NCBI GenBank assembly: GCA_003281045.1
Contig: QCDD01000003.1
Span: 1 to 64,000 of the forward strand
Origin: Pelagibacteraceae bacterium AG-349-L23
GTDB taxonomy: Bacteria > Pseudomonadota > Alphaproteobacteria > Pelagibacterales > Pelagibacteraceae
Length of the DNA stretch: 64,000 nucleotides
Direction: 5' to 3'
In this document: positions 1-64,000 of the stretch, in pieces
Layout: every line of letters starts with the position of its first letter
Position numbering within the stretch: position 1 is the stretch's first letter
The notes under the pieces: model-generated
The model's database searches: none
Seen by the model: only the letters and a program-made list of their open reading frames with translations
Told to the model about the DNA's origin: nothing
Made by a program: the position numbers and the translations under genes

Positions 1-1238
1 ATTGTATTATCTTTTTCATTTCGATTAATCACTTGATGGAAAATTGAATAATCATCTAAGTTATCTGTTAGTTGAACTAAATTCTCCCACAATGAGTTCG
101 TTTCAATTGCTTTTTGTAATTCCTCCTCTTTCATCAGTGGAGAAGTGACCACTCTTATAATTGCACTAGTAACCGGTATTGAGATCGCAACATTATTTAC
201 ATCTATTTTAGACTTTTGTAATGCTAAACCAAGTTCCGTTGTAACTTTTTCAGCATTTTCAAGAACACTACTTTCATCCGGAATTTCTATTGGATGAGAA
301 TAAAATTTATCTAACACCCATTGATTTGACTTGTTTGTATTTATTTGGGCAAGTCTTATCTCTTTATTAGTTAACTCAACGCCAATAACTTCTTCTCCTT
401 GAACAGAAGATTTACCAATTTTTGATTTAAAAAATTCTAATGCTTTGTTAAAAGGATTATTCCGTTTCTTTTCTGGTGATTTGGGAAGTTTAATTCCTTT
501 TAATGAAGGTTTTTTAAATTTTAAATTTTTTAATTTACCAAAAATATTTGAAACTTTACTTTTTGATTTTTCTTCAGTTGTTTCCTCAACTTTTTCCGCG
601 ACTTCATTGTTAATAGTAATATTGTTTTCAACTACACTTTCATCTTTAGGAAGAACAACTTTTTGCTCATCAGTTTTAGTATCTGAAGTTTCATCTTTAA
701 CAGCTGTGGTTTGAACAGGAATTATTTTTTCTTCGACGTTCGTATTCGTTTCTGGTTGATTTTGTAATGGAGTTGGGGTTTGTTCTGCAGCCTCAGCAAT
801 TTTTTTTAGTTTTTCACTTTCTGCTTGAACATCATCAAACCATTTTTCTAAAATCGGTATTGCCTCATCTAGGTTTGTTGTTCCTGAAGAGGAAATTTTT
901 TGTTTTCCATCAATATAAAGTCTTCCAACCCAATTTTTAGATTTAAGTTCACCTTTGTATTTGTCTTGTCTAACGTAAATATGAAGTCTTCCATCCTTTT
1001 TGTGAATAACTTGGTGAGTAGATCCCTCATTCTCATCCTTTTTTTCTTCAGACGCATCAGAGATATTGGTTTCGTTAGTATTTTGATTAATATTTTCATT
1101 TTCACTCTGAATTTTTTCATTATCTAGGTTTTGTACATCTTCAGGTTGATTTTTATCTTCAATTTTAGATTGATTTTCAGATCCAGATTGATTTGGATCA
1201 TCATTTAGAATTTTTTTATCTTCGTCTTGATCACTCAT
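1..1238 (-). CDS. pilM: Type IV pilus assembly protein PilM-like, with acidic/low-complexity and putative DNA-binding N-terminal extension (partial, runs off left edge)
   Basis: Manual minus-strand translation from ATG at 1238 is open to base 1 (MSDQDEDKKILNDDPNQSGSE...); C-terminal part IGVELTNKEIRLAQIN...NNVAISIPVTSAIIRVVTSPLMKEEELQKAIE resembles the PilM actin-like fold; neighbours are pilus genes. Absent from ORF track because no stop lies in the window. Confidence 0.75.
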   Translation of the reverse strand, partial: MSDQDEDKKILNDDPNQSGSENQSKIEDKNQPEDVQNLDNEKIQSENENINQNTNETNISDASEEKKDENEGSTHQVIHKKDGRLHIYVRQDKYKGELKSKNWVGRLYIDGKQKISSSGTTNLDEAIPILEKWFDDVQAESEKLKKIAEAAEQTPTPLQNQPETNTNVEEKIIPVQTTAVKDETSDTKTDEQKVVLPKDESVVENNITINNEVAEKVEETTEEKSKSKVSNIFGKLKNLKFKKPSLKGIKLPKSPEKKRNNPFNKALEFFKSKIGKSSVQGEEVIGVELTNKEIRLAQINTNKSNQWVLDKFYSHPIEIPDESSVLENAEKVTTELGLALQKSKIDVNNVAISIPVTSAIIRVVTSPLMKEEELQKAIETNSLWENLVQLTDNLDDYSIFHQVINRNEKDNT

Positions 1239-1257
1239 ATTAAAAAATAAATATTTT

Positions 1258-1580
1258 CTCTAACACAATTTACGAATCTCTAACACAAAAATCATATTTA
1301 GTCTAACACAAAATAAAATATTATATGTTCAAAATGAGCTTTTTATTAAAAAAGTAAGGAAAATCAATACTTTTTGACTTATCTTATTTTTTTTTAAAAT
1401 AAAGTAAAATATTTTAACTCTAACACAAATAAGAAAATTTTATTGTGTTAGAGTAATTTGGGATTGTGTTAGAGTTAAATTTTTTTTTTAAAATTTAAAA
1501 AAGTCAATAAAATCAACAATTTTAGTATTTTCGAAAATTTGTGTCAATTTGTGTTAGAGTTTTAAAACTTTGTGTTAGAG
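1258..1580. repeat. Array of eight ~11-bp motifs: CTCTAACACAA at 1258, 1278, 1301 (GTCTAACACAA) and 1418; TTGTGTTAGAG at 1443, 1464, 1549 and 1570; degenerate TTGTGTCAA at 1539
   Basis: Read directly from sequence; spacings 20, 23, 21, 21 bp within pairs; orientation flips around ~1435. Confidence 0.9.
1418..1453. other. Inverted repeat/hairpin CTCTAACACAA-N14-TTGTGTTAGAG at the centre of the motif array
   Basis: Perfect 11-bp arms read directly. Confidence 0.85.
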
Positions 1581-1768
1581 TAAAGAAAAAAATATTAATT
1601 TTAATCTGCGCAACCCAATTATTAATATAAAAATTTTTATAAATGAATTTTTTTTATACTTTCAACCTTAAATTGATTAGCTTTATTCAAAATTTTTGAT
1701 TTTTTTCTATTTTAGATTGTATTTTTCTAAAAAAATTAAATTTTTTTAAAAATCTTTTAAATTTAATC

Positions 1769-2071
1769 CTAATTAGGATTTCCTTTAATGTCTGTTGTCA
1801 ATTCTTGATAGATCATAACAGAAATTGTATTTAAATTACTTATAACTCTTTCATAATCCCATGAAAGATCAATATTATTACAATTTAGTTCTTTAAAATA
1901 GTAAACTTTACCTAATTTAATTTCTGGTTTTATTTCTGCAGCAATAATATTCATTTCATTTGTTTTTTTTTCAATGACAAAATTATATCTGCATACATTA
2001 GTTGTAGCCCAATATAAAACAGAAGTAATAACTATTCCAATAAGTATCATTATTTTTCCGATATTAAACAT
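1769..2071 (-). CDS. Small single-TM hypothetical protein (100 aa)
   Basis: ORF with N-terminal hydrophobic segment IMILIGIVITSVLYWA; between phosphatase and motif array. Confidence 0.6.
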   Translation of the reverse strand: MFNIGKIMILIGIVITSVLYWATTNVCRYNFVIEKKTNEMNIIAAEIKPEIKLGKVYYFKELNCNNIDLSWDYERVISNLNTISVMIYQELTTDIKGNPN

Positions 2072-2084
2072 TTATTGATGCACA

Positions 2085-3368
2085 CTATAGTCCATCAACT
2101 ACAACAATAGTTAAATCATCTTTTTGTATTCGACCAGATTTAATAATATCTTCGACAATCTTGTTTAACCTTTCATAATTAGGAATAGGTTGGTATTTTT
2201 TAATATAATTTTTAAATCCATCTGACTCTAACATGTTTCCTTTTGTATCTTTTATTTCCGTAATACCATCAGTAAAAATATACATCGAACTATTTGAAAA
2301 ATTAATTTTTGTTTCTTTAAATTTAAACTTTGGAGCAATACCTAATGGTGGACCAGCTTCTTCAAAATTAGAAAAATTACCTTCATTGTCATATATTAAA
2401 GGTGGTTCATGTCCTGCATTAGCTAAAGTAAGTTCTTTTTTTTTGCTATCGTAAATTCCAATCAACATTGTTACAAACATTCCTCTTGATGTTGTTTCAC
2501 ATATTTCAGAATTTAAAATATTTAAAAGTTCTGCTGCAGAAAAATTTGTTTTGCTTAAGCATCTATAAAGACTTGATGCCTTTGACATAAGTAAAGAAGA
2601 TTTAATTCCTTTACCAGACACATCTGCAACACCAAAACCATAAACTCCTTCTGTAAGCTCTGCAAAATTATAAAAATCTCCTGAAACTACTTTAGCTGGA
2701 ATATTTATTCCTGCTATTGGAAATTTTTCTTTTTGGTTTTGAGATAGTAAAGTTTTTTGTATCTCACCAACAATTTCTATTTCTTTCTGCATTCTATTCT
2801 TATCAACAAGATCTTTTGCCATTCTTGCATTTCTAATTGCTAATGCAGCAGGTCCAGATAAAGTTTCCAAAAGTTTTCTATCATTCTCTTCAAACAATTT
2901 ATTATTTGTTTTTTTATTTAAACAATGAATAACTCCTATACACTCATCTGATACTATTAAAGGAGAACATAAAACAGAATACGTAGTAAAATTTGTTTTA
3001 TTATCCAAGTCAAAATAAAATTCAGCAATTTCTCTTACATCTTTTCTTACATCACCTACTCTTATACATTTTTTTAATACTACTGCTTTGCCCATTACAC
3101 CTTGAGTAATAGGAATTTCAAAATCTTCTAGATATGCTTGATGTTTAGATGCAATACATTGAAAAGACTGGTTCTTATCATCAATTAAAAAAATATTCGC
3201 AGCTTGTGCGTTTATTCTTTTAATAATTAATTCTAGAGAATTACTTAAAGTTTCTTTTAGATCTAACGACTTAGCTAGATCGTGATTCATTTTCGTAACT
3301 AATTCTAAATCTTTACTGGTAGTATCGTCTACTTTAGTTGTTTCCTTTTTTTTCGCGCCAAAAAACAT
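2085..3368 (-). CDS. GAF domain + SpoIIE/RsbU-type PP2C serine phosphatase (ORF extends to 3518; preferred start at MFFGAKKKE, 3368)
   Basis: GAF-like region NSLELIIKRINAQAANIFLIDD; PPM motifs FGVADVSGKGIKSSLLMS, LANAGHEPPLIY, YIFTDGITEIKD, DDLTIVVVDGL. Confidence 0.85.
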   Translation of the reverse strand: MFFGAKKKETTKVDDTTSKDLELVTKMNHDLAKSLDLKETLSNSLELIIKRINAQAANIFLIDDKNQSFQCIASKHQAYLEDFEIPITQGVMGKAVVLKKCIRVGDVRKDVREIAEFYFDLDNKTNFTTYSVLCSPLIVSDECIGVIHCLNKKTNNKLFEENDRKLLETLSGPAALAIRNARMAKDLVDKNRMQKEIEIVGEIQKTLLSQNQKEKFPIAGINIPAKVVSGDFYNFAELTEGVYGFGVADVSGKGIKSSLLMSKASSLYRCLSKTNFSAAELLNILNSEICETTSRGMFVTMLIGIYDSKKKELTLANAGHEPPLIYDNEGNFSNFEEAGPPLGIAPKFKFKETKINFSNSSMYIFTDGITEIKDTKGNMLESDGFKNYIKKYQPIPNYERLNKIVEDIIKSGRIQKDDLTIVVVDGL

Positions 3369-3533
3369 GTTATTTATAAATTGATATTCATTAATTTTTT
3401 GATAATTTTGATTATGATGGAAATCATGATTCATGCGCCAAATTTCTATTTGCACATAGCTGATGCGATGTTGTTTATACAATATTGCATCGATGGACTC
3501 ATAGAATTTTCCTCCCAAATTAAACTATAAATT

Positions 3534-4298
3534 GTGTCCTATATTATAGTATTTATCCTCGGAAGTATATGGGGCAGTTTTAGTAACGTATGTATTCACA
3601 GATTACCCGATAATAAGAGTGTTTCCAGAGGTAGATCATATTGCCCAAGCTGCAAAAAACAAATTAGATGGTATGACAACATTCCAATATTCTCGTATGT
3701 ATTCTTAAAAGCTAAATGTAGAGACTGCTCAGCCAAGATAAATGTTAAATATCTTTTGGTAGAACTTATCTGTGCATTGAGCTTTGTATGGTTTTTTTAT
3801 TTATTCGGCTTATCGCTTACAACCCTTCTTTTTTTTATCTTATCTATTTTCTTCATCATCATATTTTTCATTGATCTTAAACATTTTATAATTCCAAATG
3901 AGCTAACTTTTCCATTAATGGCAATAGGGTTGTTAAAAAGTTTCGATCCAAATTTAAATCAGTATCTATTTCCAAATTTTTTAAATTCACTAATAGGAGG
4001 TGTTGCTGGTTATATAATTATATGGATGATAATTTTTATTTATAAAAGATTAAGAAATAAAGAAGGTATGGGTTTGGGAGATGCTAAACTTTTGTCAGCT
4101 ATTGGTTTTTGGTTTGGGTGGATATCAATTCCTTTTATATTATTTTTTTCATCCTTTATCGCTTTAGTATTGGCAATACCAAGTTTGATAAATAAATCCA
4201 AAAATTTGTCATCTCAAATTCCTTTTGGACCTTATCTTATATTAGGATGTATATTATATTTATTATTACTTGAAAAAATTATTTTATATTTAAGTTAA
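3534..4298 (+). CDS. pilD: Prepilin peptidase / leader peptidase (GTG start)
   Basis: GSIWGSFSNVCIHRLP, CPSCKKQIRWYDNIPIFSY, CRDC, MGLGDAKLLSAIG (GxGD aspartyl protease motif). Confidence 0.93.
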   Translation: MSYIIVFILGSIWGSFSNVCIHRLPDNKSVSRGRSYCPSCKKQIRWYDNIPIFSYVFLKAKCRDCSAKINVKYLLVELICALSFVWFFYLFGLSLTTLLFFILSIFFIIIFFIDLKHFIIPNELTFPLMAIGLLKSFDPNLNQYLFPNFLNSLIGGVAGYIIIWMIIFIYKRLRNKEGMGLGDAKLLSAIGFWFGWISIPFILFFSSFIALVLAIPSLINKSKNLSSQIPFGPYLILGCILYLLLLEKIILYLS

Positions 4299-4329
4299 TA
4301 ATAAAGATTTATTTCTATTCAGAATTTTT

Positions 4330-7300
4330 TTAAAAACCACTATCTCTCCATCCACCTTTGTTAGATAAAATTTCTCCTGGCACTGAGAAAACAGAGAATA
4401 AAGTACTTTCATCTTCAGAGGGACCAGCAACATTGGCAAAGAGTTTATCACCAAACACAACTAACTCAGACAGCACACCTTCACTTACATATGCGCAGGC
4501 GTTCAAACCAGGATTGTTTATATCCCCTGGGGTTGTAAGTTTTAATCTAGATGAACTATTCGTTCCACATTCATCATCGGCAGCACAAATGAATGAATGC
4601 CCTTGAGCACATGGAGCAGAGCCTGGTGGTGGCTGGTATATAGGATAATAAACTATTCCTTTAAATAAAGTTGGTGGTGCTGATGCTTTTCTGAAAGTTC
4701 TTGGGGATAAGAAAGCATTATTTTGATTTTTTTCTAAATGAATTACCCAAGCATCGGCTGTCTCTGGTATAGGACAATTATCACCACTTTGATCTCCAGA
4801 AACATTAATACAATTAAATGCGTTTCCAACGTTACTTGCTTTATCAGCTCCTTCATGTGCCAATTGTAAAAAATCAGGATTTATTTCCATTGGTTCGAGT
4901 CCAGGATTCATTACAATTTTTGGAACTTTTACTCCATTTAAATGTTTCCAATATGGAAAATGTTTATCTTGGACACCATATAAAATATTATCTAATTCAG
5001 AATCTTTTCCCCCTAAGTCAATAAAGTTTCCTGTTGAGCCAAATAACCAAAAAGATTTATCAGTTACTCCCAATCCAGCTTCCATTGAAAAAAACGAATA
5101 TCTTGAATTTTCTCTTGTAGCATTTAATCTAAAAAGAGTTGTTTGATCATATAATTCTGTTATACCAGACACTAATCTTCCATCGTCATTTAATCCTTTG
5201 GTATTATTGGTCAAATTTATTTTTGTTATTTTACCCTCAAGATCATTTACATAAACTAATGCACCTCTCCAAGGAACTCCTGGTGCAGTATCTGGAGTAA
5301 TTATCACTGGTGCAGCAGGTATAGCATTAGGAATGTTACTTCCATTATTTGTTTCAACCAATACATCCCCTGATAAAATACCATTAGGTGTTGTATCTAC
5401 TATATTTATTGGACCTCCATTAATTTCAGAACCATAAATTCTGCCAGGCATACCATCCATATGACCCTCTAAATCGATGACAAACAAAGCTGATCCAGCA
5501 CAAGCATCCCCTTTTGACATACCAGCGCCCATAATCGCAACATATCTATCTGTTCCAATATTTGATGAACCAGAACTTGATGGCATTCTAACAATTTTTG
5601 GAGTAGACCATGTCTCTCCCAGCCTAGAATAATCGTACGCTGGGTCTATACCTGACCCTCCAATGCACGCCCTAACACTTATATCATCTGATAACGTTGG
5701 CTCTTCGTCAGATGGATTAGCATTAAAAACTTGCTCATTTTTAAACTCAATTTTCAAAACAGCCCCTCCAGAACCATCATCAGACATTTGTGCACTTGAA
5801 ATACTAATAGGTTCAGGTACACCATTATTTAATTTCACTGCTCCTAAAACTGTTTGAGGAATTTCTGCACCAGTTGGATAATCTAAAACAAGATCGGGGA
5901 AATAAAAAGTTCTACCTTTATAACAAGAAGCTGTTCCATTGGTTCTAAAATCAGTTGCTGTACTACATGGCGCTATATCTGTAAGCGCATTAGCGTCATA
6001 ATCAGGGTCACTCGCAGGTAATTCTGTTTTTTCTCTAGCGTCATTATAATTATCTGTAGCCACCTCTCCCTCGGCAGAATTCATTAAATTCGATGAGGTA
6101 GAATTATATTCAATAGCAGATATTCTTCCAAGCACATCGGCAACTAGCACTCTATTGTTTATTTTATCATTAAATACTGAAACCATATGAATCGGGCCTC
6201 TATTTCCTGATGGGATCGGATCTGTTACATCAAGTAAAGAAAAACCTGCTCCACCTCTTCCATAAGGAACAAACAATAAAGTACGCCAACTTCTACTGCC
6301 TTCTAATTCTCCTCTAAAATTATATCCCCTAATAAATGCATCGTGTATTACAGGAGAGCCATCAACTCCAAAAATTGGGTTCGTTCCACCCCCAGAAGAT
6401 TTATCATATTCTGGATTTATTATTTGTGGAATTTTTGCTGCAACAAAAGGAGGTATAAAGCCCCATATCTCTTCACCACCTAGATACCCACTTCCTTCTT
6501 TAGCTGCAATTGCATGAAGTATTCCTGAGTTTGCCCCTGCATAAATTACATTTTGTCTTTTTGCTTGTTCCACTTTAAAGCGCGCATAACCTCTTGTTGA
6601 CCTATGATATGCCTCTTCATTAAAAGATTTAAAATCAATATTCATGTCTGGAGGTCCTACCTCTACAAGTTGCGAATGATATACGTCACCCATTACATGG
6701 TCTCTGACTTCACTAACAACACAATCGCCATCATAATCAAAATAATCATTACCTTTCATAAAATTAATCAAACCTATAATTTCATCACCCTCAGTGGCGT
6801 CACTACCAACATCAGAACAATTTGACGTACTAGTATGATAATCATCAACTTCATATCCCAATAAATTGAATAAATTTGTTATTGCTGTTGATTGATCTTG
6901 AGTAAAGTTATCCCAGTTTCCAAGATACGGAGCTCCTGGCATAGCGGTCCAAATATTTCTATTATCATCTGCACCACCTGGTGTTGATTGAAGTCTGATC
7001 ATTAATGATGAGTCCCAGTTCTTATGTGGATTTCCAGGTAAAGTATTATGCTCAACACAATCCTCATTAGTATCAGGACACTCAGCAGGGCTAATTAATT
7101 TTTTACGCAAAATTCTACCTTGCCACTCACCAAATTGTTCGTAACCAAATTGTGCTTGATATAAAGATCCACCTTCCTCGATTGTTGCTGTAATTGATGG
7201 TGCAGTGAACGCTAATTTATCAGCAATAATTTGCCGTATCTTAGCAGTTAAAACAGTTTTTAATCTTTCAGGTGTTCTGGCTACAATTGCTCTTTCACAA

Positions 7301-9180
7301 TCCTCATCATCAATACATTCTTGTGCAGTTGTTCCAGCTGCCAGTGTACTAGTGCCTATTCTTGAAAGTTCATGAAATCTATTTAAACTTGTACCATTAA
7401 TTCCACCTCCATAAGCCACATAAAGAGATTTTACCCCTTGTTCTCTTAATCGTGCCATTCTTTCAGCAGCGTAGCCATTTTGATTATCACCGAGCAGCCC
7501 AGTGTTCCTCATGGCCCCATCTCCAATTACAATTACATAATTAATCTGACAATCAGCATCAGGTTTTAAGATTTTTCCTCCAGCATTTTGGTCATTAAAA
7601 TAATCTTCAGCAATTTGAGAAAAAGCATTTGCATCCGTACCCCAGGCCATTCCTAAAGGAGCCATTACATCCATAATTTGATCAGATCCCCTTGGGCTTA
7701 CGGCTACATTTAAACACGAGTCTCGATTACATTGTATACTTGTCCCCTCTGGATGATCTCCATTCCAGCCTTGATAGTAAGTACAATCATTAGTTCTATG
7801 ACAATGACGCCCTCCCATAGCGGCAGTTCTTGAACGACCATGTTCACCAGCGTTCCAATGACCAAAGCCAAAATAAGCGCCCGTTGTCAATGTAGTGTCG
7901 TTAACAATTGCGTTAATTGCAGATTTTACTCCATCCCATCTTCTAATTCTTGGTCCCCCCATTTGTTGAACCCAAGTTGTATTTCGAGCAACAGCGGTGA
8001 ATTTATCTTCATGAAATTCATCTATGTAACCCCTAGCGGTTCCTGTTAACAACAGGTATCTATCATCAGCTGCATTATAACCTATGCCAAGAGCATGTGG
8101 TTGATTAAAACCCACATTTTCAGCATCGAAAGCATTTGCGGTTCCCTCATTAGACAGATTTGTTCTTGAACCTGAACCTACTGAGGTGATGATTGTACAA
8201 GAATTGGTCGTAGAGTTTGATATTTGAATTTTTTGTATTGCGTGAGAAAAAACAGAAGTAGTATAAACTATACTACTATCTGACGGTGAAACTTCCACAC
8301 CAAAAGGAATTGCTAATTCAGAAGTTAAATTTGGGGCATTTGATGCAGTACATTGTCTTTGTCGAGTTCCTAGAGTAAATGCATCACCGCTTTGAGTAAG
8401 AGCATATCCTTCAAGATTATTTTCTAATCTATTAGAAAAATAAACCATGGTACCCTCGTTATTAACACTGAGTCTTCCTGCCCATCGTACAACACCTCTT
8501 GTATCGGTTATATTTTGTTCATTACATACAAAAGTTTCAAGATTACATGACATAAAGAAACCAAAAGCTCTTCGACCACCGCCTGCTGCAAATAAGTAAG
8601 GAACACCTCCAATCTCCTTTATGTCAAAGCCGTTATAATTCATGCCACCAGGTGCTCTTAAGGCAATTAAACATCTTCTACCATCTTCTGAAAAGCCAAA
8701 TATATAACCTCTGGTATTTCTCTCCTGACTATGAAAAAAAATTACGCTCTCATCAAAGCTGACAGAGTCTAGGTCTTCTACAAACTCTACATGAGCGGCT
8801 TTTCTCTGTCTTTGAAGACGACGCCCGGTATGGTTGCCCATATCATTGAATTGTGTACATCCTACTCTTGGGATTGCCCTGATAGGTCTAAATGAATTAT
8901 CTCTTCTCCCATTAGCAGTGTACCTTATAATTGCACCTGCAGTTCGTCGTGAATATTGTGAAAATAAAATTCTATTTTCTGAGTCGTAAGCAACCCCTGC
9001 AACTGGGCCAATACCATCGCCTCCAATCCACTTTCCCATGCTGGCAGAACTATCAACTAAAAATAATATATTAGCAGCAACATCACCACCACCTGCACCA
9101 GGTGGTACAGGTTTTGCATTCACATTGCTACTAAATGATAACAAAAATAACAAAGATAAAATTTTTAAATGTTTCATCAT
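4330..9180 (-). CDS. pilY1: PilY1/PilC-like type IV pilus tip-associated protein with vWA-like N-terminus (1616 aa)
   Basis: Signal peptide; MIDAS-like DSSASMG; C-terminal beta-propeller with GDVYHSQLVEVGPP, YAGANSGILHAI, VADVLGRISAIEY. Confidence 0.88.
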   Translation of the reverse strand: MMKHLKILSLLFLLSFSSNVNAKPVPPGAGGGDVAANILFLVDSSASMGKWIGGDGIGPVAGVAYDSENRILFSQYSRRTAGAIIRYTANGRRDNSFRPIRAIPRVGCTQFNDMGNHTGRRLQRQRKAAHVEFVEDLDSVSFDESVIFFHSQERNTRGYIFGFSEDGRRCLIALRAPGGMNYNGFDIKEIGGVPYLFAAGGGRRAFGFFMSCNLETFVCNEQNITDTRGVVRWAGRLSVNNEGTMVYFSNRLENNLEGYALTQSGDAFTLGTRQRQCTASNAPNLTSELAIPFGVEVSPSDSSIVYTTSVFSHAIQKIQISNSTTNSCTIITSVGSGSRTNLSNEGTANAFDAENVGFNQPHALGIGYNAADDRYLLLTGTARGYIDEFHEDKFTAVARNTTWVQQMGGPRIRRWDGVKSAINAIVNDTTLTTGAYFGFGHWNAGEHGRSRTAAMGGRHCHRTNDCTYYQGWNGDHPEGTSIQCNRDSCLNVAVSPRGSDQIMDVMAPLGMAWGTDANAFSQIAEDYFNDQNAGGKILKPDADCQINYVIVIGDGAMRNTGLLGDNQNGYAAERMARLREQGVKSLYVAYGGGINGTSLNRFHELSRIGTSTLAAGTTAQECIDDEDCERAIVARTPERLKTVLTAKIRQIIADKLAFTAPSITATIEEGGSLYQAQFGYEQFGEWQGRILRKKLISPAECPDTNEDCVEHNTLPGNPHKNWDSSLMIRLQSTPGGADDNRNIWTAMPGAPYLGNWDNFTQDQSTAITNLFNLLGYEVDDYHTSTSNCSDVGSDATEGDEIIGLINFMKGNDYFDYDGDCVVSEVRDHVMGDVYHSQLVEVGPPDMNIDFKSFNEEAYHRSTRGYARFKVEQAKRQNVIYAGANSGILHAIAAKEGSGYLGGEEIWGFIPPFVAAKIPQIINPEYDKSSGGGTNPIFGVDGSPVIHDAFIRGYNFRGELEGSRSWRTLLFVPYGRGGAGFSLLDVTDPIPSGNRGPIHMVSVFNDKINNRVLVADVLGRISAIEYNSTSSNLMNSAEGEVATDNYNDAREKTELPASDPDYDANALTDIAPCSTATDFRTNGTASCYKGRTFYFPDLVLDYPTGAEIPQTVLGAVKLNNGVPEPISISSAQMSDDGSGGAVLKIEFKNEQVFNANPSDEEPTLSDDISVRACIGGSGIDPAYDYSRLGETWSTPKIVRMPSSSGSSNIGTDRYVAIMGAGMSKGDACAGSALFVIDLEGHMDGMPGRIYGSEINGGPINIVDTTPNGILSGDVLVETNNGSNIPNAIPAAPVIITPDTAPGVPWRGALVYVNDLEGKITKINLTNNTKGLNDDGRLVSGITELYDQTTLFRLNATRENSRYSFFSMEAGLGVTDKSFWLFGSTGNFIDLGGKDSELDNILYGVQDKHFPYWKHLNGVKVPKIVMNPGLEPMEINPDFLQLAHEGADKASNVGNAFNCINVSGDQSGDNCPIPETADAWVIHLEKNQNNAFLSPRTFRKASAPPTLFKGIVYYPIYQPPPGSAPCAQGHSFICAADDECGTNSSSRLKLTTPGDINNPGLNACAYVSEGVLSELVVFGDKLFANVAGPSEDESTLFSVFSVPGEILSNKGGWRDSGF

Positions 9181-9183
9181 TTT

Positions 9184-9699
9184 CTATCCCATGACCTCAA
9201 TTACTTCTTCACCTGTAGTATAATCCATCATTTGTGGATTAGTAATTTCAAGAATTTCAAAAATTTCATCTCTAATATTTATTTTGCTATACATTATTAC
9301 CAGATTACCTAAGCTTAAATCTTTGTAACCCACCCAATTTTCTTTCTCAGCTTCACTGCCAGGATCACTAATATTATTTTTCACAAAGTTATAGATTTCA
9401 TTTTTTATTTCACTATCTGTTGAAATTAAATTTATTCCCGCAACTTTAGAGTCGTAGATTATCACTTCTAAATCAGTATTTTCTAAATTTGAGTTTTCAC
9501 AATAATCTGCTGCATAGGCCTGGTATTTTGCAGAATGACCTTTTTCAAAAAGCTCAGATTTATATAGCATCAAAAATTCAAACGTATTTTGCGCATCTCG
9601 CACGGGTGTGCCTATATCAACTGACAATAAAGGGCAAGCAAAAGAAGAGCTTGAAAAAAATATCAAAAATAAAATTTTTAAAAAAAAATTTTTCACCAT
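9184..9699 (-). CDS. Hypothetical secreted protein in minor pilin operon (171 aa)
   Basis: Signal peptide FLKILFLIFFSSSSFACP; in line between pilX-like and pilY1-like ORFs. Confidence 0.65.
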   Translation of the reverse strand: MVKNFFLKILFLIFFSSSSFACPLLSVDIGTPVRDAQNTFEFLMLYKSELFEKGHSAKYQAYAADYCENSNLENTDLEVIIYDSKVAGINLISTDSEIKNEIYNFVKNNISDPGSEAEKENWVGYKDLSLGNLVIMYSKINIRDEIFEILEITNPQMMDYTTGEEVIEVMG

Positions 9700-9768
9700 A
9701 AAATTATAAATTTATATAAATATTTTTTCAACATTCTTACATGCTCATTTTAAGCTTTTAACTCATTA

Positions 9769-10467
9769 TTAATGGGATAGAACTATAAGTGTTTCAAGAG
9801 GAACAATTATTTCTGGATTGTTTGGGTCATTTATGTCACCCATCATGCCGCATCCATAAATTTTATAGGCTGTGCCTTTTCTTTGGGCCGTGCCTGATCC
9901 TTTTTTCAAACTTACACCAGTGCCTTTATATTCAGAGGTGCCAGAGCTAACTGAGAAAAATTCATAATAATATCTTCTAATACTTTCTTGTTCTCGATCG
10001 AGAGCATCTTGATCATCAATTGAGGAGTTAATTGCTAATCCGGCATTACCATCATTGAAAATCGGGAATAATAAATCTAAAAAACTTTGTTCTCTTACAT
10101 GTTCAACTGCTCTAAAACTATCATCATTTCTACTCAGGTTTCTAAAACTTCTGTAGCAAGGGGTCGATTGATCTAAAAGATTATCTTCAGTTAGTAGCTG
10201 GTTTTGTGGAAATATTCTTCCATCATAATCTCTATTTCCAGTGCCAACATTAATCGGACCCAGCATTTTATTGATTAAACTTTTTTGGGCTTGCAGTAAA
10301 GCAGTTTCAGCGACATAAAAAGTTTGCTGGTACTCATCACTACTATTATTACTTTGATGATCGGATGAAGCTATCACAATTAAAGCACCGCCCATTAAAG
10401 ACATGGCTAATAACAAAACTAAAGACAATACTAACGCGAACCCCTTTTGTTTATCATTTTTCATCAA
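9769..10467 (-). CDS. pilX: PilX-like minor pilin
   Basis: QKGFALVLSLVLLLAMSLMGGALIVIASSDHQ...YVAETALLQAQ typical PilX N-terminus lacking Glu5. Confidence 0.8.
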   Translation of the reverse strand: MMKNDKQKGFALVLSLVLLLAMSLMGGALIVIASSDHQSNNSSDEYQQTFYVAETALLQAQKSLINKMLGPINVGTGNRDYDGRIFPQNQLLTEDNLLDQSTPCYRSFRNLSRNDDSFRAVEHVREQSFLDLLFPIFNDGNAGLAINSSIDDQDALDREQESIRRYYYEFFSVSSGTSEYKGTGVSLKKGSGTAQRKGTAYKIYGCGMMGDINDPNNPEIIVPLETLIVLSH

Positions 10468-11648
10468 AAAGTTTCTCCAATATTTCTCGTATGAACTGTT
10501 ACAATAACTGAGTCTCTTAGCTTTTTATCTTTTCCATCGGCAATTAAACTATTTCTATCCGTACCACCTAATCCTAAAATTGTTCTAGGTTTATCTGTTG
10601 TGGCTGCGTCTCTATAAAAATCTTCTTTTGATACCCAGGTCAATCGTATATCCACGCCTCGAATATCTTGGAGCCTATCTCTAATTCCTACATGTTCTGG
10701 AGCTGGAAATCTGCCAGAAGAATCTTGTATTACCTTTCCATCTTTATCAAAAGGTATGAACTCCATATCGTCGATATAATTTCTTACCATCACTCCTGGG
10801 GTACATTCATTACAATTAGTAAGCCACAATCCTCTAGTAATCGAATTTACATCTGTGGAGTCATCACCAACTCCACTCCCAACTATACCACCGGCATTGG
10901 GATCTCTACCAAGACCAAATTGATTTTCTAAATTGAACAAATTTCCTGCTCCGAGAGGATCATTTCCACCATCATTTTGTTCAGGAGGTGGAGTTGCTTG
11001 TTCGAATAGGTCACATCCATTTCTTGGCTGAGAATAATGTTCTACTCTTTTATAAGCGGCAAAACCACCTGAGCCGTTTGGTAAAGCATAATAAGTTATT
11101 CTATATTTTTTATAAGGTTGTTCTCCATCACGGAAGTCATTTTGATTAAAATCTTCATATACAATTTGAATTTGATCACAGCAATTACTTCCTGTATCTA
11201 CCGTAGATCCAGTCACGTTAGTATTGTTGGTTGATAGTGAAGTAGTTGTGTCTGAGACAATTCCAAAACCTAAAGTATTTTTTCTAATTACTAATGCATT
11301 ATGGCTTTCGAGTGGGTTGTCAAATCCATTATCAAAATATAAGTAACTATTTTTTGGTAAAGCAATCCCCGAGCCATTATAACATTCTTGTGTTCTAGAT
11401 GCATATTGAGCTATTTCATGTGATCCAGCATAATATTTAAATCCTGCCATACGAACATCTCTCATTAACATTGTAACTATATCTCTGCTTGCTCTACTAA
11501 TTTTGGCTTTGTCACTTACTTGTGAGTATGATTGATTGACAACCGAATATGATGTGTAAACTGCAGCCATCATGATTGTAGTAATAACGATTCCAATCAT
11601 GATTTCGATTAAAGTTAATCCAGCTATATAATTTATACGATATTTCAT
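10464..11648 (-). CDS. pilW: PilW-like minor pilin
   Basis: Class III prepilin signal AGLTLIEIMIGIVITTIMMAAVYTSY; operon position; overlaps pilX. Confidence 0.82.
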   Translation of the reverse strand: MKYRINYIAGLTLIEIMIGIVITTIMMAAVYTSYSVVNQSYSQVSDKAKISRASRDIVTMLMRDVRMAGFKYYAGSHEIAQYASRTQECYNGSGIALPKNSYLYFDNGFDNPLESHNALVIRKNTLGFGIVSDTTTSLSTNNTNVTGSTVDTGSNCCDQIQIVYEDFNQNDFRDGEQPYKKYRITYYALPNGSGGFAAYKRVEHYSQPRNGCDLFEQATPPPEQNDGGNDPLGAGNLFNLENQFGLGRDPNAGGIVGSGVGDDSTDVNSITRGLWLTNCNECTPGVMVRNYIDDMEFIPFDKDGKVIQDSSGRFPAPEHVGIRDRLQDIRGVDIRLTWVSKEDFYRDAATTDKPRTILGLGGTDRNSLIADGKDKKLRDSVIVTVHTRNIGETF

Positions 11649-12274
11649 TGCTTTAACTCAAAATCACTTTGAAAATATAAAAATTTTCTTTTTTTTCCGT
11701 TATTCAAATTAAATTGTACTCTACCGATATACATGACCTCATCCATGACGTAAGGTTGATCTACACTACCATTATTATCAATATCAGTTTGTTGTGCATT
11801 GACTAATCCATCTACCTGACTCCATCTACTAATTACTTTAAAAACTCTGAAATTTCTTGTTTCATTACGGCCAGCACAATTTAAATAATCTTTATTATTT
11901 AGTAGGGCCTGCCACTTATTTGTTTTTATTTGAAAACTATTGTTAGCATTATTTGCATCTGAATAAATTTCACCATTATTATTGGTTCCTCCAGTATTGC
12001 TTTGACAAAAATCAGAATTGAATTCATTTTGAGATACTAAATTTGAAAAATTATCATTAGCAGAGGTATTATTTTCTGCTGAACCAATGACATCCTCTAC
12101 AATTACATTTGTTAAATAGTTTGCTTTGGTTCTTTCACCTGAAACAAAAATAGACTGAATTGAATAATTTGTCATTTGCAATATAGCAACGAAACCGATA
12201 CCAACGATTGCAGTTGATATCAAAGCCTCTAAAAGTGATAATCCAGATATTTTCTTATTTTTTTTTTTAATCAT
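11645..12274 (-). CDS. pilV: PilV-like minor pilin (ORF extends to 12367; preferred start ATG at 12274)
   Basis: MIKKKNKKISGLSLLEALISTAIVGIGFVAILQM; start overlaps the stop of the upstream FimT-like ORF. Confidence 0.8.
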   Translation of the reverse strand: MIKKKNKKISGLSLLEALISTAIVGIGFVAILQMTNYSIQSIFVSGERTKANYLTNVIVEDVIGSAENNTSANDNFSNLVSQNEFNSDFCQSNTGGTNNNGEIYSDANNANNSFQIKTNKWQALLNNKDYLNCAGRNETRNFRVFKVISRWSQVDGLVNAQQTDIDNNGSVDQPYVMDEVMYIGRVQFNLNNGKKRKFLYFQSDFELKQ

Positions 12275-13073
12275 ATTTATATTTTGGTGCACCATTATCA
12301 CATTGCCATATCTTGTCGCCAGAGCCATCCCTATCAAATTCATTGACATACCTACTCGTGACAACATTTCCGAATCTATTCCAATGAACTCTGCTCAATG
12401 CTACCTCATCGTCAAGTCTTGTAGGAGCATCTGGACAAAGATCTCCTTCAACTGCTGCAGGAAAACCTATTCCACAAATTGGTGTTATATTAGATCGCCT
12501 ACAAATATTTATAAAATTATAAGGAACACCTGTAGTAGGATCAAAAGCAAGAGCGTCGGATCCCTCATAAAATTTTCCGTTTTTTGCAAAACAAACTGCC
12601 GCTGCTCTTTCCCCAAAAAAATTTGTAGTCACATCCTTTAGTTCAATTGTATAAACAGCATTTTTTATTTCATTGCTTGTACTTAGATTGTCAGTATCCC
12701 AGTAATTATCATCACTACTAGAATTTCCTGCAGCCGTATCACATCTTTCACTGGGCGCAGTATTCCAGGCATCAGCGCCATCATTCATTTTAGTTACTAA
12801 ACTTGCCATAGTCATTCCACGTGATTCTATTATTAAAGTGTCCGCTGTATTTGAAAAAAGTACTTGCACATACGCAAAGGTGCCTCTCTCTGTTTGAACT
12901 ATAGCGTTTCTTACTAATGCCGCAACCTCTTTAACTGCAGCTCTGATTTTTCTTTCTTTATTCCATGAGGAAAAGTTTGGATAAGAAATAGCAGATATAA
13001 ATCCAACAATTGCAATGACCACAATTAATTCTAAGAGATTAAATCCTTTATTGTTCTTTACCTGCCCCAGCAT
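12267..13073 (-). CDS. fimT: FimT/GspH-like minor pilin
   Basis: NKGFNLLELIVVIAIVGFISAISYPNFSSW prepilin signal; 268 aa. Confidence 0.8.
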   Translation of the reverse strand: MLGQVKNNKGFNLLELIVVIAIVGFISAISYPNFSSWNKERKIRAAVKEVAALVRNAIVQTERGTFAYVQVLFSNTADTLIIESRGMTMASLVTKMNDGADAWNTAPSERCDTAAGNSSSDDNYWDTDNLSTSNEIKNAVYTIELKDVTTNFFGERAAAVCFAKNGKFYEGSDALAFDPTTGVPYNFINICRRSNITPICGIGFPAAVEGDLCPDAPTRLDDEVALSRVHWNRFGNVVTSRYVNEFDRDGSGDKIWQCDNGAPKYKYD

Positions 13074-14061
13074 CTATCTTTCCAGCTTTAACTAATTCTT
13101 CTAATGATTTTGCCATTGTAATCATTCCATCTTTTACTGCTGTTTGCATGATGCTTGGGATTTGATGAATTTTCGCTTCTCGGATTAAGTTTTGAATTGG
13201 GGCTGTACACTTCATCACCTCGAAAGCACCACAACGGCCTTGACCATCTTTAGTTTTAAGAAGTCTTTGAGTAACTACCATTTTTAAAGATGTCGAAATT
13301 TGAGCTCTGATCTGTGCCTGTTGCTCAGGCGGGAATACATCGATGATTCTATTAATTGTATTTGGTGCGCCACTAGTATGTAGTGTACCAAACACTAAGT
13401 GACCTGTTTCTGCTGCAGTTAATGCAAGAGAAACTGTTTCTAAATCTCTCATCTCTCCAACCAGAATAACATCAGGATCCTCTCGCAGTGCCGCTTTTAA
13501 AGCACTCGCAAAAGTTTGTGTTTGTTTTCCAACCTCTCGATGAGAAACAATGCTTTTTGCATCCTTGTGAATAAATTCAACTGGATCCTCTACAGTAATA
13601 ATATTTGCAGTCCGGGTCTTATTAATCTCATTCACAATTGCAGCAAGCGTAGTTGATTTTCCTGATCCTGTTGGTCCTGTAACTAACACAAGGCCTTTGT
13701 GCATATCAATGATGTCATAAAGAACTGGTGGTAAATCAAATTGTCCCATTTCTGGTATGACACTTTCAACTCTTCTGAGCACTGCTGCAGGTCCATTGAT
13801 AGTTTTGTAAAAATTTGCCCTAAATCTTAAACCACTAAGCGTAACTGACGAGTCAAGTTCATGAGTGTCGTTAAATCTTTTCATTTCTACTTCATTACAA
13901 TTGGTCGATATTAAATCTTGGAGATCCTGTGCTTTTACCATGACCTCTGGAACTTTGTGAATTTCTCCTGTTTGTCTAAATGCTAATGGCCAACCACTTC
14001 TAATGTGGAAATCTGATATTTTTTTATTATTTTTTGCTAATTCTTCTAATTTTTCAAACAT
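13048..14061 (-). CDS. pilT: Type IV pilus twitching/retraction ATPase PilT
   Basis: Walker A GPTGSGKST, ASALKAALREDPDVILVGEMRD, AAETGHLVFGTLHT. Confidence 0.95.
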   Translation of the reverse strand: MFEKLEELAKNNKKISDFHIRSGWPLAFRQTGEIHKVPEVMVKAQDLQDLISTNCNEVEMKRFNDTHELDSSVTLSGLRFRANFYKTINGPAAVLRRVESVIPEMGQFDLPPVLYDIIDMHKGLVLVTGPTGSGKSTTLAAIVNEINKTRTANIITVEDPVEFIHKDAKSIVSHREVGKQTQTFASALKAALREDPDVILVGEMRDLETVSLALTAAETGHLVFGTLHTSGAPNTINRIIDVFPPEQQAQIRAQISTSLKMVVTQRLLKTKDGQGRCGAFEVMKCTAPIQNLIREAKIHQIPSIMQTAVKDGMITMAKSLEELVKAGKIDAGAGKEQ

Positions 14062-14133
14062 GCTAAATTTTATCTATAATTTTTAAAAAAAACAATATTT
14101 AGTTATCCGATAGCGACCAAAATAGGTAATTAT

Positions 14134-14475
14134 CTAGTATATAAAGTAATATAATATCCATACAATTAAGGAATATTCAAAAAAGTTTTTGGAAAAAATT
14201 AATTGTTTATCAGTAAATTTTGACTTTAAAAATTTACTAAGAAACAGAAATCCTAGATGTACAATTACTACGGAAACCACAACACCAATTAAAGTGTATT
14301 GAAGAGAAAAATTTTTATATCCGTAATAAATTGCTACCAAAAAAGTCAACCAAGAAACTTTGGAAATAAATATTTTAAAGATTAAACCAGTTTTTTTACT
14401 AAAAATAGATTGTGTTTTAATTAAAGAATATGACCATGTAAGACCAATTAAAAAACTTATATACTTTAAAATCAT
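14134..14475 (-). CDS. Hypothetical membrane protein (113 aa)
   Basis: Multiple hydrophobic segments; 4-bp overlap with msrB. Confidence 0.6.
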   Translation of the reverse strand: MILKYISFLIGLTWSYSLIKTQSIFSKKTGLIFKIFISKVSWLTFLVAIYYGYKNFSLQYTLIGVVVSVVIVHLGFLFLSKFLKSKFTDKQLIFSKNFFEYSLIVWILYYFIY

Positions 14476-14849
14476 TGGTTTTCTTTTTCATGAAAAACTA
14501 AACAAACACCATTATTACAATACCTTTTGCCTGTAGGTTGAGGGCCATCATCAAAGATGTGACCATGGTGAGCGTTACAATTTTTACAATGATACTCTGT
14601 TCTAGCATAACCGATTAAGTGATCAGTTTTAGTCTCAAACACATCTGGTAAAGATTGATAAAAAGATGGCCAACCCGATCCACTTTCATATTTTGCTTTT
14701 GATTCAAATAGCTTAATGCCACAATTGGCACAATGATAACTCCCCTCTCGTTTTTCATTGTTTAATTTGCTACTGCCAGCACGTTCTGTACCATCCTCAA
14801 ACATTATCAATTTTTGTTCAGCAGTAAGATTCGGGTTCTTTTTTGTCAT
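14472..14849 (-). CDS. msrB: Peptide-methionine (R)-S-oxide reductase
   Basis: CANCGIKLF, SGSGWPSF, CKNCNAHHGHIFDDGP, RYCNNGVCL. Confidence 0.95.
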   Translation of the reverse strand: MTKKNPNLTAEQKLIMFEDGTERAGSSKLNNEKREGSYHCANCGIKLFESKAKYESGSGWPSFYQSLPDVFETKTDHLIGYARTEYHCKNCNAHHGHIFDDGPQPTGKRYCNNGVCLVFHEKENQ

Positions 14850-15742
14850 TTAACTAACTTAGCACAAGATTGATGTAAAATAGAATGTAATTCCACAAGT
14901 TTTTTAAAATCTTTATTATAACCACCACCAAGTACACCACACAAAGGTACTCCTTGTGAAAAGAAATTTTGAGTGACCATTTCATCTCTTTTTTTTATTC
15001 CTTCATCTGAAATTTTTAATTTACCTAATCGGTCATTGTGGTGAATATCGACTCCAGCAATATAAAAAACAAAATCAAAATTTTCATCGTTTAATTGATT
15101 TAAATAGAAATCAAGTATCTTTATATATTGAGCATCCTCCATATTATCATCAAGCTCAACATCAAGATCACTGATAGATTTTTTAGCTGGATAGTTTGAT
15201 TTTGAATGCATGCTAAAAGTAAATACATTTTGATTATTTGCGAAAATATCTGCATTGCCATTTCCTTGGTGCACATCTAAATCAACTATTAAAATTCTTC
15301 CAGCTAATCCACGATCCAATAAGTATAGAGCTGCAACTGCTACGTCATTGAATACACAATAACCAGCACCTCCATCATAATTGGCATGGTGACTGCCACC
15401 TGCAGTATTACATGCAACACCATTTTTAATTGCAAGCTTTGTAGCTAACACTGTTCCACCAGTTGCAACTAAAGATCTTTGAATAACACTATCCACTAAT
15501 GGAAATCCAATTTTCTTGATCGTATTTTGGTCTAATGTTTTATTTTTAACATCCTTAATATATTTTTCTGAATGAGCTCTTTTTAATGTTTCTTCAGAGC
15601 ATGCATATGGTTGATGAAATTTTGTAACTATTTTTTTATCAATTAAATATTTTGCAAGTTCTCCAAATTTATTAATCGGAAATTTATGGTCATCACCAAT
15701 TTTTGCAAAATAATCCTCGTGATTAACAACTGATAAATCCAT
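14846..15742 (-). CDS. Histone deacetylase/acetoin utilization (AcuC/AphA) family protein
   Basis: GGSHHANYDGGAGYCVFNDVAVAA, ILIVDLDVHQGNGNADIF, GGGYN. Confidence 0.9.
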   Translation of the reverse strand: MDLSVVNHEDYFAKIGDDHKFPINKFGELAKYLIDKKIVTKFHQPYACSEETLKRAHSEKYIKDVKNKTLDQNTIKKIGFPLVDSVIQRSLVATGGTVLATKLAIKNGVACNTAGGSHHANYDGGAGYCVFNDVAVAALYLLDRGLAGRILIVDLDVHQGNGNADIFANNQNVFTFSMHSKSNYPAKKSISDLDVELDDNMEDAQYIKILDFYLNQLNDENFDFVFYIAGVDIHHNDRLGKLKISDEGIKKRDEMVTQNFFSQGVPLCGVLGGGYNKDFKKLVELHSILHQSCAKLVK

Positions 15743-15744
15743 AA

Positions 15745-16695
15745 CTATTTAATCACACGGATTGGCTTCCCACTTGCACAAGCTTCGAGTGACTCTATCA
15801 TTTGACTATAATAGACATTATAATTTTCCGCAGTCACATATCCTAGGTGAGGGGTTAATAAAGCATTAGGTAAAAATCTTAGTTTGTTATTCTCTGGCAA
15901 AGGTTCTTTTTCATAAACATCAAGTCCTGCACCTGCAATTACATTTGTAGATAAAGCAATAATTAAATCATCTTCATTAATTATTGGACCTCTCGAGGTA
16001 TTGATCAAAAAAGCAGTTTTTTTCATTTTATCTAGTTCTTTTAATGTAATACAATTTTTATATCTTTCACCACCCTGTACGTGAATTGATAAGAAATCAG
16101 AATTTTTAATTAAATCTTCTTTAGTGCAAGGTAAAACATCTAACTCTTTGCATTTATCAAGACTAAGATTTTCACTCCAAGCCATTACTTGCATACCAAA
16201 AGCTTTACCTATCTTTGCAACTTGAGAACCAACTTTTCCAAGTCCAATTAATCCAAGAATTTTTCCTTTGAGCTCAACACCAACTGTGGTTTGCCAATAA
16301 CCCTGATACATATTATCTATTTCCTCTTTAATATTTCTGGCTAATCCAAGAATTAAAGTCCAAGTTAACTCTGGAGTTGGATTTAAATTACTTTCTGTTC
16401 CACTTACTATAATTTTTCTTTTTTTGGCAGCATCCAAGTCTATTGATTTGTTTCTTAATCCACTGGTAATTATAAATTTTAGCTTAGACAAATTTTCTAT
16501 TATGTTTTTGGTTATGGGAGTTCGTTCTCTCATCACTAATAATGCCTCAAAATCAGCCAATTTATCTATGACATCAGCTTCATCCTCAAATGGCTCACTA
16601 AAAATTTTGATTTCATATTTTCCTGCAAGTTTTTCAAGATCAACAAATTGTTGAGAAACATTTTGATAGTCGTCTAATATTGCAACTTTAAGCAT
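15745..16695 (-). CDS. D-2-hydroxyacid dehydrogenase family protein
   Basis: LGLIGLGKVGSQVAKIGKAFGM, LINTSRGPIINEDDL, LTPHLGYVT. Confidence 0.9.
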   Translation of the reverse strand: MLKVAILDDYQNVSQQFVDLEKLAGKYEIKIFSEPFEDEADVIDKLADFEALLVMRERTPITKNIIENLSKLKFIITSGLRNKSIDLDAAKKRKIIVSGTESNLNPTPELTWTLILGLARNIKEEIDNMYQGYWQTTVGVELKGKILGLIGLGKVGSQVAKIGKAFGMQVMAWSENLSLDKCKELDVLPCTKEDLIKNSDFLSIHVQGGERYKNCITLKELDKMKKTAFLINTSRGPIINEDDLIIALSTNVIAGAGLDVYEKEPLPENNKLRFLPNALLTPHLGYVTAENYNVYYSQMIESLEACASGKPIRVIK

Positions 16696-17581
16696 TTTTA
16701 ATTTCTTTATTTGATAAAAATAAACCTAATATAATTAAAATTGCCCCAATCAAGTGAAAAAATTGAAACTGCTCATTATAAAAAAATATCGCCATCAAAG
16801 TGCTAAATAATGGGATTAAAGATAAAAATATTCCAGCTCGATTTGCCCCAATGATTGAAACAGCGCCAGCCCAACAATAGTAAGAGCCAATACTTGGAAA
16901 TATTGCAACATAAGCTAAAATATAAAAAAAATTACTACTCATCTCAATAATTTTGCCTTGTGTCATATCTAAAATAAATAGAGGCAAAAGAAACATTAAT
17001 CCAAATGTGCAAATTATATGGACAAGAGCAAGTAAAGATACTTCAAAGGTTCTTTTTCTCAAATATGCAGAATATATTCCCCAAGCAATAATTGCTCCGA
17101 CCATAAATAAATCGCCTTTGTTAAAATTTAAGGTAAGTAAAATATTTAGATCAAGTTTAGTAATGATAGCTAAAATTCCTAAAACTGAAATGACTAGTCC
17201 AGATATTTGAAAAATATTTGTTTTTTCAATTTTTAATAAAAAACAAACTAAAATTATTGTTACAGGTATTGCGGTATTAAAAAGTGATGCATTAATTACT
17301 TGCGTGTAATTTAAAGCGTTATAAGTAAAAGAAGTAAATATACATACACTGGTAGAACCTAGAATAAGAAATAATGATAAATTTCCTTTAATTTGATTTT
17401 TTAATTTTAATATCTCTTTATAGGTGAAGGGAAGTAATATTATCCATACAAGGCACCACCTTAAAAATGCGAGTGAGTTGGGAGGTATATTTTCTAAATA
17501 AGCAAGCTTTGCTAATGTAAAGTTTCCTGCCCAAAATAATGTTGCACATACTAGCATTATGTATGCCTTAGTATTTTGCAT
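16688..17581 (-). CDS. EamA/DMT family transporter
   Basis: Multiple TM segments with two EamA-like halves (FWAGNFTLAKLAY..., LSLIPLFSTLMAIFFYNE). Confidence 0.88.
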   Translation of the reverse strand: MQNTKAYIMLVCATLFWAGNFTLAKLAYLENIPPNSLAFLRWCLVWIILLPFTYKEILKLKNQIKGNLSLFLILGSTSVCIFTSFTYNALNYTQVINASLFNTAIPVTIILVCFLLKIEKTNIFQISGLVISVLGILAIITKLDLNILLTLNFNKGDLFMVGAIIAWGIYSAYLRKRTFEVSLLALVHIICTFGLMFLLPLFILDMTQGKIIEMSSNFFYILAYVAIFPSIGSYYCWAGAVSIIGANRAGIFLSLIPLFSTLMAIFFYNEQFQFFHLIGAILIILGLFLSNKEIKNA

Positions 17582-17585
17582 TTGA

Positions 17586-18827
17586 TTAACTAAATCTTAC
17601 TGAGCTATAAGGGTCTAAATTTAGATTTGTGTTTTCTTTAGCTATCATTCCGGAAACAATCTTTCCAGAAATCGGACCTAATGTCCATCCTAAATGATGA
17701 TGACCAAAACAATAAAATACATTTTTATAATTTTTTGAGGGTCCCATTACAGGTAAAAAATCTGGCAGTGTAGGTCTAAAACCTAACCATTCATCCTCAT
17801 GTTCTGGAAGATCACCTAACATATACTTAGCATTACTAATTAAATTTTTAATTCTTGATTTAGAGAGTGGATTATCTAATCCACCAAATTCAACCGTACC
17901 AACTACTCTTAATCCCTGTTCCATCGGAGTAATACCAAATCCCCTATTAGAAAAAATAACCGGTCTACTTAAAAGATGATCACAATCTTTGAAATGAACA
18001 TGATAACCTCTTTCGGTATCAAGAGGAATTCTTTCACCTAAATTATCTGTTAATTTTTTTGAGAAAGCTCCACAAGCAATTACAATTTTATCAAAAGTAT
18101 ATCTTTCGCCATCAGTTACAAAAACTGGTTTTTCTGTATCAAATTCTATATCATTGATATTTTTCTTTTCAAACTTTCCACCTTTTTTTAAAAATAATTC
18201 AAATAATTTAAGTAAGATTTTTTTAGGGTTTCGGGCATGTCGTGCATATGGATAATAAACTCCTGCATGATAAAAAGGTTTTATATTAGGTTCTAGATCG
18301 TGAATTTCAGATTTATTGACCAGTTGTTGTTTTACACCAAGTTCATCTCTTACTTTAATTTCTAACTCTCTACTCTTTAAGTCTTTATCATTCCAAATGT
18401 AGAGAATTCCTTTATTTTCAACGAGACCATCTAAATTAATTTCATCAAAAAGTTCATCATATGCAGGTAATGCTAAATCTAAAATTTGATGCATATTTCT
18501 TGCGGTATGCATCATTTTGTTTTTTGTTGTATTTAAAATAAACTTGAAAAACCAAGGCAACATTTTTGGCACATAATTCCATTTCAAAGCGAGTGGCCCT
18601 GTTGAACTTAGTAACATCGCTGGTACATCAGCAAGTACATCAGTTCTATTCAATGACAATGAAGCATAAGGTGAAAAGTGGCCAGCATTTCCATATGAAG
18701 CTGCTGGACTGCCCGGATTATCTCTATCGAAAATAGTTACTTTAAATCCTTTTTTTTGAAGAAATAACGCGTTTGAAACTCCTTGAATACCTGAACCAAC
18801 AATCCCCACATGTAAATTTTTACTCAT
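17586..18827 (-). CDS. dadA: FAD-dependent D-amino acid dehydrogenase (DadA-like)
   Basis: VGIVGSGIQGVSNALFLQKKGFKVTIFD, PYARHARNPKK, GFRPTLPDFLPVMG, GHHHLGWTLGP. Confidence 0.85.
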   Translation of the reverse strand: MSKNLHVGIVGSGIQGVSNALFLQKKGFKVTIFDRDNPGSPAASYGNAGHFSPYASLSLNRTDVLADVPAMLLSSTGPLALKWNYVPKMLPWFFKFILNTTKNKMMHTARNMHQILDLALPAYDELFDEINLDGLVENKGILYIWNDKDLKSRELEIKVRDELGVKQQLVNKSEIHDLEPNIKPFYHAGVYYPYARHARNPKKILLKLFELFLKKGGKFEKKNINDIEFDTEKPVFVTDGERYTFDKIVIACGAFSKKLTDNLGERIPLDTERGYHVHFKDCDHLLSRPVIFSNRGFGITPMEQGLRVVGTVEFGGLDNPLSKSRIKNLISNAKYMLGDLPEHEDEWLGFRPTLPDFLPVMGPSKNYKNVFYCFGHHHLGWTLGPISGKIVSGMIAKENTNLNLDPYSSVRFS

Positions 18828-18876
18828 AAAAAAATATACAATTTATCTGTCAAATAAGTTAAGCGACAAATTATAC

Positions 18877-20004
18877 TTAGGCAATCAATTGTTGATTGTG
18901 AACTCTGGCGCTCATGACAATTCCAAAGCCAATCATAGTTGCTAACATTGAGGAACCACCATAAGACATAATTGGTAAAGGAGAACCTACTATAGGTAGT
19001 AAACCTAGAACCATACTCATATTTATAGTAATAAATACAAAAATAGCTGCACCAAAACTATAACAAAAAATCTTTGCGAAATAACTTCTGGAACTAGCAC
19101 CAATTGCAACAATTCTGTAAATAATAATTGCATAAATTACTAAAAGTATCGCAGAGCCCACAAAACCAAATTCCTCTGAGAAAAGCGTGAAAATAAAATC
19201 AGTATGTTTTTCTGGTAAAAATTCTAGATAACTTTGAGTGCCTTTTAAAAAACCTTTACCAAATATACCTCCAGATCCGACAGCTATTTTAGATTGGATA
19301 ATTTGATAACCAGCACCTAGAGGATCTTTGTCAGGATTTAGAAATGTTAATACTCTTAATTTTTGATAGGGCTTCAAAAAAGCTATGACGAAAGGTAAAG
19401 AGATTATAAATCCAAGAATAGTATAAATAAAATACTTATAATTAATACCCGCAAACCATAATACCGCTATTCCGCTTATAGCAATAAGGACTGCAGTTCC
19501 AAGGTCTGGTTGTACAATGACTAACCCCATTGGTAAAAGTATTATTATTAAAGAAGTTAAAATTGTATAAATTGAATTGACATTTTCTAACTTCATTCGA
19601 TGAAAAAATTTAGCCAAACAAACAATAATAAATATTTTCATCAATTCAGACGGCTGTAAATTTATGAAATATAAATTTATCCATCTTTGTGAGCCTGATG
19701 AAGTAATTCCAAATAAATAGGTCCCAACCAACAAACCTACCACAGCTACATAAGCTAAATAACCGATTGAGAACCAATACTTGATATTGATAAATGACAT
19801 TACTAGCATCATTAAAGTAAATACTGCTAATTTTGTAAAATGACTTTTGGTATGGAATTTAATCTCACCACCATCAGTAGAATACATTGTTGCTAAACTA
19901 ATAAAGCCAAGTAACAATATACAAACCAGAAGTATATAATCAAAGTTTCTAAATTTTTGAAAAAAACCAAGTCTATTTGTTGTTAATCTTGTATGTTGAT
20001 ACAT
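18877..20004 (-). CDS. rodA: Rod shape-determining SEDS glycosyltransferase RodA
   Basis: LNLQPSELMKIF (here YFINLQPSELMKIF), VQPDLGTAVL, PEKHTDFIFTLFSEEFGF, SYGGSSMLA. Confidence 0.95.
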   Translation of the reverse strand: MYQHTRLTTNRLGFFQKFRNFDYILLVCILLLGFISLATMYSTDGGEIKFHTKSHFTKLAVFTLMMLVMSFINIKYWFSIGYLAYVAVVGLLVGTYLFGITSSGSQRWINLYFINLQPSELMKIFIIVCLAKFFHRMKLENVNSIYTILTSLIIILLPMGLVIVQPDLGTAVLIAISGIAVLWFAGINYKYFIYTILGFIISLPFVIAFLKPYQKLRVLTFLNPDKDPLGAGYQIIQSKIAVGSGGIFGKGFLKGTQSYLEFLPEKHTDFIFTLFSEEFGFVGSAILLVIYAIIIYRIVAIGASSRSYFAKIFCYSFGAAIFVFITINMSMVLGLLPIVGSPLPIMSYGGSSMLATMIGFGIVMSARVHNQQLIA

Positions 20005-21879
20005 CTATATCTCCAAATACTTTTTATTCCTCAATGACTCTCTGATCTTGTGTCGGTCAATAATCAATTTAAATAATTTAGTTGCCATTGGAGCGGCAGT
20101 TGTACTTCCGTTTCCTCCGTGTTCTACAATGACACTTAATGCATATCTGGGATTTTTATATGGACCAAAGGCTACATATAAAGCATGATCTCTTTGCTCG
20201 TATGGAATCTGGAATGTTTTAAGATCCAATTCTCTTTCTTCCTCAGTAATTTTTTTAACCTGCGCAGTACCAGTTTTACCAGCAAACTGATATTTTGGAT
20301 TATCAATTCTTGAACGATAAGATGTGCCCATTACTTCATTAGTTGAGCCAAAAATAGCATCTTGGACAATTTTAATATTTTTTGAATTTTTATAGAGCGG
20401 TGTAAATTTATCTATAGGTTGATCTTTAACTTTGTCATCTACAACAAGATGAGGATAAATTTTATAACCACCATTTGCAATTTGTGCTGTCATTAAACAT
20501 AATTGAATAGGTGTGGTTTGAATGTAGCCTTGTCCAATTCCTGTTATTATTGTTTCACCTAATAACCATCCTTTACCCAGAGCATTCTTTTTCCATTGAG
20601 TATTTGGAATTAATCCTTTTTTTTCAATGTCAAATAAATTACCAAAAACTTTTTCTCCAAGGCCAAATTTTTTTGCAGTTTCGCTCAATTTATCAACACC
20701 AAGTTTACGGGCAACTTCATAAAAATAGGTGTCACAAGATTGCTTCATGGCATTTCTTAAACTTACATAACCATGACCTTTTTTCTTCCAGCAATGGTAA
20801 GTTTGGCCATACATTTCTGTTTTACCAGTACATCTAACTGTAAAACTTGTGTTAACTATTCCATTCTCAAGTGCAGATAAGGCAACAATCGGTTTAATCG
20901 TTGAACCTGGTGAGTAATTACCTTGTAAAGTTTTATTAACTAATGGTTTCATTGGATCATTTCGAATTAATTGCCAATCATCTTGACTTATACCAAATAC
21001 AAATAAATTTGGATCAAACGATGGTGAAGAATGCATTGCAATTACTGCACCTGTATAAATATCCATTACACAGATAGAACCTGCTTGATCTTTTAATAAT
21101 TCATTAGCTAACTTTTGTACCTCAGTATCTATAGTCAGTCTTAAAGTTTTACCTTTTTCACCTTTTTGAAATTCCAATTGACTTATTCTTCTGCCATAAG
21201 CATTCACTTCATATCTCTCAATATCATTGGTTCCTATTAGTTTTTCCTCAAATGTCTTTTCTAGACCTACTTTTCCAACTTTTAATCCTGGGACAAAATT
21301 CTTTTTTATGGCTTGAGTTGACTCAATATCATCTTGGTTTGCTTGACTGACATAACCAACTAAGTGTGTGAAATTTTCTTTAAAAGGATAGTTTCTTGAA
21401 ATTGATATAACCGGTTTTACACCATTTAAATCATACAAATGATTATTAATCTTTGAAAACTTTTGCCAACTTAAATTATCAGAAACAATTAAAGTTTCCC
21501 AAGGTTTTATTTCATTTTTCTTTTTTAATACTTTTTTAAATTCTGTATCTGATAATTCTAGTAAATCTTTCAAACGATAAATAACATACCTAAAATCCTC
21601 AACTTGTTCTGGTATTACATGAAGTTGATAAGCTTCAAAATTTCCTGCAATGACATTACCAAAATAATCATGAAACTCCCCTCTAACAGGAGCTAATTTC
21701 CATTCTCTAATTCTATTTTTATCAGAGAGGGTTAAGTACTTTTTGTTTTCTTTAACTTGTAAAAAAAATAATCTACTGACTATTCCTATCATCACAAAAA
21801 ATTTTAATGAACCTGTAATGAACATTCTTCTATTAATAGAATTAAGTTTCTTTACATTATCACTTGAAGAATTAATCAT
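20005..21879 (-). CDS. mrdA: Penicillin-binding protein 2
   Basis: Transpeptidase motifs SPGSTIKP, SCDTYFYE, KTGTAQ; adjacent to rodA and mreD. Confidence 0.95.
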   Translation of the reverse strand: MINSSSDNVKKLNSINRRMFITGSLKFFVMIGIVSRLFFLQVKENKKYLTLSDKNRIREWKLAPVRGEFHDYFGNVIAGNFEAYQLHVIPEQVEDFRYVIYRLKDLLELSDTEFKKVLKKKNEIKPWETLIVSDNLSWQKFSKINNHLYDLNGVKPVISISRNYPFKENFTHLVGYVSQANQDDIESTQAIKKNFVPGLKVGKVGLEKTFEEKLIGTNDIERYEVNAYGRRISQLEFQKGEKGKTLRLTIDTEVQKLANELLKDQAGSICVMDIYTGAVIAMHSSPSFDPNLFVFGISQDDWQLIRNDPMKPLVNKTLQGNYSPGSTIKPIVALSALENGIVNTSFTVRCTGKTEMYGQTYHCWKKKGHGYVSLRNAMKQSCDTYFYEVARKLGVDKLSETAKKFGLGEKVFGNLFDIEKKGLIPNTQWKKNALGKGWLLGETIITGIGQGYIQTTPIQLCLMTAQIANGGYKIYPHLVVDDKVKDQPIDKFTPLYKNSKNIKIVQDAIFGSTNEVMGTSYRSRIDNPKYQFAGKTGTAQVKKITEEERELDLKTFQIPYEQRDHALYVAFGPYKNPRYALSVIVEHGGNGSTTAAPMATKLFKLIIDRHKIRESLRNKKYLEI

Positions 21880-22393
21880 TAATTCCTTTCATGTAATATT
21901 TAAATATTGATACAAAAATTATATAAAGTAAAAATGTACAAGTCGTGTTAACTAGATAACTCGTTAAAACCAAATTGTACGAAAAGAATAAACTTAAAAC
22001 TGAGTAATTTAAAGAATTAATCAAACTTATTATAAATAAAAAGTAGAACCAATCTTTCATGGGACTTGGCCTAATTGTTATATTTCTAATATATGCCGTA
22101 GCAATACAAATTAGTGTATAAGACAAGCTGCTAATACCCAGGGGCAAACCTATAACAGTGTCGTTGAGCAAACCGGCAAAAAATACAAAAAGATAATCAA
22201 AATGTTTAAAATCTTTTAAGGTAAAGAAAAAGATCAAAATAAACGGGAAATTAAAAGAAAAATACTCAAGTTTTAAATAATTAAAATCAAATTCATTGAG
22301 CACTGAGACAAATAAGAAAATTATTGGTAACCAGGTATATAATTTAGAAAATGTTCCCTTTGTCTTTAAGTTAGCCACCTGTTCTACCCCCAT
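21872..22393 (-). CDS. mreD: Rod shape-determining protein MreD
   Basis: Position and multi-TM profile; FAGLLNDTVIGLPLGISSLSY. Confidence 0.85.
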   Translation of the reverse strand: MGVEQVANLKTKGTFSKLYTWLPIIFLFVSVLNEFDFNYLKLEYFSFNFPFILIFFFTLKDFKHFDYLFVFFAGLLNDTVIGLPLGISSLSYTLICIATAYIRNITIRPSPMKDWFYFLFIISLINSLNYSVLSLFFSYNLVLTSYLVNTTCTFLLYIIFVSIFKYYMKGIND

Positions 22394-23600
22394 TTAAAAC
22401 ACAACTCTTGTACTCTTCGGTTCCAACATTAAAACCATCAGCATTAAAAAAAGATTTTCTACATTTATGACCATGTTCTAAGTTTAACTTTAAAAATTCT
22501 AATTCTTGAGTATCAATATTGAATTGATTGATTTTTTGCTTTTGTAAAAAAATTTCATTATTTAAAACTGAAATTTGATTGTTTAAATCATTAATTTCAC
22601 TAGTTAAATTTTCATTTTCTTCTATAAATTTTGAATTAGTCTCCTCAATAATTTTAAGCTCATCTTCTAAAATCTTTAATTTTGACTCTTCAAGTTCCTC
22701 ACTTTTATCTTCAATTGGAACTATTTCTGGTTCAACTTGAGGAATTTCAATTTGAGTAATTGTTTCTGCAAAAACATATTTTAATTGTGTAAAGTCGCTG
22801 TAGAATTCAACGTTGTATCTATTAGAAGAACCATTTTTTTTAGATCTTAATTTGCCTATTGGTACTCCACTTTTAAATATTGCTCCGGTACCTGAGGTGT
22901 AAACTATACTTTCATCGACTAACTCCTCTGACAAACCCGCTTTAATATATTTAATTTGTCCAAAATTGTCTCCACTCCCAGTGACTATTGCTTGGATATT
23001 TTGAGGAGCAATTGTTACTGGAACATTAGAATTTAAATCTGATAACAATAATACTCTTGATGTTTTATAATTGACCTCAATTACCCGACCAACTAAATAA
23101 GATTGATCATAAATATTTGTACCAATTTTTATATCGTCTTTACTTCCTTTATTTATGATTATGCTCTTTAGAAAGGGACTATCATGATCAACAATTATTT
23201 TTGCTAAAATTTTATTTGAACTTGAAATATAATCATCAATTAGTACTTTCAGTTCTTGATTTTCATACTGAATAATTTCGTTAGACACAAAATCAGATTT
23301 AAGTTTATCCAATTCATCTCTATTATTTTGATATCTATTAAAAAATGTTGTGTATTCAATTATATTAATAAATGAATTCCTGACAAAGTTTTCAGGTATA
23401 GAGACAATAAAAGATGATCGATAAACCACCTCACTTAATCCAGCCTTCAGATATCTCACTGCCTTAAAGTCTAGGCTTGATAGAAGGATTATAAATATAG
23501 AAATAAATACTAAAGTAAGTAGAGAAAATTTTTGTTGAGTGCTTTTTTTTAAAAAAGCAGAACGAATTGCTATTATAAAATCATCTCTGCTAGAGGCCAT
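22371..23600 (-). CDS. mreC: Rod shape-determining protein MreC with C-terminal coiled-coil and Cys-flanked tail
   Basis: Position between mreB and mreD; MreC core followed by Glu/Lys-rich coiled coil and terminal CRKSFFNADGFNVGTEEYKSC. Confidence 0.9.
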   Translation of the reverse strand: MASSRDDFIIAIRSAFLKKSTQQKFSLLTLVFISIFIILLSSLDFKAVRYLKAGLSEVVYRSSFIVSIPENFVRNSFINIIEYTTFFNRYQNNRDELDKLKSDFVSNEIIQYENQELKVLIDDYISSSNKILAKIIVDHDSPFLKSIIINKGSKDDIKIGTNIYDQSYLVGRVIEVNYKTSRVLLLSDLNSNVPVTIAPQNIQAIVTGSGDNFGQIKYIKAGLSEELVDESIVYTSGTGAIFKSGVPIGKLRSKKNGSSNRYNVEFYSDFTQLKYVFAETITQIEIPQVEPEIVPIEDKSEELEESKLKILEDELKIIEETNSKFIEENENLTSEINDLNNQISVLNNEIFLQKQKINQFNIDTQELEFLKLNLEHGHKCRKSFFNADGFNVGTEEYKSCVLNGGRTGG

Positions 23601-23605
23601 TACTC

Positions 23606-26217
<2,612 letters not shown>

Positions 26218-26305
26218 ATTAAAAATTTTTGTTTTTGAAATATACAACCTCTCGTTTAGATTGCAAAAGTAAAATACAGAATTTATCCCAATTTGGAACT
26301 AAAAT

Positions 26306-27894
<1,589 letters not shown>

Positions 27895-27896
27895 AC

Positions 27897-29663
27897 TTAA
27901 ACTAAAGCTTTACCTTTACCGGTAATTTTATTTTCCTCTTTTTCACTTGGCCCTAATATCATTTGGTTATGAGGTTTTCCTGAAGGGATCATTGGAAAAC
28001 AATTTTCATTTGGATCTACTCGACAATCAAAAATAACAGGTCCATCAAACTCAACCATTTCTCTAATTTTTTCATCCAATTCATCTGGTTTTTCAGCCAT
28101 TATACCCTTACAACCATAAGCCTCTGCCATTTTTATAAAATCAGGTAAAGCCTCAGTATAACTTTCAGAGTAATTTTTCTCATGTAACAATTCTTGCCAT
28201 TGTCTCACCATTCCCATGTATTGATTATTTAAAATAAAAATTTTTATAGGTAGATTATATTGAACTGCAGTAGACATCTCTTGCATTGTCATTAAAACTG
28301 AAGCTTCACCTGCAATATCAATTACTAATTTTTTTGGATGGGCTATTTGGACACCCACAGCGGCAGGTAATCCATATCCCATTGTTCCAAGTCCTCCAGA
28401 GGTCATCCAACGATTCGGTTTATTAAATTTATAATGTTGAGCTGCCCACATTTGATGTTGACCTACCTCAGTCGTAACATAAGTATCTTTATCTTTTGTA
28501 AGTTCATATAATCTTTGAACTGCATGTTGAGGTTTTATGGTTTCATCACTATTTTTAAAATGAAGTGAATTTTTTGTTCGCCATTTTTGTATCTGTTCCC
28601 ACCATTTAGCAATTTGTTGCTTATTAGATTTTTTCAAATCTAAGTTTTTTTTCTTTAGGGTTTTAGTAATTCCTTTTAAAACCTCTTTAACATCACCAAC
28701 TAATGCTAAATCAACTTTAATGATTTTATTTATTGATGAAGGATCAATATCGATATGAACTTTTTTGGATTTTGGAGAGAACTCATCAATTTTACCAGTT
28801 ATTCTATCATCAAATCTAGCACCAATATTAATTAATAAATCACAATCATGCATTGCGTTATTGGCTTCATAGGTTCCGTGCATACCAAGCATGCCTAAAA
28901 ATTGATTATCATCTCCTGGATACGCACCCAAACCTTGCAGTGTTGAAGTGATTGGAAAACCTGTAAGCTCTACAAGTTCTCTTAAAACATTGCTCGCCTC
29001 TGGTCCAGAGTTTATAACTCCACCACCAGAATAAATGATGGGTTTTTTTGATTTATTCATAAGATCAATCAAAGTATCAATGTCCTTTTGTGAAAAATGA
29101 TTTAACGATTTTCCATTTAGTTTTTTTTCAATTTTGGGTTTTGAATAACTCATTTTAGCAAACTGAATATCTTTAGGTATATCGACTAAAACTGGCCCCG
29201 GTCTTCCTGTTGTTGCAACTCTAAAAGCCTCATGAAGAGTTTTTGATAAATCTTTAATATCTTTGACTAACCAATTATGTTTTGTACATGGTCTTGTAAT
29301 ACCTGTTGTGTCACATTCCTGAAATGCATCTGTTCCAATTAAATGTGTTGGCACTTGTCCTGATATACAAACTAGTGGAACAGAATCCATATATGCATCT
29401 GTTAATGCGGTAACAACATTGGTTGCTCCAGGACCAGAAGTAACAAGTACAACACCTGGTTTGCCTGATGATCTGGCATATCCTTCTGCAGCATGACCTG
29501 CACCTTGTTCATGTCTTACCAAAATATGCTTAATAGTATTATGATTTTTTAATTCATCATAAATCGGTAATACCGCACCACCTGGATAGCCAAAAATAAA
29601 TTCAACATGTTGATCTTCAAGACATTTGAATACAATTTCGGCACCTGTATATAATTTAGACAT
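27897..29663 (-). CDS. ilvB: Acetolactate synthase large subunit
   Basis: [56 protein letters not shown]-binding region. Confidence 0.96.
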
Positions 29664-29665
29664 TC

Positions 29666-29697
29666 GACCAATCTAGCTGAAGTTGTGCTTATTGGTC
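29666..29697 (-). promoter_or_regulatory. Inverted repeat GACCAAT-N18-ATTGGTC abutting the ilvB start; overlaps a possible promoter TTGACC-N18-TAGATT
   Basis: Perfect 7-bp arms read directly from sequence; promoter boxes matched by eye. Confidence 0.45.
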
Positions 29698-29716
29698 AAG
29701 AATTAGTACGTGATAT

Positions 29717-30625
29717 CTAAATTTTTTTTAAAAATTTATTTAGATCCTCTGACTTTATTTTGTTCCAATCCATCATATTACCTCTGCCCCAAGTAGATTG
29801 TCTCTTTGCATATTGCCTAGTCTTTATTGATATTTTTTGAATTACCTCTGATATCTCAATTTTTTTCTTAAGATATTCTCTAATTTCTGCAATTCCGATA
29901 GCCTTAGAGGCAGTTTTAACTTTTGGAACCTTTAATTTTATAAATTTTTTAACCTCTGAAACTGCTCCATTTTTAATCATATCTTGTGTTCGATCCTCAA
30001 TTCTCTTAATTAACTCAGCTCTTGGAAAATCAATATAAATTTTAAAAAAATCATCATTTTCATAATCTGATCGTGTACTTTTAAACCAATCGTAAATTGA
30101 TCTTTTTGTAAATGATTTAACTTCATAAGCTCGAATTACTCTCTGAGTGTCTGAAGGTTTAACAAAGTTTTTTGATATAGGATCTAGCTTAATTAATTCT
30201 AAAAAAAACTTCTTTGTTCCAATTTTTTTATGCAACAACCTTATTTTTGATCTTAATCGAATTGGAATATTTGGGATATTTACTAAACCCTCTGTAATTG
30301 CTTTAAAGTATAATCCGGTACCACCCACAAGAATAGGTATCTTTTTTCTTTTTTTTATATCTAAAATCTTTTTATTAACTAATTTTAACCAATCTCCTGT
30401 TGAAAAGTTTTTTTTTACGCTTTTAAATCCATATAAATGATGCTTAATATTCTTGTAATTTTTTGGAAAAGGTCTTGCAGATAAAATTTTTAATTCTTTA
30501 TACACTTGCATGCTATCAGCATTAACAATCTCACCTCTAATTTTTTTGGCAAGTTTAATTGCAAAATTAGATTTTCCTGATGCAGTTGGGCCATAAATTA
30601 AAATAATTTTGGATTTCAAATCCAT
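29717..30625 (-). CDS. miaA: tRNA dimethylallyltransferase
   Basis: IYGPTASGKSNFAIKLA, VNADSMQVYKEL, VGGTGLYFKA. Confidence 0.95.
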   Translation of the reverse strand: MDLKSKIILIYGPTASGKSNFAIKLAKKIRGEIVNADSMQVYKELKILSARPFPKNYKNIKHHLYGFKSVKKNFSTGDWLKLVNKKILDIKKRKKIPILVGGTGLYFKAITEGLVNIPNIPIRLRSKIRLLHKKIGTKKFFLELIKLDPISKNFVKPSDTQRVIRAYEVKSFTKRSIYDWFKSTRSDYENDDFFKIYIDFPRAELIKRIEDRTQDMIKNGAVSEVKKFIKLKVPKVKTASKAIGIAEIREYLKKKIEISEVIQKISIKTRQYAKRQSTWGRGNMMDWNKIKSEDLNKFLKKI

Positions 30626-30628
30626 TAA

Positions 30629-32032
30629 TTAATCTAATTTAACACCAATATATCTTCTTTGATTTTGGCTATTATAGATAACTAATAAAATAGTTTTTTG
30701 ATTACTATTTAAGACTTGTTTCACAATTTGGTTTAAATCATTTACATTTCTAATTTTTTTCTTTTGAGCTTCTAAAATTATACTATTTACTTCAACAGAA
30801 CTTAACAAAGGACTATCATTTGCTATTTTAGTAACAACTAATCCAGTAGTTTGATTAGGTAAGTTTCTTGATTTTATATCTTCTTTATTCATTTGCCTTA
30901 CAGTTATTTTTAAATCTTTTATCTCTATTTCTTTCGGACTTTCTGATTTTTCTGAAACTTTAAAATCCTCTGAAGTTTCTAATCTTCCAAGTGTAACAAT
31001 TTTAACAATTTCTTTTTTATCTCTCCAAATTTTTACTTCCACTTTTTTCCCAACCGCAGTTCTTGCAACAATCATAGGAAGTTCCTTCATCTGATTAATT
31101 TTTTCTCCATTAAATTCTAAAATAATATCGCCAGCTTTTACTCCTGCTTTAGCAGATGGACTGTTCTCTGCAACACTTGCAACTAATGCCCCACGAGGTT
31201 TATCTAATTTCTCAACTTCAGCAATTTCTTTTGTCACATCTTGAATTCTTACACCTAACCAACCACGTTTTGTTTCTCCGAACTCTATTAACTGATCAAT
31301 AACTATTTTTGCACTATTTGAAGGAATTGAAAAACCGATTCCAATTGATCCATTCCTTCCAAGGATAGCTGTATTAATTCCAATCACATTTCCGTTCATA
31401 TCAAATAAAGGCCCACCCGAGTTTCCTTGATTGATTGATGCATCAGTCTGAATATAATCTTCGTACCTACTTAAACCTATCGATCTATTTCTTGCAGAAA
31501 TAATTCCTGAAGTTACAGTTCCTCCAAGACCAAAAGGATTTCCAATTGCTATTACCCAGTCACCTATTCTTGCTTTGTCAGAGTCACCAAATTTTACAGG
31601 TTTAAACTTTTCATTTGTCTCAAGTTGAAGAACTGCAATATCAGACAATGGATCAGCGCCTAAAACTTTTGCTTTAATTTCTTTGTCACCTACTCTTATA
31701 ATAATATCATCGGCATCTTGAATGACGTGATTGTTTGTAACAACAATCCCTTTTTCATCTATAATAAACCCTGACCCTAAAGCCGCTGATGGTCTCTCTT
31801 GTGGTGTTCCAAATTCTTTAAACATGTCTTCAAATGGTGAACCTGGAGGAAATTGAAAAGGGAAAGGATTTGTTTGTGTTTTAACCATTGTAGTTGTTGA
31901 AATATTAACCACAGATGGCATCAACTTTTCAGCTAAATCAGCAAAAGAACTAGGATGATTTTGGGCGAACGATTTTAATTGAGAACTTATAATCAAAATA
32001 ATCGCTATAAATAATTTATTTATTCTAATCAT
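30629..32032 (-). CDS. degP: Do/DegP-like periplasmic serine protease with two PDZ domains
   Basis: ALGSGFIIDEKGIVVTNNHVI, DIAVLQ, NQGNSGGPLFD, PDZ repeats. Confidence 0.93.
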   Translation of the reverse strand: MIRINKLFIAIILIISSQLKSFAQNHPSSFADLAEKLMPSVVNISTTTMVKTQTNPFPFQFPPGSPFEDMFKEFGTPQERPSAALGSGFIIDEKGIVVTNNHVIQDADDIIIRVGDKEIKAKVLGADPLSDIAVLQLETNEKFKPVKFGDSDKARIGDWVIAIGNPFGLGGTVTSGIISARNRSIGLSRYEDYIQTDASINQGNSGGPLFDMNGNVIGINTAILGRNGSIGIGFSIPSNSAKIVIDQLIEFGETKRGWLGVRIQDVTKEIAEVEKLDKPRGALVASVAENSPSAKAGVKAGDIILEFNGEKINQMKELPMIVARTAVGKKVEVKIWRDKKEIVKIVTLGRLETSEDFKVSEKSESPKEIEIKDLKITVRQMNKEDIKSRNLPNQTTGLVVTKIANDSPLLSSVEVNSIILEAQKKKIRNVNDLNQIVKQVLNSNQKTILLVIYNSQNQRRYIGVKLD

Positions 32033-32033
32033 T

Positions 32034-32219
32034 TTAGTTCTTCATATAATAAATAATTATAAAGCCTAATACTGCAAAGATTAATCCACCCGATCTAAGT
32101 TGACTATCTTTTATAAGCTCTAATTTTTTAAGCATACTTTTCATTTTTGATGGAAATATGGCATATAAAATTCCCTCAATAAATAAGAATAGACCAAAAG
32201 CAATGATCAATTCTTTCAT
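32034..32219 (-). CDS. DUF2065 family small membrane protein
   Basis: 61-aa two-TM ORF FIEGILYAIFPSKMK...RSGGLIFAVLGFIIIY between degP and hflC. Confidence 0.8.
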   Translation of the reverse strand: MKELIIAFGLFLFIEGILYAIFPSKMKSMLKKLELIKDSQLRSGGLIFAVLGFIIIYYMKN

Positions 32220-32226
32220 GATTAAT

Positions 32227-33096
32227 CTATTGTGAATTTGGTTTTATATTTCCAAAAAATTTAAAGAACTCACTATCAGGAGATAGTATTAAAGAAGTCT
32301 CCCCACCAATTAAAGCTTTTTCGTAAGCCTGCATGGCTCTGTAAAAAGCAAAGAATTCTGGATCTTGGCCAAAAGCATTAGCGAAAATATTATTTCTTTT
32401 TCCATCGCCTTCTCCTTTCATGATCTCAGATTTTTTTTGTGCATCTGCTAAAATAACTGTTACTTCTTTATCAGCAGTCGATGTTATCGTGACCGCCATT
32501 TCGGCACCTTTTGCTCTAAACTCTTTTGCTTCTCTCTCCCTCTCTGTTTGCATTCTTCTAAAGATCGCATCACTATTTGCTTGAGGAAGATCGGCACGTT
32601 TAATTCTTACATCTACAATTTCAATACCAAAGTTTTGTGCCTCATTGTTTACACCCTCTTGAATTAAAGCCATTTGTTTCGTTCTATCCTCTGATAAAAG
32701 CGTTTGTAGCTCTTGCTGACCTAATACGTTCCTAATTCTTGAATTGATAATTGTTGCCAATCTAGATCTTGCAACTCTTTCATTTCCAACTGAGATATAA
32801 AACTTTAGAGGGTCCACAATTTGAAATCTTGCAAAAGCATCAACAATTAATCTTTTTTGATCCGATGCAATCACCTCTTCAGGTGGTGTATCTAAATTTA
32901 AAATTCGCTTATCTAAAAATACGACGTTTTGGATAAATGGTAATTTAAAGTTTAATCCAGGTTTTAGAATTATTCTTTTTGGATCTCCAAATTGAAGTAC
33001 AATCGCTTGATTAACTTCTTTAACAATAAATATTGAAAAAAATAATGTTGCAGCAATAAAAACGGCTAATCCTGCTATAATTTTTCCTGCTTTCAT
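32227..33096 (-). CDS. hflC: HflC protease modulator
   Basis: SPFH domain VKEVNQAIVLQFGDPKRIILKPGLNFKLPF; paired with hflK. Confidence 0.94.
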   Translation of the reverse strand: MKAGKIIAGLAVFIAATLFFSIFIVKEVNQAIVLQFGDPKRIILKPGLNFKLPFIQNVVFLDKRILNLDTPPEEVIASDQKRLIVDAFARFQIVDPLKFYISVGNERVARSRLATIINSRIRNVLGQQELQTLLSEDRTKQMALIQEGVNNEAQNFGIEIVDVRIKRADLPQANSDAIFRRMQTEREREAKEFRAKGAEMAVTITSTADKEVTVILADAQKKSEIMKGEGDGKRNNIFANAFGQDPEFFAFYRAMQAYEKALIGGETSLILSPDSEFFKFFGNIKPNSQ

Positions 33097-33097
33097 T

Positions 33098-34207
33098 TTA
33101 ATTGGTCACTTTCTTTTTTAATTCCGGTAATGGTAAATATGGAACAACACCTGAACCAGCATTTTTCTCAATGATTACTTTATCAATATCAGCTAATACT
33201 TTTTCCATCGTTTCTAAATACATTCTTTCTTGAGTTACAGATTTCGCTTTTTTATACTCATTATAAATAGCTAAGAACCTACTTGCTTCACCCTCTGCTT
33301 TAGCTACCACTTCTTTTTTATAAGCTTCTGCAGCTTGTAAAATTTTTGCAGCTTCCCCTCGTGCTCTTGGGATTACATCATTAGCGTAAGCTTCGGCTTC
33401 ATTCTTTGATCTTTCCATGTCTGCTCTAGCAGCTTGCACGTCTCTAAACGCATCAATAACTTGATCTGGTGGATCTGCTTTTTGCGTTTGAACTTGAGTG
33501 ATTTGAATTCCTGATGTGTATTCATCTAATATCTTTTGGATAATTTCTTGTGTATCTGTTTCTATTAAAGATCTTCCTTCTGTCAAAATTGGCTGAATAT
33601 CAGATCTTGCAATTACTTCTCTCATTGCTGTTTCTGCAGCAGCTTTAACTGTTCCCTCTGGGTCTTGTATCTTAAATAAAAAATTACCCGCGTCTTTAAT
33701 CACCCAAAAAACAGAAAAATCTATATTCACGATATTTTCATCACCAGTAAGCATGAGACTTTCTTGTGGTACGTCTGCTACCCCTCCTGCCGCTGAAGAA
33801 AAACCACTATCTCTTTCTGATCTAAAACCAATATCTATTCTGTTAACTTTTGTTACTTTTGGTGTTAAAACAGATTCTACTGGGAAAGGGATATGATAGT
33901 TCAAACCTGGTTGGGTTGTTTTGACAAACTTTCCAAATCTTAAAACAACACCTTGTTCATCAGGAAGTACTCTATAAAGACCACTCGCCAACCAAACAAA
34001 ACCTAAAATAATTAATACTAAAACTACTTGCTTTCCTCCAGAGGAACTTCCGCCTGGTAAAAGTTTTTTAATTTTTTCTTGAAACTCTTTTATAATTTTA
34101 TCTACATCAGGTGGCCGTGGACCTCTTCCAGAGCCATTACCACTACCACCTCCACCTGGAGGTGATCCCCAAGGACTACCGCCTCTTTGTTGAAAATCAT
34201 CTGACAT
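33098..34207 (-). CDS. hflK: HflK protease modulator
   Basis: Gly-rich N-terminus, RVLPDEQGVVLRFGKFVKTTQPGLNYHIPFP; paired with hflC. Confidence 0.94.
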   Translation of the reverse strand: MSDDFQQRGGSPWGSPPGGGGSGNGSGRGPRPPDVDKIIKEFQEKIKKLLPGGSSSGGKQVVLVLIILGFVWLASGLYRVLPDEQGVVLRFGKFVKTTQPGLNYHIPFPVESVLTPKVTKVNRIDIGFRSERDSGFSSAAGGVADVPQESLMLTGDENIVNIDFSVFWVIKDAGNFLFKIQDPEGTVKAAAETAMREVIARSDIQPILTEGRSLIETDTQEIIQKILDEYTSGIQITQVQTQKADPPDQVIDAFRDVQAARADMERSKNEAEAYANDVIPRARGEAAKILQAAEAYKKEVVAKAEGEASRFLAIYNEYKKAKSVTQERMYLETMEKVLADIDKVIIEKNAGSGVVPYLPLPELKKKVTN

Positions 34208-34257
34208 AGACTATCTATATAGTGTCTAATTTCACAAAAACAAGCTAAGATCAAAAA

Positions 34258-35082
34258 ATGCCAGATAAAAAGCCAGAACTAAGTGCCGCAACGAGTAAAG
34301 ATAGTGGGCGAAAGGTATTCACAAAAAAACCAATTATTGGAACAAAATTTACTATTGCAATTTCGAGTGCAAAAGGAGGGGTCGGAAAGTCAACTTTTGC
34401 AACTAATCTTGCAATAGCATTAAAACATATTGGATGTAAAGTTGGTTTGTTAGATGCAGATATTTATGGACCTTCAATTCCAAAAATGTTTGGTATAAAT
34501 GAAAAACCTAAAAGCGATGGCCAAAAACTAGATCCTATAATTAAATATGATATTCAGTGTATGTCTATTGGTTTTCTTACCGATCAGCAAACTCCAATGA
34601 TTTGGAGGGGTCCAATGGTAACAAGTGCAATAAGAACATTTACTCAAAAAGTAAATTGGAAAGATTTAGACTTTATAATTGTAGATATGCCTCCTGGAAC
34701 AGGAGATACACAATTAACTTTCTCACAAGAAATTAAAATGGATGGAGCAATAATAGTCTCAACACCTCAAGAAGTGTCTTTATTAGATGTAAAAAGAGGA
34801 ATTAAAATGTTTGATAAACTAGGGGTAAAAATTTTAGGACTTATAGAAAACATGAGTTACTTCATTGGAGATGATAATAAAAAATATAAAATATTCGGTG
34901 AAGGTGGAGTTCGTAAAACTTCAGAGGAATTCAATAAAGAGTTTTTGGGTGAAATACCAATTAACTCTGAAATAGGAAAGACAAGTGATAATGGAAAACC
35001 AATCGTTGAGGAAGATCCAAATTGTGAAATTTCAAAAATTTATATAAATTTTGCTAATAAAATTAAATCAACTTATCTTTAA
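34258..35082 (+). CDS. mrp: Mrp/NBP35 family Fe-S carrier ATPase
   Basis: [52 protein letters not shown]. Confidence 0.93.
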
Positions 35083-36010
35083 GATTAAAAGCTTCCATTA
35101 ACTCATTCCATTCTCTTTTTGACAAACCAGAACTCTCTAAAGAAACATCTTCACCTTTAATTAATTTTTGAATAACAACGTTTGCTTTGGCAGAAACTTC
35201 TGTACCTCCCACTCTGTAATCCATAAAAGCTTCATAGGTTGTTGGTACCCACCTTTTTAAGGTATCCAACATGATATCAGCATAAACTCTAATTTCATAT
35301 TGAGCATGACGATCTGCTCTTAGTCTTAAAAAATTCATTAAATTTAAAAGATCTGTTTTCCAATACCATTGGGTATAAGTATTTAATGTTAAATTCATTC
35401 TAGCAAGTTCCCTGGCTAATCCCTTTTTATTATCATCTATAGTAGATCCATCATATCTTTCATTAAGCATGGTTTCATAATTGGAATAAGTTCTTTCAGC
35501 ATCATTTTTCAAAAGCTCTAGAACCTCTTTTGCTTGATTTCCTTCAAGGACATCTCCCCTTCCTTGTCTATTACTTGTTGATTGAGCTGCTAAATTTTCA
35601 GACGTTGGTAAGTAAAATTCTTTATCTAAAATAGAATATCTTGCAGAATATTCATTAACATTTGCAGTTCTATGTCTTATCCATTGACGTGCTATAAAGA
35701 TCGGTAATTTGATGTGATATTTAATTTCACACATTTCAAATGGTGTGCTATGCCAATGACGCATCAAATATTTTATCAATCCAGCATCAGTTGAAACTTG
35801 TTTGGTTCCTTTTCCATAAGAAACTCTTGCAGCTTGAACGATAGATGTATCATCACCCATGTAATCAACTACTCTTACAAAACCATGATCTAAAGCTGGT
35901 ATTGCCTCATAAAGAATATTTTCCAACTCTGATACCACAACCCTTTTTGTTTTGTTGTTTTGAGACTGTTGACTCTTAATTTCTAAGGATTGTTCTTTAG
36001 TTAATTTCAT
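35063..36010 (-). CDS. thyX: FAD-dependent thymidylate synthase ThyX (ORF to 36133; preferred start MKLTKEQ at 36010)
   Basis: [21 protein letters not shown] (RHRxxSxNEYSxRY-type motif); upstream ORF part overlaps tmRNA. Confidence 0.94.
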
Positions 36011-36029
36011 GATTGTTATTGAATCTCTT

Positions 36030-36132
36030 GCGATTCCTTTTATATTAATAAAGTTGGTTTTCCAACTATGACGATAAACGAATTTCGTAATAACCATTGC
36101 GGACGTGGGGGCAGTACCCACCACCTCCACCA
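36030..36132 (+). ncRNA. ssrA: tmRNA acceptor piece (two-piece permuted ssrA; 5' end approximate)
   Basis: GTGGGGGCAGTACCCAC T-arm-like stem followed by CACCTCCACCA 3' end; pairs as a 7-bp acceptor stem with GGGGGTG at 36145. Confidence 0.88.
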
Positions 36133-36144
36133 ATTACAACTTAT

Positions 36145-36325
36145 GGGGGTGAACTAGATTCGACGGGTGACTAAAGGCTATTCTTTCGTTCGGAATTGTT
36201 CCTCCGTAAAGGGCTAATTTATAAATGCTAACGAAAGTTATGCAATTGCTGCTTAATTAATTTTTATTAATTAAGTAAACGGGGTTTGGGGCACCTGGCA
36301 ACAGAACGCCCCTTTAAAGTATTTT
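36145..36325 (+). ncRNA. ssrA: tmRNA coding piece; tag ANESYAIAA* at 36227-36256 (3' end approximate)
   Basis: GGGGGTGAACTAGATTCGACGGG 5' signature; GCT AAC GAA AGT TAT GCA ATT GCT GCT TAA; hairpin CTTAATTAATTTTTATTAATTAAG over stop; GGGGC...GCCCC pseudoknot-like element. Confidence 0.93.
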
Positions 36326-36389
36326 TTGTCGCTTAAAATTTGAAAAAATTATTTAGTAAAATTTTAGTTTAAGGTGTAGGAAAGTTTAG

Positions 36390-37754
36390 ATGAAAATTAG
36401 AGTAAATTTTATTTATATTTTAATAATAGCATTTTTAATTATTTTGTTAATTTTGGGTCACCAAATTAATAAGCAGAATTCTGCATCCAAAAAAAATGAA
36501 ATTTCAAATATAGTAAATCAACTTAAAACAAGAAATAATCAGCTAGCTAAAATACAAAAAAACTTATTCAAAGACGGAAAAAACTTAAATGATATAATTA
36601 ATAAAAAAGGAATCACTTTTGAAAATATATTTAAAGATAAAAAACTTGATGGATTAAATAATTTTTCTTATTCAAAATATTCAACTAAGGATATTTTATT
36701 TAATGGTAATCGTGGTGCTACTGGCACAGCATATATTGACTTTTATAATAATGATAAAAATTTATTAATCGCAACTTATGATGGAATTTTTGCATTTACT
36801 AATCTTAATAACTTAGAGAATTTTGTAAAAATAAACTCAAATATTAATTCAATAATTAAATATGATAAATTTTATTTTCATGAACAATATGGCATTAAGG
36901 ATATTCATATAGACAATAATAAATTGTACGTCTCATATATTGGTAAAAGAAAAGATAATTGTTACGATCTTAAAATTATTTTTAGTGAATTAAATGAAAA
37001 ATATTTAGATTTTAATTTGTTTTATCAAACATTAAATTGTGTTGATAAAAATAATAATCATGGATTTTGGGCTCATCAAGGTGCAGGTGGAAGGATTGTA
37101 AATCTTGATAATTCAAACCTATTATTTACCACAGGAGACTTTAGAAATAGACCCCTTGCACAAGATATTCAAAGTGATTTTGGAAAAATTTTAAAAATTA
37201 ATATTCAAAATAAAAAATCCGAGGTTGTTTCCTTGGGTCATAGAAATCCTCAAGGCTTATATTACAGTAAAAAATTTGACTTTATTTTATCTACCGAGCA
37301 TGGACCAAAAGGTGGTGACGAAATCAATATAAATAATAAACCCTTTTTAAAAATTAAAAATTTTGGATGGCCAATCTCATCTTATGGAGAACATTATAAA
37401 AAAAATTATTCTGAAAAAATACTGAAAGAAGCACCATTGAACAAATCTCATAAAAAATTTGGTTTTGAAGAACCTATTAAATATTTTGATCCATCGATTG
37501 GTATCAGTCAAACAATTTCCTTGAATGAAGCAGATAGAGAATTTTTAATTGGAGCAATGGGAAATGAGATTGCTGATCAGGATTTAGGACTTCACTATAT
37601 TAAGTTAAATGAAAACAGAGATAAAGTTATTAAACATGATTACTTTTTACTAAATGAGAGAGTAAGGGATATGGTAGTTTCCAAGGATAAAAACTTTATT
37701 ATAATTTTTTTAGAGTCTACAAGTTCAATATTAATTTTTAAAAAAAATAGTTAA
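36390..37754 (+). CDS. Membrane-anchored PQQ-dependent glucose/sorbosone dehydrogenase-like protein
   Basis: N-terminal TM; WAHQGAGGRI, LGHRNPQGLYY, LSTEHGPKGGDEIN, NFGWPISSYGEHY. Confidence 0.82.
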   Translation: MKIRVNFIYILIIAFLIILLILGHQINKQNSASKKNEISNIVNQLKTRNNQLAKIQKNLFKDGKNLNDIINKKGITFENIFKDKKLDGLNNFSYSKYSTKDILFNGNRGATGTAYIDFYNNDKNLLIATYDGIFAFTNLNNLENFVKINSNINSIIKYDKFYFHEQYGIKDIHIDNNKLYVSYIGKRKDNCYDLKIIFSELNEKYLDFNLFYQTLNCVDKNNNHGFWAHQGAGGRIVNLDNSNLLFTTGDFRNRPLAQDIQSDFGKILKINIQNKKSEVVSLGHRNPQGLYYSKKFDFILSTEHGPKGGDEININNKPFLKIKNFGWPISSYGEHYKKNYSEKILKEAPLNKSHKKFGFEEPIKYFDPSIGISQTISLNEADREFLIGAMGNEIADQDLGLHYIKLNENRDKVIKHDYFLLNERVRDMVVSKDKNFIIIFLESTSSILIFKKNS

Positions 37755-37762
37755 TAATTAAA

Positions 37763-38545
37763 TTAATTTTTAAAAGAAATTTTAATTTCAGGTCCTCTTT
37801 TACGATTTTTAAAATCTAAACCTTTTATTGGGTAATTTCTCGATGTTTTTTGTTTTTTTATCCTAAATTTTTTTGGATTAATTAATGTCATTTCAATTAC
37901 TTGTGGAACCCCCTTATTATCAACCATACCATAATTATTTGCATTAATATGAATATTTTTTAACTTAGATTTGTTCATGAAATCTTTTATTTTTTTTAAA
38001 TTTTTTTGAAGATTATGAAATTCTACAATTACTAAATTTAGTTTATAAAAATTTTTATTAATTTCTTTTAAAACCTTATACTCATCACCTTCAATATCTA
38101 CTTTTAAAACAACATCTTTGTTATCTCCTATTGCATCAGTAATTGTAACTTGATTATTTTTGTTTGTTTTTTTTGAAACAATTTTTTTGTGATAATGTTT
38201 ATTTTTACCCCTAAAAAAAATTAAGTATTGAAAAAATTTAAAAAGATCTATTATTTTGATAAGTTTAATTTGTTTAAATAATAGTAAAGATATAAAATCT
38301 CTCAAAAATCTTTTAGTCCAAAACTTTCTATCGACTGTGTGATCAAAAGCTAAAATTTTACAATTTTTATTATATTCTTGAAATTGTTTTTCAAAACTCC
38401 ATTCAGCTTCAAGTCCACAAGTAATAATTACACTAGTTTTCTCAATTACACGTTTGTCAATAACATACCCTCCATCCGATTTTCTACCAAGCCTAATTAA
38501 ATTCGATAAATCTGTGTGATAAGGTTTTAAAAAGGATGGTAACAT
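37763..38545 (-). CDS. FkbM-family-like methyltransferase
   Basis: GRKSDGGYVI, IITCGLEAEWSFEKQF, VVLKVDIEGDEYKVLKEI, LVIVEFHNL. Confidence 0.75.
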   Translation of the reverse strand: MLPSFLKPYHTDLSNLIRLGRKSDGGYVIDKRVIEKTSVIITCGLEAEWSFEKQFQEYNKNCKILAFDHTVDRKFWTKRFLRDFISLLLFKQIKLIKIIDLFKFFQYLIFFRGKNKHYHKKIVSKKTNKNNQVTITDAIGDNKDVVLKVDIEGDEYKVLKEINKNFYKLNLVIVEFHNLQKNLKKIKDFMNKSKLKNIHINANNYGMVDNKGVPQVIEMTLINPKKFRIKKQKTSRNYPIKGLDFKNRKRGPEIKISFKN

Positions 38546-38563
38546 TTACAACTTAACTAAATT

Positions 38564-41221
38564 CTACTTTTTTATTTCAGCCTGAGCTGCAGCCAGTCTT
38601 GCTATTGGAACTCTATATGGAGAACATGAGACATAATTAAGACCTATTTGCGAACAAAAATTAATGCTCTTTGGATCACCGCCATGTTCACCGCAAATAC
38701 CTAGCTTGATTTTTTTGTTTTGTTTTTTTCCTTTATTAACAGCTATTTCAACTAAATCTTCTACACCTTCATCTATTGAAATAAATGGATCTATTGAAAA
38801 AATTTTGTTTTCAATGTAATCGTTGAGAAATTTTCCACTATCATCTCTACTAATACCAAAAGTAGTTTGCGTTAAATCATTAGTCCCAAAGCTAAAAAAT
38901 TCAGCATGTTTTGCAATATCCTTTGCTTTAATCGCTGCTCTTGGTAGCTCAATCATTGTTCCAACTAAAAATTCTATTTTTACTTTATTTTCTTTTTGTA
39001 CTTTTCTTGCAGTATTAATTACTAGGTCTTTCATTATTTTGATTTCAGCTTCAGTTGACACAAGTGGAATCATTATTTCAGGGAATGCAAATTTTTGTTT
39101 ATTTTTTTTAAGCTCTGACAAAGCTTTAAAAATTGCCTCACATTGCATTTCATAAATTTCAGGGAATGAAATACCTAATCTACAACCTCTGTGTCCAAGC
39201 ATTGGATTTTGCTCATGAAGTTCATCAATTCGAGATTTTACTTCTTTAACACTTACACCAACCACTTCCGCAACCTCTGAAATTTCTTTTTCAGATTTTG
39301 GGAGAAACTCATGTAATGGAGGATCAAGTAAACGAACTGTAACTGGTAATCCATGCATAATCTTGAATATTTCAACAAAATCTTTTTTTTGATGTGGTAA
39401 AAGCTTTAAGAGTGCTTTTAATCTATCATCTTTAGTTTTGGAAAGTATCATCTCTCGTACAGAAATAATTCTTTCTTCATCAAAGAACATGTGCTCCGTT
39501 CTGCATAAGCCAATTCCCTCTGCTCCAAAATCTCTTGCAACTTTTGTATCTAATGGAGTTTCTGCATTTGTTCGAACTTTAAGTTTTCTAATATTATCAG
39601 CCCAACTCATTAATTTTGAAAAGTCACCAGAAATTTCAGGTTTTACTGTTGGTACGCTTCCTAAAATGATTCTTCCAGAGGACCCATCAATTGTGATTAT
39701 ATCGCCCTCTTTAATTTCCACTGAATCAGTTTTGAAAATTTTTTTTTCATAATCAATATCAATTTCACTTGAGCCTGAAACACATGGTCTACCCATACCT
39801 CTTGCAACAACAGCTGCATGACTTGTCATTCCTCCTCTAGCAGTCAATATTCCCTTAGCAGCGTGCATACCCTGAATATCTTCGGGAGAAGTTTCTACTC
39901 TAACCAATATTACATCTTGCATCATGTTATTAAGTCTTTCAGCCTCTTCAGATGTAAATACCACCTTTCCACTAGCAGCCCCTGGTGAGGCAGGTAAACC
40001 ATTTGCAATTATTTCTATAGAACTTTTTTCATCCAAAGTAGGGTGTAATAATGTATCTAAAGAATTTGGATCTATTCTTAAAATTGCTTCTTTTTTTGCA
40101 ATTAATTTTTCTTTGACCATATCCACAGCTATTTTAACTGCTGATTTTGCAGTTCTTTTACCTGACCTAGTTTGTAGGATCCATAATTTTTCATTCTCAA
40201 CTGTAAATTCTACATCTTGCATATCTTTGTAATGCGCCTCTAACTTTTTTAAAATTTTATGAAGCTCTAAATAAACTTTCGGCATAGACTCTTCCATAGA
40301 AAGTGCCTCAACTTTTGCCTCTCGTTTGGCTTTTTTCGTAATATATTGCGGTGTCCTTGTTCCTGCTACTACATCCTCTCCCTGAGCATTAATTAAATAC
40401 TCTCCATAAATATTATTTGATCCGTCTGACGGATTTCTTGTAAAAACAACTCCAGTAGCACAATCATTTCCCATATTTCCAAAAACCATAGATTGCACGT
40501 TAACTGCTGTTCCCCATTCAGATGGTATCTGATTTAACTTTCTATAAATTTTAGCTCTATTACTTTCCCAAGATAAAAATACTGCACTTATTGCTCCAAA
40601 TAATTGTTGATAAACATCTTGAGGAAATTCTTTTTTTGTTTTTTCTTTAACAATATTTTTAAAATCTTTTATTAAACCATCCCAATCATCTTCATCAAGA
40701 TCTGTATCCAGCAGAACTCCTTTGGTTAATTTATAATTTTCTATAAGTTCCTCAAAATGATAGCCTTCCACCCCAAGAACAACATTTCCATACATTTGAA
40801 TAAATCTTCTATAACTATCTTTGGCAAATCTTCCGTTAGAGGTTTTGTTGGCTAGTGCTTTAACAGTTTTGTCATTCAAACCAAGATTTAGTATTGTATC
40901 CATCATACCGGGCATAGATACTCTAGCACCAGATCTCACAGATAATAAAAGCGGATTTTTTAGATCTCCAAATTTTTTTTTTACATCTTTCTCAATTATC
41001 TTTAACTCTTTTTTAATTTGATTTATCAATGAAGGATTCAATCTCTTTTTATTTTGGTAAAAAAGATCACAGACGTTTGTTGAAATTGTAAATCCAGGTG
41101 GAACTGGAAGACCCATTCTTCCCATTTCCGATAAATTAGCACCTTTGCCGCCTAAAAAATTTTTGGGATTTTTAATTTTTTTAGAGTCTTTAGATTTAAA
41201 ATTTAAAATTAATTTATTCAT
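38564..41221 (-). CDS. ppdK: Pyruvate, phosphate dikinase
   Basis: LGGKGANLSEMGRMGLPVPPGF, GGMTSHAAVVARGMGRPCVSG, GLCRTEHMFF, CGEHGGDP. Confidence 0.97.
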   Translation of the reverse strand: MNKLILNFKSKDSKKIKNPKNFLGGKGANLSEMGRMGLPVPPGFTISTNVCDLFYQNKKRLNPSLINQIKKELKIIEKDVKKKFGDLKNPLLLSVRSGARVSMPGMMDTILNLGLNDKTVKALANKTSNGRFAKDSYRRFIQMYGNVVLGVEGYHFEELIENYKLTKGVLLDTDLDEDDWDGLIKDFKNIVKEKTKKEFPQDVYQQLFGAISAVFLSWESNRAKIYRKLNQIPSEWGTAVNVQSMVFGNMGNDCATGVVFTRNPSDGSNNIYGEYLINAQGEDVVAGTRTPQYITKKAKREAKVEALSMEESMPKVYLELHKILKKLEAHYKDMQDVEFTVENEKLWILQTRSGKRTAKSAVKIAVDMVKEKLIAKKEAILRIDPNSLDTLLHPTLDEKSSIEIIANGLPASPGAASGKVVFTSEEAERLNNMMQDVILVRVETSPEDIQGMHAAKGILTARGGMTSHAAVVARGMGRPCVSGSSEIDIDYEKKIFKTDSVEIKEGDIITIDGSSGRIILGSVPTVKPEISGDFSKLMSWADNIRKLKVRTNAETPLDTKVARDFGAEGIGLCRTEHMFFDEERIISVREMILSKTKDDRLKALLKLLPHQKKDFVEIFKIMHGLPVTVRLLDPPLHEFLPKSEKEISEVAEVVGVSVKEVKSRIDELHEQNPMLGHRGCRLGISFPEIYEMQCEAIFKALSELKKNKQKFAFPEIMIPLVSTEAEIKIMKDLVINTARKVQKENKVKIEFLVGTMIELPRAAIKAKDIAKHAEFFSFGTNDLTQTTFGISRDDSGKFLNDYIENKIFSIDPFISIDEGVEDLVEIAVNKGKKQNKKIKLGICGEHGGDPKSINFCSQIGLNYVSCSPYRVPIARLAAAQAEIKK

Positions 41222-43286
41222 TATTTGCTTTTAATAATTGAAAATTCATAAAATTTTGAAAGGTTTTACATAACATATTTATAAGTTCCAAACGATTTTT
41301 TCTTAAATCTTCATTATCTTCATTTACTTTGACATTATCAAAAAATTCGAAAATTTCTTTTTTTGCTCCAGCTAAGACCGATAAAGATTCTTCAAAATTT
41401 TCATTATTATCTATATCTGAATAATACTTCTTTATATCAGTAATCTTTTTAAACAAATTTTTTTCATAATCGCTTTTAAAAATACCAGGATCAGTTGAAT
41501 TGGTTAATTCAATTTCTTTATTTTCCATTTCACTTTGAAGTATATTGGAAGCCCTTTTATAACTTGACGTTATATCTATACCAATTTGATTATTTATTAT
41601 TTTATTTACACATCTTGCTTTTTCGAAAGATGAAAACAATTTATTAGTTGAAAAATTTGAAATCGATGCTTCAATAATATCAAATCGAACATCTTTTTCT
41701 TTAAGATAATATCTAAATCTATCTTTTAAGAAATTACTTAAATCTTTTTTTAATTCATTATTTACAAGAGTAAAATTTTGTTCTTGATATAAACCAATAG
41801 AATAATTCAATAAATCGTTTAATTTTAAATCTTTTTTATTTTCAATTATTATTCTTATTATGCCGAGCGCCACTCTTCTAAGTGCAAACGGATCTTTTGA
41901 ACTTGTAGGTTTTTCATCAATCCCAAAAAAACCAACAAGATTATCTATTTTGTCTGTCATCGATAAAGCAATACTGAAAGGTTTTTTTGGTACATTTGAA
42001 TCTAATCCAATCGGTAAATATTGTTCAGTTATTGATAAACAAATATCTTTATCAAAACCTTGTTGTGCGGAAAAATAGCCTCCCATAATTCCCTGTAATT
42101 CAGGAAACTCACCAACTAAATCTGAAGTTAAATCTGTTTTACAAATAGATGCTGATAACTCTACTTTTTCTTTACTAATTAATAATTCATCAGATATCAT
42201 TCCACCTAATTTTCTCATTCGCTGAACTTTATCAAAATAGGTTCCAAGTCCCTTGAAAAAATTAATTCTTTTTAGTTCAGATACCTTTTTCACTAAATTT
42301 TGTGTTTTATCTTTATTCCAAAAAAATTCTGCATCGCTCAATCTAGCATCAACAACTCTTTGATTTCCAAGTTTGATTAACCCTTTTTGGTCTTTTTTAT
42401 TTGCAACGAGTAAAAATTGATTTGTAATTTGATTATTTTTATCAATCGTAGGAAAATATTTTTGATGTGACTGCATAGTCAAAACAAGTATTTCCCTCGG
42501 GATTGATAAAAATTTTTTATCAAAATCACATAGTAAAACGTTTGGACATTCAACCAAATCTACAACCTCATCAAATAATTTAAAATTTTCTAAAATAAAT
42601 AATTTTTTTTTACTTAATATCTTTGTGAATTCCTTTTGAATAATTTGTTTTCTTTTAGTTTGATCAACAATTGTTCCATGTATCTTCAAAAATCTTTCAT
42701 AAGATTTGAAGTTTTTAAATACTCCTGTTTTTTCTTCATAATCCTTGTCAATAAAGGTCTTATTAGACGAAGTTAGATGGTAAAATTTAAAATCTATTAT
42801 TTTTTCATCAAACACTGATAAAATAGACTTTAATGGTCTTGCCCAATTAAGGTTAAATTCACCCCATTTCATTGATTTTTTCCATTGGTAGCTTCCTAAA
42901 AGTTTTGGTATTAAAGCTTTTAACAAATCTGAAGTGTTCAATATTTTTGAGGGTGTTTTAAAAAAGTAGAATTCTCCTTTTTCTGTATCACGTTTAATAA
43001 GTTGTTTTTTGTCAATTTTGTTTGATCTCAAAAAACCCTCAATTGCTTCTACAGGAGCACTGGTTTTGGGTCCTTTAATTTCCTCAGACACAACTTTAAT
43101 TTTTTTTTGTAAACCCTCAAATACGATAATCAATCTGTTTGGAGTTGATAATGAAAAACTTTTTTTTGATTTTATTGATTTATTGATAAAATATTCTCTA
43201 AATTCCTCTAAAAGTTTTTCACGAAAATTTTTTTGTAAATTAGCTGGAATTTCCTCACTAAATAATTCTAAAAAAAATTCCGCCAT
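41214..43286 (-). CDS. glyS: Glycyl-tRNA synthetase beta subunit (ORF to 43319; preferred start 43286)
   Basis: MAEFFLELFSEEIPANLQ, VDARLSDAEFFWNKD, DPFALRRVALGIIRI. Confidence 0.95.
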   Translation of the reverse strand: MAEFFLELFSEEIPANLQKNFREKLLEEFREYFINKSIKSKKSFSLSTPNRLIIVFEGLQKKIKVVSEEIKGPKTSAPVEAIEGFLRSNKIDKKQLIKRDTEKGEFYFFKTPSKILNTSDLLKALIPKLLGSYQWKKSMKWGEFNLNWARPLKSILSVFDEKIIDFKFYHLTSSNKTFIDKDYEEKTGVFKNFKSYERFLKIHGTIVDQTKRKQIIQKEFTKILSKKKLFILENFKLFDEVVDLVECPNVLLCDFDKKFLSIPREILVLTMQSHQKYFPTIDKNNQITNQFLLVANKKDQKGLIKLGNQRVVDARLSDAEFFWNKDKTQNLVKKVSELKRINFFKGLGTYFDKVQRMRKLGGMISDELLISKEKVELSASICKTDLTSDLVGEFPELQGIMGGYFSAQQGFDKDICLSITEQYLPIGLDSNVPKKPFSIALSMTDKIDNLVGFFGIDEKPTSSKDPFALRRVALGIIRIIIENKKDLKLNDLLNYSIGLYQEQNFTLVNNELKKDLSNFLKDRFRYYLKEKDVRFDIIEASISNFSTNKLFSSFEKARCVNKIINNQIGIDITSSYKRASNILQSEMENKEIELTNSTDPGIFKSDYEKNLFKKITDIKKYYSDIDNNENFEESLSVLAGAKKEIFEFFDNVKVNEDNEDLRKNRLELINMLCKTFQNFMNFQLLKANNE

Positions 43287-43287
43287 T

Positions 43288-44160
43288 TTATATTTGTGTG
43301 TCAATCCAAATTGAAGCAACAGATTTTGTAATTTCTCTTATACGTCCAATATATTCTGCTCTCTGGGCAACACTGATAGCTCCTCTTGCATCAAGTATAT
43401 TAAATACATGACTTGCTTTTAAGCATTGATCATAAGCTGGGAGCGATATTTTTTGATCTATTAGTGATTTAGCCTCACTTTCGAACATATCAAATATTTT
43501 AAACAGATTCGAGGTATTAGCATGTTCAAAGTTATAAGCCGAAAATTCTTTCTCCGCTTGATAAAAAACTTCTCTGTATTCAACATTTTCGTTATTCCAA
43601 ATTAAATCATAAACATTATTTTTTTGTTGTGTGAACATACAAATTCTTTCTAAGCCATAAGTAATTTCTACTGAAACAGGTTTACATTCAAAGCCAGCCA
43701 TTTGTTGAAAATATGTAAATTGAGTTATTTCCATTCCATCACACCAAACTTCCCAACCAAGACCTGCTGCGCCTAAAGTTGGACTTTCCCAATCATCCTC
43801 AACAAATCTAATATCATGATTTTTATGATCAATACCGATTGTAGACAAACTATTTAAATAAAGTTTTTTTATATTTGATGGAGAAGGTTTAATTATGACT
43901 TGAAATTGATAATAGTGCTGAAGTCTATTAGGATTATCTCCATATCTTCCATCAGTCGGTCTTCTAGAAGGTTGCACATAAGCTGCTTTCCATGGTTTTG
44001 GTCCAAGTGACCTCAGAGTTGTGGCTGGATGAAAAGTTCCTGCTCCAACCTCCATATCATATGGTTGTAAAATTATACAACCATGTTTACTCCAATATTT
44101 TTGGAGGTTTAAAATTGTATCCTGAAAAGTTTGAAATTTTGGTTTTTTTTTAGAGGCCAT
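43288..44160 (-). CDS. glyQ: Glycyl-tRNA synthetase alpha subunit
   Basis: [43 protein letters not shown]. Confidence 0.97.
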
Positions 44161-44956
44161 ATTTTTGCCAAATAGATTTTTCTTCTAATATATTTGCGAC
44201 CTGATCGACGTGATCGTTAGATGATGACAATTTTTTACTTAACCAACTTTTAGATTTTTCAAATTTTTTGATTATTACATCTTCTCCAAATTTTTCTCTC
44301 AACACTTGATTGGCATCACCTATTTCGTCAATCAAACCAAGTTCTTTGGATTTAGTTCCAGACCAAAACTCTCCAGAAAATAACTCAACTTCTGATTTCT
44401 TTAGTTTTTCACCTCTACTTTTTTCAACAACATTAATGAAATCTTTATGCAAATCTAATTGTATATTTTTTAATCTTTCTATATCTTCTTTTTTTTCGTC
44501 AAGAAACGGATCGAGAGTGCTTTTATTTTTACCAGCAGTATGAACTCTTCTTTCAACTCCAATTTTTTTAATTAATTCTGTAAAACCAAATGATGAATAA
44601 ATTACACCTATAGATCCAATAATTGAACTAGAGTTTGCATAAATTTCATCACCAGCACACGCAATCAAATAGCCTCCTGATGCAGCAATATCCTCTGCAA
44701 AAACTATTACCTTTTTTTTATTTTTTTTCGCTTGTTGTCTTATAAAATTAAAGATTAAGTGTGATTGAACAGGTGATCCACCAGGAGAATTAATTGTAAT
44801 AGCAACGCATGGTGCTTTTTTTACAGAAAAAGCCTTTAAAATTATCTCTTCTTGACCTGAAAAATCTATACCTTGTTTAAATTTACCTACATTTCCGATA
44901 ACACCAGCTAATTTAATATGAGGAATAATTTTCTTCTTTTTAAAAATTGAGAGCAT
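44150..44956 (-). CDS. S49 family signal peptide peptidase-like protease
   Basis: [50 protein letters not shown]. Confidence 0.92.
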
Positions 44957-45024
44957 AACAAAACTTTATAGAATTTTTGTATTAATATAAAGACACCTTA
45001 TAATTGAAGATTTAGGTGCGTCAA

Positions 45025-45038
45025 TTGATAAGTATCAA
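45025..45038. promoter_or_regulatory. Perfect 14-bp palindrome TTGATA-AG-TATCAA in the divergent promoter of the S49 protease and polyprenyl synthetase
   Basis: Read directly; intergenic between divergent genes. Confidence 0.35.
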
Positions 45039-45069
45039 AAGAAACTTATTACATTAATTTGCTCACATT

Positions 45070-46083
45070 ATGGGAAGCGTAATTCAACTTAAAGAACAAA
45101 TTAATAACTCTTACTTTCAACTTAAAAACTCAGTTGAAAATAAGTTAATGCTTGTTGAAGAAAAAATTAAATCAAAACTAGATAGTAATGTTGAGCTAGT
45201 TAAAAAAATGACAGATTATCATTTAAATACTGGTGGCAAAAGGTTAAGAGCCTTATTAACTTTGGGTTCATCAAAGCTATGTGGTTACACAAAAGGTACC
45301 AGAGATATTAATTTAGCAGCTTGTGTAGAACTAATTCATGCTGCAACTTTGATGCATGATGATGTTATAGATAATGGTTCAATTAGAAGGGGTAAAAAAA
45401 CACCAAATAAAATTTGGGGTAACCACTCATCTGTTCTAGCTGGCGATTATCTTCTTAGTAGGTGTTTTGAAATGATGGTAGAGGATGAAAACATTGAAGT
45501 TTTAAAACTATTATCGTCAACATCATCAATAATTGCTCAAGGTGAAATTTTGCAACTCCAGCATAAAGGTGAGGTTGATATGCTTGAAGAAACTTATTTG
45601 AAAATAATTTCTTCAAAGACGGCTGAGTTATTTGCTGCTGCTACTAAAGTAGGAGCAATTTTATCAGAAATGAAAACTAAAGAGAAAGAAGCTTTAGAGT
45701 TTTATGGTAGGAATTTAGGTTTAACTTTTCAAATTGCTGATGACACTTTAGATTATAATTCAGAATTAAAAATATTTGGAAAAAATATCGGTCAAGACTT
45801 CTATGAGGGAAAAATTACACTACCAATAATTCTTCTATTTCAAAAAGCTAATAAAGATGAAAAAGAAACTCTTAAGAAAACTTTTGCAAAAGAAGAGAGA
45901 AATCAAAATGATTTAAATTATACCTTATCTTTAATAAAGAAATACGATATTTTAAATAGTTGTTATCAAAAGGCCAAGCACTATATTAATTTGTCATCAA
46001 ATTCATTGTCGGTATTTAAAGACTCTGAAGAAAAAAATATCCTTGAAAATTTAACATCTTTTAGTATATCAAGAAATTTTTAG
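45070..46083 (+). CDS. ispB: Long-chain polyprenyl diphosphate synthase
   Basis: GGKRLRALLTLGSSKL, LMHDDVIDNG, GDYLLSRCFE, QIADDTLDYN. Confidence 0.92.
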   Translation: MGSVIQLKEQINNSYFQLKNSVENKLMLVEEKIKSKLDSNVELVKKMTDYHLNTGGKRLRALLTLGSSKLCGYTKGTRDINLAACVELIHAATLMHDDVIDNGSIRRGKKTPNKIWGNHSSVLAGDYLLSRCFEMMVEDENIEVLKLLSSTSSIIAQGEILQLQHKGEVDMLEETYLKIISSKTAELFAAATKVGAILSEMKTKEKEALEFYGRNLGLTFQIADDTLDYNSELKIFGKNIGQDFYEGKITLPIILLFQKANKDEKETLKKTFAKEERNQNDLNYTLSLIKKYDILNSCYQKAKHYINLSSNSLSVFKDSEEKNILENLTSFSISRNF

Positions 46084-46706
46084 GGGCTTAAAAGACTTTT
46101 GGTCCAACCATTATTTGCTGTCAATTTATACTTTAGTCTTTCGTGTATTCTATTATCTCCATCTAACCAAAATTCTATGCTTGTAGGTTTTAAATTCCAG
46201 CCTGACCAATGATTTGGTCTTGGAACATTATTTTGATCCTGGTATTTATTTTTAAATTTTTCTAATGATTTTATCAATTCTTCCCTATTGACTAATTCAC
46301 TACTTTGTTTTGATGCCCAAGCCCCAATTCTACTTTCGTAAGCTCTAGAGTTAAAATAATTATCTGCTACCTCATCTTCTACTTGGCTCAAAGTACCTAC
46401 AATTCTAATTTGCCTAAGCAAACTTTTCCAATGAAAACACATTGTTGCATTGGGGTTTTCTTTTATTTCGTTTCCTTTCTGACTATTAAGATTAGTATAA
46501 AAAACAAATCCATTTTTATCGTAACCTTTAAGAAGCACCATCCTTACTGATGGAACACCTTGTTTTGTTGCAGTTCCAAGAGCTAAAGCATTTGGATCAT
46601 TAATTTCGTTCTTTTTTGCCTCTTCGTACCAACTTTCAAATAATTTAAAAGGATCATCTAAATCTAGAAAGCATTTATTAAGCCCTAGTGAGTTTTTTTC
46701 ATTCAT
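46080..46706 (-). CDS. pdxH: Pyridoxamine 5'-phosphate oxidase
   Basis: DPNALALGTATKQGVPSVRMVLLKGYDKNGFVFYTN, WSGWNLKPTSIEFW. Confidence 0.95.
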   Translation of the reverse strand: MNEKNSLGLNKCFLDLDDPFKLFESWYEEAKKNEINDPNALALGTATKQGVPSVRMVLLKGYDKNGFVFYTNLNSQKGNEIKENPNATMCFHWKSLLRQIRIVGTLSQVEDEVADNYFNSRAYESRIGAWASKQSSELVNREELIKSLEKFKNKYQDQNNVPRPNHWSGWNLKPTSIEFWLDGDNRIHERLKYKLTANNGWTKSLLSP

Positions 46707-46739
46707 AATTTTAACAAAATAATCTATACAATATAAATA

Positions 46740-47822
46740 ATGTCATTTAATACTTTTGGAAAGGTTTTTCGTTTCACTACATGGGGAGAATCTCATGGTC
46801 CTGCAATTGGTTGTATAATAGATGGTTGTCCACCACTAATAAACCTCAATGAACGAGATATTCAGATAGAACTCAACAAAAGAAAACCTGGTCAATCTAA
46901 ATTTACTACTCAAAGAAAAGAAAGTGATAAAGTAGAGATTCTTTCAGGAGTCTTTGAAGGCAAAACAACTGGAACTCCAATCTCTTTAATAATTTATAAC
47001 GAGGATATGCGCTCAAAAGATTATAATGATATTAAGGATAAATTCAGACCAGGTCATGCTGATTTTACTTACTTTAAAAAGTATGGAATTAGAGATTATA
47101 GAGGTGGTGGAAGGTCTTCAGCGAGAGAGACTGCTTCTAGAGTTGCAGCAGGAGCGGTAGCAAAAAAAGTTTTGGAAAAAAAATTAGGTAAAAAATTTAA
47201 AATTTCTGGTGCAGTTACACAGCTTGGAATTCTTGGATGCGATACAAACAAGTGGGATGATAAGATAATTTATAAAAATCCGTTTTTTTGTCCTGATAAA
47301 TCAATGCTTAAAATATGGGAAAAATATCTTTTGAGTATTAGAAAGGCAGGTTCATCCTGTGGTGCTATAATTGAAATTAGAGCTAATGGTATTCCTGCAG
47401 GATTGGGGGCACCAATTTACTCAAAACTAGACTCTGATATTGCATCTGCAATGATGAGTATTAATGCTGTAAAAGGAGTCAATATTGGCTCTGGAATGAA
47501 TTCCGCTCAATTGTCTGGAGAAGAAAATTCAGATGAAATTTCAAAATCAAAAAATAAATTAAAGTTTAACTCAAATAATGCAGGTGGAATTCTTGGTGGT
47601 ATCTCTTCTGGTCAACAAATAATTGTTTCATTTGCTGTAAAACCTACATCATCAATTTTAAAGAGCAGAAAGACAATTAATAAATTTGGAAAAAATACTA
47701 GTATATCTGTTAAGGGAAGACATGATCCGTGTGTTGGAATTAGAGCAGTTCCAGTGGGTGAGGCTATGCTATCATGCGTTTTACTTGATCATTATTTATT
47801 GAATCAAGCTCAATGTGGATAA
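46740..47822 (+). CDS. aroC: Chorismate synthase
   Basis: [49 protein letters not shown]. Confidence 0.97.
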
Positions 47823-47827
47823 TTACT

Positions 47828-49741
47828 TTATTTTTGTTTTTGTAAGATAATATTTGAATTTAATACATCTAAAATTTGTTCTTCAATAGAAATGCTATCT
47901 AAATTTGCGAGTTTATACATGTTTTCAGGTTTGTCTTGATCAATAAAAATATCTGGAAGTTTCATTGATCTAAATTTTAAATTTGAGTCCATTAGTCCCT
48001 TTTTTGTTAAAAAATCAATTACATGAGAGCCGAATCCACCAATTGACCCTTCCTCAATAGTTACAATTGCCTCGTGTGTTGTTGCTAATTGCCATATCAA
48101 ATTTTCATCCAATGGCTTGGCAAATCTTGCATCCACTATTGTAATATTAACACCTTTTTTTTTTAAATTTTCTGATGCCCTTAAACTTTCACTTAATCTT
48201 GCACCAAAGTTTATTAAAGCTAACTTTTTTCCATCTTGAATAATTCTTGATTTACCAATCTCTATCTTTTCATTAATTGATGGCAATATTGATCCAATAC
48301 CACTCCCTCTTGGATACCTGAATGCACAGGGTCTATCATTAATTTCTGTAGAAGTATTAATCATTCTTACCAACTCGGCCTCATCACTTGCAGCCATTAC
48401 AATAAAATTTGGTAGTGTTGCTAAATAAGTTGTGTCAAAACTACCTGCGTGTGTAGGTCCATCAGCTCCAACTAATCCTGCTCTATCTATTGCAAATCTT
48501 ACAGGTAAACTCTGTATCGCAACATCATGAACGACTTGATCATATGCTCTCTGAAGAAATGTTGAATAAATTGCTGCATAAGGTTTATAATTCTCAGTCG
48601 CTAAGCCGGCTGCAAACGTAACGGCGTGTTGTTCAGCAATACCAACATCATAAGTTCTATCTGGAAATTCTTTTCTAAAATTGTTTAATCCAGTTCCATC
48701 TGGCATTGCAGCTGTTATTGCAACAATTTTACTATCTTTTTTTGCGTGTTGTATCAGAGTATCAGCAAAAACTTTAGTGTATGACGGTATTTTACTGGAA
48801 CTTTTTTCTTGTTCCCCAGTCTTTACATTAAATTTGGATACACCATGATAATGATCTTTTGCTTCTTCAGCAAAAGAATAGCCTTTTCCTTTTTTTGTTT
48901 TTATATGAATTAATATTGGACCTTGGTGTTTTGAATCCCTTGCATTTCTTAAAATTGGAATCAATGAAGAAAGATCATGGCCATCGATAGGACCAATATA
49001 ATAGAAACCTAATGAGCTAAATAAAGTTCCACCAGTCACAGCTGATCTCAATAAATCTTCAGCTTTGCCAGCTTTTGCACTAAATCTTTTTGAAAATGCT
49101 GATGTAATCAATTTTATAGTTTCTCTTAAACTAAAATATATTTTACCAGAAAAAATTTTAGCTAAATATGTTCCCATTGCTCCAACAGGCCTTGCAATTG
49201 ACATGTCGTTATCATTTAATATAACAATCATTTTGGTCTTTGAGGCACCTGCATTATTCATGGCCTCATAAGCCATGCCTGCACTTATTGCACCATCACC
49301 AATCACTGCTATAACATTCTCTGATTTTTTTGATAATTTATTTGCTTCTGCAATTCCCAAAGCTGATGAAATTGACGTAGAACTATGCGCAGCTCCGAAA
49401 GGATCATATTCACTTTCTAAACGCTTAGTAAATCCTGAGAGACCCCCTCCTTGCCGAAGTGTTCTTATTTTATCTTTTCTTCCTGTTAAAATTTTATGAG
49501 GATAACATTGGTGTCCTACATCCCAAATTAATTTATCACTTGGTGTGTTAAAAATATAATGTAATGCTACGCTTAATTCTACTACACCTAAACTAGCACC
49601 TAAATGTCCTCCAGTAACTGATACTGCATCGATCATTTCCTCTCTTAATTCATCAGCAACCTTTTGCAGTTTTGTTTCAGGAACTTTTTTTAAGTCTGAT
49701 GGAAAATTAATCTGATCTAAAAATTCGTAATTTTTTTTCAT
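47828..49741 (-). CDS. dxs: 1-deoxy-D-xylulose-5-phosphate synthase
   Basis: [54 protein letters not shown]. Confidence 0.97.
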
Positions 49742-50610
49742 TTATTTCTATTTAAAATATAATTTAGAGTTTCAGTTAAATTCTTAGATTTTGGTCCATA
49801 CTTTTTTAACTTAGTATTTATTTTTAAAATTAGTTTATTCGCATATTTAATAGTATTTTTATCTCCCAGTAAACTAATAAGAGTTGCTTTACCTTTTTTC
49901 TTGTCTTTTCCAGTTTTTTTTCCTGCAGCAGAAAGACTTCCATTATAATCAATTAAATCGTCAGCAACTTGAAATAGTAATCCTATATCAGCTCCGATAT
50001 TTTCAAATTTTTGGATATCTTTTTTACTTTTGTTCTTTAAAATTAATGGAGCTACACAACAAAAACTAAACAGTTTTCCAGTTTTTTTTATTTCCATTTC
50101 AATTATTTTTTTTTCTGAAATTTTCTTATGTTCATAGCTAAGATCTAAATATTGACCACCAGCAATCCCAAGATGTCCAGAACTCTCAGAAATTTTATTA
50201 ATTAATCTAATTTTTGTTTTTTCATTGATATTTAAATCTTTGTGACTCAAAATTTCGAATGCCATAGTTAAGAGTGAGTTTCCAGCAAGAACAGCTGTAG
50301 ACTCTCCAAATTTGATATGAGTAGAAGGCTTACCTCGTCTTATTAAATCATTATCCATACATGGTAAATCGTCATGAATAAGTGAATAAGCATGAATACA
50401 TTCTACAGCAGCACCAACAATTAGTAAGGTTTTATAATTTAAGTTAAATATTGAACCAACATCAACTAGTATTTTTGATCTTATTTTTTTACCACCCGAA
50501 AATAATCCATATTGCATTGGGACAATTAGTTCTGATTTTTTTTGCTTTTTAATAAATCTTTTTAAAAAAATATTTGTGTCTTTAGCAATTTTATTTAGTT
50601 TTTTTTGCAT
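49738..50610 (-). CDS. ispA: Farnesyl/geranyl diphosphate synthase
   Basis: [37 protein letters not shown]. Confidence 0.93.
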
Positions 50611-50845
50611 TATTTTTTAAGGTTATCTTAGATATATTATCTTTAGTTGTTGTATTAATATCAGTAACTTTTTTTTTAAATTTTTTCTCGATGATATTGT
50701 TAAGTTTTATCAAATTTTGATATTTTTCAATTGAATTTTGTAAATCTTTTTGACTTTCTAAATCCTCAATTATCTTATTAGCTTCGAGAGTTAGTTCCTC
50801 CAGAGACGAGGATTCATAATCATTTGGTAAATCTTTATCTTTCAT
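50591..50845 (-). CDS. xseB: Exodeoxyribonuclease VII small subunit
   Basis: SSLEELTLEANKIIEDLESQKDLQNSIEKY; xseB-ispA-dxs order. Confidence 0.85.
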   Translation of the reverse strand: MKDKDLPNDYESSSLEELTLEANKIIEDLESQKDLQNSIEKYQNLIKLNNIIEKKFKKKVTDINTTTKDNISKITLKNNAKKTK

Positions 50846-50865
50846 ATAATACTCTCAGATAATAC

Positions 50866-51813
50866 ATGAAAATGAATCTTGCAAATATTAAAAAAGCAAA
50901 AAAACTTCTGTATAAAAGGGAGTGTATTGCTATACCTACAGAAACAGTTTATGGTTTGGCGGGTAATGCCTACTCAGACCAAGCTTGTCAAAAAATATAT
51001 AAACTTAAAAAAAGACCAAAAAATAACCCTCTAATAGTTCATTATCTGAATATTCAAAGGTTGAAAAAAGATTGTCATTTAAACAATGACTTTATTAAAC
51101 TATATAAAAAATTTTGTCCTGGTCCTTTAACTTTTATACTAAATCTTAAAAAATCATCAAAAATTTCAAAAATAATTACTAACAAAAAAAATACATTGGC
51201 AGTAAGATTTCCGCGGCACTCAATCACGAGAAGATTACTAAAAATTTTAGAATTTCCTTTAGCAGCTCCAAGTGCTAATCCCTCATCTAGGGTAAGTGCT
51301 GTAACATCTAATCATGTAAAAGAAGATTTTGGAAAAAAAATTAAATACATACTTGAGGGCGGAAAATCATCTATTGGAGTAGAATCAACAATTATTGACC
51401 TTAGAGAGAAACCTAAAATCTTAAGATTGGGGGGCTTAAATGTTTCAACTATTCAAAAAATACTTGGGAAAAAAATAACAATAAACAACAAACCTTCAAA
51501 AATCGTTTCACCAGGTCAACTAAAGGTTCATTATTCACCAGGTTTGCCCATCAGACTTAATGCAAAAAATATTCGTAAAGATGAAGCATACTTATTGATT
51601 AGAAAGAAAAAAGTAAGTAAACCAAATTTTTATTTTTTGTCACAAAAAGGAAATCTAAAAGAAGCTGCAAAAAATTTATATTCTACTTTAAGAAAAATTA
51701 AAAAAAAGAAATACAGCTCGATTGCAGTATGTAAAATCCCTGATAGAGGATATGGTAAAACAATTAATGATAGGTTATTAAGAGCATCAAGATTCAATGA
51801 AAAAACCACTTGA
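50866..51813 (+). CDS. L-threonylcarbamoyladenylate synthase (Sua5/YrdC family)
   Basis: IAIPTETVYGLAGNAYSDQACQKIYKLKKRP, PLAAPSANPSSRVSAV, GVESTIIDL. Confidence 0.94.
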   Translation: MKMNLANIKKAKKLLYKRECIAIPTETVYGLAGNAYSDQACQKIYKLKKRPKNNPLIVHYLNIQRLKKDCHLNNDFIKLYKKFCPGPLTFILNLKKSSKISKIITNKKNTLAVRFPRHSITRRLLKILEFPLAAPSANPSSRVSAVTSNHVKEDFGKKIKYILEGGKSSIGVESTIIDLREKPKILRLGGLNVSTIQKILGKKITINNKPSKIVSPGQLKVHYSPGLPIRLNAKNIRKDEAYLLIRKKKVSKPNFYFLSQKGNLKEAAKNLYSTLRKIKKKKYSSIAVCKIPDRGYGKTINDRLLRASRFNEKTT

Positions 51814-52525
51814 AGTTATAGGATTATCAAAAACTTATAATACAAAAGAAGCAGTAAAAGACGTTTCTTTTAAAGTAAATCAAAATGAAATTATTGGGAT
51901 ACTTGGTCCTAATGGTTGTGGAAAAACTACTACAATCGGAATGATTTTGGGTTTATTAAAACCATCAAAAGGAAAAGTTTTAATAAATGGTGTCGAAATT
52001 GAAAACCAACGTGTAGATTTACTAAATCAATTAAATTTTATATCACCTTATATAGAGTTGCCTAAAAAATTGACAGTTAGACAAAATTTAGAAGTTTATG
52101 GGAGGCTTTATGATGTGAACAAACATAAGGCAAAAATTGAATATCTGTGTGAAAAATTAAGACTCTACGAATTTATAGATAAATTAACTGGGGAATTGTC
52201 ATCTGGTCAAAAAAATAGAGTTAGTCTTGCAAAATCAATAATTAATAATCCAAAAGTTTTACTTCTTGATGAACCTACAGCATCACTTGATCCTGAAACG
52301 GGTGATTTCGTTAGAAGTTTTTTAGAGGAATATCAACAGGAAAATAAAACATCTATTCTATTAGCATCACATAATATGGCAGAGGTAGAGAGACTATGTT
52401 CTTCAGTTTTAATGATGAATAAAGGATCGATTATTGATGAGGGAAGTCCAGAGGAATTAATTAAAAAACATGGAAGAAAAAATATGGAAGAAGTTTTTTT
52501 AAAACTTACAAGGGAAAAAGTATGA
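51797..52525 (+). CDS. ABC transporter ATP-binding protein
   Basis: Walker A GPNGCGKTTT, LSSGQKNRVSLAKSI, LLLDEPTASLDP. Confidence 0.95.
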   Translation: MKKPLEVIGLSKTYNTKEAVKDVSFKVNQNEIIGILGPNGCGKTTTIGMILGLLKPSKGKVLINGVEIENQRVDLLNQLNFISPYIELPKKLTVRQNLEVYGRLYDVNKHKAKIEYLCEKLRLYEFIDKLTGELSSGQKNRVSLAKSIINNPKVLLLDEPTASLDPETGDFVRSFLEEYQQENKTSILLASHNMAEVERLCSSVLMMNKGSIIDEGSPEELIKKHGRKNMEEVFLKLTREKV

Positions 52526-53313
52526 ATTTTAATAAAATGTATGGTCTTTTCCTTAGACATTTTTATTTAATTAAAAGTTCTTTACCAAGAATTTTGGATT
52601 TAATTTATTGGCCAACAATTCAAATAATTTTGTGGGGTTTTATCTCAAAGTTCTTTTCAATACATAGTGACTACTATAGCAATACTTTGGGAGTAATTTT
52701 AACGTGTGCAATACTTTACGATATTCTTTTTAGATCAAGCATTAGTTTTAACATGCTTTTTTTAGAAGAAATCTGGAGTAGAAATTTCACAAATTTGTTT
52801 ATTGCTCCCCTTAAGCTTAAAGAAATTATTGTTTCATTAATTTTTACTGCTTTGATAAGGACTTTAATAGGATTGGTTCCTGCGATAATGCTAACCTCTC
52901 CTTTATTTGGTGTATCAATTTTAAAATTGGGATTACCGCTTTTATTCCTATTTCTGAGTTTATATCTTTTTGGTATAACACTTGGGTTGTTTGTGAGTTC
53001 AGGACTAATTAGATTTGGTCCATCATTTGAAAATATTGCATGGTCGTCCCTATTTTTGCTAGCTCCTTTAGGATGTATATATTATCCAATAGAAATTCTA
53101 CCAGAATTATTTCAATTTATAGCAAAAGGTTTGCCGCTTGTTTATATTTTCGATGAGACTAGAAACATACTTTTAAATGGGTCGATTGATTATGCAAATT
53201 TGAAACAAGCATATTTATTAAACCTGATCTATTTAATCATTGGAATAGTTCTATTTTATTTGTCTTTTTTGAGAGCTCGAATTAAAGGAACATTAATTAA
53301 CATGGGTGAATAA
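52522..53313 (+). CDS. ABC-2 type transporter permease
   Basis: Multi-TM protein overlapping the ATPase gene by 4 bp. Confidence 0.88.
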   Translation: MNFNKMYGLFLRHFYLIKSSLPRILDLIYWPTIQIILWGFISKFFSIHSDYYSNTLGVILTCAILYDILFRSSISFNMLFLEEIWSRNFTNLFIAPLKLKEIIVSLIFTALIRTLIGLVPAIMLTSPLFGVSILKLGLPLLFLFLSLYLFGITLGLFVSSGLIRFGPSFENIAWSSLFLLAPLGCIYYPIEILPELFQFIAKGLPLVYIFDETRNILLNGSIDYANLKQAYLLNLIYLIIGIVLFYLSFLRARIKGTLINMGE

Positions 53314-53314
53314 T

Positions 53315-53391
53315 TGGTGCGCCTGCTAGGAGTCGAACCCAGAACCTCCTGATCCGAAGTCAGGCGCTCTATCCAGTTGAGCTACAAGCGC
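53315..53391 (-). tRNA. tRNA-Arg (anticodon TCG), CCA encoded
   Basis: Reverse complement GCGCTTGTAGCTCAACTGGATAGAGCGCCTGACTTCGGATCAGGAGGTTCTGGGTTCGACTCCTAGCAGGCGCACCA folds as a cloverleaf; loop CTTCGGA. Confidence 0.95.
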
Positions 53392-53414
53392 ATATAATAG
53401 TAATATATCATTTT

Positions 53415-54395
53415 ATGAAAAAAAAAATAAATTTGATTGTAAAAGAAAGCAATAAAAATATGCGTATAGATGTTTTTATTAATAGTAAGGAAAATGAGAT
53501 AAGTAGAACTAGAATAAAAAACTTAATTTTAAGTAAGAAGCTTAAGATTAATAATAAAGTTATTTCAGATCCTGCCAAAAAAGTTTTAAAAGACGATGCT
53601 ATAGAATTAATAATTCCAGAGCCTAAAAAAGCTTCTCTGAAACCATTTAAATTCAAATTAGATATTGTTCATGAGGACAAAGATATAATAGTACTAAACA
53701 AACCAGCAGGTATCGTAATGCATCCAGGTGCTGGGAATTTTGACAATACAATTGTAAATGCATTAGTGGATTACGATAAAGACTCTCTTTCAAATGTTGG
53801 TGATGAACTTAGACCAGGAATAGTACATAGGATAGACAAAAATACATCAGGTTTAGTAGTCATAGCAAAAAATAATCTATCGCATGAAAACTTATCTAAT
53901 CAGTTTAATAAACACTCTATAACAAGAGTTTATCAATTATTAATATGGGGAAAAGTTAGGCCTTCTAGGGGAAAAATTGAAACTTTAATAACACGAAGTT
54001 CAAAGAATAGACAAATGATGGAAGTTAGTCGGACTAAAGGAAAAAAAGCGATTACCAATTATAGAACTATCGAAATTTTTGAAAATAAACACACACCAAC
54101 TTTAAGTTTAGTAGAATGTAAACTTGAAACGGGCAGAACCCATCAAATTAGAGTTCACATGAATTTTTTAGGAAATAGTATTGTTGGTGATGATAAATAT
54201 AAAAAAAAGTTTAAGAAAATTAAAAATATTAATCCATTGATAGAGCAAAATTTAAATAGTCTTAATAGACAATTTCTTCATGCTAAGACTCTAGGCTTCA
54301 TTCACCCCACGAAAAGCAAAGAAATGGTTTTCAACTCAAATTTACCTTTAGAACTTGAGAATATTTTAAAAATACTAAGAAATACTAATAAATAA
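53415..54395 (+). CDS. rluD: RluD-family 23S rRNA pseudouridine synthase
   Basis: S4-like N-terminus; NKPAGIVMHPGAGN, GIVHRIDKNTSGLVVIAKN, ETGRTHQIRVHM. Confidence 0.93.
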   Translation: MKKKINLIVKESNKNMRIDVFINSKENEISRTRIKNLILSKKLKINNKVISDPAKKVLKDDAIELIIPEPKKASLKPFKFKLDIVHEDKDIIVLNKPAGIVMHPGAGNFDNTIVNALVDYDKDSLSNVGDELRPGIVHRIDKNTSGLVVIAKNNLSHENLSNQFNKHSITRVYQLLIWGKVRPSRGKIETLITRSSKNRQMMEVSRTKGKKAITNYRTIEIFENKHTPTLSLVECKLETGRTHQIRVHMNFLGNSIVGDDKYKKKFKKIKNINPLIEQNLNSLNRQFLHAKTLGFIHPTKSKEMVFNSNLPLELENILKILRNTNK

Positions 54396-54435
54396 ATCAT
54401 TGAAAAATATAAATAATTAATTAGATAAACTCTTT

Positions 54436-57430
<2,995 letters not shown>

Positions 57431-57431
57431 T

Positions 57432-58757
57432 TTATTTAAATTCTTTTGAAATCATATTTATACATTTTTTAAGCAAAATTTTATTTTCACTCTCACCCAT
57501 TATTCTTATCTTTGGTTCAGTGCCTGATTTTCTTACAAGAATTCGACCTTGATTTTTAATTAATTTTTTTGCAATTTTAATGGATCTTTTAACAGAGTGA
57601 TTTTGAAGTATTTTATCATCTTTTATTTTTATATTTTCTAAAATTTGTGGAATTTTTTTAAAGACATTAAAAAAATCACTGGCTTTAGTTTTTCTATTCA
57701 TTGATTTGATAATCTCTAAAGCAACAAGCACACCATCGCCTGTTGTTGCAAATTTTCCTAAAATAATATGACCCGATTGCTCTCCTCCTAAATTGAATTT
57801 TTTCTTTTGCATCAATTCCTTAACATATCTGTCCCCAACATTAGCTCTTAAAAATTTAATTCCTTTTTCTTTTAAAAATTTTTCTAAACCGTAGTTTGAC
57901 ATTAAGGTCCCGACAACACCTCCTTTGAGAATTTTTCTCTTTTTCCATTGTAAAGCTAATGCAGCGATAATTTGATCACCATCAATTATAGATCCTTTTT
58001 CATCACACATTATTATTCTGTCAGCATCTCCATCTAAAGATATACCCAAATCTGCTTTGAATTTTTTAACATTTCTTTGTAGTTTTTCTGGAAAAGTTGA
58101 ACCACAATTTTTATTAATATTAAATCCATTTGGTTTATTGCCTATAACTTTTAATTTTGCTCCAAGTGATCTGATTAATTTTGGTGCAGATTTATATCCA
58201 GCTCCATTTGCGCAGTCTAGAACCACTTTAAAATTATTTAATTTAAAGTTTCTTGATAACTTTTTTTTACAAATTTTAATATATTCATCAGTTCCAGTCT
58301 CTAGCCTTTTAACCCTTCCTAATTTTTTTGGATTTGATAAGTGTTTTTGAACTTTACTATCTATTAAATTTTCAATTTTTTTTTGAATTTTATCAGATAG
58401 TTTTAATCCATCAGGACCGAATAACTTTAAACCATTATCATAAAATAAATTGTGTGAAGCAGTGATCATAATACCAAGATTTGCATTCATTGATTTTGTC
58501 AACATTGCAAGGCCATTTGTCGGCAATGGGCCCAGTGTATAAACGTGCATTCCCGCAGATGCTAAACCTGAAACTAGTGCAGGTTCTAATGCGTATCCTG
58601 AAAGTCTAGTATCTTTAGCAATAATTGCTGTTTGTTTTCTTTTTTTTAAATTTGTGAAATATTTTCCTGCTGCTAATCCAAACTTAAAGAACATATCTCC
58701 ATTAATGTTCCCACTATTTACCTGCCCTCTAATCCCATCAGTACCAAAATACTTCAT
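57432..58757 (-). CDS. glmM: Phosphoglucosamine mutase
   Basis: YFGTDGIRGQVN, ITASHNLFYDNGLKLFG, ISLDGDADRIIMCDE, GEQSGHII. Confidence 0.96.
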   Translation of the reverse strand: MKYFGTDGIRGQVNSGNINGDMFFKFGLAAGKYFTNLKKRKQTAIIAKDTRLSGYALEPALVSGLASAGMHVYTLGPLPTNGLAMLTKSMNANLGIMITASHNLFYDNGLKLFGPDGLKLSDKIQKKIENLIDSKVQKHLSNPKKLGRVKRLETGTDEYIKICKKKLSRNFKLNNFKVVLDCANGAGYKSAPKLIRSLGAKLKVIGNKPNGFNINKNCGSTFPEKLQRNVKKFKADLGISLDGDADRIIMCDEKGSIIDGDQIIAALALQWKKRKILKGGVVGTLMSNYGLEKFLKEKGIKFLRANVGDRYVKELMQKKKFNLGGEQSGHIILGKFATTGDGVLVALEIIKSMNRKTKASDFFNVFKKIPQILENIKIKDDKILQNHSVKRSIKIAKKLIKNQGRILVRKSGTEPKIRIMGESENKILLKKCINMISKEFK

Positions 58758-59806
58758 TAATTATTTATTAGTGCTTTGAAAACTTTTATAGCTTGATTAA
58801 CTTCATTGACATCATGAACTCTCAACATTTGTACACCCTGCAACATTACAAAAATACTGCTACTTATTGTTCCTCCTATTCTTAAAGAGCTATTATTATT
58901 TCCAGATAAATCTTTTATAAATCTTTTTCTAGAAATACCAAGCAGTATAGGCAAACCCAAAGAATGGTAAATTGATATATTTTTAATTATCGTCATATTA
59001 TGTTTCAAATTTTTTCCAAAACCTATACCAGGGTCTAAGATTATATTATTATGATAAATTCCATTCTGGCGTAAAATATTTAATTTTTCCTCAAAAAAAT
59101 CGTAAATATCTAACAATACATTTTTATATTTTGGATTTTTTTGCATTACGTCAGGATTGCCAAGTGAGTGTTGGAGTACGAATGGTATATTATATTTTTT
59201 TAAAATCTTGATTGAGTTTTTATCAAAATTAAGACCAGAAACATCATTAATTAATTTTACTCCTAGTTTGATTCCCTTTTCCATGATTTCTGATTTTCTA
59301 GTATCTAGAGATATAAAATTTTTTTTATCAATTAATTTTAAAATATTTTTGAGTCTATTCCATTCTATTTTTGATTTAACAGCTTTAGATCCAGGTTTAG
59401 TGGACTCTGCTCCAATATCAACAAGGTTTGCGCCAGAATTTAAAAGAAAATTTAATTGTTTTTTGGCTGATGCATAATTAAAAAATTTTCCACCATCTGA
59501 AAAACTGTCTGGAGTAATATTTAAAATTCCCATTATTTGAGGAATATTTTGAAAATTTAAATTTTTAATATTTTTTTTTTTTGTAATTAATCTTAGATTT
59601 TTTTTTACTTTTGTCTTTAAATTTATATTTAATTTGTTCACTTCATTTAAAGAAATTAATTTTTTTGAATTTCTTGTTATTATTTCTATTTTATCAAAAG
59701 AAATTTCAGGATTATTATGAAGTGGTAATGTCTTTTTTTTCTTAACTAATAATTTAGATTTTGCACCATAATAGAAATTACACACTCTAGTGTAATATCT
59801 AGACAT
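58757..59806 (-). CDS. folP: Dihydropteroate synthase
   Basis: IMGILNITPDSFSDGGKF, GAESTKPGS, LDPGIGFGKNLKHN, LGISRKRFI. Confidence 0.93.
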   Translation of the reverse strand: MSRYYTRVCNFYYGAKSKLLVKKKKTLPLHNNPEISFDKIEIITRNSKKLISLNEVNKLNINLKTKVKKNLRLITKKKNIKNLNFQNIPQIMGILNITPDSFSDGGKFFNYASAKKQLNFLLNSGANLVDIGAESTKPGSKAVKSKIEWNRLKNILKLIDKKNFISLDTRKSEIMEKGIKLGVKLINDVSGLNFDKNSIKILKKYNIPFVLQHSLGNPDVMQKNPKYKNVLLDIYDFFEEKLNILRQNGIYHNNIILDPGIGFGKNLKHNMTIIKNISIYHSLGLPILLGISRKRFIKDLSGNNNSSLRIGGTISSSIFVMLQGVQMLRVHDVNEVNQAIKVFKALINN

Positions 59807-59811
59807 TCAGT

Positions 59812-61713
59812 CTAATGAACAATTTTTGGTTTTAGGCCTAGAGCACCCATTGCTGACCCTTTGTCATCTTCTACTTTTAAGTCTTGTTTGTCTGCTGGGT
59901 ATATATTTTTATTGATTATATCTTCAATTTCTTCACCAGTTAATGTCTCATAAGTCATAAGAGCTTTAGCAATTTTGTGTAAATCCTCAACTTTTTCAGT
60001 CAAAATTTTCTTTGCAGTATTATAACCCTCATCTATAAGCTTTCTGATTTCTTTGTCTATTTTTTGTGCTACTTCCTCAGAGACTGACTGAGTTTGTGTT
60101 ACTGATCTTCCTAAAAAAACCTCTTCTTGATTTTCGCCATATTCAACAGGTCCCATTTCTTCGCTCATTCCATACTTAGTTACCATGGCTCTGGCAAGTT
60201 GCGTAGCTTGATTTATATCTGATCCACTACCTCCACCTGCTCCTGTTGATATATTATCTTTTCCAAAAATTACTTCTTCAGCAACTCTTCCACCAAAACA
60301 AACTGCCAACCTTGCTTTTAAATATTTAATAGAATGACCATGTTTATCTCTTTCTGGCAAATTCATAACCATACCTAATGCTCTACCCCGAGGTATTATA
60401 GTTGCTTTATGTATAGGATCATAACTTGGCATGTTGAAAGATACAAGCGCATGACCCCCTTCATGATAAGCTGTTAATTTTTTTTCATCCTCTGTCATCA
60501 CCATCGAACGTCTCTCAGCTCCCATCATTACTTTATCCTTTGCTTCCTCAAACTCATTTAGTGTAACAATTCTCTTATTTTTTCTAGCAGCCAACAAAGC
60601 CGATTCATTTACCAAATTAGCTAGATCTGCCCCAGAAAAACCAGGTGTACCTCTCGCAATAGTTCTTAGATTAACATCTGGTGCCATTTTTATTTTTTTA
60701 ACATGAACCTTTAGAATTTTTTCTCGTCCAATTATATCAGGATTTGATACAACTACTTGTCGATCAAACCTACCCGGTCTTAATAAAGCAGGATCTAATA
60801 CATCTGGTCTGTTTGTTGCAGCAATAATTATTACTCCTTCATTAGTATCAAAACCATCCATCTCAACTAAAAGCTGGTTAAGAGTTTGTTCTCGTTCATC
60901 GTTTCCACCACCTAAACCAGCACCCCTACTTCTTCCAACAGCATCAATTTCATCTATGAAAATTATACAAGGGGAATTTTTTTTTCCTTGTTCAAACATA
61001 TCTCTCACTCTAGAAGCGCCAACTCCTACAAACATTTCAACGAAATCTGAACCTGAGATCGTAAAGAATGGTACTCCAGCTTCACCTGCTATCGCTCTTG
61101 CTAATAAAGTTTTTCCAGTACCTGGTGGACCGACCAATAAAGCACCTCTTGGTATTTTTCCTCCAAGTCTACTAAATTTTCTTGGATCTTTTAAAAATTC
61201 TACAATTTCTTCAACTTCTTCTTTTGCTTCTTCTACACCTGCAACGTCATTAAATGTAACTTTACCCTTAAGTTCATTCATCATTTTTGCTTTTGATCTT
61301 CCAAAACCCATAGCTCCACCTTTGCCACCTTGCATTTGTCTCATGAAAAAAATCCAAACAGCAATTAATAACAACATAGGAAACCATGAAAGCAGGACAC
61401 CAAATAATGATGGCATTTTTTCTTCAATAGGTGCAGCTGAAATACTCACTCCTTTTTCAGAAAGTTTTTCAATTAAATTTGGATCGTTAGGAGAATAAGT
61501 TGTAAATGAGTTTCCATTTGAATACACACCTTTGATATTGTTACCTTGAATTTCTACTTTTAATACTTCTCCATTTTCAACAGATGTCAAGAATTCTGAG
61601 AATATAACCTTGTCCCCACCTCTAATATTTGTTTGGGGATTTTTAAACATATTATAAAGACCAATAGTTAAAAAAACTATGATAGCCCACATTGCAATGT
61701 TTTTTATATTCAT
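59812..61713 (-). CDS. ftsH: ATP-dependent zinc metalloprotease FtsH
   Basis: [28 protein letters not shown] zinc motif, FGGRVAEE. Confidence 0.97.
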
Positions 61714-61775
61714 AGGCTTAAAATAAGAATTATTATCAATTTAACAAGTGGCATTTTGTGTAAAGTGGCATTATT

Positions 61776-62804
61776 TTAGGGCTCTTTAGAGATAATTATT
61801 GATTGATTGACCTTTTCAATAATACAACCACCTAATGTAGCTCTATTCAATCGATTATTTTCAACTTCCCGGATAATTTTTTCTAATTTTTTTCCTCTCA
61901 CAAAATAATATTTTTCACCGATTAACTTTAATGATTCTGAAAAAGCTCTAAAAGTAACCTCTTGGGGTTGAAGAAAAAAATCACTATTGATAACTAATCT
62001 TTTTTTATTGTTTAAAAAAGAGGTATTTTCTCGTAAATTTTTATCAACATAAAACTCAATTACTTTGTTTGCATATTTTAAATTTTTAATCGTTTTTTTT
62101 AATTTATTTTTATCTAACCCATCTCTTTCAAGATTTTCCATTAATTTTCTTACTCGAACTCTTTGATATTTTTCATCATAGTTTGTTGGATCTTCTACAT
62201 AAAAATCAAAAACTTTTTTTGAAATAAAAATTAAATCCTCTTTTTTTATATTAATTAAAGGTCTTAATATGTTCTTTTTTTTTATTGTTGTCTTTATATC
62301 TAGAGATGTGAGACCTTTTATTCCACTACCCCTCAGAAGTCTTATAAAAAAATTTTCAATCAAATCATCCTCGTGATGCCCCATTAAAATATCTTTGATT
62401 TTTAATTGATTACATTTCTTGAAAAGTATTTCATATCTTTTTGTTCTAGCAATTGACTGGATGCTTTTCTTTGGTTTCTTTCCTTTCCAGGTTAATACTT
62501 CTGATTTTATAAAGTTTCTTTTAAGCAAATTTAAAACAAATTTAGCCTCTTTTGTAGACTCAGGTCTAAGTTTATGGTCGATAATATAAAACTTTGATTT
62601 TAAATTTTTTTTAATTGCATAAATTTTAGATAAAAAAGCTAAAGCAAGACTATCTGGACCACCTGAGACCGCAACTGCAAAACTTTCATCTAAATTTAAA
62701 GAGATCTCAAATTTTTTATAAATCTTATTTATTCTTTTATTATTTAAGTTATCTCTTAAAAGTTTAGGAATTTTGGTTGTTGCATTCGAATTTCTGAGAC
62801 TCAT
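61776..62804 (-). CDS. tilS: tRNA(Ile)-lysidine synthase
   Basis: AVSGGPDSLALAFL PP-loop, GHHEDDLIENFFIRLLRGSGIKGL. Confidence 0.93.
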   Translation of the reverse strand: MSLRNSNATTKIPKLLRDNLNNKRINKIYKKFEISLNLDESFAVAVSGGPDSLALAFLSKIYAIKKNLKSKFYIIDHKLRPESTKEAKFVLNLLKRNFIKSEVLTWKGKKPKKSIQSIARTKRYEILFKKCNQLKIKDILMGHHEDDLIENFFIRLLRGSGIKGLTSLDIKTTIKKKNILRPLINIKKEDLIFISKKVFDFYVEDPTNYDEKYQRVRVRKLMENLERDGLDKNKLKKTIKNLKYANKVIEFYVDKNLRENTSFLNNKKRLVINSDFFLQPQEVTFRAFSESLKLIGEKYYFVRGKKLEKIIREVENNRLNRATLGGCIIEKVNQSIIISKEP

Positions 62805-63759
62805 ATTTAGCTTTTTGTATCACAGATTGGTTCGCTTCTGGATATTGTTCTTCAACACCATTGATCATTTTACAACCTTGATCTTTTTCTCCAATTTGTA
62901 CCATTGATACACCAAGCTTTAATAAGTTTATAGGTGCTTTTTCACCTTTAGGGTATCTTTGATAACCTTCTAAATATGCTGAGGCTGCATCCGTATACAA
63001 TTGTCGTATCCTAAAAGTTTCTGCATACCAATATTGAGCATTCCCAGCCAAATTATGTTCAGGATTTGTGTCAACGAACTCTCTGAATGCTCTTTCAGCA
63101 GTTGAATAATCACCAACTTTTAAAAAGCTTGTAGCAAACTGATATTGTTTATCTGGAGATTCATCTGGAAGAATTTTTTCTTCAGCTTGAAAAGTTTCAG
63201 TTACTACTAAAGCTGTTGAGTCTACAGAATTTGTTTTTTGTGATGTTTCATTGGTCGCTGTATCTTTATATGATATCGATCCCAAATCTTGAGGTTGAGA
63301 ACTTCCAGGTAAAACTTCTAACTGCTCATTATTTGTTTTTTTTGTTAATTTATTTTTATTTGCATCAGAAGACACAACACTTTCCAAGTCCTGAAATCTT
63401 ATTTGATTATCTGCTTGCACTTTTGACATTCTGCTGGATAGTTTGTCTAACTTAAAATTTATTTCCTCAAACTTATTTGTAAGTTCTTGAAATTGATTTT
63501 CAATTTCTGAAAGTTTTAATAAATGTCTTGTAAGAACATCTTCTGAATTATTATCTAAATTTGAATTTAAATTTTCAGAGCTATCACTATTTAATTCTAT
63601 TGATCCTGAGTATACGGCTTTTTCAAGAGTCTTTATATCTTTCTGAAGTTGATCTAATATTTCATAAATATTATGATTGTCAGCGTAAGAATAAGTTACC
63701 AAAAAAAAATTACTTAAACAAAGTGTAATAATTTTTAATTTTCTTAAAATGTGTCGCAT
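62764..63759 (-). CDS. cpoB: Tol-Pal system protein CpoB/YbgF
   Basis: Signal peptide, coiled coil, TPR tail YQFATSFLKVGDYSTAERAFREFVDTNPEHNLAGNAQYWYAETF; next to pal. Confidence 0.9.
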   Translation of the reverse strand: MRHILRKLKIITLCLSNFFLVTYSYADNHNIYEILDQLQKDIKTLEKAVYSGSIELNSDSSENLNSNLDNNSEDVLTRHLLKLSEIENQFQELTNKFEEINFKLDKLSSRMSKVQADNQIRFQDLESVVSSDANKNKLTKKTNNEQLEVLPGSSQPQDLGSISYKDTATNETSQKTNSVDSTALVVTETFQAEEKILPDESPDKQYQFATSFLKVGDYSTAERAFREFVDTNPEHNLAGNAQYWYAETFRIRQLYTDAASAYLEGYQRYPKGEKAPINLLKLGVSMVQIGEKDQGCKMINGVEEQYPEANQSVIQKAKYESQKFECNNQNS

Positions 63760-63786
63760 TAAAATAATCTTATGATTAAAATAATG

Positions 63787-63829
63787 GCAAAAAAAAGACC
63801 CTTAACTAATTGAATTAATTAAGGGTCTT
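63787..63829 (-). terminator. Intrinsic terminator of pal (minus strand): AAGACCCTTAA...TTAAGGGTCTT followed by a T-tract
   Basis: Perfect 11-bp arms, extendable with one mismatch; A-run at 63789-63796 is a U-tract on the minus strand. Confidence 0.8.
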
Positions 63830-63842
63830 AAATTTTTTAAAA

Positions 63843-64000
63843 TTAATTTGCTTTTACTGTAACAGATCTTCTGTTTTTTGACCAAGCCAAAGGATTAGAA
63901 CCAGAGTCAACTGGTCTTTCTTTTCCATAACTTAAAACTGAAATTCTGTTAGAGGAAATCCCATAAGTCATTAAATAATCTTTAGCAGCATTAGCTCTTC
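63843..64000 (-). CDS. pal: Peptidoglycan-associated lipoprotein Pal, OmpA-like C-terminus (partial, runs off right edge)
   Basis: Manual translation ...RANAAKDYLMTYGISSNRISVLSYGKERPVDSGSNPLAWSKNRRSVTVKAN*. Confidence 0.9.
   Translation of the reverse strand, partial: RANAAKDYLMTYGISSNRISVLSYGKERPVDSGSNPLAWSKNRRSVTVKAN

Follow-up and report, generated by a model that had tools for sequence, protein, structure and literature searches.

Membrane-anchored one-component regulators of the ToxR/CadC type carry a cytoplasmic DNA-binding domain. The arm-binding (AB) domains of tyrosine recombinases consist of three strands and a helix (PMC8138268), and in the lambda system arm sites and IHF bends form a folded complex (PMC4880445). 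In the type IVa pilus (T4aP) machine, PilM forms a cytoplasmic ring (PMC7541494). Our literature search found no published pilus scaffold that includes a domain for site-specific DNA binding, and no published integrase AB domain domesticated with its sites into a non-recombinase.

The window, by which we mean the whole 64,000-nucleotide stretch analyzed here, comes from a Pelagibacteraceae genome of SAR11, the most abundant bacterial group in the surface ocean. Its first open reading frame, on the minus strand (1238..3), encodes 412 aa and is open at the contig start. Pfam returned a single match in this contig-edge ORF, PilM_2 at residues 286-381 (E 5.8e-5), while a full-length relative of 804 aa (L009) matched both PilM_2 (E 3.6e-18) and PilN (E 1.6e-8), so the window ORF represents the N-terminal half of a PilM-PilN fusion. 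The peptide quoted by the sequence-only reading is present in this ORF, which that reading had called PilM-like. The PilM_2 and PilN domains and the pilM-pilO-pilP-pilQ-pilB-pilC operon are shared with type IVa pili; in contrast to type IVa PilM and PilN, the proteins are fused here and bear in addition a tethered N-terminal domain, assigned below as an AB domain, with an acidic leader.

Comparison of 70 relatives revealed that this N-terminal module is the most conserved stretch of the whole protein, with a mean pairwise identity above that of the PilM core and of the PilN part (68%), and far above that of the linker and leader (Table 1). Across nine related full-length PilMs the module is near-invariant and the leader cannot be aligned, and since the module is preserved to this degree in both sets, it is not a chance resemblance. 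Its boundaries, which we set from conservation, show that the span given earlier, 822-1000, was nearly right. A full-length model of L009 shows disorder in both leader and linker and gives folds of modest confidence for the module, PilM and PilN. Pfam detected PilM_2 and PilN in the PilM proteins and no Phage_integrase catalytic domain. In one locus (L170) the module-PilM ORF is broken by a frameshift, possibly a sequencing error, leaving a 249-aa piece beside a mostly intact array.

Table 1. Features of the PilM protein and its upstream region in the window; identities are mean pairwise values over 70 relatives.
Feature	Position	Strand	Residues	Remark
Leader, acidic, Asn/Gln-rich, disordered	1017..1238	-	1-74	17% identity; L009 model pLDDT ~25
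N-terminal module, assigned as arm-binding domain of tyrosine-recombinase origin	831..1016	-	75-136	homology, AlphaFold, Arm-DNA-bind_3 profile; 95% identity
Linker between module and PilM core, disordered	399..830	-	137-280	31% identity; L009 model pLDDT ~25-35
PilM actin-like core, cut by contig start	3..398	-	281 onward	Pfam PilM_2; 80% identity; in relatives PilN follows in the same protein
Putative arm-type site TTGTGTTAGAG, gene-proximal group	1258..1268	-		layout kept in database loci
Putative arm-type site TTGTGTTAGAG, gene-proximal group	1278..1288	-		layout kept in database loci
Putative arm-type site TTGTGTTAGAC, gene-proximal group	1301..1311	-		C variant here conserved in many relatives
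Candidate pilMN promoter TTAATA-18-TATAAT, tentative	1320..1349	-		directly upstream of the 1301-1311 site; 10/12 consensus matches
Weaker second copy of the TGTTGATTTTATTGACTTTTTT element	1348..1369	-		long spacer
Putative arm-type site TTGTGTTAGAG, middle group	1418..1428	-		
Putative arm-type site TTGTGTTAGAG, middle group, inverted	1443..1453	+		25 bp from site 1418..1428
Putative arm-type site TTGTGTTAGAG, middle group	1464..1474	+		21-bp step
Conserved non-array element TGTTGATTTTATTGACTTTTTT, IHF-like, tentative	1497..1518	-		85-bp spacer
Putative arm-type site TTGTGTTAGAG, distal pair	1549..1559	+		
Putative arm-type site TTGTGTTAGAG, distal pair	1570..1580	+		21-bp step

The sequence-only reading had likened the module to an integrase arm-binding or AP2-type domain. 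AlphaFold, given a 12-sequence alignment, folded the module as beta-beta-beta-alpha (pLDDT 84.7, pTM 0.68), with strands at 5-7, 12-16, 30-36 and 39-44 and a helix at 50-72. This model, neither disordered nor of an unrelated fold, has the three-stranded sheet and C-terminal helix that characterize an arm-binding domain, as in Int-Tn916, IntSXT (DUF4102, that is Arm-DNA-bind_3) and the N-domain of lambda Int, all of clan CL0081. A profile of the module matched 56 of 298 Pelagibacterales genomes, from which four with spurious weak matches and one with only an integrase (G243) were dropped; the survey of SAR11 PilM architectures thus placed the module in PilM of 51 genomes, roughly half of all searched Pelagibacterales genomes with a PilM. 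The sole strong matches outside PilM in these 298 genomes were the N-termini of two tyrosine integrases (E ~1e-25), which are 54-58% identical to the window module, and a reverse search with an integrase query returned the PilM modules (E 1e-17 to 1e-21). Beyond SAR11, a search of 241 Alphaproteobacteria gave four matches with E <0.01 (L245-L248), all at the N-termini of tyrosine recombinases; values of about 1e-4 to 1e-2 are weak alone, as histidine kinases and a CoA-transferase reached ~1e-3 in the Pelagibacterales module profile search. On inspection, the weak matches L060-L064 (histidine kinases, a CoA-transferase and stop-containing frames) and L249/L250 (PurF-like) were rejected as chance.

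Profile comparison led to the same family by way of these integrases. When they were included as intermediates, hhalign aligned the module with Arm-DNA-bind_3, represented by a 20-sequence alignment, at a probability of 84.8% (E 6.5e-6), and reversed and unrelated controls reached at most 0.6%; without the intermediates the match was weak (0.65%). The module alone gave no match to an arm-binding family in a Pfam scan up to E 10; the AP2 resemblance, for which the same scan gave no match, gained no separate support. A Foldseek search of the PDB, of limited power for so small a model, had a best E of 0.77, with no arm-binding domain among the 50 matches listed, and sequence scans with just the module against PHROGs and the PDB yielded nothing decisive (weak matches to PHROGs 17986 and 36698, with no assigned function). 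From the integrase homologs, the fold and the profile match, we conclude that the module is almost certainly an arm-binding domain of tyrosine-recombinase origin that was domesticated in PilM. As in AB-domain recombinases, the integrase homologs have it at the N-terminus, ahead of the core-binding and catalytic domains, and, as in AB systems, short direct and inverted sites of 10-11 bp lie nearby, alongside the Arm-DNA-bind_3 profile match (PMC8138268). Unlike AB recombinases, the module is fused to PilM-PilN, with neither a core-binding nor a catalytic domain, and unlike known AB domains it is compact (~62 residues), carries an additional loop (QDKYKGELK) ahead of the second main strand and has no direct Pfam or PDB match.

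The two SAR11 integrases (L058 on G107:C3 and L059 on G243:C1) are Phage_integrase proteins of 418-423 aa with the module at the N-terminus. Both have TTGTGTAAGAG repeats, one base off the PilM site, beside int at a tRNA-Leu insertion, and are a third, independent context pairing the module with the site. The mobile element at the tRNA-Leu gene comprises the tyrosine integrase, a complete tRNA-Leu(caa) next to int and the TTGTGTAAGAG repeats; a Resolvase-type serine recombinase is also found in it (L058:2111-2821). No match to the integrase or module was detected in viral contigs and named phages, and the DNA examined next to the integrases L245-L248 had no obvious 11-mer repeats.

Just upstream of pilMN, the window contains eight TTGTGTTAGA(G/C) sites spread over 1258-1580. 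The 10-mer TTGTGTTAGA occurs eight times in the 912-kb genome, every copy at 1259-1579, and a reversed control pattern occurs three times genome-wide; seven exact 11-mers all fall within the array. No clear excess of sites away from the array was detected in eight genomes, and any action of the sites is therefore expected to be local. Where upstream DNA is present in the 80 database loci, the layout recurs: distal sites point one way and proximal sites the other, the steps measure 20-23 bp, the inverted pair is set 25 bp apart, and the spacers span 85-87 and ~116-128 bp. Positions 1-10 of the sites are near-invariant, although sites were chosen at no more than one mismatch, which somewhat flatters the near-100% positions; the spacers vary in sequence and are near-fixed in length. 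Like lambda-type attP arms, the array combines sites of about 10 bp in both orientations with spacers bearing tentative IHF-like elements (PMC4880445), but unlike attP it has no adjoining recombinase gene and sits at the presumed promoter region. Three loci (L073, L146 and L168) have extended or looser arrays unlike the canonical eight-site layout, with extra sites farther upstream (to ~870 bp in L073). We also observed that contig ends are strongly enriched upstream of the module: of the 80 loci (L093-L172), 22 end within 800 bp and three in the next 3.2 kb, probably because the repeats and the low-complexity leader hamper assembly or amplification.

The array and the module occur together. 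Strict site pairs were found in 49 of the 298 Pelagibacterales genomes, all among the 51 with module-PilM and always beside the module-PilM gene; the other two have one-mismatch sites (G201) or a contig that starts inside the module (G254). Forty genomes have a PilM in which no module was found, of which G093 and G095 were set aside because their contigs are short and cut or broken. The array was absent from the remaining module-less PilM genomes (0/38), and none was found among the 298 in genomes outside the PilM-bearing sets. The association is strong by Fisher's exact test (p 4e-23), a statistic that ignores kinship: on the PilM tree the module and short forms require two changes, so the module and array share about two evolutionary changes, the genome counts are not independent, and the pattern amounts to one loss or one extra gain common to both traits rather than dozens of events. 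In the short-PilM clade both array and module are absent. Judging from this co-occurrence and from the near-identical sites of the integrases, the array sites are very probably those recognized by the module, as had been proposed when the adjacent repeats were first likened to arm-type sites.

An alignment of 56 upstream regions showed the IHF-like TGTTGATTTTA element to be the sole well-conserved spacer motif. It resembles the IHF consensus WATCAR in part only, and the genome has three HU/IHF-family genes. Promoter prediction yielded candidate sites no more numerous than in shuffles.

These observations are best accommodated, with somewhat better than even confidence, by a model in which the type IV pilus operon acquired an AB domain along with its arm-type sites, both now serving feedback on machine assembly. 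The AB domain would be that of a tyrosine recombinase, and the joint acquisition would have taken place in Pelagibacteraceae. In PilM-PilN a long disordered linker would connect the AB domain to the rest of the protein, and known PilM/PilN topology suggests that the domain lies at the inner membrane, facing the cytoplasm. It may bind the array, whose eight TTGTGTTAGA(G) sites are phased, in part inverted and spread over the presumed pilMN promoter region; this would probably form a bent multi-protein complex assisted by an IHF-like protein. By occupying the array, PilM, whether free or built into the ring, would set the transcription level of the pilMNOPQBC operon, and the divergent pilT operon of some genomes might be controlled likewise; in L175 the array lies between divergent pilT and pilMN. 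In this scheme we infer the promoter position, the sign of the regulation and the DNA binding. PilM would then resemble the ToxR/CadC type in being held at the membrane while its cytoplasmic DNA-binding domain acts on the protein's own locus, but unlike those regulators it would have an integrase AB domain as output and a structural part of the pilus apparatus as its body. Because the array lies directly upstream of pilMN and local action is expected, we favor feedback, with locus tethering as the main rival, and we lean, with little more than even confidence, towards regulation as the main role. Against it, eight sites over ~320 bp exceed the usual need of simple autoregulation, and the candidate promoters do not exceed shuffles.

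Tethering would reverse the emphasis: a multivalent PilM ring at the pilus base would hold the array and anchor one chromosomal locus. This might position the locus, co-localize its expression or restrict each chromosome to a single machine, and regulation would come second. As PilM is a ring in the T4aP machine (PMC7541494), one machine could present many AB domains, and the disordered linkers would give them reach towards some eight sites gathered in one place, with no clear excess elsewhere and with conserved layout and orientation. However, the array is always in the pilMN upstream region, which suits regulation at least equally, and dnaA, which may not mark the origin, lies far from the array where both are on one contig (~96 kb in G191, 231 kb in G069 and 325 kb in G066). 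We therefore regard tethering as rather unlikely, and grade in the same way its fuller form, in which the SAR11 pilus base would be a chromosome-anchoring device whose PilM ring captures the single array through a domesticated intasome-like complex. If true, chromosome anchoring would couple machine assembly or number to gene position. A reading of the array as a replication origin or centromere found no support, given the distance of dnaA (~96-325 kb).

It is improbable that the module and array are a leftover of an element, part of whose integrase became joined to pilM together with its attachment site; in this reading neither now has a DNA-related role, and the module is kept for another reason such as protein contact or stability. 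The integrase homologs of the domain in the same family and the arm-like layout, which recalls an attachment region, are what such an origin would leave, but the site sequences and spacings are conserved where spacer sequence is not, the module outdoes the PilM core in conservation, and the short-PilM clade has neither array nor module. Least probable of all is that the array is read by a different regulator or is a DNA-uptake tag, the PilM module not being its reader: the partner-switching genes of the locus (one for a GAF-SpoIIE phosphatase, joined in a relative by HATPase and STAS genes) do suggest another regulatory layer, but the near-perfect co-occurrence of array and module and the near-identical site beside the homologous integrases' own gene argue against it. 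Uptake tags are dispersed, and we rejected this variant because the sites are clustered once per genome. Pili generally serve adhesion and DNA uptake, and those of SAR11 are uncharacterized (PMC12636525).

Returning to the feedback model, the pilus machine of many SAR11 bacteria can apparently hold on to one specific spot of the chromosome, most simply to control its own genes. The 62 residues and the 10-11 bp site form a sharply defined candidate protein-DNA pair, and raise the question of how a reduced genome couples pilus assembly with gene control.

Other genes of the pilus locus were also inspected. A GAF-SpoIIE phosphatase is encoded at 2085-3518 of the window, and a relative has HATPase and STAS proteins (L173:17125-18143) that make up with it a partner-switching set among the pilus genes. 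The minus strand at 4330-14061 encodes a PilY1-like protein (1616 aa, no Pfam match), minor-pilin-like ORFs and a pilT-like gene, which together with a prepilin peptidase at 3534-4298 (+) are much of a type IV pilus cluster.
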